This document shows positions 1 through 60,055 of a stretch of 60,055 nucleotides of DNA, in pieces. The notes under the pieces were generated by a model. The model saw nothing but the letters and a program-made list of their open reading frames with translations, was not told where the DNA came from and did not search any database. How positions within the stretch are numbered: position 1 is the first letter of the stretch; each line of letters begins with the position of its first letter. Source of the DNA: Rickettsiales bacterium (GTDB taxonomy: Bacteria; Pseudomonadota; Alphaproteobacteria; Methylaequorales; Methylaequoraceae); assembly GCA_002691145.1 (NCBI GenBank), contig NZHE01000013.1, positions 31,106 to 91,160 on the forward strand, given 5' to 3'. Both the position numbers and the translations under genes were made by a program.

Positions 1-96
1 ATTTTTACATGAGAAAACTGTATATTTAAAGATGTATTAACTAGCTTTTTTCTACTCTTGGAATAAAGTATATTTAAACTACATACCATATAATTT

Positions 97-657
97 TTAT
101 TCTTCTAATTCAGAATCCCAATAAAGGAAATCATTCCAGCTTTTATGAAGAAAATTTGGAGGATATGATCTCCCAATATCTTTTAATTGAAAATTTGATG
201 GAACATACGGTGTCTGATTTAAATTAATACCAAAATTTTTTAAAGACTTATTTCCTTTTTTGATGTTACAAATTCTGCAGGAAGTTACAACATTTGTCCA
301 TTCAGTTTTTCCTCCTTTCGAACGAGGAATAACGTGGTCAAACGTAAGCTCTTCTGTTTTGAAAGGTTTATAACAATATTGACACGTAAATTTATCTCTC
401 AGAAACACATTAAATCTAGTAAAAGCTGCCTTTGAAGGAAGAGGAATGTAGTCTTTGAGCGCTATGACACTTGGCAATTTAAATTCCAGGGAAGGTGAAC
501 GTACCTTTTTTTCATATTCAGAAATTACATTAACTCTGTCTAAAAATACGGCTTTTAACGCATTTTGCCAAGACCAAGTTGAGAGTGGAAAATAACTAAG
601 GGGCTGAAAGTCAGCATTTAATACAAGTGCAGGACAACTGTTATTTTGTAAAGTCAT
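97..657 (-). CDS. HNH endonuclease family protein
   Basis: This is a 186-residue protein of the small HNH nuclease family that is widespread in alphaproteobacteria; its physiological DNA target is unknown. A zinc-type HNH fold is visible: C92-x2-C95, then D107-H108 in the motif FDHVIPRSKGG, N122 in WTNVV, and C127-x2-C130. These are the metal-binding and catalytic positions of the family, so the protein should be an active metal-dependent nuclease. The N-terminal 85 residues carry the conserved LVLNADFQPLSY-type start of this subfamily. It is the last gene of a minus-strand run (ecm, NUDIX protein, esterase, HNH). Nothing ties it to a restriction or phage system here, so it looks like a chromosomal housekeeping copy. 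Confidence 0.88.
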   Translation of the reverse strand: MTLQNNSCPALVLNADFQPLSYFPLSTWSWQNALKAVFLDRVNVISEYEKKVRSPSLEFKLPSVIALKDYIPLPSKAAFTRFNVFLRDKFTCQYCYKPFKTEELTFDHVIPRSKGGKTEWTNVVTSCRICNIKKGNKSLKNFGINLNQTPYVPSNFQLKDIGRSYPPNFLHKSWNDFLYWDSELEE

Positions 658-719
658 TTTTTACCATAATTAAATCATTATACATCATAATACTTAAATA
701 TTGGAATTATATGAAAAAA

Positions 720-1367
720 TTAAACTTTAAAAACTTTTTTTATAAATTCTATTCCTATTTTTAACCCATTCTCATCAATTGAGTGTCCCAAATTTTTTGC
801 TAGAGAATAGTCAACATTGTATCCAAGACTTTTTAAATCTTGATATGCTTTAATTGAGTAAGAATGATTAACTACATCATCAAGCTCGCCGTGATAAAGT
901 TGTATTGGAAAATCATGTGCTCTGATATCTTTTTCTGAATAATGAAATAATCCTGAATATCCAATAATTCCTGCACATGGAAATTCTTGTTTAGTGAAAT
1001 GATTAAGAGCCAACATTGTTCCTTGTGAAAAGCCAACTATTAACAAGTCTTTTAGCTCTAAATTATTTTCATTTAAAATATGTTCAACATATTTTTTCAC
1101 ATAAGGTTCGGTAATTTCAAGACCACTTTTGATCTCATTTTCTGTTCTTTCATTTAGTGAAAACCATTGATATCCATATGGATTTATTTCACATTTAAAA
1201 GGTGCATTTGGAGAATAAAAGGCAACTTCAGGGAGAAATTCCTCCCATATATTTGAAATATTTATTAGGTCTGAACCATCTGCTCCATAGCCATGAAGAA
1301 AAAGTACTAATTTCTTTATATGTTTCGATTTTTTTTTATTAGAGTAACCAGATATTAAATCAACCAT
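720..1367 (-). CDS. phospholipase/carboxylesterase (alpha/beta hydrolase)
   Basis: This 215-residue protein matches the phospholipase/carboxylesterase (acyl-protein thioesterase-like) branch of alpha/beta hydrolases. The oxyanion-hole motif LHGYGADG lies at residues 24-31, the nucleophile serine at S114 in GFSQG, the acidic residue at D163 or D164 in GELDDVV, and the histidine at H195 in LGHS. The length is normal for the family, no signal peptide is visible, and the enzyme should be cytosolic. The true substrate cannot be read from sequence. It starts four bases after the stop of the upstream NUDIX gene and is probably cotranscribed with it. Confidence 0.88.
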   Translation of the reverse strand: MVDLISGYSNKKKSKHIKKLVLFLHGYGADGSDLINISNIWEEFLPEVAFYSPNAPFKCEINPYGYQWFSLNERTENEIKSGLEITEPYVKKYVEHILNENNLELKDLLIVGFSQGTMLALNHFTKQEFPCAGIIGYSGLFHYSEKDIRAHDFPIQLYHGELDDVVNHSYSIKAYQDLKSLGYNVDYSLAKNLGHSIDENGLKIGIEFIKKVFKV

Positions 1368-1370
1368 TAC

Positions 1371-2251
1371 TCATCTTAAGTATTTGTTAATTTCTTTTAA
1401 AGTATTTTTGCAAAAAATTTTTTTATTTTTCCTTATTAAAAAATCTGCTATCGGAATAACTGAATTTGGTTTAATTAATTTCTTTTCTAGTAGAGTCATA
1501 ATTTCTGAAATTTCAAAACTTCTAAATTTTGAAATTTCACCATCCTGATTTTTTAATTTTTTAAGGTCACTTATCTCAATATCATATATTGCTATCGTGG
1601 AGGGTTCAAAATTTTTTTTGTGTATTGGAAAATAGCTTTTTAAGGCAATGAATCTACTTCTTTGTATATCTTTTTCATTTAATCCAGCCTCTTCATTAGA
1701 CTCTTTTAATAAATTCTCATAAAGACTTAAGTTTTTTGGTTGTCCTCCCCCAATCAGATTATCATACAAACCGGGAAAGTTTTCAACGTTTTCTGATCTT
1801 TTACTTAAAATCATATGAAAAGACTTATTTTTGTAATTCCAACCATTGCAGTGAACACCATAAGCTGGAAAACCAAATAGAGGTAAAATATTTCTTGGGA
1901 CATTAAATATTTCCGTTGCAGAAAATCTCTCTAATTGACTAAATTTATTTTTTGGATTCAAGGCCGGATTTTTGAAAACTGAGCAATGCTCGATTTTAGT
2001 ATTTTGGAAAAAATATTCTTTATGAAAAATTTTTTTTACAAAATCTTTGTCTAATGAATTCAATTTTTTAAAATTTATTTTTTCTTTAAAAGATAGCTTA
2101 AAATATTCCTCAAGTTTTTTTTTGTTGTGAAAATTGATCCAACCAATTTTTACATTTTCATAACTTACAGGAAAAAATTTTTCTTTTCTAAAATTATTAA
2201 GCTCTATTAAATAGCTGAGAATTAATTCAGAGAATTTTTTTTTTTACTCAT
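1371..2251 (-). CDS. NUDIX hydrolase with DUF4743 N-terminal domain, frameshifted near the start
   Basis: The NUDIX box is visible as GGQPKNLSLYENLLKESNEEAG in the middle of the protein (the G-x5-E-x7-KE-x2-EE-x-G pattern), and the N-terminal half resembles the DUF4743 domain. An uninterrupted frame of 230 residues begins only at 2063, but coding continues in the same frame up to about 2243 with no ATG. An ATG at 2251 overlaps the ecm stop (ATGAGTAA) and enters an 11-A run at 2235-2245. With one more A, or two fewer, it would read straight into this frame and give about 293 residues, the size expected of the family. I therefore place the start at 2251 and record a frameshift in the A11 tract. 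The substrate is unknown; DUF4743 relatives are linked to thiamine-like or nucleoside pyrophosphates. Confidence 0.75.
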
Positions 2252-4220
2252 TTTCTAGAATTTCAATAATTTCACTCATGATTTTTTCAATTTTAAAGTT
2301 TTTGGGAGTAAAAACTCTGCTTACACCCATTTTAATCAATTGTTTTTCGTCCTCCGGGGGAATAATACCTCCAACAACCATTGGGATATGGTGCATTTTA
2401 ATTTTTTTTAAAAGAGAAAAAATCTGTTTCACTAAAAAAATATGTGAACCAGATAATATTGATAATCCTATTATACTGATGCCCTCTTCAACGCATGTAT
2501 TGACTAATTGCTCGGGTGTTGATCTAATACCATCATAAACAACCTCAAGACCAATATCTCTAGCCCTAACTGCAATTTGTTCTGCTCCATTAGAATGGCC
2601 GTCTAAACCTGGTTTTCCAACTAACATTTTTGGTCTTCTGCCTAACGTTTTAGTTAAAACGTTAACTCTATTTCTAATAATTTTAATTCTTTCCTTATTT
2701 TCTTTTTCTAAATTAAATGATGATGACGTAATGCCGGTTGGGGCTCTATACTCTCCAAAAATACTTCTCATCACATTACCCCATTCACCAGATGTGATTC
2801 CACCATGAGCACATTTAATTGAAATAGGCATAATATTTTCTCCACTTTTTGCTTTCTCAGATAACTCATTTAAAAGTGATTTTACTGTTTTATCTGAACG
2901 AGATGCTTTCCACTGTTTTACATTTTCAATTTGTTTTTTTTCAGCTTTTTGATCAGCTTTCATAAAGCCTCCATCCTCATCATCCATTAAAGGAGATTTT
3001 ACGCCTTCTGTAAAACAATTTACACCAACAACTTTTTGCATTCCATTCTCAATATTTTTTTGTCGAATTGTTTGTGAAGATACCAATTTTTTTTTCATAT
3101 ATCCATTCTCAATGGCAACTTTAAGACCTCCAAATTTATCAATTTCACGTAATTCATTATTTGCTTGATTTTTTAATTCGTCTACCTTTTCTCTGATTTG
3201 AGATGAACCTGAAAATATATCACCAAATTCAAGAAGATCAGTTTCATATGCCATGATTTGCTGAAGTCTTAAACTCCATTGTTGATCCCAAGGTCTTGGA
3301 AGTCCAAGTGCTTCATTCCATGCTGGAAGTTGAACAGCTCTTGCTCTTGAATTTTTAGCCATTACTACTGGGAGCATTTGTATTAAGATTCTGTAAACAT
3401 TATTTTCAGGTTGAGATTCTGTAAGACCTAATGAATTTACCTGCATTCCATATCTAAATCTTTTATATTTTTTTGTCTTAATTTTAAATCTTTTAGAGCA
3501 GATTTCTTCCCAAAGTTCAGTAAAAGCGATCATTTTTGCTGTCTCAGTTATAAATCTCATTCCTGAGTTTACAAAAAAACTAATTCTTCCAACTATTTTT
3601 TCAAAAGTTTCTTTGTTAATTTTTGAATTTTTTTTTACATACTCTACAACCCCTATAGCAGTAGCCAATGCAAATGAAAGTTCTTGATCAGGTGTGGCCC
3701 CAGCCTCTTGAAGATGATAAGAGCAAACATTCATTGGATTCCATTTCGGAACTTCTAATGTTGTATATTTTATTATATCTGAAGTTAATTTTAAACTCGC
3801 CTCAGGTGGAAAGATGTATGTCCCTCTTGATAAATACTCTTTTGTTATGTCATTTTGTGTTGTTCCTGAAAGTTCACCTTTTTTTGCGCCTTGCTTCTCT
3901 GCTGTTGCAATGTATAGAGATAAAAGCCATGCGGCTGGTGCATTTATGGTCATTGAAGTATTCATCTTTTTCAGAGGTATCTCATTGAACAAAGTCATCA
4001 TGTTACCAATGTGACTTATAGGAACACCCACTTTACCAACTTCACCTTTTGATAAAACAAAATCTGAATCATACCCAGTCTGTGTTGGCAGATCAAAAGC
4101 AACCGAAAGCCCTGTCTGTCCTTTACTCAAATTTTCTTTGTAAAGCTTGTTTGATGCTTCAGCAGAAGAATGACCTGCATAAGTTCTTATAACCCATGGT
4201 TTATCTTTTTCATTTTTCAT
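2244..4220 (-). CDS. ecm: ethylmalonyl-CoA mutase (adenosylcobalamin-dependent)
   Basis: This 658-residue protein is a single-chain B12-dependent acyl-CoA mutase. The catalytic barrel begins with the conserved RTYAGHS segment and contains GLSVAFDLPTQTGYDSD. The cobalamin-binding domain at the C-terminus has the DGHSNG motif at residues 540-545, where H542 is the lower cobalt ligand, followed by GLSILSGSH. Length and motifs fit Ecm/MeaA better than the two-subunit methylmalonyl-CoA mutase. Ecm converts ethylmalonyl-CoA to methylsuccinyl-CoA in the ethylmalonyl-CoA pathway. The assignment is strengthened by ccr and mcd diverging from it 124 bases away and by a cobalamin adenosyltransferase in that same cluster. 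Methylmalonyl-CoA mutase is the alternative, and less likely. Confidence 0.9.
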   Translation of the reverse strand: MKNEKDKPWVIRTYAGHSSAEASNKLYKENLSKGQTGLSVAFDLPTQTGYDSDFVLSKGEVGKVGVPISHIGNMMTLFNEIPLKKMNTSMTINAPAAWLLSLYIATAEKQGAKKGELSGTTQNDITKEYLSRGTYIFPPEASLKLTSDIIKYTTLEVPKWNPMNVCSYHLQEAGATPDQELSFALATAIGVVEYVKKNSKINKETFEKIVGRISFFVNSGMRFITETAKMIAFTELWEEICSKRFKIKTKKYKRFRYGMQVNSLGLTESQPENNVYRILIQMLPVVMAKNSRARAVQLPAWNEALGLPRPWDQQWSLRLQQIMAYETDLLEFGDIFSGSSQIREKVDELKNQANNELREIDKFGGLKVAIENGYMKKKLVSSQTIRQKNIENGMQKVVGVNCFTEGVKSPLMDDEDGGFMKADQKAEKKQIENVKQWKASRSDKTVKSLLNELSEKAKSGENIMPISIKCAHGGITSGEWGNVMRSIFGEYRAPTGITSSSFNLEKENKERIKIIRNRVNVLTKTLGRRPKMLVGKPGLDGHSNGAEQIAVRARDIGLEVVYDGIRSTPEQLVNTCVEEGISIIGLSILSGSHIFLVKQIFSLLKKIKMHHIPMVVGGIIPPEDEKQLIKMGVSRVFTPKNFKIEKIMSEIIEILENE

Positions 4221-4284
4221 AATAAACTCTACTAAGGAAAGTAATATTAAATTTAAATTTCAACAAGAAAATTATGTTTTTTTT

Positions 4285-4301
4285 TTATAACAATGTTATA
4301 A
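4285..4301. promoter_or_regulatory. perfect inverted repeat between divergent ecm and ccr, candidate operator
   Basis: The 17-mer TTATAACAATGTTATAA is a perfect 7-bp inverted repeat around a 3-base spacer. It lies in the 124-base divergent gap between ecm and ccr and is preceded by a 10-T run. Size and symmetry suit a dimeric helix-turn-helix regulator such as a TetR-type protein. Regulators of that kind (CcrR of Methylobacterium) are known to act on ccr promoters. No regulator gene is adjacent, so the role is inferred from position and symmetry only. Confidence 0.45.
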
Positions 4302-4344
4302 ACCAATTTAAATCAATAAAAATACAAATTAAGAGTTTAGAGAC

Positions 4345-5571
4345 ATGAAAAAAATTTTTGAGATTGGTCAGATACCAAAATTAGGAGAAGTTCCAGAAGA
4401 GATGTATGCATGGGTTATTAGAGAGGATAGATTGGGAGTCCCTGAAAAGGCAATGCAAATTGAGAAAATGCCCGTTCAAATGCCAGGTGATGACGAAGTT
4501 TTGGTAATGGTAATGGCAGTAGGTATTAATTACAATAATGTATGGGCTTCCCAAGGAATTCCCATTTCTGTAATTGGTTCTGAAACTGGATATCACATTG
4601 GTGGTTCGGATGCTTCTGGAATTGTTTGGGCTGTTGGAGAAAACGTAAAAAGATGGAAAGTTGGAGATGAGGTAATTATACACTGTAATAGAGACGATGG
4701 CGATGATGAAGAATGTAACGGAGGTGAACCTATGTACTCAAAATCACAAAAAATTTGGGGATACGAGACAAATGATGGTTCATTTGCTCAATTCACAACT
4801 GTACAATCAAGACAACTATTGAAAAAACCTGAACATTTATCCTGGGAAGAAAGTGGATGCTATACTCTTACTCTAGCGACTGCATATAGAATGCTTTTTG
4901 GTCACCCACCTCATGCGATAAAGCCAGGTATGAACGTTCTTGTATGGGGAGCTTCTGGTGGAATTGGAAGCATGGCTGTTCAGATTTGCAAAGCTGTTGG
5001 TGCTAATGCAATAGGGATTATTTCTGATGATGAGAAGATACCTTTTGTTGAAAAATTAGGCGCTGTAGGAGTACTAAATAGAAGAAACTATGATTGTTTT
5101 GGAAAATTACCAGACGTAAAAGAACAGGAAGAATATTCTAACTTTATAAAAAAATGTAGGGTTTTAGGAAAGGATATATGGAATATAACCGGAAAAAAAG
5201 ATGTTGATATTGTATTTGAGCATCCTGGTGAATCTACATTCCCAGTTTCTACTTATCTGGTTAAAACTGGAGGAATGGTTGTAATTTGCGCTGGAACTTC
5301 AGGCTATAATCTTTCTATGGACGCTAGATATATCTGGATGAGACAAAAAAGAATACAAGGGAGCCATTTTGCAAATCTTCATCAAGCTGATCAAGCAAAC
5401 AATATGATGATTAATAAGCTCATAAATCCCCTAATGTCCGAGTGCTTTTCATGGGATAGAATACCTGCTGCGCATACTAAAATGATGAATAATTTGCACT
5501 TACCAGGGAATATGGCCGCCCTTGTGCAAGCTTCAAAACAAGGTATGAAAACATTTAATGAGATAAAATAA
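4345..5571 (+). CDS. ccr: crotonyl-CoA carboxylase/reductase
   Basis: Ccr is the signature enzyme of the ethylmalonyl-CoA pathway: it reduces and carboxylates crotonyl-CoA to (2S)-ethylmalonyl-CoA with NADPH and CO2. The 408-residue protein is a medium-chain dehydrogenase/reductase with the Rossmann motif GASGGIG at residues 202-208. The family-typical segments INYNNVWASQG, SDASGIVWAVG and FEHPGESTFP are present. The long insert with HCNRDDGDDEECNGG and WGYETNDGSFAQF is characteristic of Ccr rather than of simple crotonyl-CoA reductases or quinone oxidoreductases. It is slightly shorter than well-studied homologues (about 430). It is followed after 63 bases by mcd, the next-but-one enzyme of the pathway. 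Confidence 0.93.
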   Translation: MKKIFEIGQIPKLGEVPEEMYAWVIREDRLGVPEKAMQIEKMPVQMPGDDEVLVMVMAVGINYNNVWASQGIPISVIGSETGYHIGGSDASGIVWAVGENVKRWKVGDEVIIHCNRDDGDDEECNGGEPMYSKSQKIWGYETNDGSFAQFTTVQSRQLLKKPEHLSWEESGCYTLTLATAYRMLFGHPPHAIKPGMNVLVWGASGGIGSMAVQICKAVGANAIGIISDDEKIPFVEKLGAVGVLNRRNYDCFGKLPDVKEQEEYSNFIKKCRVLGKDIWNITGKKDVDIVFEHPGESTFPVSTYLVKTGGMVVICAGTSGYNLSMDARYIWMRQKRIQGSHFANLHQADQANNMMINKLINPLMSECFSWDRIPAAHTKMMNNLHLPGNMAALVQASKQGMKTFNEIK

Positions 5572-5634
5572 TCATTCAAGATTGAACATTGATTTAGAAG
5601 CATTATTTATATATAATAAGTTAGGAGATAAAAA

Positions 5635-7320
5635 ATGGATAGTTCAGTAGCAATAGAAACAAATGTTAAAGAAAATTTGGATGTCATTCCTCACATTACA
5701 TCTTATAAAAAGATATTAAGCGGATTAAAAGTTATTAGTGCAAGCATAAAATCTAACCTCATAAAAGAATGTATGACAGATGGTAGGTTGAATTCTAAAT
5801 TATTAGAGTCTAATCAATTCCAATGCCATGGTTACGCTTGGTTTGAGACATATCGGGTTAGTTTAGAACAGATGCTCAATTGGTATCTAACTTTAAAAGA
5901 TAATTCTAAAAATTCTAAACTCGATGGTTTGATTTTAGCTTCGGCCTTTTCCGAATATTCCTTGCAAATGAGAGATGGCATTATGATGAGCCAATCTGAA
6001 ATGATAAGAGCAGTTGAAGACTTGAATATTAATAGAAGCGACTTTGATTTCCTTTGTGATGATGAAATTGATTCCGCCATCAGCTTTGGTTTGTCAAAGA
6101 CTGTTCGTTTAAGTATTGTGAGTTTTCTTGAACAAGGGCAGTTCCCTAGCTTAGGTTTAAATGATGAAACATTGGAGATGATTCAAGATCAGTTTAAAAA
6201 GTTTACAGATGAGAAAATTATTCCGTTTGCTCATGAATGGCATCTAAAAGATGCATTAATTCCTGATAGTACCCTTAAAGAGATGGCAGAATTGGGTGTT
6301 TTCAGCATTGCCATTCCTGAAGAACATGGAGGTCTTGGCATGGGAAAAACAGCTATGTGTGTTGTTACCGAAGAACTCTCTAGAGGCTTCTTAGCAGCAG
6401 GCTCATTGGGAACCAGAGCTGAAATTGCTGGTGAACTAATTAGACTTGGAGGCACTCAAGAGCAGAAAGAAGCTTTTTTACCTAAAATTGCCTCAGGTGA
6501 AATTTTGACGACTGCAGTTTTTACTGAACCAAATACAGGTTCAGACTTAGGTAGTTTAGCAACTAGAGCAAAAAAATATGATGATTGCTACATTATTAAT
6601 GGAAATAAAACTTGGATTACTCATGGGGCTCGTTCTGATTTGATGACAGTGCTTGCAAGAACAAATTCCGATGAAAAAGGATACAAAGGTCTAAGTATGT
6701 TCTTGGTTGAAAAGCCAAGAGGTAATTGTGAACATCCATTTCCAATGGACGGTATGAGCGGGGGTGAAATCGAAGTACTTGGATATAGAGGTATGAAAGA
6801 GTATGAAATTGCACTAGATAATATTAAAGTTCCAAAGAACAGACTTTTGGGTGAAAAGGAAGGACACGGTTTCAAGCAGTTAATGGAAACCTTTGAATCA
6901 GCAAGAATTCAGACTGCGGCAAGAGCTGTTGGTGTTGCTCAATCTGCATTAGAACTAGGACTTCAATATTCGAAAGATAGATCCCAATTTGGTAAAAAGC
7001 TTTATGAATTTCCAAGAATTGCAATGAAATTAGCTTGGATGGCGGTTGAGACCACAATATCAAGACAAATAACACTTTTTTCAGCTAGAGAAAAAGATAA
7101 TGATGTAAGATGCGATATTGAAGCAGGAATGGCAAAGTTACTTGCTGCTAGGGTCGCTTGGAGTAATTCCGATAGTAGTCTCCAAATTCATGGTGGTAAC
7201 GGCTACGCTCTAGAATATCCTATAAGTAGAGTGCTATGCGATTCAAGAATATTAAACGTTTTCGAAGGAGCTTCCGAAATTCAAGCTCAAATTGTTGTAA
7301 AGGGTTTATTGACCAAATAA
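5635..7320 (+). CDS. mcd: (2S)-methylsuccinyl-CoA dehydrogenase
   Basis: This is a 561-residue acyl-CoA dehydrogenase with an N-terminal extension of about 170 residues ahead of the usual acyl-CoA dehydrogenase domains. That architecture is typical of methylsuccinyl-CoA dehydrogenase. The ACAD core shows FTEPNTGSDLGSLATRA, the flavin region RTQ-type segment KDRSQFGKKLYEFP, and IHGGNGYALEYPISRV near the C-terminus, followed by FEGASEIQ. Mcd oxidises methylsuccinyl-CoA to mesaconyl-C1-CoA using FAD and hands electrons to ETF, which is encoded a few genes downstream. The start has a good ribosome-binding site (TAGGAGATAAAA before the ATG). The position directly after ccr supports the specific assignment over a generic acyl-CoA dehydrogenase. 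Confidence 0.9.
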   Translation: MDSSVAIETNVKENLDVIPHITSYKKILSGLKVISASIKSNLIKECMTDGRLNSKLLESNQFQCHGYAWFETYRVSLEQMLNWYLTLKDNSKNSKLDGLILASAFSEYSLQMRDGIMMSQSEMIRAVEDLNINRSDFDFLCDDEIDSAISFGLSKTVRLSIVSFLEQGQFPSLGLNDETLEMIQDQFKKFTDEKIIPFAHEWHLKDALIPDSTLKEMAELGVFSIAIPEEHGGLGMGKTAMCVVTEELSRGFLAAGSLGTRAEIAGELIRLGGTQEQKEAFLPKIASGEILTTAVFTEPNTGSDLGSLATRAKKYDDCYIINGNKTWITHGARSDLMTVLARTNSDEKGYKGLSMFLVEKPRGNCEHPFPMDGMSGGEIEVLGYRGMKEYEIALDNIKVPKNRLLGEKEGHGFKQLMETFESARIQTAARAVGVAQSALELGLQYSKDRSQFGKKLYEFPRIAMKLAWMAVETTISRQITLFSAREKDNDVRCDIEAGMAKLLAARVAWSNSDSSLQIHGGNGYALEYPISRVLCDSRILNVFEGASEIQAQIVVKGLLTK

Positions 7321-7323
7321 AGT

Positions 7324-7527
7324 ATGATTCAGTTTCTTAATATTATTATTTTATTGTCATTTATATTAACATTTTTAACTTTGATTGCCGGCCTTGTTGT
7401 TACGGCAAGATCTGGCGATGACAGTGCTAAGATAAACAAATATATGAAGTATCGTGTTTACTTTCAATCTATTGCAATATTTATATTGATAGTTTCGATG
7501 TTAATAAAAAAGCAAATTTCTGGATAA
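7324..7527 (+). CDS. HIG1-like twin-transmembrane protein
   Basis: This 67-residue protein has two predicted membrane helices (about residues 5-26 and 47-62) joined by a short polar loop containing ARSGDD and KYMKYRVYFQ. The pattern R-x-YFQ in the loop resembles the HIG1 / twin-transmembrane family (hypoxia-induced gene 1 domain), which is common in alphaproteobacteria beside cobalamin adenosyltransferase and ETF genes. In the respiratory chain HIG1 proteins associate with cytochrome oxidase or supercomplexes. Whether this one does is inference. It starts three bases after the mcd stop and is followed by the adenosyltransferase gene, so it belongs to the same transcript. Confidence 0.75.
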   Translation: MIQFLNIIILLSFILTFLTLIAGLVVTARSGDDSAKINKYMKYRVYFQSIAIFILIVSMLIKKQISG

Positions 7528-7533
7528 GCTTTT

Positions 7534-8091
7534 ATGGTTAAGCTTGACAAAATCTACACAAGAGGTGGCGATCAAGGTCAAACATCACTTGGAGACGGTC
7601 AAAGAGTTCACAAAAACGATTTAAGAGTAAAGACTTACGGAGACTTTGATGAGATAAACGCAATGCTAGGAATTACAATTTGTTATTGTTCTGATAGAGT
7701 AAAAAATTCATTGTCTATTATACAAAACGATATATTTGATTTAGGTGCTGATTTATGTATTCCAGACAATACAAAAAAAAACAAACTTAAAGTGAATTTA
7801 GAGCAAGTACTTTTTTTAGAAAATAATATAGATAAAATGAATGAAGATTTAGAGCCATTAAACTCTTTTATTTTACCCGGTGGTTCCAAAGCTTCATCCT
7901 TCTTGCATCTTGCAAGATGCATTACAAGAAGAGCAGAAAGAAGTTTATCCGAATTGAATCAGAATGAAAGTATAAATGATTACATATTGCAGTATATAAA
8001 TAGATTATCAGATTTTTTGTTTGTTGCGGCTAGATATGAAAACATTAGCAGAGGTGATATACTCTGGGAACCGGCAAAATCACAAATATAG
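7534..8091 (+). CDS. cob(I)alamin adenosyltransferase, PduO type
   Basis: The protein has 185 residues. The N-terminal motif YTRGGDQGQTSLGDG is the ATP-binding loop of PduO-type corrinoid adenosyltransferases. The C-terminal half carries ARCITRRAERSLSEL, which contains the conserved arginines of the active site. The enzyme transfers the adenosyl group of ATP to cob(I)alamin to make coenzyme B12, the cofactor required by Ecm. Its location between mcd and etfBA, in the cluster diverging from ecm, fits that role. No cobalamin riboswitch is visible upstream, so expression probably follows the ccr transcript. Length is normal. Confidence 0.93.
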   Translation: MVKLDKIYTRGGDQGQTSLGDGQRVHKNDLRVKTYGDFDEINAMLGITICYCSDRVKNSLSIIQNDIFDLGADLCIPDNTKKNKLKVNLEQVLFLENNIDKMNEDLEPLNSFILPGGSKASSFLHLARCITRRAERSLSELNQNESINDYILQYINRLSDFLFVAARYENISRGDILWEPAKSQI

Positions 8092-8099
8092 GAGATATA

Positions 8100-8849
8100 A
8101 TGAAAGCAATAGTGTGTGTAAAAAGAGTTATAGATTATAATGTCAAAATTAGAGTAAAGTCAGATAATAGTGGCGTAGAAACAGAGAACGTTAAAATGTC
8201 TATGAATCCTTTCGATGAAATAGCTGTTGAAGAGGCTGTCAAGATGAAAGAAAGAAACGAGATTGATGAAATCGTGGTCGTATCTATTGGGTCTTCAAGT
8301 TCTCAAGAAACTATTCGTTCGGGTCTTGCAATGGGAGGTGATAGAGGTATACATGTAATTACGGATGAGAGTCTTGAGCCATTAGCTGTCGCAAAAATAT
8401 TGTCTAAAATAATTGAGAAAGAATCTCCTAAAATTGTTTTTTTAGGGAAGCAAGCAATAGACGATGATTCTAATCAGACAGGTCAAATGTTGTCAGCAAT
8501 ATCGGGGTTTTCTCAAGCTACGTTTGCATCAAAAGTTATAAAAAAAGAAAATTTTCTTGAGGTAACAAGAGAAATTGACGGAGGTCTAGAAACAATCAAG
8601 ATTTCGTTACCCTCTATTGTAACTACTGACTTACGACTAAATGAACCAAGATATGCATCTTTACCAAATATAATGAAAGCTAGGCAAAAGAAAATCGATA
8701 ACATTAATATTGAGGATTTAAATGTTGATGTTAAATCTAGATTAACTATATTAAAAGTTAATGATCCTCCAGAAAGAAAAGCCGGAGTAATGGTCAAAGA
8801 TATTGATGAATTAGTTGATAAATTAAAAAATGAAGCAAAGGTTTTATAA
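8100..8849 (+). CDS. etfB: electron transfer flavoprotein, beta subunit
   Basis: This 249-residue EtfB starts with the family-typical MKAIVCVKRVIDYNVKIRV and contains SMNPFDEIAVEEAVKMKE and the AMP-binding region GKQAIDDDSNQTGQML. The recognition-loop signature TDLRLNEPRYASLPNIMKA is intact. With EtfA it forms a soluble heterodimer carrying FAD and AMP. It takes electrons from acyl-CoA dehydrogenases, here most plausibly Mcd, and passes them to ETF-ubiquinone oxidoreductase (not in the window). A strong ribosome-binding site (GGAGATATA) overlaps the stop of the preceding adenosyltransferase gene. The etfB stop overlaps the etfA start (TAATG), indicating translational coupling. Confidence 0.95.
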   Translation: MKAIVCVKRVIDYNVKIRVKSDNSGVETENVKMSMNPFDEIAVEEAVKMKERNEIDEIVVVSIGSSSSQETIRSGLAMGGDRGIHVITDESLEPLAVAKILSKIIEKESPKIVFLGKQAIDDDSNQTGQMLSAISGFSQATFASKVIKKENFLEVTREIDGGLETIKISLPSIVTTDLRLNEPRYASLPNIMKARQKKIDNINIEDLNVDVKSRLTILKVNDPPERKAGVMVKDIDELVDKLKNEAKVL

Positions 8850-9787
8850 TGAAAGTATTAGTAATAGTTGAACATGACAACATCGAAATTAAACCAAGCA
8901 CCCTAAATTGTGTAAGTGCAGCAAAGTTAATATCAGATGATATTGAATTAATAGTTTTTGGACATGATTGTAAAAATGTTGTAAGTACGTCTGAAAAAAT
9001 AGAAAACATTAAAAAAGTAAATGTCTTTCAACACAAAATCTTTTCACATACAATAGCTGAGTCGGTTTCATTACAATTGAATAGTTTTTTAGAAAAAAAT
9101 CAATATACTCATATATTAGCACCATCTACTACTTTTGGTAAAAATTTACTTCCAAGAATATCAGCTATGTTAGATGTTCAACAAATCTCAGATGTTACCA
9201 AAATAATAGATCATGAGACCTTTGAAAGACCAATTTATGCTGGAAATGCAATTATGACAGTTAAATCTAATGATGACGTAAAGATTTTGACAGTACGAAG
9301 CACCTGTTTCGAACAAAGTAAGTTCGATAGTAATTCAGCTGATATTAATGAATGTGAAACAGATGTTGATTTTGAAAACAAGTCTGAATTTGTTAAACAC
9401 GAATTATCAGATTCTGATCGACCAGAATTAACATCAGCTAAAGTTGTAATCTCTGGAGGCAGAGGAATGCAAAACGGAGATAATTTTAAGTTGTTAGAAG
9501 GTATTGCTGATAAATTAGGCGCTGCTGTAGGAGCAAGTAGGGCAGCAGTTGATGCAGGCTTTGTTCCGAATGATTGGCAAGTTGGTCAGACAGGAAAAAT
9601 AGTTGCTCCTGATCTTTATATCGCTGTTGGAATTTCGGGAGCTATACAGCATATAGCCGGTATCAAGGACTCTAAATTTATAGTAGCAGTTAATAAGGAC
9701 GAAGAAGCACCCATTTTTAAATTTTCTGATTATGGTTTAGTTGGAGATTTATTTGAAGTCCTACCAAAGTTAGAAGCAAAATTATAA
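8849..9787 (+). CDS. etfA: electron transfer flavoprotein, alpha subunit
   Basis: This 312-residue EtfA has the C-terminal FAD-binding domain intact: SGGRGMQNGDNFKLLEG, then AAVGASRAAVDAGF, the VGQTGKIVAPDLYIA segment and GISGAIQH. The N-terminal domain is more divergent, as usual for the family. It pairs with EtfB from the overlapping upstream gene. Its stop codon is part of the palindrome TTATAA that also holds the stop of the convergent tlpA-like gene, so the two reading frames overlap by six bases and no intrinsic terminator fits between them. Confidence 0.95.
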   Translation: MKVLVIVEHDNIEIKPSTLNCVSAAKLISDDIELIVFGHDCKNVVSTSEKIENIKKVNVFQHKIFSHTIAESVSLQLNSFLEKNQYTHILAPSTTFGKNLLPRISAMLDVQQISDVTKIIDHETFERPIYAGNAIMTVKSNDDVKILTVRSTCFEQSKFDSNSADINECETDVDFENKSEFVKHELSDSDRPELTSAKVVISGGRGMQNGDNFKLLEGIADKLGAAVGASRAAVDAGFVPNDWQVGQTGKIVAPDLYIAVGISGAIQHIAGIKDSKFIVAVNKDEEAPIFKFSDYGLVGDLFEVLPKLEAKL

Positions 9788-10278
9788 GTCTTGAATTTTT
9801 TTCTTTACCTCAGGATTTAACCAATCAAAATAACCTTCAACTCTTGAAATTTCCAAACCGTCTTTGATAATTAGTGTTGTTGGCATTTTTTTAATTTCAA
9901 GCAAGTTTGAAATCTTAAAATCCTGATCCGTAAAAACTATGAAGTCTTTGAATTTATTTTTTTTTTGAATTTTGGTATTACATTTTCTGGAGAGGAATCT
10001 ATTGAAATAAATAGTACAGATAACTTTTTTGAGAACTCTGTTTGTAATTTTAGCAAATCAGGTATTTCTTTGATACACGGCGGACACCATGTAGCCCAAA
10101 AATTTATAATAATAATCTTTTTGGATAAATCCTTAAAATTAAGTGTTTTATTATTTAAGTCAATTAAATTAATGTCTTGAATTTTCTTTGGAGTGTGGTG
10201 AAATGTTAACGTATTTTTTTCATTACCAAAAGTATTTGTATGAAACAATAATAATAACAAGAGAAAATTCTTAAGCAT
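9782..10278 (-). CDS. TlpA/ResA-like periplasmic thioredoxin, frameshifted
   Basis: The N-terminus MLKNFLLLLLLFHTNTFG is a signal sequence, followed by a thioredoxin fold with the redox motif WCPPC in FWATWCPPC. The frame beginning at 10278 stops at 9937. Shifting one base at the 10-A run at 9957-9966 (A11 or A8 restores the frame) continues with the thioredoxin cis-proline segment MPTTLIIKDG and ends at 9782. I therefore treat it as one gene of about 165 residues with one frameshift. TlpA-like proteins reduce disulfides in the periplasm, often for cytochrome c or copper-site maturation. The divergent pairing with argH is common in alphaproteobacteria. Only 18 bases separate the two start codons. 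Confidence 0.8.
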
Positions 10279-10296
10279 ATTTAATTATAAACTAAC

Positions 10297-11692
10297 ATGA
10301 ATAAAAAAGCTAATCCATTGTGGGGTTCAAGATTTAAAGGGAATTCTTCAGATCTTTTAAAAAGGATTAATAACTCAATCTCTTTTGATTTCAAATTAGC
10401 ATTTTACGATTTGAAAGTATCAAAAGCTTATTGTAAAGCGCTATTTAAAGCAAAGTTGATTTCATCATCAGATAAAGAGAAAATATATAAAGCATTAAAT
10501 GACATAGAAAAAGAAATTGTAAATAAAAGTTTTAAATATTCTCAAGAATATGAAGATATTCATATGAATATTGAAATGGCATTAATAAAAAAGATTGGAG
10601 AAATAGGTGGAAGAATCCATGCAGGTAGATCGAGAAACGATCAAGTCACAACAGATTTAAAATTATGGATGATTGATAAAACTAAATTTTTGAATAAATT
10701 AATAAAAAACCTTCAGACCTCCTTAGTTAAAAAAGCTGAAAAAAATATTTATACAGTAATGCCAGGCTTTACACATTTGCAAAATGCGCAACCTATATCT
10801 CTAGGGCATTATTTCATGGCATTTTATGAAATGTTTTCCAGAGACTTAAAAAGAATGGAAGCGCTGTTAAAAATAATAGATGAATGTCCATTAGGCTCAG
10901 GTGCATTAGCAGGAACAAATTTTTATAATATTGACAGAAATTTCTTAGCAAAGGAATTGGGTTTTAGCAAACCTTCAAACAACTCATTGGATAGTGTATC
11001 AGATAGAGATTACGGCGTTGAATTTTTATCAAATTTATCAATGGTAGCGATGCATTGTTCTAGATTAGCAGAAGATTTAATTATTTGGTGTAGTAGCGAA
11101 TTTTCTTTTGCTAAAATTTCTGATTCTTTCTCGACTGGTTCGTCCATAATGCCACAAAAAAAAAATCCTGATGCTGCAGAACTTATTAGATCAAAGGTTT
11201 CAAGGATCTACGGAAATCTAAATTCACTGTTAATAACTCTTAAAGGCCTCCCGATGGGCTATAGTAAGGATTTGCAGGAGGATAAGGAAGCAATTTTTGA
11301 TTCTTATGAAACAGTTGAATTAATATTGATGGTATTAACTGAAATGATAAAAACTATTAAAATAAATAAAAAAAAAAATGTATGAGTCTGCTGAAAAAGG
11401 TTTTTCTACAGCAACAGATTTTGCTGACTGGCTAGTCAAAAATCTTAATTATCCGTTTAGAAAATCACACAATGTTACTGGAAAAATTGTTTTAATGGCA
11501 GAGGAACAAAATTGTAAACTTGAAGAACTACATTTAACGGATCTTAAGAAAATTGTTCCAAATATTACAAAGGAAATTTTCAATAATATTTCTGTTGAAG
11601 ATTCTGTCAAAAATAAAAAATCTTTTGGAGGAACAGGCTTTGAACAAGTTAAAAAAGCAATACAAAAAGCTAAGTTAAAGTTAAGAAAATGA
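10297..11692 (+). CDS. argH: argininosuccinate lyase, frameshifted
   Basis: ArgH cleaves argininosuccinate to arginine and fumarate, the last step of arginine synthesis. The signature GSSIMPQKKNPD is present, with HAGRSRNDQV near the N-terminus. The first frame runs from 10297 and stops at 11385 after an 11-A run at 11368-11378. The C-terminal domain (YESAEKGFSTATDFADWLV and onward) follows in the next frame to 11692. Ten A residues in place of eleven would give a continuous protein of about 464 residues, the normal ArgH size. A second run of ten A at 11156-11165, inside the signature, is in frame. The gene is followed by a tiny lipoprotein gene and lysA, a conserved neighbourhood. Confidence 0.9.
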
Positions 11693-11820
11693 AATTTAGT
11701 TCACTTATTTTTCTCTTTGTAATATTATTATTTTTTTCTGCCTGCGGAAAAAAAAGCTCATTAGAAGAATACAAAAAAAAACAGTCTCAGATGGATATAA
11801 AATATGAAAATCTATGCTAA
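11689..11820 (+). CDS. small lipoprotein, LptM (YifL)-like by position
   Basis: This 43-residue reading frame starts at the ATG overlapping the end of argH and ends 17 bases inside lysA. It begins MKFSSLIFLFVILLFFSACG, a hydrophobic signal segment with a lipobox-like FSAC and cysteine 19, followed by KKSSLEEYKKK. Small lipoproteins at exactly this spot, between argH and lysA, belong to the LptM/YifL family in many proteobacteria. LptM assists maturation of the LPS transporter LptD. Similarity within so short a protein is limited to the lipobox and the CGKK-S-L pattern, so the name rests mainly on gene order. The C-terminal part overlapping lysA may not be conserved. Confidence 0.6.
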   Translation: MKFSSLIFLFVILLFFSACGKKSSLEEYKKKQSQMDIKYENLC

Positions 11821-13082
11821 AAATTACTGTGAACATCTAGATTACAAAAAGAATGATTTGTTTTTAGAGAATATTAAGTGCACTAAATTAGCTAAAAATT
11901 ATGGTACACCTACTTACTGTTATTCAGTGAATGAAATAAGAAATAGATTTTTGTTGTTTAAGGATAAGCTCAAAGAACTAAACCCACTTATCCTTTTTGC
12001 AATGAAATCTAATTATAATCCCAATATTATATCAATTCTCTCTAATCTCGGTTGTGGTGTAGATGTAGTTTCAAAAGGTGAAATTGAGATCGCTCTCTCA
12101 GCGGGCGTCTGTCCAAAGAAAATTGTTTTTTCTGGTGTAGGTAAAACTGATGAAGAAATTACATTTGCTTTAAAAAAAAATATTTTACAACTGAATGTTG
12201 AATCTATTGAAGAATTAGTAGAAATTGAAAAACTTTCTAAAAAGTATAAAAAAAAAAATTGAAATATCTTTGAGAGTAAATCCAGATATTGACGCAAATA
12301 CTCATAAAAAAATTTCGACTGGAAATTATGGAGATAAGTTTGGTATTCCTCATGAAAATATCATTGATATATTTAAAACTTTCAAAAATAATGAAAATAT
12401 TAAAATTAACGGATTAGCAATTCATATTGGATCGCAAATAATTGAGATTAATCCATTTAAAAAAGCCTTTAAAAAACTCAGAAAAATCGTTCTATCTTTA
12501 AAAAAAAATAAGTTCAATATAAAAAAAATAGATTTAGGTGGAGGTATTGGAATAAATTATTCAAATAATAAAGTTATTTGTTTAGATGAATATAAAAATC
12601 AGATTAAAAAAAATTTCAGTGATTTGAATGTTGAAATCATATTGGAACCAGGTAGATTTTTAGTTGGTCCATCGGGGATTTTATTAACAAAAGTAATAAG
12701 AGTTAAACAGGTCGATAATCAAAAATTTCTTATACTTGATTCTGGTATGAATGATTTAATACGGCCGTCAATGTATAATGCTTATCACGAAATCTTACCC
12801 GTCAAACTAACAAAAAAAAAAATCACTAAATATGATGTTGTTGGTCCAATTTGTGAATCTGGAGATACTTTTGCAAAAAATCGAGGACTTTTTGAAATAA
12901 AAAAAGGAGATTTGTTAGCCATATGCTCTGTTGGTGCATATGGCACATGTATGACTTCGTATTATAATTGTAGGACACCACCTAAAGAAATTTTAATTGA
13001 TGGTAGCAAATCAATTAATACAAAAATCAGTAAAAGCGTAGGAGATTTTTACAATAACGAGATTCAAAGAAATGCAAAGTAG
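11804..13082 (+). CDS. lysA: diaminopimelate decarboxylase, frameshifted
   Basis: LysA decarboxylates meso-diaminopimelate to L-lysine with PLP. The PLP lysine region FAMKSNYNPNI is in the first fragment (from 11804). The second fragment (to 13082) carries ISLRVNPDID, the HIGSQI segment, the glycine-rich LGGGIGI loop, CESGDTFAKNR and SVGAYG. The first frame stops at 12262 just after an 11-A run at 12248-12258. Reading ten A there joins KLSKKYKKK to IEISLRVNP without loss. The full length would be about 425 residues, normal for the family. A second 11-A run at 12812-12822 does not break the frame. The start overlaps the preceding lipoprotein gene and the stop overlaps the start of the DUF4175 gene. 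Confidence 0.9.
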
Positions 13083-15391
13083 TACCTATCTAATTATTTT
13101 TCAGATCTGGTTTTTATATTTCTGGAATGTAATCATAAGATGTTTTGAATCATGCAAATTCTTAAGTACATTATTATTTTTTAATTTTTTTTGTATAAAC
13201 TATCAATTTTGGCCTGAGTCAAATAAAATAAAATTGCTTACAGTTTCTGCATTCTTCATTTTGGGTTTTTTAGCTTTTATTAAAACGCTAACAACTATTA
13301 AAAAGATTAAATGGCCGTCAATTTTTAAGACGAAGTTGATGTTAGAAAAAAAACTCAAATTTACAAACAACGAGATAGTAAATATCTTTGATGTTTTAGC
13401 AAAAAATAAAAATAGTGAAGCTCTTATCACGAAAAATATTTGGGAGTCTAAAAGAAAGAGATCAATAAAAACAATTGAGGAAAAAAGAATAATTCAACTA
13501 AAAAATTTCTTTTTAACAGATTTTAAGGTTTCCTATTTTACAAAGCTATCAGTTTTGACTTCAGGAATGTTAGTTTTTTTTTTTAACTGATAACTCTTTT
13601 TACCAAAATTTAGATAAATCTTTTTCTACAAGAGGAGTTGATGTTTCAAAGGCAGAATATAGTTCTAATATCTGGATTTTTCCTCCAAAAAGTTCTAAAC
13701 AAAGCCCCCTTTTTTTAGAAAAAAATTTTTATGACAAAAATTTTATAAAAAATAATTTTATTATTCAAAATAAAAGTAGAATTCTAATTAATATCTTTAA
13801 TACTAAACCTAAAGCTGCAAGACTTGTATTTAAAGGTAATGACAACAAATCTATAGAAAAAGACCTAACTGTTGTTGATTACAATAAGTTAAAATATGAA
13901 AATTTTGTACAGGAAGGAACTTACACTATATATATTGATAACAGTGTTTTTCAAAAACTTTTAATCAAAGAAGACAAAGCACCTATCGTAAAATTTATTG
14001 ATGAGCCAAATTACAAAAATGGATTTTTATCGTTCAAATTTGAAATTTATGATGAAAACAATAAGCATTCATGGCTTGAGATTGGTGATAAAAATAGTTT
14101 ATCTAAACAGATTGTTTCAAAAAAATTTAAAGATTTCGATCGAACTTTTTCAAAACCATATCATTTAATTCCTCTCGATAATGTGTCAAACAAAAAAACA
14201 AAGAAATTTAATAAAAATATTGAGCAAATTATTTTGGTAGATAAAAAATATGATTTGATTATAAAATCAATAGATACAAATAAAAATCAAAGTTTCTCAG
14301 AAATTAAAAAATTAAGATTGATACCAAAGAAATTCATGGATAAAGAAGCTAACAAAATTATTGCTTTAAGAAAGGATTTATTTATTAAAGAAAATACAAG
14401 TGAAATTTTAATAAAATTAAGAAACTTAGCAAAGAAAAACAATAATAATTTTGTAAAACAAAATATTTACAATTTAATAAAATTTACACAATTATCAGAG
14501 TTAGATAAAAAATCTGAGATTGAGGTTTTAATGAATAAGATGTGGGAAATTTCTATATTTCTCGAAAACAATAATATTGATATTATAAAAAATAAAATAA
14601 TAACACTTAAACAAAAGCTCGCCGGTCTTTTGGAGGAAAGTAGTAATGAAAAAGAAATTAGGGAAACTGTTACCGAATTGGAGGTTTTATTGGAAAAATT
14701 TTTAGAGCTTACGAAAGTAAATTCTAAGGAAAAAGAAAAATTACTATCACAATTAGAAAAGGATCTTAAAAATAATAATGGGAATATCAGTAAAAAAACA
14801 GATAATTTAAGGGACAGAGCAAATAATTTAGTAAAAAAAATTGATTCATTTTTAAACACTCAAAATTCCGATTCAGATAATAAAATCTTGAAAAAGATTC
14901 AGTCTACATACGAATTGCAAAAAAAAATCATAGATCAAACATTTAAAAAGGATGAATCCATAAATAAAAAACTTCTTCTTAAACAAAGAAATGTTGAAAA
15001 TAAGATAATTAATTTTAAAAATGACCTCTTGGAATTTCTTCCTGATTCAGAAGGAATCATTGATAAAATCATAAAAAATTCTCGTCAATCTGAAGATAAT
15101 ATTAGTAATAAAAACTTTGATATAGCTATTCAAAATCAAAGGAATATTTTATCAGAAATTAAGCAAATTTATAAAAATTTGATTAAAAATAATTTCTCAG
15201 AGGAAAAAGAAGATGAGGGAAGCTCGAATAAAAATATAGGAGAATCAGAGGATGATCAGTATGATATCCCAATAGTCTTTGAAAAAAATTCATTAAATAA
15301 AATAATAAAAAAAATAAGAGAAATGACTAATGAGGTTCAAAGAAAAGAAAAAGAGAAAAAATATCTAAAAAGCTTACTACCAGATTTTTAA
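13072..15391 (+). CDS. DUF4175 (TIGR02302-type) membrane protein, frameshifted
   Basis: This is a long, poorly conserved protein occupying the slot between lysA and ftsE where alphaproteobacteria carry the TIGR02302/DUF4175 family. The first part has N-terminal membrane helices and a further one around MLVFF. The frame breaks in an 11-T run at 13574-13584; with ten T it continues as LTDNSFYQNL and then without a stop to 15391, about 773 residues. The middle part shows SNIWIFPPKSSKQSPLF, like the W-x-x-PP-x4-P segment of the family, and an RLIP-type segment near residue 420. The C-terminal half is lysine/glutamate/asparagine-rich and looks coiled-coil. The function is unknown; the context suggests an envelope or division role. 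Confidence 0.68.
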
Positions 15392-15392
15392 A

Positions 15393-16061
15393 ATGAAAAT
15401 TCTTATAAAAATTAGAAATGTAAATGTCAGTTATTCAAAAGAGAGAAAAATTTTTAAAGATATTAATCTTGATATAATAAAACAAGATTTTATTCTGATA
15501 AACGGAGAAAATGGCTGTGGTAAGTCCTCGTTTTTGAAATTATTATATATGCAACTTCTTCCTAATAATGGAAAAATTATAATTTTTGATAAAGAAATTG
15601 ATAACAATTCAAAAAAAGACATTATTAAAAACAGAAAAAAAATGGGTGTTATTTTGCAAAATGATTATCTTATACCTTATTTAACAGTTAATCAAAATAT
15701 AGAAATATCTAACTTTATACAAAATACCAAAAAAAAAGATTATAATTTAAGGGTTAAAGAAATTTTAGACTGGGCAGGACTAAAAGATATAAAAAATGAA
15801 AAAATTCATAATCTTTCTGACGGGGAAAAGCAAAAAGTAATCATTGCAAGATCTCTTGTTTCTAAACCAGATATTCTTATTGCTGACGAGCCAATTACAT
15901 ATTTAGATAATACTACCAAAGAGAAATTTTTTTTTTTACTATCATCCATTAATAAATTAGGTACTACAATAATTATGACATCCAAAATGCCTTTAGAAAT
16001 TCCAAATCTAAGAACGAGAAAATTAATAATAAAAAACGGACAATTAATTGAAAATATTTGA
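15393..16061 (+). CDS. ftsE: cell division ATP-binding protein FtsE
   Basis: This 222-residue ABC ATPase has Walker A (GENGCGKSS), the ABC signature in LSDGEKQKV, and Walker B with catalytic glutamate (ILIADEP). With FtsX it forms the septal complex that controls peptidoglycan hydrolases through EnvC-type activators; an envC-like gene lies at 31.8 kb. The product is divergent for FtsE, but its length and the overlapping ftsX-like gene support it. It contains an 11-T run at 15927-15937 that stays in frame, which contrasts with the broken tracts in the flanking genes. Confidence 0.85.
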   Translation: MKILIKIRNVNVSYSKERKIFKDINLDIIKQDFILINGENGCGKSSFLKLLYMQLLPNNGKIIIFDKEIDNNSKKDIIKNRKKMGVILQNDYLIPYLTVNQNIEISNFIQNTKKKDYNLRVKEILDWAGLKDIKNEKIHNLSDGEKQKVIIARSLVSKPDILIADEPITYLDNTTKEKFFFLLSSINKLGTTIIMTSKMPLEIPNLRTRKLIIKNGQLIENI

Positions 16062-16946
16062 GAATCTTTATCCTTTTAAGGAAATTTTTTTAAATAAAGA
16101 AAATAAATTATTAACAGGTTTATCTTTTTTTATTGTTGGCTTGATTTCGCTTCACTTTATTTTTTACTTAAATTTTTTTAATTTTTATGGCTCATGGATT
16201 AATAAGGAATCTAAACTAGTAACGGTTCAGATTACTCCAAAAAAAAATGAAAAGAGAGTTCCATTAAATATACAAGACTTAATTATAAAACTATATTCTG
16301 ATAAAAAGTATTATTCAAATATTGAAATTAAAGATGATACCAAAATAAGAAACGATTTAGGTTTAAATAATTTAAGTTCGTTCAGTAAACTCAGAGTTCC
16401 TTTTATATTTCAGATTAATTTACAAAAGAAAGAGTATTCTCTGGAAGTGGACAAGTTAAAACAAGTCTTAGAGGAAAGAAAATTCGAAATCTACTACCAT
16501 AGAGATGATTTGCAAGACGTTTACAAGCTAATCTATAAGGTAAATTTATTTATATTTATTTTTGGATTTTTAAATGCAATATTATTTTTTTTTTTTTAAC
16601 ATTATTATTAAAGATTAGTTTAATTTCTAACTTAAAATTTTTAGAAATAATTCAGATAATGGGTGCTGATAATAAAAAAATATCATTCACACTTTCATTT
16701 ATATTGATAAAAAAGATACTCCCAGGTTCATTTCTTGCTATTTTTTTTACAAGCATTTTTTCTATTTTAATTTCAAGTTTATTTGGTTTACCTGGAAATC
16801 TAAATGAGGACCTAGAAATAACGAACTCTTTTTTTAATTATTTTATTTATTTATTGTTACTTCTTACATTCGTTTTAATCTCTCTTTTTTGTTATTTTGT
16901 TATCTATTTGATATATTTTCTTGAAAAGAGGTTTTTTATTAAATGA
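16048..16946 (+). CDS. ftsX: cell division protein FtsX, frameshifted
   Basis: Fragment one (from 16048) has an N-terminal cytoplasmic stretch, a first membrane helix (about residues 22-45), a periplasmic domain, and a second helix ending in a phenylalanine run. It stops at 16599 in a 13-T tract at 16585-16597. One more T (or two fewer) leads into LTLLLKISLISNLKFLEIIQIMGADNKKI and two further helices ending at 16946. That gives the four-helix FtsX topology and about 299 residues, the usual length. The EIIQ-x-MGA segment is the conserved cytoplasmic coupling motif of FtsX. The start overlaps ftsE by 14 bases. FtsX transmits FtsE ATPase state to murein hydrolase activators at the septum. Confidence 0.82.
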
Positions 16947-17542
16947 AGAAAATTTTATATCTTATTATCTCAATCATTATATTAAGTCTTATCTGGTGGT
17001 TTCAGTACTTAGTAAATATTTTTCCATTAAAATATACACTTAGTGAAAATCAGGTAGAGCAATTAAATATAACCTCGGAAGAAAGTAACTCCGCTATTAT
17101 TGTGCTTACAGGTGCAAAAGGTAGATTTGAAAAAGGCTTTACACTTTTAGAAAAAAAAATAAGTAATAAAATGTTTGTTTCAGGTGTGTATCCCGGTGTA
17201 AATCTTGAAAAAAAATATGACCACCTAATCAAAAATGAAAACTTTTTTGAATGCTGTATCTTTTTTGGTAATAACGCTTTTAATACTAAACAAAATGCTG
17301 ATGAGGTAATAGAATGGATAAAAGAAAATGAGATTAATAAAATCTTTTTAGTTACATCTTATTACCATCTACCACGTGCAAAAGTTATTTTTGAAGAAAA
17401 AATTCCCTTAGATATTACTATGATATATATCCCTTCTGATAAGTTCCAACTTAAATTAGAAGATACCTTATACTTAATTTATAATTTTAAGTTAATAGTT
17501 TTGGAATATTTTAAAATACTTTATACATTTATTTTTTTTTAA
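16943..17542 (+). CDS. YdcF/SanA/ElyC-like DUF218 protein
   Basis: This 199-residue protein has one N-terminal membrane helix (residues 4-24) and a DUF218 domain. Family motifs seen are AIIVLTGAKGRFEKGFTLL at the start of the domain, the asparagine-rich NAFNTKQNADEV in the middle, and VTSYYHLPRAKVIFE near the end. Members such as SanA and ElyC affect envelope integrity and vancomycin sensitivity or lipid-carrier metabolism; the biochemical reaction is not settled. It overlaps ftsX by four bases (ATGA) and is followed by plsC, an arrangement seen in many alphaproteobacteria. Confidence 0.85.
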   Translation: MKKILYLIISIIILSLIWWFQYLVNIFPLKYTLSENQVEQLNITSEESNSAIIVLTGAKGRFEKGFTLLEKKISNKMFVSGVYPGVNLEKKYDHLIKNENFFECCIFFGNNAFNTKQNADEVIEWIKENEINKIFLVTSYYHLPRAKVIFEEKIPLDITMIYIPSDKFQLKLEDTLYLIYNFKLIVLEYFKILYTFIFF

Positions 17543-17545
17543 AAT

Positions 17546-18232
17546 ATGATTTTTATAAGAAATATATTTTTTTATATAATTTTTTATATCTGGACAGTTT
17601 TATTTTTTTCTTTTTTTTCTCCAGTAAAATTTTTTACAAGAGAATTTACTGTTAAACTTTCAAATTTTTGGACAGGTTCAGTTATTAATTTAGCTAAGTC
17701 AATATTGAATATTGATTTTGAAGTCCAAGGTAATTTTAAATCTCGTAACCAACAATTTATTTTAGTATCTAACCACCAATCTGCGTGGGAAACATTCTTT
17801 TATCCCTCTATCTTTCCAAATAGTGTATTTGTTATGAAAGAAAGTTTAACTAAACTTCCAATACTAAATGGGTATTTTGAAAAATTAGGTTACATTCCAA
17901 TAAATAGAAAAAAAGGATACGCTTCAACAAAAAAAATATTAAAAGCTGCAAAAAGTTCATTGAGAAATGGTGCAAATTCAATAATAATTTTCCCAGAGGG
18001 AACTAGAGTAGATCCTGATGATAGATCTAAAATTCATGCTAGCGGTATTTTTATATTATATAAATATTTAAATATCCCAATTTTGGTAATAAAACATAAT
18101 TCCGGTAAATTATGGAGAAATAAAAAATTTATGAAAATAAATGGTAAAATCAATATTAAAATTTTTCCTGTAATTAAAACTGGGTTAACAAAAGAAGAGA
18201 TGACAAGTAAGATAAATCATTTTTTTTCATAA
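17546..18232 (+). CDS. plsC: 1-acyl-sn-glycerol-3-phosphate acyltransferase
   Basis: This 228-residue membrane acyltransferase has an N-terminal hydrophobic segment. The catalytic motif appears as NHQSAWE, with glutamate in place of the usual aspartate of NHx4D; this variant is frequent in alphaproteobacterial PlsC-like proteins. The substrate motif FPEGTR is intact (IIIFPEGTRVDP), and the VMKESLTKLPILNGYF and IPINRKKGYAS segments are typical. It makes phosphatidic acid from lysophosphatidic acid, although an OlsA-type ornithine-lipid acyltransferase cannot be excluded. The stop is one base away from the convergent tyrA stop. Confidence 0.85.
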   Translation: MIFIRNIFFYIIFYIWTVLFFSFFSPVKFFTREFTVKLSNFWTGSVINLAKSILNIDFEVQGNFKSRNQQFILVSNHQSAWETFFYPSIFPNSVFVMKESLTKLPILNGYFEKLGYIPINRKKGYASTKKILKAAKSSLRNGANSIIIFPEGTRVDPDDRSKIHASGIFILYKYLNIPILVIKHNSGKLWRNKKFMKINGKINIKIFPVIKTGLTKEEMTSKINHFFS

Positions 18233-18233
18233 C

Positions 18234-19117
18234 TTAGTTTTGTTTTAGAGAAATTATTTTTTTCCTTACTTGTTTGCTGTTTTTGATTAAGTTAGAAATC
18301 TTTGCGGAGTCCTCATTACTTATAAGTAATTTAAATTCTAAAAGACTTTTTATAAACAAATCAATAATTTCAGTCATATTAGACTTATTTTTAATGAAGA
18401 TATCTTTCCACATCGTTGGATCTGATGAAGCTATCCTAGTGAAATCTCTGAATCCCCCAGCGGAGAATTTCATTAAGTCTTTTTTAACTTTATTGTTATA
18501 TTTAACCGCCATCTCCACTATGGTAAAAGCAATTAAATGGGGAAGATGAGAGGTTATTGACATAACTTTGTCATGATCACTCGGTGACATTAAAGCCACA
18601 CTCATTCCTATACTAGACCAAAATTTTTTGATGATATTGATGTTTTTTTTACTACTAAATTCAGGGGTAAGTAAGCACCATTTATTTTTAAAAAGTTCAT
18701 TCATAGAATGTTTTGCACCTGAAAATTCAGTGCCAGCTATTGGATGTCCAGGAACGAAGTTTTCTTTTAAATGAATTGAATTATAAAAATCACTATTAAA
18801 AATATTTTTCACAGAACCTACATCTGTAATTATCGCATTTGAATTAATAAATGCAGAAGTTTTCTTTATTAACTTTGGTATCATACTTACTGGAGTACAG
18901 ACAAATATTATAGAGCTTTTATTGATATTTTTGTCAATTTTTGTGTATGCTTTATCTAAGGCTTTTATTTTTAAGGCCGCTTTTAAATTACTTAAATTTG
19001 TATCTATACCTATAACTCTTTTAACTAATTTTTTTTTTTTGCGCTTAGTGCAATTGAAGAACCAATTAAGCCTGGTCCTATAATCGCTATTTCATCTATT
19101 TTTTTTTTTTTTAACAT
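18234..19117 (-). CDS. tyrA: prephenate (arogenate) dehydrogenase, frameshifted
   Basis: TyrA makes 4-hydroxyphenylpyruvate or tyrosine from prephenate or arogenate with NAD(P). The ATG at 19117 is followed by a 14-A run (19099-19112) in frame and then the nucleotide-binding motif IIGPGLIGSSIALSA. The frame then breaks in a 12-A run at 19029-19040 and resumes as LVKRVIGIDT, running to 18234 with GHPIAGTEFSGA, SPSDHDKVMS and TSHLPHLIA. Thirteen or ten A would restore it, giving about 294 residues. The uninterrupted part from 18884 alone lacks the Rossmann domain. It lies seven bases downstream of hisC in the same transcript, a usual alphaproteobacterial pair. Confidence 0.87.
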
Positions 19118-19124
19118 GTCTAGT

Positions 19125-20237
19125 TTACTCAACAATTTTATACAGTTCTTTTACAAATATTTTTAGTTCTGATTCAAGTCCAATTGATACCCTGAAAAAA
19201 TCTTTAAGACCATAATTATTTAAATCTCTTACTATAATATTATTATCTTTAAGTTTTGATACGATCTCCTTTGCTGAAATATTCGTTGATGTATTCTTTA
19301 CTAACAAGAAATTTCCAAAGCTATCATAAACTTTGAAATTTAATTTTTCCAATTTTTTTCTTAGCCAATTTCTCCAAACAAAGTTGTGTCTTATACTTTT
19401 TTTAAGAAATCTATTATTTTGTAAGATCTCAGCTGCAGCTATTTGAGCAATAAGATTTACATTGAAGGGCCCCCTTATCTTTTCAAGAATTTCAATTATC
19501 TCCAAAGAAGAGTAAGCCCAACCTACCCTTAACCCTGCTAACGCATAAACCTTCGAAAATGTTCTAGTAACAATAACGTTCTTAAATTTTTTTACTAAAT
19601 CAATTCCATCAGTATAATTAGCTTCGTTTACGTATTCTGCATACGCCCCGTCTAAAACTATAATTATATCTTCTGAGACTTCTTGTAAAAACTTACAAAT
19701 TTCTTTTCTATATAAAATGGTTCCAGATGGATTGTTGGGGTTAGCAAAAAATATTACTTTTGTTTTTTTTGTAATTTTTTTCAAAATATTGTTAAGAGAT
19801 ATATTTAAATCAATAGAATCGGCATAAACTATTTTTGCACCTGCTGCTTGTGCAATTACTGGATAAAAAATAAAGCCATTTTTACTGCATATGATTTCAG
19901 ACCCAAACGGAGTAAATGCTTGTGAAATCAGTGAAAGAATATCATCAGAACCGTTTCCACATATGATTTGTTTTTTATTTATTAAATATTTTTCTGCGAT
20001 TGCCTGTTTAAGAAGTTGAGAATCACCATCTGGATATCTAAAAGAATTAGATAGTTCCCTTGATATCAACCTTTCTAAATTTACTGGTATTTTAAACGGA
20101 GATTCATTTGATGACAGTTTTATAACTTTACCATTTTTTCTAGTTGCTATATATTCCCCTGGTATGTACTTAGCAATTTTATTAATTGTTGGTCTTACAT
20201 TTTTAAGAAATGATTTTTTTTGTTTAATTATTTTCAT
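19125..20237 (-). CDS. hisC: histidinol-phosphate aminotransferase
   Basis: This 370-residue class I/II PLP aminotransferase has LSSNESPF near the N-terminus, GNGSDDI for cofactor binding, the FANPNNPSGT motif, and the PLP lysine in FSKVYALAGLRVGW. It also has a conserved arginine near the C-terminus (FFRVSIG). HisC transaminates histidinol phosphate in histidine synthesis and often doubles as an aromatic aminotransferase, which fits its pairing with tyrA. It is divergent from metX across a 78-base gap that must hold both promoters. Length is normal. Confidence 0.92.
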   Translation of the reverse strand: MKIIKQKKSFLKNVRPTINKIAKYIPGEYIATRKNGKVIKLSSNESPFKIPVNLERLISRELSNSFRYPDGDSQLLKQAIAEKYLINKKQIICGNGSDDILSLISQAFTPFGSEIICSKNGFIFYPVIAQAAGAKIVYADSIDLNISLNNILKKITKKTKVIFFANPNNPSGTILYRKEICKFLQEVSEDIIIVLDGAYAEYVNEANYTDGIDLVKKFKNVIVTRTFSKVYALAGLRVGWAYSSLEIIEILEKIRGPFNVNLIAQIAAAEILQNNRFLKKSIRHNFVWRNWLRKKLEKLNFKVYDSFGNFLLVKNTSTNISAKEIVSKLKDNNIIVRDLNNYGLKDFFRVSIGLESELKIFVKELYKIVE

Positions 20238-20315
20238 GTTAATTTACTATCAACCTAAAATTACTTTGATTAAAATTTAACATAGCTTTGATGTTTTTTT
20301 AGTCAAGTAGTCAAA

Positions 20316-21443
20316 ATGAATATAAATATAATGTTTGAATCAAAAATTAAAATTACTAAGAACGACTCCATAAAGTTAGATTCAGGAATGAATCTTGAAC
20401 AATGCGAAATTGCCTACACTACTCATGGTAAATTAAATACTGATAAATCTAACGCTATTTTAATTTGTCATGCTTTAACAGGAGATCAATATTGCGCTGG
20501 TAAAAATCCATTAACTGGTAAACCAGGGTGGTGGGATAATTTGATTGGGCCTGGGAAAGCAATTGATACTAATTATTTTTTTATAATATGTTCAAATGTT
20601 ATTGGAGGTTGCAGTGGAAGTACAGGTCCATTAACTGAAAATCCTGAGACAGGTCAAATATACGGACTTGATTTTCCAGTAATTACAATTGCTGATATGG
20701 TGAATGGTCAGGTAAAATTAATAGAGTGCCTGGGAATTAAGAAATTGTTTGCAGTAATTGGAGGTTCAATGGGTGGAATGCAAGCTCTGCAATGGGGAGC
20801 ATACTATCAAGACAAAGTTAATGCAATAGTTCCTATTGCAACATCATATAGACACTCAGCTCAAAATATTGCATTTCATGAAATTGGAAGACAATCTATT
20901 ATGTCAGATGTAAATTGGAATAAAGGTTTATATAATAAAAAAAATAAAAACCCATCTAGGGGTCTTTCATTAGCTAGAATGATAGCACATATAACCTATC
21001 TTTCAGAGTCAGCTCTTCAAAGAAAATTTGGAAGAAACCTCCAATCAAAAAATTATTTTTCTTACGATTTTAATGTTGATTTTCAAATCGAAAGTTATCT
21101 TAAGCATCAAGGCAATTCTTTCAGTGAGCGATTTGATGCTAACAGTTATCTTTACATCACAAAAGCGATGGATTACTTTGATTTATCGAATCATAAAGGT
21201 GGTTTAATAGAATTATTTAAGGAAAATAAAATAAAGTTTTGTTTTTTCTCATTTTCATCAGATTGGTTGTTTCCAACTACTGAAACAAGAACAATGATTA
21301 AGGCATTGAATAGTTGTGGAGCAAACGTAAGTTTTGTGGAAATTGATACAGATAAAGGTCATGACGCTTTTTTGTTAAATGAACCTGAATTTCATAAAAT
21401 TTTGACTGGATTTTTGAATGGTCTTAAAAGAAATATTGAGTAA
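20316..21443 (+). CDS. metX: homoserine O-acetyltransferase (or O-succinyltransferase)
   Basis: This 375-residue alpha/beta hydrolase-fold acyltransferase of methionine synthesis has [11 protein letters not shown], the nucleophile elbow [13 protein letters not shown], the acid residue region SDWLFPT, and the catalytic histidine in KGHDAFLL. Family length is about 370-390. It is followed by metW, as in other proteobacteria where MetX and MetW act together. The start could be the ATG at 20316 or the one at 20331; neither has a clear ribosome-binding site. I looked for a SAM-II or SAM-V riboswitch in the short leader and saw none. Acetyl versus succinyl specificity cannot be decided here. Confidence 0.92.
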
Positions 21444-21444
21444 A

Positions 21445-22044
21445 ATGAATTTAAGAAGAGATTTAAAAATAATTGCTAATTTAATTAATCCAAATGAAAT
21501 AATTTTAGATGTGGGTTGCGGAGACGGTGTTTTACTTGAATATCTTTTGAAAAACAAAAAAGTGGATTGTAGGGGTATTGAATTAAATCAAGAGGGAGTA
21601 AATAAGTGCGTTCAAAAGGGTTTGTCAGTTATTCAGGGAGATGCAAATTACGATCTTAATAACTATCCTGACAATTTTTTTTCAACAGTTATTTCAAGTC
21701 AAACTGTCCATGCTATGATTCAGCCTGAAATAGTTTTAAAAAATCTAATTAGAATAAGCAAAAGGGCTATTATTTCATTTCCAAATTTTGGATTCTGGAA
21801 AATTCGAAGAGAATTTCTTTTGAAAGGTAAAATGCCTAAGAACACTATTTTACCTTACGAATGGTATAATACGCCAAATATACATCTATGTACCATCAAA
21901 GATTTTGAAGATTTTTGCAAGAATTTTGATATTAAAATTTTAAAGAAAATTTTTATCAATTCAGAAAATGAGATATTTAAACCAATATTATTTGAAAATT
22001 TTTTTGCATATCAAGTTATTTTTTGTATAAGTAGGTATGATTGA
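21445..22044 (+). CDS. metW: methionine biosynthesis protein MetW
   Basis: This is a roughly 199-residue SAM-methyltransferase-like protein with the glycine motif ILDVGCGDG, the acidic loop GIELNQEGVN, QGDANYDL and SSQTVHA. MetW works with MetX in methionine synthesis; its catalytic role is unclear. An ATG at 21418 inside metX would extend it by nine residues. I prefer the ATG at 21445, two bases after the metX stop, because NLRRDLKII is how family members begin. The end overlaps gloB by eight bases. Confidence 0.9.
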   Translation: MNLRRDLKIIANLINPNEIILDVGCGDGVLLEYLLKNKKVDCRGIELNQEGVNKCVQKGLSVIQGDANYDLNNYPDNFFSTVISSQTVHAMIQPEIVLKNLIRISKRAIISFPNFGFWKIRREFLLKGKMPKNTILPYEWYNTPNIHLCTIKDFEDFCKNFDIKILKKIFINSENEIFKPILFENFFAYQVIFCISRYD

Positions 22045-22801
22045 AGTTATTCAAATTCCTGTTCTCAGAGACAATTATACTTACATACTAATAGATAAAG
22101 AGTCCAATCAAACAGCATGCGTTGATCCTTCGGAATCAAAGATTGTCGTGCAAGAACTAAGAAAAAAACGATTAAACTTAAATTTTATATTAAATACTCA
22201 TCATCACAGCGACCACACTGGGGGTAATATTGCGCTAAAGGAAATATACAAATGCAAAGTTATTGGTTCAGAGAAGGATAAAAAAAGAATACCAGGAATT
22301 GATATTTATTTAAATGATAAAGATGTATATTTTTTGGGAAAATCCAAATTTATTGTCTATGATGTGCCAGGGCATACAACTGGACATATATGTTTTTTTT
22401 TTATGAAAGAGATGTTTTTATTCTGTGGAGATACTCTTTTTTCAATGGGCTGTGGTAGAATATTTGAGGGTACTCATCAACAAATGTGGAACTCACTCCA
22501 AAAGATTAGGGCTTTGCCAGATTCGACTTTAATTTATTGTGGTCATGAATATACTCAATCTAATATTAAGTTTGCAATCAGTCTTGAACCTGAAAATTCT
22601 CTTCTTGAAGAGAAGTATCAAGAAGTTTTTTTTAAAAGAAAGAATAATAAGCCAACGGTACCATCTAGATTGTCTGAAGAGAAAAAACTTAATCCTTTTT
22701 TAAGAGCTGATGATAAGGTATTTATGGAAAATTTGAATCTAAGAGAAAAAACTAGTCTTGAGGTTTTTTCACAAATTAGAGCTCAGAAGGATATGTTTTA
22801 A
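22037..22801 (+). CDS. gloB: hydroxyacylglutathione hydrolase (glyoxalase II)
   Basis: This 254-residue metallo-beta-lactamase-fold enzyme has the metal motif THHHSDHTGG, further ligands in GHTTGHICF and CGDTLFSMGCGR, and the C-terminal HEYT segment of glyoxalase II. It hydrolyses S-lactoylglutathione to lactate and glutathione in methylglyoxal detoxification. A 10-T run at 22393-22402 inside the gene is in frame. Its TAA stop shares the palindrome TTAA with the stop of the convergent phaB gene. Confidence 0.92.
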   Translation: MIEVIQIPVLRDNYTYILIDKESNQTACVDPSESKIVVQELRKKRLNLNFILNTHHHSDHTGGNIALKEIYKCKVIGSEKDKKRIPGIDIYLNDKDVYFLGKSKFIVYDVPGHTTGHICFFFMKEMFLFCGDTLFSMGCGRIFEGTHQQMWNSLQKIRALPDSTLIYCGHEYTQSNIKFAISLEPENSLLEEKYQEVFFKRKNNKPTVPSRLSEEKKLNPFLRADDKVFMENLNLREKTSLEVFSQIRAQKDMF

Positions 22802-23519
22802 TCCATCCTAAGACCACCATTAATAGAAAAGTTAGCCCCATTAATATATCCTGCTTTTTCAGAAACTAAAAATAAAACTAATTCAGCTATTTCACTTGAC
22901 TCACCTAACCTTTTTGTTGGGATAGTCTCTATAATACTTTTAAGTATATCCTCTCTAATTGCAGCAACCATCTCAGTATTAATATAGCCGGGCGATATTA
23001 CGTTTGATGTAATTCCCTTACTCGCACTTTCTAACGCAAGTGATTTTGAGAATCCTGCTATTGCTGATTTCGTTGCTGCATAGTTTGTCTGCCCGAATTG
23101 ACCCTTTTGACCATTAACAGAAGATATATGAACAATTCTACCAAAATTATTTTGCCTCATGTCATTGATTACATTTGAAGTAACATTAAAAATTGAGTTT
23201 AAATTAATATTTATAACATTATCCCAATTTTTTTTTCCATCTTATGAAGAGGAGCATCTTTAGTAATTCCAGCATTATTTACTAAAATTTCAATTGGTCC
23301 ATGTTGATCTTTAATTTTGGAAATGTTTTGTGTGCATTCATCGTATGAACTTACATCCCATTTTATGACTTCAATTTCGTTGGATTTTGAAAAACCATTA
23401 GCAGCCTCGTCATTAGACGCATAGTTTGCAATTACTTTGTAATTTTTTTGCTTTAAAGCAATTGAAATGGAAGAACCAATTCCTCTAGTGCCACCTGTTA
23501 CTAAGGCTAATTTAGTCAT
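22798..23519 (-). CDS. phaB: acetoacetyl-CoA reductase, frameshifted
   Basis: PhaB reduces acetoacetyl-CoA to (R)-3-hydroxybutyryl-CoA with NADPH. The product is a short-chain dehydrogenase with VTGGTRGIG at the N-terminus, NNAGITKDAPLHKM, IVHISSVNGQKGQFGQ, and the catalytic YAATK in NYAATKSAIAG. The frame from 23519 breaks after HKMEKK in a nine-A run at 23228-23236. With ten A it continues as NWDNVININLNSIFNVTS, typical of PhaB, and ends at 22798 for about 240 residues. I chose the ATG at 23519, which overlaps the phaA stop (ATGA), over the upstream in-frame ATG at 23540. It supplies the precursor for crotonyl-CoA and hence Ccr, or for storage polymer. Confidence 0.88.
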
Positions 23520-24697
23520 GAGTAATTCCTTTCTACACACATTGCAACTCCTTGCCCTCCTCCAATACAGAGTGTTGCAAGGCCTTTGGTTTTTTTTTGT
23601 TTTACCATTTCGTGAATAAGTGTAACAAGAATTCTAGCTCCAGAGGCACCGATAGGATGTCCTAAAGCAATTGCACCTCCGTTAACATTGACTATTTCCT
23701 GATTTAAATTTAATTCTTTACTAACCGCTAGAGCTTGAGCTGCAAATGCCTCGTTAGCCTCAATTAAATCTAATTCACTAATATCCCAATTTGCAATTTT
23801 AAGAGCTTTTTTTACAGCTGGAACTGGACCTATACCCATAATGGAGGGGTCAACTCCCACGGATGACCATGAAACAATTCTCGCTAAAGGCTTTAAGTTT
23901 AATTCGTTTGCTTTTTTCTCACTCATTAAGCAAATTGCCGCGGCGCCATCATTTAATCCAGAGGCGTTTCCAGCCGAAACAGTACCATCTTTTTTAAATA
24001 CAGCTCGAAGATTATTAATTTTTTCAAAAGTACTTCCATGTCTTGGAAATTCATCTTTATCAAAAATTACTTCTTCTTTCTTTGTTTTAATTTTTACAGG
24101 CTCAATTTCCTCAATAAATTTATTAGCTAGTTGTGCAGTCTCAGCCTTGTTTTGAGAAAGGACTGCAAATTTATCCTGCTCATCTTTTGAAATTTTAAAT
24201 CTTTCTGCAATATTCTCTGCAGTAGTTCCCATGTGATAATTATTCATTGCACACCACAGACCATCGATAATCATAGAGTCTTTGAAGTCAGCGTCACCCA
24301 TTTTATACCCATTCCTTAGATTGGAGGTGTGATGAGCATTACTCATGGATTCCTGACCTCCCGCAATTACTATTTCTGATTGATTAGTAAGAATTGATTG
24401 GGCAGCCATACTTACGGCTCTTAAACCTGAGCCACAAACTTGATTGATTGTCACAGCACTTTTTTCAATTGGAATTTCAGCTAAGCATGAACTTTGTCTA
24501 GCTGGATTTTGTCCCGAACCTCCGGTTAAAACTTGTCCAAAAATTACTTCATCAACATCCTTTTTTGAAAGATTCGAATCTTTTATGACACTGTTCAAAA
24601 CAATCTTTCCTAATTCAGGAGCAGATAAAGAAGACAAACTTCCAAGAAACTTCCCTATTGGAGTTCTTTTTGCTGAGGTGATAACAATATTAGTCAT
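23516..24697 (-). CDS. phaA: acetyl-CoA C-acetyltransferase (beta-ketothiolase)
   Basis: This roughly 393-residue thiolase condenses two acetyl-CoA to acetoacetyl-CoA. It shows the acyl-accepting cysteine in NQVCGSGLRAV, the histidine in GGAIALGHPIGASGARIL, and the second cysteine in CIGGGQGVAM. An in-frame ATG at 24718 would add seven residues; the ATG at 24697 gives the family-typical start MTNIVITSAKRTPIG. Its pairing with phaB points to acetyl-CoA assimilation or polyhydroxybutyrate rather than fatty-acid degradation. No phaC lies in view, while the ethylmalonyl-CoA genes do. Confidence 0.94.
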   Translation of the reverse strand: MTNIVITSAKRTPIGKFLGSLSSLSAPELGKIVLNSVIKDSNLSKKDVDEVIFGQVLTGGSGQNPARQSSCLAEIPIEKSAVTINQVCGSGLRAVSMAAQSILTNQSEIVIAGGQESMSNAHHTSNLRNGYKMGDADFKDSMIIDGLWCAMNNYHMGTTAENIAERFKISKDEQDKFAVLSQNKAETAQLANKFIEEIEPVKIKTKKEEVIFDKDEFPRHGSTFEKINNLRAVFKKDGTVSAGNASGLNDGAAAICLMSEKKANELNLKPLARIVSWSSVGVDPSIMGIGPVPAVKKALKIANWDISELDLIEANEAFAAQALAVSKELNLNQEIVNVNGGAIALGHPIGASGARILVTLIHEMVKQKKTKGLATLCIGGGQGVAMCVERNYS

Positions 24698-24796
24698 TGA
24701 GTTTCCATAAATTAACAATATGAATTGTTGAAATTATCAAAATCTTATACATATATCAATACACATTTTTTAATATGAAAAAATTACAAATAATAC

Positions 24797-24825
24797 TTTC
24801 AAAATTATCGACTAAAAGGTATAAA
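24797..24825 (+). promoter_or_regulatory. possible sigma-70-type promoter for rplU-rpmA-obgE
   Basis: In the divergent gap between phaA and rplU there is a TATAAA box at 24820-24825. A weak -35-like TTTCAA at 24797-24802 lies 17 bases upstream. A GAGG ribosome-binding site at 24837-24840 precedes the rplU ATG. The region is so AT-rich that chance matches are likely; the assignment rests on position ahead of a ribosomal operon. Confidence 0.3.
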
Positions 24826-24845
24826 GTAAATATTTTGAGGTATTT

Positions 24846-25250
24846 ATGTTTGTAGTATTTGAAAATGGTGGAAAACAATATAAAGTTTTTGAAGGTGATA
24901 CTTTAAAGATTGAACATTGTGAATGTAAAAAAGGTGATATTCTGAAATTTAGGACAATTCTTTTATACAATGATAATAAAGGCGACACAATAGTAGGCAG
25001 CCCTTATGTTAAAAACTTGGAGTTAAGTTGCAAGGTATTGGATATTATAAAAGATAAAAAAATTATAGTTTTTAAGAAAAAAAGAAGACATAATTATAGA
25101 AGAAAACTTGGGCACAGGCAAAATATGGTGGTCCTTAAGGTACTTAGTTTAAATTCTGATAAAAATAAAGTTTCAGGCTCTGCTGACAAAGTAAACGTAT
25201 CTGAAAAAAACAAATCAAAAATTTTGGAGGTAACAAAAGATGGCTCATAA
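24846..25250 (+). CDS. rplU: 50S ribosomal protein L21
   Basis: This 134-residue L21 begins [18 protein letters not shown] and contains the rRNA-binding basic stretch [17 protein letters not shown]. The core ends near residue 102, where the usual L21 ends. About 30 extra residues rich in Ser, Lys and Asp follow ([12 protein letters not shown] and so on). This resembles the charged C-terminal tails on the L19 and probable S16 genes at the other end of the window. The stop overlaps the start of rpmA by 11 bases. Confidence 0.95.
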
Positions 25251-25500
25251 AAAAGCTGGAGGAAGTACAAGGAACGGAAGAGATACTGCTGGAAGAAGGT
25301 TAGGCGTAAAAAAGTTCGGTGGAGAAATGGTTATACCAGGAAATATAATCATTAGACAAAGAGGTACGAAGTATCATCCCGGGATTAATGTTGGCATTGG
25401 AAGAGATCACACAATCTTTGCTCTTGAAAAAGGTAACGTACTTTTTAAAAAAAAAAGTCAAGGCAGAATGTACGTTAATGTGATTCAAACTAAAACATAA
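25240..25500 (+). CDS. rpmA: 50S ribosomal protein L27
   Basis: This 86-residue L27 begins with the conserved [15 protein letters not shown] and includes [10 protein letters not shown] and [15 protein letters not shown]. Its N-terminal tail reaches the peptidyl-transferase centre. It has a normal length and is complete. The gene contains a run of ten A at 25447-25456 that is in frame, a useful control for the broken tracts elsewhere. It is followed by a 42-base gap and obgE, the standard rplU-rpmA-obgE order. Confidence 0.96.
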
Positions 25501-25524
25501 ACATAAACGACTGCAGGTCCCTAG

Positions 25525-27663
<2,139 letters not shown>

Positions 27664-27671
<8 letters not shown>

Positions 27672-28926
27672 TCTTTTTCAAGAAGTAAAACAAATTTGTC
27701 TTAACTCAAGAAAATCGTCCTATGAAATTGCAGTTCTGGGTAAAGAAAAGAAAAATAAACTTTTGATAGATGCAGCAGAAAATATATACAAAAGAAAAAG
27801 AGAAATACTCGAGGCTAACCTTAAAGATTTGAAGCAGTCTAAGAAAAAAAAACTTGCAAACTCACTTTTGGACAGACTACTACTTGATAATGAGAGAATT
27901 GAAGCGATGTGTAATGGAATCTTAGAAATAAGTAAATTAAATGATCCAGTCGGAGAAGTGATTTCAAAATGGTCAAGGCCTAATGGACTAAAGATAGAAA
28001 AAGTTTCAGTACCACTCGGAGTTATCGGTGTAATATACGAATCAAGACCGAATGTAGCTGCTGATGCATCTGCACTTTGCCTTAAGTCAGGAAATTCAGT
28101 AATTCTCAGAGGTGGTTCCGAAAGTTTTAATTCATCGAATGCAATTATAAATGCTATTAAGGACTCTTATCAAAAGAATGGATTATCCGCGGACGCACTT
28201 CAAACTTTACCAACAGTTAGTAGAGACGCTGTTGGTTATCTTTTAAAAATGAGTGAATTTATAGATGTGATTATACCAAGAGGTGGAAGATCACTTATTC
28301 AAAGAGTTGAGAAAGAGAGTAAAATTCCAGTTTTTAGACATTTAGATGGAATATGTCATACATACATACATAAGTCTGGAGATATAAAAATTGCTCATGA
28401 TGTTTTAGTTAATGCAAAAATGCGAAGACCAGGAATTTGTGGTGCTACTGAAACTTTATTAATTGACAAGGAAATTTTAAAAACTCACCTACCAAAGATT
28501 ATTAAGAAGCTTAAGAAACTTAATTGTGAAATTAGAGGAGATAAAGAAATTTTAAAAATGGATGATTCAATTAAAAAGGCTTTTTCTAAAGATTGGAAAA
28601 CTGAATATTTAGACGCAATTATATCAATTAAAACTATTAAGGATGGAGTTGATGAAGCTGTTACTCATATTAACACGTTTGGTTCAGGTCATACTGATTC
28701 AATAATATCTGAGGATAAAAAAGTCACAGATTATTTTTTGAATAACATAGATAGTGGAATTGTTATGCATAATACATCAACACAATTTGCTGATGGAGGT
28801 GAATTCGGTATGGGAGCTGAAATCGGTATATCGACTTCAAAACTTCACGCAAGGGGACCTGTAGGTGTATCTCAACTTACTAGTTTTAAATATAAGGTCA
28901 GAGGTAATGGGCAAATAAGACCTTGA
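27664..28926 (+). CDS. proA: gamma-glutamyl phosphate reductase
   Basis: This 420-residue aldehyde-dehydrogenase-fold enzyme is the second step of proline synthesis. Seen are VPLGVIGVIYESRPNVAADA, LRGGSESFNSSNA, IIPRGGRSLI, and the active-site cysteine in MRRPGICGATETLL. NTFGSGHTDSI and DGGEFGMGAEIGIST lie near the C-terminus. Length is as expected. A GGAG-type ribosome-binding site lies within the end of proB. The TGA stop overlaps the TTG chosen as start for nadD. Confidence 0.96.
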
Positions 28927-29507
28927 AGAAATTTAAAACTGTTCACTGTAAAAAAAAGACAATTGGAATATTGGGAGGAACTTTCGATCCCCCACACGTG
29001 GGTCATTTAAGAACAAGTTTGATTGCAAAAGAAATATTAAAATTAGACGAAATTTGGTGGGTCATTTCTCTTAGAAATCCATTGAAAAAGGAAAAAATAT
29101 CAAGTTTTAAATTACGTTTCGAGAGGGTACAGAAGTATTTAAATGGAAAAAAAATCAAAGCATCAAATCTCGAATATAAACTAAAAACGCCGTACACTTC
29201 AGAACTTTTGAGTTACTTAAGAAAAAATATGCCAACTAAAAACTTCGTTTGGATTATGGGAGTAGATAATTTAGAGAATTTTCATTTGTGGAAGAATTGG
29301 AAGTCTATTTTTTATAAAGTTCCGATTGCAATTTTTGACCGACCATTTTACTCTCTTTTTGTGAAAAAGAGTAAATGTTTGAATTATTTCAGTAAATACA
29401 GATTAAATTCTGGAAAGATTACTTCACTAAAAAAAAGTTCTCCTCCATGTTGGACGTTTCTAAGGGGTTGGCCAAATAATATGTCTTCAACAAAATTAAA
29501 ACTTTAA
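28923..29507 (+). CDS. nadD: nicotinate-nucleotide adenylyltransferase
   Basis: NadD makes deamido-NAD from nicotinate mononucleotide and ATP. The nucleotidyltransferase motif GGTFDPPHVGHL is intact, with WWVISLRNPLK, FVWIMGVDNLENF and a C-terminal SSTKLK (the S-x-T-x-[RK] motif). About 194 residues are read from a TTG at 28923 that overlaps the proA stop. No ATG precedes the core in this frame, so a non-ATG start is needed. NadA and NadC, the upstream steps, lie at 46.7-48.5 kb. It is followed by rsfS and rlmH, the usual trio. Confidence 0.93.
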   Translation: MKKFKTVHCKKKTIGILGGTFDPPHVGHLRTSLIAKEILKLDEIWWVISLRNPLKKEKISSFKLRFERVQKYLNGKKIKASNLEYKLKTPYTSELLSYLRKNMPTKNFVWIMGVDNLENFHLWKNWKSIFYKVPIAIFDRPFYSLFVKKSKCLNYFSKYRLNSGKITSLKKSSPPCWTFLRGWPNNMSSTKLKL

Positions 29508-29508
29508 A

Positions 29509-29862
29509 ATGAAAAAGATAAATGAAATAGAAAAATTATTACAACAAATCATAAACTGTTTAGATGAAATAAAAGCAATTAATACAAAGGTTATTGATTT
29601 ACAAAACAAAAGCTCAATTTCTGAATTTCTAGTTATTTGTGATGGTAGTTCTTCAAGACATGTGAACTCTATTGTTCATAAATTATCTAAGCAACTAAAA
29701 AAAAATATATTGTCAGTAGAGGGGATTCCTCAGGCTGAATGGGCGCTAGTAGATTTTGGTGATATAATTGTACACGTTTTTAAACCTGAACTAAGAGAGC
29801 ATTATAACTTAGAAAAACTTTGGTCGAACTCAGTTCCTAATGATCAACAAAAATTTGGTTAA
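29509..29862 (+). CDS. rsfS: ribosomal silencing factor RsfS
   Basis: This 117-residue member of the Iojap/RsfS family shows FLVICDGSSSRHVNSIV, EGIPQAEWALVDFGDIIVHVF and a C-terminal REHYNLEKLW. The family binds ribosomal protein L14 and blocks subunit joining in starvation. It sits between nadD and rlmH, as in most bacteria. Length is typical and the start is a clear ATG two bases after nadD. Confidence 0.95.
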   Translation: MKKINEIEKLLQQIINCLDEIKAINTKVIDLQNKSSISEFLVICDGSSSRHVNSIVHKLSKQLKKNILSVEGIPQAEWALVDFGDIIVHVFKPELREHYNLEKLWSNSVPNDQQKFG

Positions 29863-29864
29863 TA

Positions 29865-30317
29865 ATGGAATTTAAAATTTTAGCTGTGGGACATTTCTCT
29901 TCAAATAATCCTTACAGGACTTTATTTGAGAGTTATCAAAAGAGAATGAAAGAAAAAGTTAAGTTGATTGAAATAAAAAATCTTAACTATGATATACAAA
30001 AAAAATTATCAGAAGAGAAAAAGTTAATTATGAGTTATTTTGAATTAAATTCTGAAGTAATTATTTTAGATAAGGATGGAAAAAATATTTCAAGTATTGA
30101 GATGGCAGACTTCTTTAAAAAAAAAGCTATAGCAGGATCAAAAAAAATTATATTTATTATAGGAGGCTCCCATGGATTGCATCCAAGTTTAAAAAAACAA
30201 AATACCATTCTCTCTTTTGGCAGACAAACTTGGCCACACATGATGTCTAGAATTATGTTAATTGAGCAGATCTACAGAGCCACTTCTATTAATATAAATC
30301 ATCCATATCATAAATGA
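29865..30317 (+). CDS. rlmH: 23S rRNA (pseudouridine1915-N3)-methyltransferase RlmH
   Basis: This 150-residue SPOUT methyltransferase has the SAM-binding knot motif IFIIGGSHGLHPSL, LSFGRQTWPHMMSRIML and the C-terminal EQIYRATSININHPYHK. The enzyme methylates pseudouridine 1915 of 23S rRNA on the assembled ribosome. It overlaps gpmI by four bases (ATGA). Confidence 0.95.
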   Translation: MEFKILAVGHFSSNNPYRTLFESYQKRMKEKVKLIEIKNLNYDIQKKLSEEKKLIMSYFELNSEVIILDKDGKNISSIEMADFFKKKAIAGSKKIIFIIGGSHGLHPSLKKQNTILSFGRQTWPHMMSRIMLIEQIYRATSININHPYHK

Positions 30318-31838
30318 AAAGTAAAACTATTAATAAAAAGGTAATCCTTTGTGTACTCGATGGTTGGGGAATAGCTCCTAAATCTAGGTCAAATGCTATT
30401 ACAAGTTCAAAGAAAAAAAATTATGACTATTTACTATCAAGATTTCCAAATACAATTTTAAACGCATCAGAAATTGATGTTGGTTTACCAAAGGGACAAT
30501 TTGGTAACTCTGAGGTTGGACATATGAATATTGGCTCTGGAAGAGCAATTAAACAGGACATTCTTAGAATATATGATGCTATTGATAATGGATATTTGAA
30601 AGACAATCAAGAGCTGAAAGATTTGAAGATAAAATCAAAAAGAATTCATGTTATTGGCCTTCTTTCGCCAGGTGGAGTTCATGGCCATGAAGATCATTTA
30701 TTTGCACTCATTGATTTATTAGCAAATACTTCAAAGGAAATCTTTATTCATTGTATTTTAGATGGTAGAGATTCGTCTCCTAAGAGTGGAATAAATTCCA
30801 TGAGGAAATTGAAAGAAAAAATTAACAACAAACCCAATGTAAAAATAGGTACAATTTCAGGAAGATATTATGCATTAGATCGAGATAATAGATGGGAAAG
30901 AATTGAATTAGCATATCGTGCTATTGTTGAGGGTAAATCTAAAAACTTTTTCTTAGATCCAATTGAAGCAATTGAAAAAAGTTATAATAATTCCTTGACT
31001 GACGAATTTTTTATCCCAGTCAAGATTGGAAATTATAATTATATTCAAGATGATGATGGTCTTCTGATTACAAATTTTAGGGCTGATAGAGTAAGAGAAA
31101 TACTAACTTCAATGTTTGATGAAAACTTCATGCATTTTAAAAGAAAAAAAATAAATTTCAGTAAATCATTAGGATTAATTGAATATTCAAGAAAAATTAA
31201 CAAATATATGGATTCATTATTCAAGCCTGTTCTGGTAAAAAATACTTTGGGAGAGGTCTTATCAGAAAAAAAAATTAAACAAATGAGAATGGCCGAAACT
31301 GAAAAATATGCTCATGTTACATATTTTTTTAATGGAGGAAATGAAAAACAATTTGAATATGAAGACAGAATTTTAATCGCATCTCCAAGGGTAAATACCT
31401 ACGATCAAAAACCTGAAATGTCAGCTTTTGAGCTTACAGAAAAAATTCAAGTGCAAATAAAAAAAAAATAAGTATGATTTTTTGTTAATAAATTATGCGA
31501 ACCCAGACATGGTTGGTCATACTGGAGTTTTGTCCGCGACTATTAGAGCTATTGAAACAGTTGATAACTGTCTTGGAAAATTGTACAAAGTTGCAAAGAA
31601 TAATGGATATATTTTAATTGTAACTTCCGATCACGGAAACGCAGATTGTATGATTGAAAACTCTGGAATGCCATGTACCACTCATACTACTAGTCCTGTT
31701 CCATTTATTATATGTACAAACGATAAAATTAAATTAAAAAAAGGTTGTCTTGCCGATATTGCTCCTAGTATTTTAGATATTATGAATATTGATAAACCTT
31801 ATGAAATGAAAGGTAAAACATTAATAGAAAAAAAATGA
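30314..31838 (+). CDS. gpmI: 2,3-bisphosphoglycerate-independent phosphoglycerate mutase, frameshifted
   Basis: GpmI interconverts 3- and 2-phosphoglycerate with a metal-bound serine. The first fragment has VLDGWGIAP, the active serine in GNSEVGHMNIG, and the HGHEDH and DGRDSSPKSG segments. It stops at 31471 right after a ten-A run at 31459-31468. The second fragment continues as KYDFLLINYANPDMVGHTG and carries the metal ligands in TSDHGNADCM and the HTTSPVPFI segment, ending at 31838. Nine A would make one protein of about 508 residues, as in the family. The gene is normally essential for central carbon flow when it is the only mutase, so real loss is unlikely. It overlaps rlmH and envC. Confidence 0.9.
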
Positions 31839-32851
31839 AAAAAATTATAAATATTTTTATATTATTTCATTTATTTATTTGTTTAAAAGTCTTTGCAAGC
31901 GAAGAAATTACATTATTACAAAAAAAAACAATCTTAACACATGAAAGTCTCGTTAAAATAAATGATTCAATTAAGAAGTTAGATCTAGAGATAAATCAAA
32001 ATAAGCAGCTCCAATTAATTTTTAAAAATAAAATCATAGAAGACGAAATCTTAGCGCAGAATCTTATAGAGTTAATACAAAAAAATTATAATTCAAACCT
32101 ATTAAAAGAACTCCTAAAAAAATATCCAAATTATTCAAGTTTTCTTTCTGATAGGATAGTATCAAAATTTTATTTTGATTTAATTAAAAATAACATTAAC
32201 GAATATTTCTTAGATCTCGGTGAGGTGGAAAAGTTAGATTTGGAACTAAAAGATAAGATATCTTCTTTCAATAAACAGAAAAATGAATTAAGAAAAAATA
32301 AAAAAAAGCTCGAAAGAGAACTCAAAAAAAAAGTTTCGCTACAAAGAAAAAGTTTAAAAAATAAAATTTATAAAAAAAAAGAAAATAAAATTAAAAAAAA
32401 ATCAAATAACATAAACGATTTAGTTCAAGGGATAAGTAATTTTAAAAGGAATAAAAATTATACGAACCTAAAAAAAAAGAAGATAAGATTTCCGGTTGAT
32501 GGTGAAATAACATCAAAATTTGGTGAGATAAAAGATTCATTTCCTTTAAAAAATGGAATAATGTTTCAACTCAAGGATAATCCTTATGTTATCTCCCCAA
32601 TTAATGGAATTGTAGTATTTTCTGGACAGTTTAGAAGTTATGGAAATTTAATTATTATAGAAAATTCTGATCGCTATCATACTATTCTTTCTGGTATGGA
32701 TGAAATTCTTACAACTTCAGGAAATAAGGTGCTTGTTGGAGAACCAATTGCAAAATACTATTTTAGTGGTGTGAATAAAAAAAGAATTTATTTTGAGTTG
32801 AGATTTAAAGGAAAAGCAATTGATCCGAAAAAGGAAGTTGAGATTTTATAA
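31835..32851 (+). CDS. EnvC-like murein hydrolase activator (LytM domain)
   Basis: This 338-residue protein has a signal peptide (residues 1-21), a long lysine-rich coiled coil (about 25-215) and a C-terminal LytM/M23 domain starting at FPVDGEITSKFG. The M23 zinc ligands are not evident: the position of the first histidine reads KNGIMF, and HxH reads YHTIL. It is therefore probably a non-catalytic activator of amidases, as EnvC is. The gene lies between gpmI and ctpA, the usual alphaproteobacterial place, and would act downstream of the FtsEX complex encoded at 15.4-16.9 kb. The coiled coil is shorter than in E. coli EnvC. Confidence 0.8.
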   Translation: MKKIINIFILFHLFICLKVFASEEITLLQKKTILTHESLVKINDSIKKLDLEINQNKQLQLIFKNKIIEDEILAQNLIELIQKNYNSNLLKELLKKYPNYSSFLSDRIVSKFYFDLIKNNINEYFLDLGEVEKLDLELKDKISSFNKQKNELRKNKKKLERELKKKVSLQRKSLKNKIYKKKENKIKKKSNNINDLVQGISNFKRNKNYTNLKKKKIRFPVDGEITSKFGEIKDSFPLKNGIMFQLKDNPYVISPINGIVVFSGQFRSYGNLIIIENSDRYHTILSGMDEILTTSGNKVLVGEPIAKYYFSGVNKKRIYFELRFKGKAIDPKKEVEIL

Positions 32852-32871
32852 AAAATCTGCATAATCAAGAA

Positions 32872-34115
32872 ATGAGTTTAAAAATTTTGACTTTCTTAGC
32901 AACGGTTTTATTTTTTTTCGGTTCAATTCAAGCTGACGAAAAAAAGAAGTATACAAATATCTTAATCTTTTTGGCGAAGCTTTTGAAAAAATAAAAAATA
33001 ATTATGTTGAGGAAATTGCTGTTAAAGACTTAATTGAATCTGCAATTGACGGAATGCTAAATTCTCTAGATCCCCATTCAAGCTTTCTAAATTCAGAAAA
33101 GTTAGATGAACTTAGAGTGCAAACTAAGGGAGAATTTGGGGGCCTCGGAATTGAAGTAACACTTGAAAATGGAGTTGTTAAAGTTATTGCGCCAATTGAT
33201 GATACTCCAGCTGAAAAAGCTGGAATTAAAGCTGGTGACTTAATAACACATCTTGATAACGAACCCGTTCAAGGAATGTCATTATCTGAAGCTGTAGGTT
33301 TAATGAGAGGAAGAGTTGGTTCAACAATAGTGTTAACTATAAAAAGAGATGAACTTGATGACATTAAAATAGAAATAACAAGAGCCATAATTGAACTGAA
33401 AGCTGTCAAATCAAGAATTGAAAATAATAATATTGGATATATAAGAGTTTCTTCTTTCAATCAAAAAGTAGATGAGGAAATAAAAAAAGCTATTAAAAGT
33501 TTTAAAAAAGAAAATGAGGATAGTTTAATTGGTTACGTTTTAGATCTAAGAAATAATCCTGGTGGTCTCTTAGACCAAGCAGTCAGTGTAACTGATATCT
33601 TTTTAGATAAAGGAGAAATTGTTTCAACAAGAGGTAGAAATAAGGAAGAAGGTAGTAGATATAATGCCATAAACAGCGATATGATAAATGGATTACCTTT
33701 AGTAGTACTGATTAATCAAGGCAGTGCCTCTGCATCAGAAATTGTTGCTGGTGCCCTACAAGATCATAAGCGCGGGATCATAATGGGCACAAAATCTTTT
33801 GGAAAAGGTTCCGTTCAAACAATTATTCCATCGGGTGAGAATGTTGCTATAAAGTTAACAACTGCAAAATATTACACTCCATTAGGCAGATCAATTCAAC
33901 AAACTGGTATTGACCCTGATATACTAGTTGAACAATCTGAAATAAAGTCTTTAGAACAAGAAAATAGAAGAAAAGAGTCTGACTTAAGAGGTTCAATCAA
34001 AAACGAGCAATCTATTAAAGATGTTTCAGTTTCTGATTCAAAACAAGAAATAACTGATTATCAATTAACTAGGGCACTTGATTTAATTTTAGCTCTAAAT
34101 CTTATAAAGCAGTAA
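32872..34115 (+). CDS. ctpA: C-terminal processing peptidase CtpA (S41), frameshifted
   Basis: The ATG at 32872 opens a signal peptide (LATVLFFFGSIQADE). The frame must shift by one base near the seven-A run at 32939-32945 to reach VYKYLNLFGEAFEKIKNNYVE, which continues to 34115 without a break. The uninterrupted part begins only at 33054. The body has the SLDPHSSFL segment, a PDZ domain (GGLGIEVTLENG, DTPAEKAGIKAGD), and the catalytic serine in NQGSASASEIV and lysine in GTKSFGKGSVQT. These proteases trim the C-termini of periplasmic proteins. An A7 tract is short for slippage, so an assembly indel is the easier reading. About 414 residues. Confidence 0.87.
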
Positions 34116-34126
34116 TAATTTATTCA

Positions 34127-34588
34127 ATGAATACTAATTACAGAAAAGGTGTTGGAATCTTTCTTTTAAATAAAACTAAAGACGTCTGGATTGGAAAAAG
34201 AGTTGATGTTAAGTCAGAATTTTGGCAAATGCCGCAAGGTGGAGTAGATAAGAATGAATCTTTTAAAGATGCAATGTATCGTGAATTGGATGAAGAGATA
34301 GGGACAAATAATGTTATGATAATCGATCAATGTGAAAAGTTATACAAATATGATTTGCCAGAGAATATAAAAAATAAAGTGTGGAACGGAAAATATATAG
34401 GCCAGATTCAGCAATGGTTTGCTTGCCTTTATCTAGGTAACGATGATGAAGTAAATTTAAAAATGCATAAACCAGAATTTTGTGAATGGAAGTGGATAAG
34501 GCCTCAAGAAATTATAAACTTAGTGGTTCCTTTTAAAAAAGAAATGTACAAAAAAATATTAGACTCGTTCAAGCACTTATATTCCTAG
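34127..34588 (+). CDS. rppH: RNA pyrophosphohydrolase
   Basis: This 153-residue NUDIX enzyme has the box GGVDKNESFKDAMYRELDEEIG and the RppH-typical FWQMPQGG and WFACLYLG segments. It removes pyrophosphate from the 5' end of mRNA and so triggers RNase E decay. The position after ctpA is common in alphaproteobacteria. The TAG stop shares the palindrome CTAG with the stop of the convergent atpC gene. Confidence 0.93.
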   Translation: MNTNYRKGVGIFLLNKTKDVWIGKRVDVKSEFWQMPQGGVDKNESFKDAMYRELDEEIGTNNVMIIDQCEKLYKYDLPENIKNKVWNGKYIGQIQQWFACLYLGNDDEVNLKMHKPEFCEWKWIRPQEIINLVVPFKKEMYKKILDSFKHLYS

Positions 34589-34938
34589 TTATAATATATA
34601 CTCTCCGCAATTTTAATCTTTTCTCTAAGATCTATATTGTCAGGTTCTAAATCTAAATTATGTTTGAGTTTTTTTATTTCACTCTCATTAACTTCGCTTG
34701 CGCTTTCTGTAAGAATTATACATTTATTTTCAGTTATTTCACATACCCCTTTGTTCACAAGAAATTTTTTAAAAACAATTTCTTCTTTGTATAAAAAAAT
34801 TAAACCTAGTCTAAGGTTAGTGACAGTTGGTGTATGATTTTCAAAAATACCTAAATCACCCTCCTTACCGGGTAATATTATAAATTTAAAATCTTCAGAT
34901 AAGATTATTTTTTTTGGTGATACAATCTCAGTGAGCAT
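34585..34938 (-). CDS. atpC: F1 ATP synthase epsilon subunit
   Basis: At 117 residues this is short for epsilon (usually 130-140), with the beta-sandwich domain (LPGKEGDLGIFENHTPTVTNL) intact and a reduced C-terminal helical part. Epsilon couples gamma rotation and can inhibit hydrolysis. A shorter helical domain suggests weak inhibition, which is inference. It is the last gene of the atpHAGDC operon and tail-to-tail with rppH, sharing four bases of stop codon. Confidence 0.93.
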   Translation of the reverse strand: MLTEIVSPKKIILSEDFKFIILPGKEGDLGIFENHTPTVTNLRLGLIFLYKEEIVFKKFLVNKGVCEITENKCIILTESASEVNESEIKKLKHNLDLEPDNIDLREKIKIAESIYYN

Positions 34939-34947
34939 TTTTTTATA

Positions 34948-37268
<2,321 letters not shown>

Positions 37269-37270
37269 GA

Positions 37271-38806
37271 TTATTCTCCTTTAAAACTAGACGCAATTTT
37301 TTTGATAAAATTGTCCATTTGCGTTTCTAACTCTTTTGAAATGCTTTTTTCACTTTTAATTGTTTCAAGAATGTTCTTACCAGAATCTTTAAGTTCTTTA
37401 AGAAGTTGAGTTTCAAAAGTTGTTACTGATTTAATATTTATATCGTCAATAAACCCATTCACGCCGGCATAAATTATAACGACTTGTTCTTCTACTCTCA
37501 ATGGCGAATATTGGGGTTGTTTTAGAATTTCTGTAAGTCTTCTACCCCTTTCAAGTAGTTTTCTTGTTGAAGAATCTAAATCAGAAGCAAATTGAGAAAA
37601 TGCTTCCATCTCTCTAAACTGAGCTAAATCAAGTTTTATTGAACCAGAAACTTGTTTCATTGCTTTAATTTGAGCTGCAGAACCAACTCTACTTACTGAT
37701 AAACCAACGTTTACAGCAGGTCTTATACCCTTGAAAAAAAGTTCAGTTTCAAGAAAAATTTGCCCATCTGTTATTGAAATTACATTAGTAGGGATATATG
37801 CAGAAACATCTCCAGCTTGAGTTTCAATGACAGGTAATGCGGTAAGTGAACCGCCTCCTTCTTTATCATTCATTTTAGCAGCTCTCTCAAGTAGTCTTGA
37901 GTGAACGTAAAAAACATCTCCTGGATAAGCCTCTCTTCCAGGCGGACGTCTTAGTAAAAGAGACATTTGTCGATAAGCAACTGCTTGTTTAGAAAGATCA
38001 TCGTAAAATATTACGGCATGCATACCATTATCTCTAAAATACTCTCCCATGGCACAACCTGTATAGGGAGCTAGGTATTGAAGTGGAGCTGGATCTGAAG
38101 CCGTAGCTGCAATCACTATTGAATAGTCTAAGGCATTATAATCTTCTAAAGTCTTTACTATTTGCGCAACAGTAGACCTTTTCTGACCAATTGAAACATA
38201 AATACAATATAATTTTTTACTTTCATCTTTTGTCTTATTAATTTCTCTTTGATTTAAAATTGTATCAACGATCACTGAAGTTTTTCCAGTTTGTCGATCA
38301 CCAATTATCAATTCTCTTTGACCTCTCCCTATTGGAATTAAACTGTCAATGGCTTTAATCCCAGTTTGCATTGGCTCATTTACTGATTGTCTGGGTATTA
38401 TTCCAGGCGCTTTTACTTCGACTCTTTGTGATTTTACATTTGTTAGTTTACCTTTTCCATCTATTGGATTGCCTAGGCCGTCAACAACTCTACCAAGTAG
38501 ACCTTTCCCAACCTTAACTTCTACAATATTTCCTGTTCTTTTTACTACATCACCCTCTTTAATTGATCTATCATCTCCAAATATAACAACACCCACATTA
38601 TCTTCCTCAAGATTCAACGCCATACCTTTAATTTCATTCGGGAACTCTACCATCTCGCCAGCTTGAACATTATCCAATCCGTAAACACGAGCAATACCGT
38701 CACCAACAGTCAAAACAGTTCCAATTTCTGATACTTCATTTTGAGTATCAAAGTTTTCAATTTCTTTTTTTAGAATTTCTGAGATTTCAGATGCATCAAT
38801 GGTCAT
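37271..38806 (-). CDS. atpA: F1 ATP synthase alpha subunit
   Basis: This 511-residue subunit has the P-loop GDRQTGKTS, the [16 protein letters not shown] segment, [35 protein letters not shown], and [17 protein letters not shown]. It is complete and of normal length. It forms the non-catalytic nucleotide sites of F1. The start lies six bases after atpH. Confidence 0.98.
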
Positions 38807-38812
38807 TTTTAC

Positions 38813-39367
38813 TTAGCCTTTCATTGAATATTGAAACTTTTCAAGTTTGGTTCTTACGGAAGCATCTATCATTACGGAATTAAACTTTATAATAACACCA
38901 CCTAAAATATCTGCATCTACTAAATTATTTATATCAACCTTTTTCTTTGTAACTTTTTCAAACTTTTCTTTTAAAGTTTCTGACAAGTTTTTATTCATTG
39001 GTTTGGTTGTTATTACAGAGATTTTTACTATATTTTCTTTTTCTTCAATTAGGCTTGTGAATAAAGAATGGATTTTGTGAATGGTAAAAAGCCTATTATG
39101 TTTAGTTATAACTTTTATAAAATTTGAAAATTTTTTCTCAAAACTTAGTTTTCCAAGGATTTGATCTAAAATTAATAATTTTTTGTGAGAGGAAATAAGA
39201 GGGTTGTAAACGAATTTTTTAAAATCTTCACTTTCATCTACTAAAGAGATCAATGAATCAAAGAAACTTTTATTTTTCTTTAACTCTTTTTCATCTTTAC
39301 TAGAAGAAATTAGAGCTCTAGCGTACCTAAAGCATATTTCATTGAAGTCTGTTATATTATTTGTCAA
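38813..39367 (-). CDS. atpH: F1 ATP synthase delta subunit
   Basis: This 184-residue delta subunit links F1 to the peripheral stalk. Conserved features are RYARALISSSKD near the N-terminus and the C-terminal VDADILGGVIIKFNSVMIDASVRTKLEKF, the OSCP/delta signature. The frame begins with a TTG at 39367 because a stop lies eleven codons upstream and no ATG occurs before the core. This makes it the first gene of atpHAGDC with a weak start codon. Confidence 0.94.
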   Translation of the reverse strand: MTNNITDFNEICFRYARALISSSKDEKELKKNKSFFDSLISLVDESEDFKKFVYNPLISSHKKLLILDQILGKLSFEKKFSNFIKVITKHNRLFTIHKIHSLFTSLIEEKENIVKISVITTKPMNKNLSETLKEKFEKVTKKKVDINNLVDADILGGVIIKFNSVMIDASVRTKLEKFQYSMKG

Positions 39368-39397
39368 ATTTGGTCCAATTAAGCTGTTAGATTAAAT

Positions 39398-39425
39398 ATT
39401 TAACATATCAAATTTTTTTATTCAA
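39398..39425 (-). promoter_or_regulatory. possible promoter of the atpHAGDC operon
   Basis: In the 76-base gap between the end of priA and atpH, the minus strand shows TTGAAT (39425-39420) and, 16 bases on, TTAAAT (39403-39398), about 30 bases before the atpH start. These resemble -35 and -10 boxes. The region is extremely AT-rich, so this is only a candidate. Confidence 0.3.
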
Positions 39426-39443
39426 TGTTCTAAAATAAATTAA

Positions 39444-41434
39444 TTAAAAAAAATTCTGAGGGTCAACGTCTATTTTAAAATCAATTTTATTTTCACCTTT
39501 TATCTGCATTAAATATTTTTTTAATTCATTTTGAGTATTTGAATTTTTAAGAATTTTTATTAAAATTCTCCATCTAAAAATATTTTTTAATTTGAATAAA
39601 ACTGCAGGCGCAGGACCTAAAATCTCAAGATTTTCAAATTTTTCTGAGATAAGTCGAGTTAAGCTTATACTCTTCTCTTCGGTTTCATTAGTATTTTTAC
39701 CCTCTATTATTATAGATATTAAATTTGAGAAAGGAGGACTAAATAACTGTCTTCTTTGATTAATCTCCCACTCAAAAAAATTTAACTCTTTTTCATTAAA
39801 GCATTTAAAAACTGGGTGTTCTGGCTGATAAGTTTGAATTAAAACATTGCCTCTGGATTTTTCTCTGCCAGCTCTTCCAGCCAGTTGTGTAATAAGTTGA
39901 TATACCCTTTCAGATGAGCGAAGGTCAAAACTATTTAAAAGTGTGTCCATATTCAATATTCCGACAGTATCAAGATCAGGGAAATGGTGGCCTTTTGATG
40001 TAATTTGAGTGCCTACAATAATATCAATTTTTTTATTTAGAATTAGATTCAAAATTTTTTCAAACTTTTTATTTGAGTTAATTACGTCACTTGACATCAA
40101 GCAAACTTTTGCATTTGGAAATAATTTCTTTACCTCATCAAAGACTTTTTCAATACCTGGACCAACAGCGTCGAAGCTTTCAATTGAATTACAACGATTA
40201 CAAAAATTTTTAAAATTTTCATGATAATTACAATAATGACATAAAAGTAAATCATCCTTATTTTTTGTTTTTTTATGAAGAACAAGCGAAATCTCGCAGT
40301 TAATACATTGCTTTATATGCCCGCATTTTTTACATATTACTGTTGGAGCGTAGCCGCGTTTATTTATGAATATTAAGGATTGTTTTTTTTTATTTAACGT
40401 ACTCATAATTTTTAGTTCTAATTCTTTAGAAATGAAAGAATTCACAGGTTTTGAATTAAGCCTCATATCTATGAAATCAATTTTTGGAGGTGATGTATTT
40501 TTTACCCTACTGATAAGTTTTATTTTTTCATATTTATTAATTTGACAATTGTGGTAGGTTTCTATTGAAGGAGTGGCAGATGCTAAAACAACTAAACACC
40601 TTGCAAACTTTGCCCTTAATATTCCAAAATCTCTTGTATTAATAATTATATTTTCCTCTTGCTTAAAAGATGTATCGTGTTCTTCATCTATTACAATTAG
40701 TCCTAATCTTTTATAAGGTAAAAAAATTGCTGACCTAGTCCCAATAATTATATTTGCTTTACCAGATATGGTATTTAACCAAATTTCATTTTTTTTTTTT
40801 TTGATATTGAAGAGTGATATATTTCAGGATCTAGATTAAAATCTTTTTGCAGTTCTCTTACCCATTGTTTAGTTAAAATCTTTTCTGGCACAAGAATTAC
40901 ACATTGTAGTCCTTTTTTTAAAGCTTCAATTATTACGTTCATGTAAACTCTTGTTTTACCAGAATTAGTAACTCCTTCTATAACCGATACATTGAAGCTT
41001 TTATCTAATTTTTTTCTTAAAACATTAAAAGCAATTTTTTGCTCATCGTTCATTTTATAATTAAATTTAAAATGGTTAGTATCAGTAATTTTATTTGAAA
41101 TTTTTGTTTCAATGATTTGATCGTAATATTTACTGGAAAAGTTGGTTAAACACAGTTTGCTAATTAGTTGTAAAGAATTACATGAATAATTTGAAAAAAA
41201 TTCAATGCTTTTTATTAACTCGTCTGTTAAACATAATTTATAAAATACTCTTGAAACTACTTTTATTTTAATCGAGGGTTCATAGTCGATTACTTGGTCC
41301 CATATTACCCCAATTTTTTTTTTCCCTCTAAAATCTACTTCAACTAGAGTTCCTTTTTTTATATTTTTTGAATGAGATATTTTATAAAAAAATATTTTTT
41401 CGGACCTGATTGGTAAAAGAATTTTTATTATCAT
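39444..41434 (-). CDS. priA: primosomal protein N' (replication restart helicase), frameshifted
   Basis: The N-terminal fragment from 41434 has the DNA-binding domain and Walker A (EGVTNSGKTRVY), then VPEKILTKQW. It stops at 40775 after a 14-A run at 40789-40802. With 15 or 12 A the frame goes on as NEIWLNTISGKANIIIGTRSAIFLP, the DEEHD box, LASATPS, then the zinc cysteines in CKKCGHIKQCINC and CHYCNYHENFKNFCNRC. Helicase motifs V and VI (GTQITSKGHHFP, QLAGRAGR) follow, ending at 39444. The total is about 663 residues, somewhat short but complete in motifs. PriA reloads the replisome at stalled forks. Its site beside the atp operon is conserved in alphaproteobacteria. Confidence 0.9.
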
Positions 41435-41508
41435 AAGTTTTCTATTAAAAGTAGATTTAAAAGAATAAATTATGTGTATATAATATAATTTTTAAGGTTA
41501 TAAAAAAA

Positions 41509-42161
41509 ATGTTAAAAAAAAAATTGATAGAAATGTGGTTATTGAATTTTTAAAGAAAAATCCAGATTTTTTTATTGAAAATTCTAATTTATTAGAAACA
41601 TTAAATTTCCCTAATGAAACACAAAGTCAAACTAGTGAGGATGTAATTTCTTTTAAAGATTGGATTATAAATAAATTGAAGAATAAGCAAATTCAAATTA
41701 TTAAAAATGTGAGATATAATTTTCTCACTCAAAATAAAGTTCATGAAGCGATTCTTAAAACCATAGAATTCAATGATTTAAAGTTATTAATATCCTTTGT
41801 CAATAAAAGCTTACCGAATATTTTAGATATTGATTGTATATTATTATTGTGTTCAGATAAAAAAATTATAGACTTTGGGGGTCATTATATTCAATCTGAA
41901 AAAATAAAACAGGTCTATGGAAAAAATGGATATTTCATTATGGACGCTGTTGATGATAAATTAAATCTTTTCAAATCAGTAAAGTATAAGATATATTCAA
42001 ATGCTATTTTTTCTTTAAACAAAAAAATTTTTAATGCGCCCTCGATATTAGTTTTTGGTAGTAAAGAAAAAATGTTTCTGAAAAATAAAGGCTCTGAATT
42101 AGTTCTTTTTTTTTCCAAGATTTTTCAACAAAAATGTAAGTTTTTAGTAAATGGAAAGTAG
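41509..42161 (+). CDS. DUF484 family protein, start uncertain
   Basis: This is a DUF484 (GAF-like) protein of about 208-217 residues. The N-terminus VIEFLKKNPDFFIENSNLLETL matches the family's usual FL-x-x-NPDF-x-x-x-x-x-LL start. The clean frame begins with a GTG at 41535 that lacks a ribosome-binding site. An ATG at 41509 with AAGG upstream enters a ten-A run at 41514-41523 and stops in its own frame, but would join the DUF484 frame if the run had eleven or eight A. I give the longer span and mark the start as undecided. The function is unknown; DUF484 genes commonly precede xerC, as here (11-base overlap). Confidence 0.72.
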
Positions 42162-43068
42162 ACATTTTGAAAAAATAAAGTCTGATTGGTTGAAGTGGCT
42201 TTCAAATGAAAAAAGGTTGTCTTCAAGCACCTGCTTCTCTTATAGTCTAGATCTTAAAAACTTTTGTAATTTTATTATATCGTATAAAAATCAAGTATTA
42301 AACATTGATATTTTTAAATCCATTGACGAGAAAACTATTAGATCTTGGTTTTTCTTTAGACTAAAAAAAGGAATTAATTCTAGATCTAACGCAAGAGCTC
42401 TATCGTCAATTAAAAGTTTAACTCAATTTTTGATTAAAGAGAAAATTATAAAAAGTTCAATTATTGTTTATTTAAAATCTCCAAAGTTTTCAGAATCTTT
42501 ACCAAGACCTTTGTCAATCAAGCAGGTTGAAAAAATAATAGAAATATTGAAAGAAAATAAAAAGAATTGGATAGCAAAAAGAAATATAGCCATAATTTTT
42601 TTGATGTGGGGACTTGGTCTTAGGATAAATGAGGTACTAAAACTTAAAATATCTCAATTCTCAAATTCAAATGATCATATTCTAATTTTAGGAAAAGGCA
42701 AAAAGCAAAGAGTTGTTCCAATATTTGAGGAGCTAAAAAAATTTATTATTATCATGTATGAATCAATTCCAATTAAAATTAAAGAAAGTGAATATCTATT
42801 TTTAGGAGCAAGAGGAAAAAAACTAGATCCGAGCGTTTTCCAAAAAGAGATTAGAAAAATAAGAAACTTTCTTATCCTTCCTGAAAATGTAACACCTCAT
42901 ACATTTAGACATAGCTTCGCTACACAACTTTTAAATAATATGGTTGATCTAAGAACTATCCAGGAATTATTAGGTCACGAATCGTTGACATCAACTCAAA
43001 AGTACACGGCGGTCGATTCTGATAGACTAAAAAAAATTATTGATATTTACCATCCCAGGAACAAGTGA
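42151..43068 (+). CDS. xerC: tyrosine recombinase XerC
   Basis: This 305-residue tyrosine recombinase has the N-terminal SAM-like core-binding domain and a catalytic domain with the first arginine in GLGLRINEVLKL and the lysine in LGKGKKQR. HTFRHSFATQLL supplies H and R, LLGHESLTSTQ the next histidine, and the nucleophile tyrosine is in KYTAV. It resolves chromosome dimers at dif with XerD. The context (priA, DUF484, xerC) is the housekeeping one and there are no flanking repeats, so this is not an island integrase. Confidence 0.92.
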   Translation: MESRHFEKIKSDWLKWLSNEKRLSSSTCFSYSLDLKNFCNFIISYKNQVLNIDIFKSIDEKTIRSWFFFRLKKGINSRSNARALSSIKSLTQFLIKEKIIKSSIIVYLKSPKFSESLPRPLSIKQVEKIIEILKENKKNWIAKRNIAIIFLMWGLGLRINEVLKLKISQFSNSNDHILILGKGKKQRVVPIFEELKKFIIIMYESIPIKIKESEYLFLGARGKKLDPSVFQKEIRKIRNFLILPENVTPHTFRHSFATQLLNNMVDLRTIQELLGHESLTSTQKYTAVDSDRLKKIIDIYHPRNK

Positions 43069-43070
43069 AA

Positions 43071-43592
43071 TTATGAAGTTTCATATCGAAAAGTAAGCTT
43101 CATTTGACCAGCGACCTTTACTATTTCTGAGAGACACTTTGGTGCGTTGTCTTCTCTCACAGCTATAGCAAATCTTGAAATATATTGAGTATTGTCAGGA
43201 AAAGTTATCTTTTCAGTATTCATTCTGACTATGACCGCAGAGTTTTCATCTAAGGTATTTATTATTTTATGTAAAAGACCCTTTTGGTCTTCACCGGATA
43301 AAATAATTCTATGAGTAATTTTGGTAGTAGGTCCAGATTCATCGTCTAAATGAAATGCATTTACATTAAATTCACCATCTTTACATGGTTCAATATTTTG
43401 CAGTTCATGCTTTATTTCTTCAATTTCCATGTTATTAGGTTTACTGTACACCATTGTCAATTCGCATGCTCTACCCAACGTAGCGAATGTTACTCCAGAA
43501 AATTCTCCTCCTAGATCAGTTAATTTTGAGGTGATTGAAGTAATTAGTTTTGGTTTGTTTTTACCTAAATATGATATAATTGCATGTTTCAT
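43071..43592 (-). CDS. ACT-domain protein, GcvR-like
   Basis: This 173-residue protein is composed of two ACT-like domains, one beginning MKHAIISYLGKNKPKLITSITSKL and one around THRIILSGEDQKGLLHKIINTL. It resembles the glycine cleavage repressor family (GcvR), which senses amino acids without a DNA-binding domain. No gcv genes are in the window, so the ligand and target are unknown. It lies downstream of sucD on the same strand, 13 bases after its stop, and is tail-to-tail with xerC with two bases between stops. Confidence 0.78.
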   Translation of the reverse strand: MKHAIISYLGKNKPKLITSITSKLTDLGGEFSGVTFATLGRACELTMVYSKPNNMEIEEIKHELQNIEPCKDGEFNVNAFHLDDESGPTTKITHRIILSGEDQKGLLHKIINTLDENSAVIVRMNTEKITFPDNTQYISRFAIAVREDNAPKCLSEIVKVAGQMKLTFRYETS

Positions 43593-43605
43593 TAATTTAG
43601 TCTCA

Positions 43606-44481
43606 TTAAATTTTCATTGCTTTTCGCATAGCATCACCAATCGTTGTGATTGTATCTGCAACAGTAACGCCAGCAGATTTTAGAGCATCTTTTTTTGCCT
43701 CTGCTGTTTCAGAACCGCTGCTTATAATAGCACCAGCATGACCAAGTTTTTTTCCTTTTGGTGCAGCTGCACCTGCTACAAATCCTGCAACTGGTTTTGA
43801 TATATTTTTGCTCCAGGATTTAATAAAATCAGCGCCCTCAACCTCGGCGGTTCCCCCAATCTCTCCTATTAATACGATTCCGTCAGTATCTGGATCATCA
43901 AGAAAAAGTTCTAAAGCATCAACAAAATTGGTACCATTAACTGGATCCCCTCCTATTCCAATAATAGTAGATTGTCCAAGTTCTGCTGTCTGAACCGCAG
44001 ATTCATAAGATAAAGTTCCAGATCTTGAAACTACTCCTATTCTTCCAGACTTACAAATATGCCCAGGAATTATTCCAATTTTACCAACACCTGGGGTTAA
44101 AACCCCGGGACAGTTAGGACCAACTAACCTTGTCTTAGAACCTTTCATTTCTCTTTTTACCCTCTGCATATCGCTAGTTGGTATGCCATCAGTAATACAA
44201 ACAATTAGGTCTAACTCAGCTTCTACTCCCTCAAGAATAGCATCTGCAGCAAATGGAGGAGGTACAAATACACCACTAGCATTGCACCCTGTCGCTTTTT
44301 TTGCTTCAACTACAGTGTTGTAAACTGGCAATCCAAGGTGTTTTTGTCCACCTTTATCAGGAGTAACACCTCCGACTAAATTTGTGTTATATTCGATGGC
44401 CCTCTCCGAATGAAAAGTTCCTTGCGCCCCCGTGAAGCCCTGACAAATTATTTTAGTATCTCTTGTGATTAATACAGCCAT
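43606..44481 (-). CDS. sucD: succinyl-CoA ligase, alpha subunit
   Basis: This 291-residue SucD has the CoA-binding N-terminal domain ([15 protein letters not shown]), the [16 protein letters not shown] segment, and the phosphohistidine loop in [14 protein letters not shown]. With SucC it interconverts succinyl-CoA and succinate with ATP or GTP production. It is one base from sucC, so the two are surely cotranscribed. The usual downstream sucAB genes are not adjacent. Confidence 0.97.
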
Positions 44482-44482
44482 T

Positions 44483-45646
44483 TTATTTGTTAACTAGTTC
44501 TACTATTTCTTTTGCTGCCTGATCCATTGTAGGGACAGGAGTAATTGGAAAACCCGAACTTTTTAATATATCCATACCCATTTCAACATTAGTACCTTCT
44601 AATCTTACTACTAACGGCTTGTCTAACCCAACATCTTTAGCTGCATTAACTAGTCCTTGTGCAATGTCATTACATCTCATCATACCACCAAAAATATTTA
44701 TTAATATTCCCATAACGTCAGAATCTCTATATATCAATTTGAAAGCTGCAGCCACTCTTTCAGGTGTTGCGGCACCTGCAACATCCATAAAGTTAGCTGC
44801 TTTACCACCATAGTGTTGTATAATATCCATTGTAGCCATAGACAATCCTGCCCCATTTACCATCAAACCAATATTTCCATCCAATTTAACGTAGTTTAAA
44901 TCATGTCTAGCAGCTTCTAGCTCTAGAGGATCATATTCATTATCATCTTTCATTCCAGCAATTTCTCTTTGTCTATATAAGGCGTTATCATCAAAACTAG
45001 CTTTGCAATCTAATGCAACAACATCGTCATTATTTGTAACCGCCAGAGGATTGATTTCTAATAATGAAGCGTCTAATTTAGTAAAAGCATTGTATAATGA
45101 AACAAAATTTTTTTGCGCTTTTTTGGCAGCAACACCACTCAAGCCAAGTTGGTATGCAATTGTTCTGGCATGATGTGTAAGAAGTGGACTTCCTGGACCT
45201 AATTTTACTTTAAAGATTTCTTCAGGATTTTTTTCTGCTACGTCCTCAATATTTACTCCCCCTTTTTTTGATGTGATAATAGTATTTCCTCCCGTTTCTC
45301 TGTCAACAGTGACACAAAAATAGAATTCCTTTTTTATATCAAATGCTTTTTCTAAATAAACTCTTCTGACTACTTTACCTTCAGGTCCTGTTTGAGATGT
45401 AACAAGTTTCATTCCTAAAATTTTTTCTACATTTTCAATAATTTCATCATGTCCTTTGCAAACCTTAATTCCTCCCCCCTTGCCTCTTCCTCCCGCATGT
45501 ACTTGAGCTTTTACTACTACCTGGTCTTCATTCAACCAAGATATAACAGTTATTGCTTCATGGGGTTGAAATATAACTTCACCAGCAGGGATATTAACTC
45601 CAAATTTAGAAATTAACTGTTTTGCTTGGTATTCGTGAATGTCCAT
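44483..45646 (-). CDS. sucC: succinyl-CoA ligase, beta subunit
   Basis: This 387-residue ATP-grasp subunit begins with [20 protein letters not shown] and shows [53 protein letters not shown] and [15 protein letters not shown]. It is complete and of standard length. It sits between mdh (49 bases upstream) and sucD. Confidence 0.97.
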
Positions 45647-45695
45647 AAAGATAATTATTTAAATTTAGTAGATCAAAATATCGAATAATGTTTGT

Positions 45696-46643
45696 TTAAA
45701 CAAGAAGTTTTTTACATTTTTGTGTAAGTTCACGTACTGCACTAACACTTTTATCAAAATTATTCTTTTCTGATTCAATGAAATCAATTTCATATATTTT
45801 TTCAACGCCACTTTCACCAATAACTATGGGCACACCAACAAACAGTTCTTTATATCCGTATTCACCCTCTAATAGTGTAGAACAAGGTAGTAATTTTTTT
45901 TGATTAAATAAGAATGATTCAGCCATCTCTAGAGCTGAAACTGCAGGAGCATAATACGCTGAACTATTTTTTAGTAAACCCACAATTTCTCCGCCACCAT
46001 TTCGTGTCCTTTCAACAATACTATCTAATTTTTTTTGTGAGATAATTCCTTTTTTCACAAAATTATCGATTGGTACACCGTTTACACAGGTAAATCTCAA
46101 CAAAGGCACCATCGTATCTCCGTGTCCTCCAAGAACAATAGTACTGATATCTTCCGATGAAACATTGAGTTCATCAGATAAAAAGTACTTAAACCTTGAT
46201 GTGTCCAAAATACCTGCCATTCCTACAATTTTTTTTTTGTCCAAACCACTCGTTTTATAAAGCGTCCAAACCATTGCATCTAGCGGATTTGTTACACAAA
46301 TTACGAATGCGTTTGGACTATTTTTTTTAATAGATAAACCAATATTTTCCATAATATTAAAATTAGTTTCAATCAAATCATCTCTGCTCATACCTGGTCT
46401 TCTTGCTATACCAGCTGTAACAATAATCACATCGCTGTTTTGAATTTCTTCTAGATCTTCTGAACCTCTAATGCTTATAGCAGTTTTAGTCACTGCTTTA
46501 CTTTGATTTAGATCAAGAGCCTTACCTTTTGCCAAGCCCTGTTGAATATCAATTAGAACAACATTAGCTAGATTTTTTGACATAATCATTGAGGCAATTG
46601 TACCTCCTATATTCCCTGCACCAATAAGACTTATTTTTTTCAA
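45696..46643 (-). CDS. mdh: malate dehydrogenase
   Basis: This roughly 315-residue LDH-like MDH has the Rossmann motif ISLIGAGNIGGT, TAGIARRPGMSRDDL, VTNPLDAMVW and the catalytic histidine in LGGHGDTMVPLL. It oxidises malate to oxaloacetate. An ATG at 46682 would add 13 residues not seen in the family. I prefer the TTG at 46643, which gives the standard N-terminus and has AGGA six bases upstream. A ten-T run at 46229-46238 (lysine codons) is in frame. Confidence 0.94.
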   Translation of the reverse strand: MKKISLIGAGNIGGTIASMIMSKNLANVVLIDIQQGLAKGKALDLNQSKAVTKTAISIRGSEDLEEIQNSDVIIVTAGIARRPGMSRDDLIETNFNIMENIGLSIKKNSPNAFVICVTNPLDAMVWTLYKTSGLDKKKIVGMAGILDTSRFKYFLSDELNVSSEDISTIVLGGHGDTMVPLLRFTCVNGVPIDNFVKKGIISQKKLDSIVERTRNGGGEIVGLLKNSSAYYAPAVSALEMAESFLFNQKKLLPCSTLLEGEYGYKELFVGVPIVIGESGVEKIYEIDFIESEKNNFDKSVSAVRELTQKCKKLLV

Positions 46644-46697
46644 ATTTTTTCCTAATCTTAAACTTATAATATACTCACTCAAAAAAAACTCAATTAT

Positions 46698-47544
46698 TTA
46701 AAAAATATCGAGTCCTATATCAACTGGTTCAGGATTTTGCGTTATAAAGCCTGACGAAATGTAATTTATATCTAAGTTTTTGTATTTACTTATATTACGT
46801 TTATTTACACCGCCACTTATTTCAAAAATTATATTTTTCTTTTTTCTAAGTCTGATAACTTCAATCAGTTCTTTTTTTTTCATATTATCAAGTAAAATAT
46901 ATTTGCACCCAGAATTTATTGCTTTTTCAACTTGATTTTTATTTTCACATTCAATTATAAAATTACTTATTTTTTTTTCGTTAATTACTTTTAAAACATT
47001 ATCAATACCACCAGCTATCTTTATGTGATTATCTTTAATAAAAATTTGATCATGTAAACCAAATCTATGGTTTTTTGCACCTCCGATTAATGTTGCATAT
47101 TTTTGAATAAATCTTAATCCTGTGATAGTCTTTCTTGTATCTAATATTTGGATTTTTGAATTTTGTAAATTTTCGATGAGTTCATATGTTGAAGTAGAAA
47201 TACTACTTAGATGTTGAATGAAGTTAAGTACGGTTCTTTCTAGTAACAAAATAAGTTTTGGATCTCCAATTATATCTAATATTACATCATTCTTCTGTAT
47301 TAAATGACCGTCTCGAAAATAATTTTTAATCTCTAATTTGTTCTTATAAATTTTTAAAAATTCATTTATAAAACTTATTCCGCACAAAATTATTTTTTGT
47401 CTTGCTACAATTGATGCTTTGATCTTTTTTTTGTTTATTAAAAAATTTGAAGTTATATCATTTAAAGGTGAGTTTCCTGTATCGATTTTTAATTCTTTTT
47501 TCAAAAGATTTACAGCGAAATTAGTTAGTTGTTTTTTTTTTCAT
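46698..47544 (-). CDS. nadC: nicotinate-nucleotide pyrophosphorylase, frameshifted at the start
   Basis: NadC makes nicotinate mononucleotide from quinolinate and PRPP. Seen are VLNFIQHLSSISTSTYEL, the LDTRKTITGLRFIQKYA motif, GGAKNHRFGLHDQIFIKDNHI, and the barrel end ISGGVNKRNI. The uninterrupted frame starts with a TTG at 47504 (268 residues). Upstream, an ATG at 47544 runs into a ten-A tract at 47532-47541. With nine A it gives KKKQLTNFAVNLLKKELKI in frame and about 281 residues, the family length. I take 47544 as the start, with a one-base frameshift. It follows nadA closely. Confidence 0.88.
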
Positions 47545-47553
47545 TTAAATGAA

Positions 47554-48507
47554 CTAACTTAATTCAAGCATTCTATTTAGTGGTTTCTTTGATTTAAAAA
47601 TCAATTCCTCAGATAATTCAATTTCAGGACTCATTTTTAATAAACATGTTTTGAGTTTCTCTATCGTATTTAATTCCATATATGGACATATTGAACAAGA
47701 GCATTCTTCGTTGTTTGTTGGAGCAGGAATAAATATTTTAGATGGTTTCAACTTTTTCATCTGATGAATTATATGTGGCTCAGTTGCTATTATAAATTTA
47801 TTTGAGCTACTTTCATTTACATACGATAAAAGTGCTGATGTAGAACCTATGAAATCTGCGTGATTAAGAATGGATTCTGGACATTCTGGATGTGCAATTA
47901 TTTCAGCATCGTCATTTCTAATTTTTAATTTAAGAATTTCTTTTTCAGAAAAGATTTCATGCACTACACAAGAACCATTCCACAAGAGCATATTTCTTTT
48001 TGTTATCTTATTTAGATATAGTCCTAGATTTTTATCTGGAGCAAATATTATTTTTTCATTTTTCGGAAGACTATCTATGATTTTTTTTGCATTAGAGGAG
48101 GTAACTATTATATCTGTCATGGCTTTGATTTCAGCAGAACAATTGATGTATGAAATAACTTTATATTCTGGATGTTTATCTTTAAAAATTTTAAAATTTT
48201 GTGGTTTACAAGATTTTTCTAATGAACATCCAGCATTCATATCAGGTAAAATTACTTTTTTATTAGGACTTAAGATCTTTGCAACTTCAGCCATAAATTT
48301 TACACCACAAAAAACAATTACTTCTGCCTCAGTATTTGCTGCTTTTTTTGATAAATCTAGTGAATCACCAACAAAATCTGCAATATCTTGGATGTCCTCA
48401 TCTTGATAATAGTGCGCGAGTATAACAGCTTTTCTCTTTTGCTTTAAAAAATTAATCTCATCTTCAATAAAAGAATTTTTTTTAATATTATCATCCATTT
48501 TAATCAT
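47554..48507 (-). CDS. nadA: quinolinate synthase
   Basis: This 317-residue NadA condenses iminoaspartate and dihydroxyacetone phosphate to quinolinate with a 4Fe-4S cluster. Cysteines are in FCGVKFMAEVAKIL, NAGCSLEKSC, AHPECPESILNHADFIGST and ECSCSICPYMELNT. AHYYQDEDIQDIADFVGDS is the usual N-terminal signature. The iminoaspartate donor NadB (aspartate oxidase) is not next to it, although nadB often is. It is preceded by zapE with an eight-base overlap and followed by nadC. Confidence 0.95.
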   Translation of the reverse strand: MIKMDDNIKKNSFIEDEINFLKQKRKAVILAHYYQDEDIQDIADFVGDSLDLSKKAANTEAEVIVFCGVKFMAEVAKILSPNKKVILPDMNAGCSLEKSCKPQNFKIFKDKHPEYKVISYINCSAEIKAMTDIIVTSSNAKKIIDSLPKNEKIIFAPDKNLGLYLNKITKRNMLLWNGSCVVHEIFSEKEILKLKIRNDDAEIIAHPECPESILNHADFIGSTSALLSYVNESSSNKFIIATEPHIIHQMKKLKPSKIFIPAPTNNEECSCSICPYMELNTIEKLKTCLLKMSPEIELSEELIFKSKKPLNRMLELS

Positions 48508-49603
48508 CCAAGTGTAAAAATTTATGCTGTTTAGGAGAATTATCTATAATATACTTCTTTGATAAAATTTCATTTAATCTTGAGTACGTTCTTTTAAAAT
48601 CTAAATTATTATGGGATTTCAGATAAATTTTGTCAAACTTTACTAACGTTGAAATAGATAGAATTTTTTTTCTCTCATAAACTGCGTCTATTAGGTAAAT
48701 GAATCTTTTAATTTTATCATTAATTTCTTTTTTTAACATGGGAACATTTTTTATGAAAAGAAAATTTATTGAATCCAATAAAAAAAGGTAGTCTTTAAAA
48801 TTTAAATTTGTTCCACAAATCAAATTAAAATCGCACTCTAACAAGTCTCCATAGAATTTTTTTAAAGAAAATGTGTGACCGGGTCTTTCTATCTTTTTTT
48901 CAATTCCTGATTTATTATTTATAATCTTTTTTTTTAGTATATTCATTTCATTATTATTTGTTTCTTTAGTATTTTCAAAAAGAAAATCTGATAATGAGGA
49001 ATTTTTAATTCTGTAGTCTGATCTTGTATTTAATTTAATAATTTCAAATTTATTTTTAATAATTTCGATAAATTCTATTATTTGTTTTTTATGATGATTA
49101 TTAAAATATAAATTTTCAGGTGAAAAGTTACTTGTAAAGAGAATCATTATTTTAATTTTTTTCGCAATATTGATAAATTTTTTTAAAAGTATAACGTCAG
49201 CAATATTATTAATTTCTAATTCATCGACAAAAATAAGTTTTTGATTTGAAAAAAAAATTTTATTTTTTTTAAGTTCATCTAAAAGTTTGGATTCATTTGA
49301 AAAATCAATTTTTTGTAATTTAAACATAAGCTCATTAAAGTGAAAAAGACTTGAATCTTTATTTGCTTGAATTCTGTTAAAAGCTTTCATTATTACCGAT
49401 TTGCCTCTACCTGCAGGCCCATACAAGTAGATACCACTTTTTTTTTCGTAAAAAAAATTCTTTAACATCAAATTAGGGGAGTTTTTATTAATTAAAATAA
49501 TGATTTTTTTTATAATATTTAGTTGTGCAATGTTAGGTTTGAAATGACTTTCTTTAAGGAGTATATTTTTGACAATTTGTATATGCGTTTTCACAAATAT
49601 CAA
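48500..49603 (-). CDS. zapE: ZapE/AFG1-like ATPase
   Basis: This 367-residue P-loop ATPase has Walker A in [19 protein letters not shown], Walker B in [11 protein letters not shown], a sensor in [13 protein letters not shown], and the family C-terminal [13 protein letters not shown]. ZapE (AFG1 in mitochondria) binds FtsZ and is linked to respiratory complex quality control. The gene next to sdhCDAB and mdh is the usual alphaproteobacterial position. The product is lysine/isoleucine/asparagine-rich and divergent, but the motifs are complete. Confidence 0.9.
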
Positions 49604-50370
49604 GACGAAATTTGCATTCTCTTAATAGACGCAATGGCTTTTGCAGGATTTAGACCTTTAGGACAAGTTTTTGTACAATTCATTATGGTGTGACATCTAT
49701 AAAGTTTAAAGGCATCGTCTAACATTTTCACTCTTTCCTTTGTATCTTTGTCCCTGCTGTCAACAATAAAACGATACGCCTGCAATAAGATAGCAGGACC
49801 AAGAAATTTGTTCCCATTCCACCAGTAGCTTGGACAAGAAGTTGAGCAACACGCACACAAAACGCATTCATACAAACCGTCTAATTTTTTGCGTTCTTCT
49901 GGGCTTTGAAGAATCTCTGTGTTCTTAGGCTTTTTTTTGGGTCTAAGCCAGGGTTTTATAGACTTATATTGTTCAAAAAATTGACTTAAATCTGGAACTA
50001 AATCCTTTATAACTTTCATATGTGGTAACGGATATACTTTTACTTTTTTTTGATTTTTTTCAAGAGGTTTCAAACAAGCAAGTGAGTTTGTTCCATCCAC
50101 ATTCATTGAGCATGAACCACAGATACCCTCTCTACAAGAGCGTCGGAAAGTAAGACTCGGATCTAACTCGTTTTTAATATAAATCAGGGCATCTAGAAGC
50201 ATGGGGCCTACTTTGCCTAATTCAATGTAAAATTTATCAATTCTTGGCTTATTACCAGAGTCTCTTTCCCATCTGTAAATTTCAATTAATTTTAAATTTT
50301 TTGAACCCCTTTTTTTAAAGACTTTTCCATCTTCTATTTTTGAGTTCTTTGGGAGTAAAAATTCAACCAT
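49600..50370 (-). CDS. sdhB: succinate dehydrogenase iron-sulfur subunit
   Basis: This 256-residue SdhB has the 2Fe-2S cysteines in [15 protein letters not shown] plus the later cysteine in LACLKPL. The 4Fe-4S and 3Fe-4S sets are in [16 protein letters not shown] and [21 protein letters not shown]. It carries electrons from SdhA to the quinone site in complex II. It is the last of sdhCDAB, overlapping zapE by four bases. Confidence 0.97.
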
Positions 50371-50379
50371 AATAATTTT

Positions 50380-52155
50380 CTAATAAACTCTTGCTTTTGG
50401 CTTAATTGTTGAAACTTCAATATTATTTGTTTCAAGTTTTACGGGCCTAGTATTAAATGTTGTGTTTCCATTATGATTTGTCCATACTAAATTGTGTTTC
50501 AACCATTTTTTGTCATTTCTATCCTGGTAGTCTAACCTTGAGTGAGCTCCTCTACTCTCTGTTCTCTCAATAGCAGTATCCATACTAGCGATTGATTGTA
50601 AGATTAAATTATGAAGTTCAAGTGCTTCAACAATTTCAGTATTCCAAATGAGTGATCTATCAGTAATTTTTACATTGTTAACTTTTGACAAGATATCCAA
50701 CAATTTTTTCTTACCCTCTATCATAAGTTCTCCGGAGCGGTAAACTGGACAATAGTTTTGCATAGTATATTGCATTTCTAATCTAAGTTTAGAAATTGAA
50801 TTTTTTCCTTTTGAATTTTTAATTCTATCAAACCTTGTCAAGATTTTTTTTATGCTATTATTTACATTTGAATAATTTTCTTTTTTTTTATCAATTATTT
50901 CTGCACATCTTTTGGATGCAGAGCGTCCGAAAACGACTAAATCTAAAAGAGAGTTTGAACCTAATCTATTAGCACCGTGAACAGAAACACATGCAGCCTC
51001 CCCGATGGACATTAAACCTTTGATCACTTTATCTTTTCCATTAACGACAGTTAGTACTTCACCATGAATATTTGTTGGTATTCCTCCCATATTATAGTGA
51101 ACTGTTGGTTGAACGGGTATTGGTTCTTTTTTTACATCAACTCCTGCGAAAATTCTCGCTGATTCAGTAATCCCTGGTAACTTTTCCTCTAATGTTTTTT
51201 TGTCCAGATGACTTAGATTAAGATTTATATGATCCTGTTTGGCACCACAACCTCTACCCTCCATAATTTCTGTAGTCATAGACCTAGATACAACATCCCT
51301 GCTTGCTAAATCCTTGGCATTTGGTGCATATCTTTCCATGAATCTCTCACCATCTTTATTTGTCAAATAACCACCTTCACCTCTAGCACCCTCAGTAATT
51401 AAAACGCCTGCGCCATATATTCCCGTAGGATGAAATTGTGTAAATTCCATATCTTGAAGAGGAAGACCTGCTCGCAAGACCATCCCACCACCATCGCCAG
51501 TGCATGTATGCGCGGATGTACAGGAATAATAAGCTCTTCCGTAGCCACCTGTTGCTAAAATAACCATCTTAGAACTAAAAAAATAAAGTTTACCATCGTG
51601 TAAATTCCAAGCTACAACACCACAGCATTCATTTTTATCATTCATTACAAGATCAAGAACAAAATACTCTACAAAAAATTCCGCATTATGTGATAAAGAC
51701 TGTTGATAAAGCGAGTGTAACATAGCATGACCAGTCCTATCAGCGGCAGCGCAAGTTCTTTGTGCAGTCCCTTCTCCAAAGTGTGTGGTCATGCCACCAA
51801 ATGGTCTTTGATAAATTTTTCCGTTTTCAGTTCTAGAGAAAGGAACACCATAGTGTTCAAGCTCTATAACAGCTTCAGGAGCTTCTTTACACATAAATGC
51901 TATTGCATCCTGATCTCCTAGCCAATCAGAACCCTTGACAGTATCATACATGTGCCATTTCCAATCATCTTCACCCATATTTCCAAGAGCCGCACTAATT
52001 CCCCCTTGAGCTGCTACGGTATGACTTCTTGTTGGAAATACTTTTGAAATACATGCTGTTTTTAATTTAGATGACGCACAACCCATAGTTGCTCTTAATC
52101 CGGAACCCCCTGCACCAACAACGACTATATCAAATTCTTTTTTATCTATTAACAT
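50380..52155 (-). CDS. sdhA: succinate dehydrogenase flavoprotein subunit
   Basis: This 591-residue SdhA has the FAD motif [12 protein letters not shown], the covalent FAD histidine in [11 protein letters not shown], and [21 protein letters not shown]. It also has the R[15 protein letters not shown] segment of the C-terminal domain. It oxidises succinate to fumarate at the inner face of the membrane. Length and all motifs are normal. Confidence 0.98.
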
Positions 52156-52174
52156 ATCATTTATATTGTAAGCA

Positions 52175-52510
52175 TTAAATTAAATACAAACTAATTCCTG
52201 AAAAAACAATACATGATGTTATAACTAAATTTTTAAATATAGAAAGTAATTTTTTTAAAACGTTATCATGAACGTAATCATCTATAATTACTGTCAGACC
52301 AAGACTTGAGTGAAAAAAAATTGATGTAGAAAAAACAAATAATAAAATAGAATTATAGCTTTTCTTTATCCATAAAATTGTTTCCTCATAATTACTGAAG
52401 CCATTATTGAAAAAAGAGATCAAAAACCAAATTGTGAAAATAAGTATTAAAATTGCGCTCAGTCTTTGTAAGCTCCACATAATTTTTTCTGGAATGTTTA
52501 TTTTAATCAT
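52175..52510 (-). CDS. sdhD: succinate dehydrogenase membrane anchor subunit D
   Basis: This 111-residue protein has three predicted membrane helices (about 14-33, 50-75, 88-109). The heme/quinone region appears as [17 protein letters not shown], where the histidine and DDYV are family-typical. It anchors SdhAB in the membrane. It overlaps sdhC by four bases and precedes sdhA by 19. Confidence 0.9.
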
Positions 52511-52890
52511 AAAATAAACTTACTTGTTACAAAAAAGGTTAATAATACAGATAGAATAATAATAAAAACAGCTGAAATAGATGAAAATTTTATTGATAAA
52601 CCAATTCCTAGATCCCAAAATAAATGTCTAATTCCATTCATCATGTGATAAATGAATCCATATGTTATTAAAATAAAAATTATTTTTAATATGTAATGAG
52701 AGCAGATTTTTAAAAAAAAAGTATAACTTAAAGGACCAAATAATAGAGATATTAACCAAAATATATAAAGAGGTAAAGCAAGGCTTAGACAAAAACCAGT
52801 TATTCTGTGTTTAATAGACAAAACTGAGGTTAATTGAGGTCTATAAACTTGAAGATGAGGTGATAATGGTAGTTGTTCCTTGTTATTCAT
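52507..52890 (-). CDS. sdhC: succinate dehydrogenase cytochrome b556 subunit
   Basis: This 127-residue protein has three membrane helices. The signature SPHLQVYRPQLTSVLSIKHRITG lies at the N-terminus, with the SIxHRITG serine/arginine quinone-site residues. YHMMNGIRHLFWDLG provides the heme ligand histidine. It is the first gene of sdhCDAB and starts one base after the mesaconyl-CoA hydratase gene, so the two are probably on one transcript. Confidence 0.94.
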   Translation of the reverse strand: MNNKEQLPLSPHLQVYRPQLTSVLSIKHRITGFCLSLALPLYIFWLISLLFGPLSYTFFLKICSHYILKIIFILITYGFIYHMMNGIRHLFWDLGIGLSIKFSSISAVFIIILSVLLTFFVTSKFIL

Positions 52891-52891
52891 T

Positions 52892-53929
52892 TTAAACTTT
52901 TTTTGGAATTAAAATTGAATAATTGAGGTCTAATACAATATTATCGGGCAAGTTTTTTCCTTCAGGAAAAGACATTTTATTGTCATTTTTTGATGCAAAA
53001 GTTTTTATTTTTAGGGCACCAATAGAATTATTTATTGTCGTTTTGCTAAGTACTCTAGACCAAGCATAGATAGTATCACCACTAAAGGTAGGCGCCGAAT
53101 GACGTCCTGAATGAATTGCAGCGATCCTAAAGCCATTTGCGAATCCATTACAACTTATCGCTCTAGCTAAAGAAATTATATACCCACCATAAATAATTCT
53201 TTTACCGAACCTACCATCTTTCTCAACATGATGATTAAAATGTACTCTTGCATTATTTTGATAAAGCCTTGTTGCTATTTGATGTTCGGCTTCTTCGATT
53301 GTCTGACCATCCAAGTGATGTATCTCTTCGCCTACATTATAGTCTTCGAAGAATGCATTACTGCCTGTGATGATAGGATCCCATTTTTTATTATCAAACT
53401 TTTCTGGAACTATAAATTCTTTTTCGTCCACAAATTCAGGTAAATCAGGAATTGTTGGTTTTTCAAGGTGCGTTTTGTTACTTTTTTTTCTCATCATTAG
53501 CCATCTGAAGTATGATAAGACATTTTCTCCTTTTTGATTTTCTCCAACTGATTCGACATACACTGTTCCTGTTTTACCATTTGAATTTTCTTTCAGACCT
53601 ATTATTTTGGATTTAGATTTAATTGTATCACCAACATATGCAGGTTTTAAAAATTTAACACCTGCGTATCCTAGATTTGCAATAGCATTGAGAGACAAGT
53701 CTGGGACAGTTCTTCCAAAAACAATATGGAAAAGTAATATATCATCAATTGGTGTTGACTCGTAACCTAGACTTTTTGAAAATTTGCTAGAATAATTTAA
53801 CGCAAATCTACTTCCGGTTGTTGCAAGATATATAGCAACATCACCATCAGTTATAGTTCTAGGAATACTATGCGTAATGACTTCATCTAATTTGTAATCT
53901 TCAAAATATCTGCTTATAAAATTTTTCAT
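52892..53929 (-). CDS. mch: mesaconyl-C1-CoA hydratase (beta-methylmalyl-CoA dehydratase)
   Basis: This 345-residue protein with two MaoC-like hotdog domains has the size of the ethylmalonyl-CoA pathway hydratase. Conserved stretches include HSIPRTITDGDVAIYLATTGSRFAL, FHIVFGRTVPDISLNAIANLGYAG (DLS in this copy), DGQTIEEAEHQIATRLYQNNARVHFNHH and FSGDTIYAWSRVL. It hydrates mesaconyl-CoA to beta-methylmalyl-CoA, the step after Mcd. Here it is separated from ecm/ccr/mcd by more than 40 kb and sits between asd and sdhC. A generic MaoC-family dehydratase is the alternative, but the two-domain length and motifs favour Mch. Confidence 0.9.
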   Translation of the reverse strand: MKNFISRYFEDYKLDEVITHSIPRTITDGDVAIYLATTGSRFALNYSSKFSKSLGYESTPIDDILLFHIVFGRTVPDLSLNAIANLGYAGVKFLKPAYVGDTIKSKSKIIGLKENSNGKTGTVYVESVGENQKGENVLSYFRWLMMRKKSNKTHLEKPTIPDLPEFVDEKEFIVPEKFDNKKWDPIITGSNAFFEDYNVGEEIHHLDGQTIEEAEHQIATRLYQNNARVHFNHHVEKDGRFGKRIIYGGYIISLARAISCNGFANGFRIAAIHSGRHSAPTFSGDTIYAWSRVLSKTTINNSIGALKIKTFASKNDNKMSFPEGKNLPDNIVLDLNYSILIPKKV

Positions 53930-53931
53930 TT

Positions 53932-54948
53932 TTATAAATATTTTCTAATCAAATTTTCAGCTATTTGCACACTGTTTAATGCGGCTCCTTTTCTGAGATT
54001 ATCAGCAACAACCCACATCCCCAAACTATTTTTTATACTTTTACTTTCCCTAATTCTACTCACAAAAACATCATCTTCACCAAAAGTTTCGTCTGGTGTA
54101 ACATAACCACCGTCTTTTCTTGTATCTATTACTTTTATTCCAGGAGCAGTTTTTAAAACTTTGGATGCTAATGAGGCTGAGATCTTTTTATCTGTCTCAA
54201 TGTAAACAGATTCACCATGCCCAATAAAAACGGGTACACGTACGCAGGTGGCAAAAACTTCTATTTCATCACCTAAGATTTTTTTCGTTTCATTTACCAT
54301 TTTACTTTCCTCTTTAGTATCTCCATTTCTTAAAAATTTATCAATATGAGGGATTACATTGAACGCAATTTTTTTGGTAAAATTTTTATTTGAATACGTC
54401 TTATTTTTAAACATACTAATTGTTTGATCAAAGAGTTCATCCATAGCACTTTTTCCAGCGCCTGAAGTTGATTGATATGTTGAAACTACAATTTTTTTAA
54501 TTTTAAATTCATCATGTAAGGGTTTAAGTGCGACAACCATTTGAATTGTTGAGCAATTTGGATTTGCAATAACATTTCTACTTCTATAGAGTTTCATAGT
54601 TTCTAAATTTACCTCCGGAACAATCAAAGGAACGTCATCATCCATCCTAAAACAAGAAGTATTGTCAATTACAACAGCACCTGATTTAGTTGCTAAAGGA
54701 ACAAAAGTTTTTGATATTTTTGCACCAGGAGATGAAAGCACTAGATCAATATTAGAAAAGTCAAAATTTTCCAGGCTTTGTATCTTCAAAATTTTTTTTG
54801 GGCCAAATTTTATTTCAGTTCCCTCAGATTTTTTTGAAGCTATGATACTTATTTTTTTAAAAGGAAATTTTCTTTCATAGAGAATTTTTAGTATTTCCCT
54901 TCCAACATTTCCTGTAGCACAAACGATCGCTATATTCGTTTTTTTCAT
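53932..54948 (-). CDS. asd: aspartate-semialdehyde dehydrogenase
   Basis: This 338-residue enzyme reduces aspartyl phosphate for lysine, methionine and threonine synthesis. The nucleotide motif is [11 protein letters not shown] (Cys where many have Gly), the catalytic cysteine is in [10 protein letters not shown], and [17 protein letters not shown] and the [10 protein letters not shown] segment are typical. It joins lysA, metX and the leu genes as amino-acid synthesis functions in this window. The stop is two bases before the mch start. Confidence 0.95.
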
Positions 54949-56048
54949 TTGCTCATTAAGTTAAGTTCATTAATAATTGTATCTCCCATCGCTGATGTTG
55001 AAATTGTATTGCCGTGTTCTGATGTTAGATCTTTAGTTCTAAAGCCTTGCGCTAGAGTTTTTTCTATAGCTGATTGAAGCATATTACTATAAGTCATAGA
55101 ATTAAATGAATATTTAAACATCATTGCTATACTCTGAATCATAGCTAGCGGATTAGCAATATTTTTACCAGCGATGTCTGGCGCGGAACCATGAACGGGT
55201 TCATACATCGCTTTTCTTTTTTTAGATTTTTCATCAAGTTCACCTAGCGATGCTGAAGGAAGCATACCAAGAGAGCCCGTTAGCATTGAAGCACAATCTG
55301 ATAAAATATCCCCAAACATATTTGTAGTTACAATCACATCAAATTGTTTTGGATTTTTTACTAGTTGCATTGAAGCATTATCTACATACATATGACTTAG
55401 TTCAACTTCAGGAAAATCTTGAGATACATTTATTACAACTTCTCTCCATAGTTCTGTTGATTCTAAAACGTTAGCCTTATCCACTGAACATAATTTTTTG
55501 TCTCTTTTCATTGATATTTCAAAAGCCAATCTTGCAATTCTTTCGATTTCTTGAGAAGTGTAGACCAATGTGTTAAAACCTTTTTTAACTTTATTTTCTA
55601 ATTCTATAATACCTCTAGGTTCACCGAAATAAATTCCGCTAGTTAACTCTCGTATTATCATTAAATCCAAACCTGATATTATCTTCTCTTTTAAGCTTGA
55701 AGCATTTTTTAGTGAATCAAAGACTATGGCTGGTCTAAGATTTGCGAATAAATCTAATTCTTTTCTTAATTTTAGAAGACCTCTTTCTGGTCTTTTTTCA
55801 AAACTTAAGTTTTCCCATTTTGGGCCACCTACAGCTCCAAGAAGAATGGCATCAGAATTAAAAGCTTTGTCTAATACATTATCGCTTAGTGGCAAATCAT
55901 TCGCGTCAATAGATGCTCCTCCAATAAGTTCTTCTTCTATTCTAAAATCAAGCGAGGAGTTTTCATTGAACCAACTGAAAATTTTCTTTGCCTCATTAGA
56001 TATTTCTCTACCTATACCGTCCCCTGGTAATAATAAGATATTATACAT
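54945..56048 (-). CDS. leuB: 3-isopropylmalate dehydrogenase
   Basis: This 367-residue enzyme has [57 protein letters not shown] and the catalytic VDNASMQLV and [14 protein letters not shown] motifs. It performs the oxidative step of leucine synthesis. It is complete, overlaps asd by four bases, and follows leuD by 14. Confidence 0.96.
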
Positions 56049-56062
56049 TTAAATTTTTCTTT

Positions 56063-56668
56063 TTATTTTGTCTGCCATAATCTTTTTTTTTTTAATTTTA
56101 ATTCATAATCTTCGATGTTTTTTAGTTTTTTTAATGTTAAATCAATATCGTCTAAACCCTCAAGTAAGCATTTTTTTTTAAATTGGTCCACATCAAACGC
56201 AACCTCAGATTTGTCTTCAGTTTTAATTATTTGATTTTTTAGGTTAACTTCGATTCTTTCCTCCATACTAGCTTTTTTCATTAGTTCTTTTACTAATTTC
56301 TTATCTAGTTTAATCGGCAACAAACCATTTTTAAAACAATTATTATAGAAAATATCAGCGAAACTCGGGGCAATTATACATTTTATACCAAAATCTAGAA
56401 GAGACCATGGTGCATGTTCTCGACTACTTCCGCAACCAAAGTTATCACCCGCAATTAGAATTGATGCTGTTTTGAAGGGATCCCAATTTAGTACAAAATC
56501 ATTTTTGACATTTCCTTTAAGATCATACCTTAACTCGTGAAAGAGATTTTTTCCTAAACCTGAACGTTTTATTGTTTTTAGAAATTGTTTTGGTATGATC
56601 ATATCCGTATCAACGTTAATCATATCCAAAGGAGCTGCAAACCCATTTGTTGTTACAAATTTTTTCAT
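56063..56668 (-). CDS. leuD: 3-isopropylmalate dehydratase, small subunit
   Basis: This roughly 201-residue small subunit has DMINVDTDMIIPKQFL and FGCGSSREHAPWSL, the swivel-domain signatures. An in-frame ATG at 56686 overlaps leuC, but I choose 56668, which gives MKKFVTTNGFAAPLD, lies just after the leuC stop, and has GAGGA eight bases upstream. With LeuC it isomerises 2- to 3-isopropylmalate. Confidence 0.95.
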   Translation of the reverse strand: MKKFVTTNGFAAPLDMINVDTDMIIPKQFLKTIKRSGLGKNLFHELRYDLKGNVKNDFVLNWDPFKTASILIAGDNFGCGSSREHAPWSLLDFGIKCIIAPSFADIFYNNCFKNGLLPIKLDKKLVKELMKKASMEERIEVNLKNQIIKTEDKSEVAFDVDQFKKKCLLEGLDDIDLTLKKLKNIEDYELKLKKKRLWQTK

Positions 56669-56669
56669 T

Positions 56670-58064
56670 CTAAATATCCTCAACAAGACTGAATTTTCCT
56701 CTTATCGCTGATGCGGCTGCAATTGCTGGACTCACAAGATGGGTTCTTCCCTCTCTTCCTTGACGACCCTCAAAGTTTCTATTTGATGTTGATGCGCACC
56801 TCTCCTTAGGCATTAACTGGTCTGGGTTCATTGCTAAACACATTGAACAACCAGGTTCCCTCCATTCAAAGCCTGCATTAATTAATATTTTATCAAGACC
56901 TTCTTTTTCAGCCTGTTCTTTAACGAGTCCAGATCCTGGAACTATCATTGCATTTACTTTAACTTTTTTTCCTTTTACAATTTGAGCAACTTCTCTTAAA
57001 TCTTCAATTCTCCCATTAGTACATGAACCAATGAATACTTTGTCAATTTTTATTTCTCTAATCTTTTGATTAGGATATAAACCCATGTAGTCTAGAGACC
57101 TTAATACAGCCTTTCTTCGATTATCATCTTTAATTTTTTTTGGATCAGGAACATTCCCAAGAATTGGAGCAACATCTTGCGGACTTGTACCCCAGGTTAC
57201 TTGAGGTGAAATTTGTTTTGCATCTATAATAATTTCTTTATCGTAGCGAGCATTTTCATCCGACGGCAAAGTAGCCCAAAATTTTATTGCCTCTGTCCAA
57301 TTTTCTTTTTTTGGTGCATAAGGTCTATTTTTAATATATTCAAAAGTTTTATTATCAGGAGCTATTAGCCCTGCTCTGGCTCCAGCCTCAATGCTCATAT
57401 TACATATTGTCATTCTCCCCTCCATCGATAACTCTCGAATAACATTTCCTGCATATTCTATGACATACCCAGTTCCGCCAGCGGTTCCTATAAGCCCAAT
57501 AATGTGTAAGATTATATCTTTAGATGTAACTCCATGCTTGATTGTTCCATTCACAGTAATTCTCATATTTTTAGCAGGTTTTTGAATAAGAGTTTGTGTT
57601 GCTAATACGTGTTCAACCTCGCTAGTCCCAATTCCAAACGCAAGTGAACCAAATGCTCCATGTGTTGCTGTATGGCTATCGCCACAAACGATTGTCATGC
57701 CAGGTAAAGTTATACCTTGTTCTGGTCCAACAATATGAACTATACCTTGTCTTTTATCATGAAGAGGAAAGTAAGTTATATTGAACTCTTGACAATTTTG
57801 ACTCAAAGTCTCTACTTGAATTTTACTTTCTTCATTCTTAATACCCTGAGAACGATCTGAAGTTGGTACGTTATGGTCAGCAACTGCAAAAGTGCTTTGC
57901 GGGCAACGCACTTTTCTTCCAGTATTTCTTAAACCCTCAAAAGCTTGAGGACTAGTTACTTCATGAACTAGATGACGATCAATATAGATAAGACAAGTCC
58001 CATCTGATTGTTTGTCTACGATGTGATCATCCCAAATTTTATCAAAGAGAGTTTTAGGCCTCAT
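56670..58064 (-). CDS. leuC: 3-isopropylmalate dehydratase, large subunit
   Basis: This 464-residue aconitase-family protein has [20 protein letters not shown], the cluster cysteines in [12 protein letters not shown] and [13 protein letters not shown], and the C-terminal [13 protein letters not shown]. It is of standard length. It lies eight bases after rplS in the same direction, so leuCDB-asd-mch-sdhCDAB form a long co-directional run. Confidence 0.97.
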
Positions 58065-58072
58065 TTTTTAAA

Positions 58073-58549
58073 TTACTTAGGGGCTGCTTTTTCTAATTTT
58101 TTATTATCTTTAAATTCAGAACCTTTTAAATCCTTTTTTTCACTAATTTTATCTATCTTTTCAACTGGTGAAGATTGTTTAGCCTGATTGAACCTATTTT
58201 TTTCTGAAATTCTAGCTGATTTTCCGCTTCTATTTCTCAAATAATAAAGCTTTGACCTTCTAACGTCACCACTTTTAGAAACTTCAATTTTAGCTATTTG
58301 AGGTGAATAGAAAGGCAAAACCCTTTCAACACCTTCACCATATGAAATTTTTCTTACAGTGAAAGAAGAATTTATCCCTGAATTTTTTTTTGATATGCAT
58401 ATACCCTCAAAGACTTGAATTCTTTCTTTTTCACCCTCTTTAATTTTTAGATGAATTTTTATTGTATCACCAGGAAAAAATTTTGGATGGTCTTTATCTT
58501 TAATTAAATCATTAATTTGTCTTTTTTCAAATTTTTCTAAAGTATTCAT
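58073..58549 (-). CDS. rplS: 50S ribosomal protein L19, with extended charged tail
   Basis: This 158-residue L19 has [48 protein letters not shown] and [18 protein letters not shown]. The usual L19 ends about here (near residue 115). Some 40 more residues rich in Lys, Glu, Asp and Ser follow, ending EKAAPK. Tails of this kind occur in some alphaproteobacteria; the role is unknown. It follows trmD by two bases. Confidence 0.95.
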
Positions 58550-58551
58550 TT

Positions 58552-59256
58552 TTAAAATTCCTTTTTCTTCTTATACAACTTCCACAAATCAGGTCTAGCT
58601 TTTTTTGTAATTTCTTTTGCTTTTGCCTTTCTCCATTCCTCAATTTTATTATGATTTCCAGATAACAGAATTGATGGGACTTCTAATTTATTCCAATTTC
58701 TAGGTTTAGTATAATGAGGATATTCTAATAAATTAGAATGAAAACTCTCATTAAATAAGCTATCTTTATTACCCAAAACTTCAGGAATTAGTCTTACACA
58801 GGAATCAATTAAAATAAAAGCTGCTATATCGCCACACGATAGAACATAATCGCCAACCGAAACTTCTTCAATAATATTGAAATCAAGGAATCTTTGATCA
58901 ATTCCTTCATATCTGCCGCAAATTAATACAATTTCATCATATTCTAAAAATTTCTTTAATATGTTTTGGTCAAGTTTTTCACCCCTTGGAGAAAAGTTTA
59001 TAATTTTGCGTTTTTTATATTTACTATCGTTTAAAGAATAATCTAAGCATCTTTGCATAATATCTGATCTCAAAACCATACCTGCTCCTCCACCGAAAGG
59101 TTTTTCATCAACTCTTTTATTTTTTAAGGTTGAAAAATCTCTAATGTTGAAAGTTTCTAATGAAAATTTTTTTTCATTTAATGCCTTTCCAATTATTGAT
59201 TTTCCCAAAGGTCCAGGAAATATTTCTGGAAATAATGTTAATATTTTAAATTTCAT
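58552..59256 (-). CDS. trmD: tRNA (guanine37-N1)-methyltransferase
   Basis: This 234-residue SPOUT methyltransferase has [31 protein letters not shown], the knot region [12 protein letters not shown] and [12 protein letters not shown], and the C-terminal [13 protein letters not shown]. It makes m1G37 and prevents frameshifting at proline and leucine codons. This is worth noting in a genome whose genes appear frameshifted, although trmD itself is intact. It overlaps rimM by 11 bases. Confidence 0.97.
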
Positions 59257-59740
59257 TTTTGTAATAATCTGGATTTAAATGTATCTGCTTTTTTTCTTTA
59301 TCTATTTTTTTTACATGGACTCTATTTTCAGGGACCAAGATTATTTTTTTACTTTTTTTCAATTTTATCTCTAGATAATCTCCTGCTCCGTGATTGTTTA
59401 CAGAAATTACACTACCAAACATTATTCCATTAATAAATACTTTCAAGCCAATTAATTCAAAGAAATAATATTGATCATCATTGAGGGGTGGAAGTGATTT
59501 TTTTTCAATAAAAATATCTTTATTGGTAAGGATGTCGACTTCTTCTTTTGAATTGAAACCTTCTACCGAGCAAACATAAATCTCTTTACTTTTCGATATA
59601 AAATTTAATTCAATTTTTCTATTATTTTGAAGGAAAAATTTCTTAACAAATTTGATATCATTGGGATTTTCAAAAAAACTTTTTAATTTTATAAAACCTT
59701 TTACACCGTATGGTTTTAAAAATTTCCCAATAACTAACAT
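59246..59740 (-). CDS. rimM: ribosome maturation factor RimM
   Basis: This 164-residue protein has an N-terminal RimM domain (IGKFLKPYGVKGFIKL) and a C-terminal PRC-barrel (YYFFELIGLKVF, GAGDYLEIKLKKSKKIILVP). It binds S19 and assists 30S head assembly. It lies in the rpsP-rimM-trmD-rplS order. The first codon is ATG at 59740. Confidence 0.93.
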   Translation of the reverse strand: MLVIGKFLKPYGVKGFIKLKSFFENPNDIKFVKKFFLQNNRKIELNFISKSKEIYVCSVEGFNSKEEVDILTNKDIFIEKKSLPPLNDDQYYFFELIGLKVFINGIMFGSVISVNNHGAGDYLEIKLKKSKKIILVPENRVHVKKIDKEKKQIHLNPDYYKNEI

Positions 59741-59842
59741 CTTATGTTACGGATAAATTTTATGTTCATAATATTTAACTTAAAGTTTTTTGGTAATTAC
59801 TTTTTTAAACATTAGAAAGAGTAACTTTCACATTAATTATTG

Positions 59843-60055
59843 TTAAGTTTTAGAAAAATTTTCATCTTTTTCTTTAGCTACTGGTTCAGCTGTTTTTTCT
59901 TCAGTTACTTTTGATTCAGCTACCGGTTCAGCTGTTTTTTCTTCAGTTACTTTTGATTTAGCTACTGGCTCAGCTGTTTTTTCTTCAGTTACTTTTGATT
60001 CAGCAACGGGCTCAGCTGTTTTTTCTTCAGTTACTTTTGATTCAGCAACTGGCTC
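59843..60055 (-). CDS. rpsP: C-terminal repeat tail of a protein, probably 30S ribosomal protein S16 (partial)
   Basis: The frame runs from the window edge to a TAA at 59843-59845 and gives 70 residues. They consist of tandem 14-residue repeats, EPVAESKVTEEKTA (S-K variants E or K), ending with EPVAKEKDENFSKT. The conserved S16 core would lie outside the window. The call rests on position: the gene directly upstream of rimM in the rpsP-rimM-trmD-rplS order is S16, and alphaproteobacterial S16 often has a low-complexity C-terminal extension. L19 and L21 in this window also have extra charged tails. A different protein cannot be excluded without the N-terminal sequence. Confidence 0.62.
   Translation of the reverse strand, partial: EPVAESKVTEEKTAEPVAESKVTEEKTAEPVAKSKVTEEKTAEPVAESKVTEEKTAEPVAKEKDENFSKT
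59886..60055. repeat. 42-bp tandem repeat, four full units plus a fragment
   Basis: The unit that begins TCAGCTGTTTTTTCTTCAG starts at 59886, 59928, 59970 and 60012, with the next starting at 60054 at the edge, an exact 42-base period. Copies differ at only a few third positions and one E/K codon. The unit encodes 14 residues on the minus strand inside the putative rpsP, so it is a coding minisatellite. Copy number may be higher beyond the edge. Confidence 0.95.

Follow-up and report, generated by a model that had tools for sequence, protein, structure and literature searches.

Low-complexity regions are already known from bacterial ribosomal proteins, and S16 is one of the proteins in which they were described. 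In a survey of prokaryotes, S16 belongs to the bacterial ribosomal proteins for which over 100 orthologs bear such a region; 187 S16 regions were counted, of which 157 exceed 70% alanine plus glutamate, and most regions in ribosomal proteins are stated to be C-terminal and are expected on the surface of the ribosome (Ntountoumi et al. 2019, PMC6821194). Judging from the ribosomal section of that survey, a low-complexity S16 tail as such is known. S16 tails of an APAEEAPAEE type were also seen by us in Rhodobacteraceae, Sphingomonas, SAR116 and others. A second related system is formed by coding minisatellites, or intragenic VNTRs, which are best known from surface proteins. Here, a coding minisatellite in the S16 tail of an alphaproteobacterium is compared with both. 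The new part is a turnover of repeat units throughout a family under a steady net charge, together with a recurring break of the assemblies at this place.

The array and its gene at the contig end

The window, i.e. the whole stretch of 60,055 bases that was analysed, corresponds to positions 31106–91160 of contig C7 and ends on a tandem array. TRF describes 59876–60055 as a repeat with a period of 42 bp, 4.3 copies, 94% matches, no indels and a score of 311; in the 71 rows for the window, the best score outside this array is 70. The array is read in a minus-strand frame at 59843–60055 (the last 213 bases), which is open at the window edge, terminated by a stop codon and 70 residues long. Its translation consists of near-identical 14-residue units (EPVAESKVTEEKTA) and closes with the C-terminus EPVAKEKDENFSKT. 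Exact 42-bp repeats had been claimed in the original prediction. The tandem 42-bp units of 14 residues are indeed present, but they are near-exact rather than exact, as the four full units in the window differ from each other by 1–3 of 42 bases. When two units were used as a DNA query against the genome, nine matches were obtained, three of which belong to the window array and to the matching array that ends contig C18, while the remaining six cover 20–32 bases at E values of 0.5–1, the chance level. The window array is a coding minisatellite, with tandem units of tens of bases that stand in frame and far above chance. The features at this end of the window are:

59876–60055, minus strand: minisatellite, 42-bp unit in 4.3 copies, encoding EPVAESKVTEEKTA (TRF score 311)
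59843–60055, minus strand: 3' part of rpsP (bS16) with the repetitive tail and the stop codon; frame open at its 5' end, with the S16 core on contig C18 of the same genome (G000)
59246–59740, minus strand: rimM, ribosome maturation factor (TIGR02273, 122.5 bits, cut-off 66.2)
58552–59256, minus strand: trmD, tRNA (guanosine(37)-N1)-methyltransferase (NF000648, 289.9 bits; TIGR00088, 282.6 bits)
58073–58549, minus strand: rplS, ribosomal protein L19 (TIGR01024, 151.8 bits)

After rplS comes leuC, followed by an aconitase-C and an isopropylmalate-dehydrogenase family protein, which by place and family would be leuD and leuB, respectively. No tRNA or tmRNA genes are located within 1–60055 of the window.

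Contig C7 is 91,160 bases long, so the window edge is a true contig end, and the window stops inside rpsP because the contig ends there. The window itself holds only the tail. By profile search, the sole S16 match of the genome lies at C18:164817–165002 (PF00886, 101 bits against a cut-off of 27 bits, E 6.4e-29, profile positions 1–62 of 62), and the frame of this S16 leaves its contig at C18:165270 in the 14-residue units of the window, ...EAKVTEEKTAEPVAETKVTEEKTTEPVAESKVTEEK. On C18, ffh (SRP54 domains) is followed by rpsP, and on C7 the rpsP tail is followed by rimM, trmD and rplS. The usual gene order is ffh-rpsP-rimM-trmD-rplS, which fits the order across C18 and C7 if the two are joined. 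S16 and rimM each occur once in the genome, and the two contig ends share an exact suffix-prefix overlap of 37 bases. We infer that C18 and C7 adjoin within rpsP; if they meet at this overlap, the product would have about 217 residues, and units may be missing in the gap. That the N-terminal part is S16, as had been proposed, is thus supported as far as the assembly allows, by the PF00886 match on C18 and the tail units shared across the putative join. The window tail belongs to a real, otherwise ordinary bS16.

Both rpsP pieces end at contig ends, these ends have 37 exact bases in common, and the contamination of the bin is 3.57%, all of which would also fit an assembly or binning artefact, in which the two contigs do not adjoin or the assembler collapsed or multiplied the repeat. 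We consider such an artefact most improbable. Apart from chance-level matches, the window unit has no further occurrence in the genome, S16 and rimM are both single, and an equal split with a matching unit on both sides is present in three relatives (G003, G014 and G017). Moreover, the tail has been sequenced to its stop codon in 13 relatives, 12 of which have strong arrays (TRF score of at least 100).

Units, copy number and assembly breaks in the family

The family set contains 31 relatives, 22 with a detectable S16, and gives 23 S16 genes together with the genome of the window. In a tree of ffh and the S16 core with the tail excluded, which is a quick tree with four family rows under half filled, the family forms one clade (SH-aLRT 100). 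The S16 tail of G019 recurs in record L042 (AG-891-J16, 'uncultured Alphaproteobacteria'), and the two coincide in the tree, which makes the family alphaproteobacterial.

Strong arrays are present in the tails of 15 of the 23 family S16 genes. The eight others comprise seven genes truncated by a contig end and G024, whose intact tail has only weak repeats. The unit is 14 residues long in the genome of the window, 8 in G003 (lineage g4), 13 in g6, 19 in most of g7, 14–15 in g8, 32 in g9 and 22 in G017 of g10, and unit sequences are dissimilar between lineages. For example, G003 adjoins the genome of the window in the tree (support 92), and its unit is entirely different. Six g7 genomes with pairwise ffh identities of 92–96% share a 19-residue unit, which they carry in 2, 2, 3, 3, 3 and 5 copies; in a seventh g7 genome with this unit (G014), the array is broken at the contig end. 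The copy-number variation that had been suspected therefore exists between closely related species, each represented by one genome. Intact long tails with degenerate repeats are found in G021 (77% match) and G024 (best score 57), as would be expected after the decay of units.

The split of rpsP is common in the family. In 10 of the 23 genes (G000, G001, G003, G008, G009, G014, G017, G020, G025 and G026), the S16 frame leaves the contig in the tail, and in all ten cases a different contig carries rimM close to its end (in G020 only a partial rimM). The rimM-side piece repeats the S16-side unit in four of them (G000, G003, G014 and G017), and in the other six, the shortness or divergence of the pieces prevents a comparison of units. 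G015 has no S16 match, and its rimM contig terminates in an array of its own. On the ffh side of S16, all 23 genomes have 5 kb or more of unbroken contig, so that no break falls within this distance. The difference between ten breaks in the tail and none upstream has a Fisher p of 0.0006, which serves as a guide only since the genomes are related. Array length or copy-number differences within the sample may cause these breaks; the known units of the window differ enough from each other that unit number alone may not explain its own break. As a practical warning, draft genomes of this family often break in rpsP, leaving the gene truncated or its halves on separate contigs.

In a survey of the class, S16 was found in 230 of 241 genomes. 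Among the 150 matches listed, S16 lies less than 500 bases from the contig start with its tail outward in six (G014, G144, G151, G202, G226 and G252) and has its head side at the contig start in two (G188 and G269); six versus two among the matches listed leaves a class-wide excess of tail breaks unproven. In all five of the non-family cases (G144, G151, G202, G226 and G252), S16 ends in a strong array. Contigs also break after S16 in G048, where the S16 side shows a weak array with a score of 80 and rimM is preceded by PAEEAAAEEA units, and in G053, where S16 is cut at 97 residues and no array is visible.

Reading frame, composition and possible selection on the tail

To summarize arrays beyond the family, 149 S16 loci were given, of which 144 were read and three duplicates removed, leaving 141 genes. 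The period is divisible by three in all 34 arrays with a TRF score of at least 100, and in 33 of the 34 arrays with scores of 50–99. Strong arrays occur in 19 of the 118 non-family genes, compared with the 15 of 23 in the family; as 20 loci were chosen for long frames or contig ends, this share is not a class frequency.

This regularity bears on the idea that the array acts as RNA or DNA, e.g. by hairpins in the rpsP-rimM mRNA that set the downstream output. Compared with 200 dinucleotide shuffles, the window array has the more stable fold (z −4.3), and the centroid fold of the minus strand of 59843–60055 contains a hairpin in each full window unit. With a control that keeps the repetition, G019 and G021 also give low values, equalled by 1 and 2 of 100 shuffles, respectively. 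However, the same control gives a z of only −1.5 for the window unit, a value matched by 4 of 100 shuffles, the z values of 14 relatives and the C18 half, 15 rows in all, lie between −2.4 and +1.8 with no common structure, and an RNA element would not need strong periods that are all multiples of three. A role at the RNA or DNA level is accordingly quite improbable in our view. RNA structure as a function of the family was rejected, because hairpins and low z are not common to the family arrays. Promoter-like and terminator-like sites show no excess in 58000–60055 of the window (11 vs 9.4 expected and 1 vs 0.7 expected, respectively).

At the protein level, the core and the tail behave differently. 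The S16 core has 27 invariant columns among 20 aligned proteins, and no conserved motif was found in the tail past the helix in these same 20 proteins. That helix comes from an AlphaFold2 model of L042 (G019-type tail; alignment of 20 rows), in which the core reaches a pLDDT of 94–97 up to residue 80, a helix is predicted at 99–126, and residues 127–198 have a pLDDT of about 48–55 and no secondary structure. Low model confidence is only suggestive, and it suggests a disordered tail. From what has been published on ribosomal low-complexity regions generally, the tail would also be exposed on the 30S surface.

In the 13 intact tails of relatives, six of which come from one tight cluster, F, W, Y and C are absent from all 1354 residues, compared with 7.2% in the S16 core. 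Their net charge per residue is between −0.072 and −0.115. The 70-residue piece in the window has a charge of −0.10 and one F. All 13 intact tails extend 68–154 residues past the KAKEEK motif; with no intact family tail shorter than 68 residues, tail length may be under selection. Tail GC is higher than the core GC of the same gene in 19 of 21 family S16 genes with a measurable tail, and the genome of the window (C18 side) is one of the two exceptions.

As a control, we used the tails of L19, the operon partner of S16, in the same genomes (25 given, 24 read). L19 tails in the family are 27–78 residues long and low-complexity-looking, and only one of 24 holds an array with a TRF score of at least 100. 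Their A+P content is 5%, while it is 12–55% in intact S16 tails, and their net charge is negative in eight, zero in six and positive in ten (−0.11 to +0.12). The L19 of the window (L178) has a 43-residue tail without a tandem repeat according to TRF. Compared with L19, arrays and a steady negative charge are features of the S16 tail, and mutation bias alone fails to explain the S16 composition, since L19 differs in composition, charge and scarcity of arrays. The scarcity of aromatics was dropped as an S16-specific mark, because L19 tails have only 13 F, W, Y or C in 1319 residues and the window tail holds its one F. The sole strong L19 array belongs to rplS of G025 (L167), with a 30-bp unit in 4.5 copies and a score of 135.

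Substitutions between units were compared in 31 arrays. The pN/pS is below 1 in 21 and above 1 in two; six arrays have amino-acid changes only, and in two the units are identical. For the 29 informative arrays, 21 versus 8 corresponds to p = 0.024, with pairs within arrays not independent of each other. The family alone gives nine below 1 against five (one above, four with amino-acid changes only), so that pN/pS counts for little in either direction. The pN/pS is 0.06 in G007 and 0.26 in G013; such low values in some arrays suggest that the unit sequence is possibly constrained, which would favour a specific function.

We regard a tolerated, composition-filtered and disordered bS16 tail, expanded by slippage, as the probable explanation, although with moderate confidence. 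The C-terminal tail of this bS16 is long and probably disordered and exposed, and short stretches of it would have been duplicated in tandem repeatedly, most simply by replication slippage or by unequal recombination between direct repeats. Selection would retain the duplications that are in frame and filter them by composition, with almost no aromatics and a mild net negative charge, and any unit meeting these bulk properties would be tolerated. Units would be amplified, decay by point mutation and get replaced, which would lead to lineage-specific units and to copy-number differences between close relatives. Slippage is what we infer from these patterns, as is a selection that would act on bulk properties and not through one specific partner.

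Several of the same observations would fit a tail that is selected for its length and charge, e.g. as a disordered arm on the 30S surface which recruits or repels the membrane, SRP, RNases or other ribosomes, and the repeats could then be a cheap way of keeping the tail long. In 13 of 13 intact family tails, 68–154 residues past KAKEEK are kept despite the replaced units, the net charge stays in a narrow range (−0.07 to −0.12), 21 of the 29 informative arrays have a pN/pS of less than 1, and L19 tails depart from this pattern with their 5% of A+P against 12–55%, a charge of either sign and one strong array in 24. We still think such a selected function rather unlikely, given that S16 goes down to about 110 residues across the class, that 19 further tails, picked because of a long frame or a contig end, have net charges between −0.34 and +0.10, that no tail motif past the helix is conserved among the 20 aligned S16 proteins, and that the pN/pS of the family alone is not clearly below 1 (9 vs 5).

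More doubtful is that the bS16 tail in this family would serve as a hypervariable arm of the ribosome, with length and charge selected, the sequence rebuilt by minisatellite turnover, and the tail length of the 30S varying between neighbouring cells or strains. If this were true, the arm would be a tunable feature of a core translation machine. To our knowledge, S16 is nearly universal in bacteria. A conserved S16 core, the replacement of tails from genus to genus and a narrow charge make up a natural series for the study of bulk-property selection on disordered tails. If tail length varies within populations, the ribosome heterogeneity of uncultured bacteria could be measured from long-read metagenomes.

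Comparison with other S16 tails and coding minisatellites

Strong in-frame S16 arrays also exist outside the family, such as those of G038 (102 bp in 4.6 copies; 311 residues), G088 (30 bp in 10 copies), G202 (30 bp in 8.4 copies, cut by the contig end) and the SAR116 records L061 and L063. The most instructive case is G226, a single contig of 1,199,990 bases, and both of its ends (L203 and L214) lie within the S16 array, with the same 10-residue unit and an exact overlap of 52 bases. Its rpsP is directly followed by trmD, and rimM gave no match. The chromosome of G226 appears to be assembled except at the S16 tail, although a circular contig opened at the repeat would give the same picture. 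The L19 tail of the same genome (L214), EAKKEEAPKTEMKKEAPKAESKTEKK, resembles the S16 unit EAPKAEAKKE, with 43 of 60 bases agreeing at the best of the 24 ungapped offsets; conversion between the tails or convergence is possible. In rpsP of G046 (L204 / L016), an acidic repeat half gives way to a half of KAPAKKAAAKKKSKA units that is strongly basic, and the overall net charge is positive.

Six very long S16 frames, i.e. those of G153 (623 residues), G113 (648), G219 (500), G073 (430), G110 (368) and G093 (347), are not giant tails. The real proteins have 116–215 residues, and the excess is stop-free sequence upstream of the start codon.

The tails described here, C-terminal by sequence, share the protein and the biased composition with the S16 regions of the prokaryote survey (PMC6821194). 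The window tail differs from them in two respects. Its A+D+E content is 40% (A 0.13, D+E 0.27), and thus it does not reach the more than 70% A+E of most of those regions; and it is built of near-identical 42-bp units, whereas the ribosomal section of the survey contains no minisatellite units, turnover or copy-number change. The original statement that few ribosomal proteins carry such repeats was therefore half right: S16 low-complexity regions occur in more than 100 orthologs, and near-identical units are not described in that section (PMC6821194). In the literature searched, which mostly excludes subscription papers, no published description of minisatellite turnover in S16 was found.

APAEEAPAEE-type tails, like those of the family, come after the same lysine-rich stretch, and are themselves rich in alanine and glutamate. 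A strong array is absent in most of those examined. The family tails differ from this type by their 68–154 residues in 13 of 13 intact cases, by units unlike APAEE and by a lower A+E content. On the DNA level, the S16 arrays are like coding minisatellites and intragenic VNTRs, with units of 24–135 bp that are in frame and copy numbers that vary between relatives. Unlike the best-known examples of that kind, they are carried by a core ribosomal protein.
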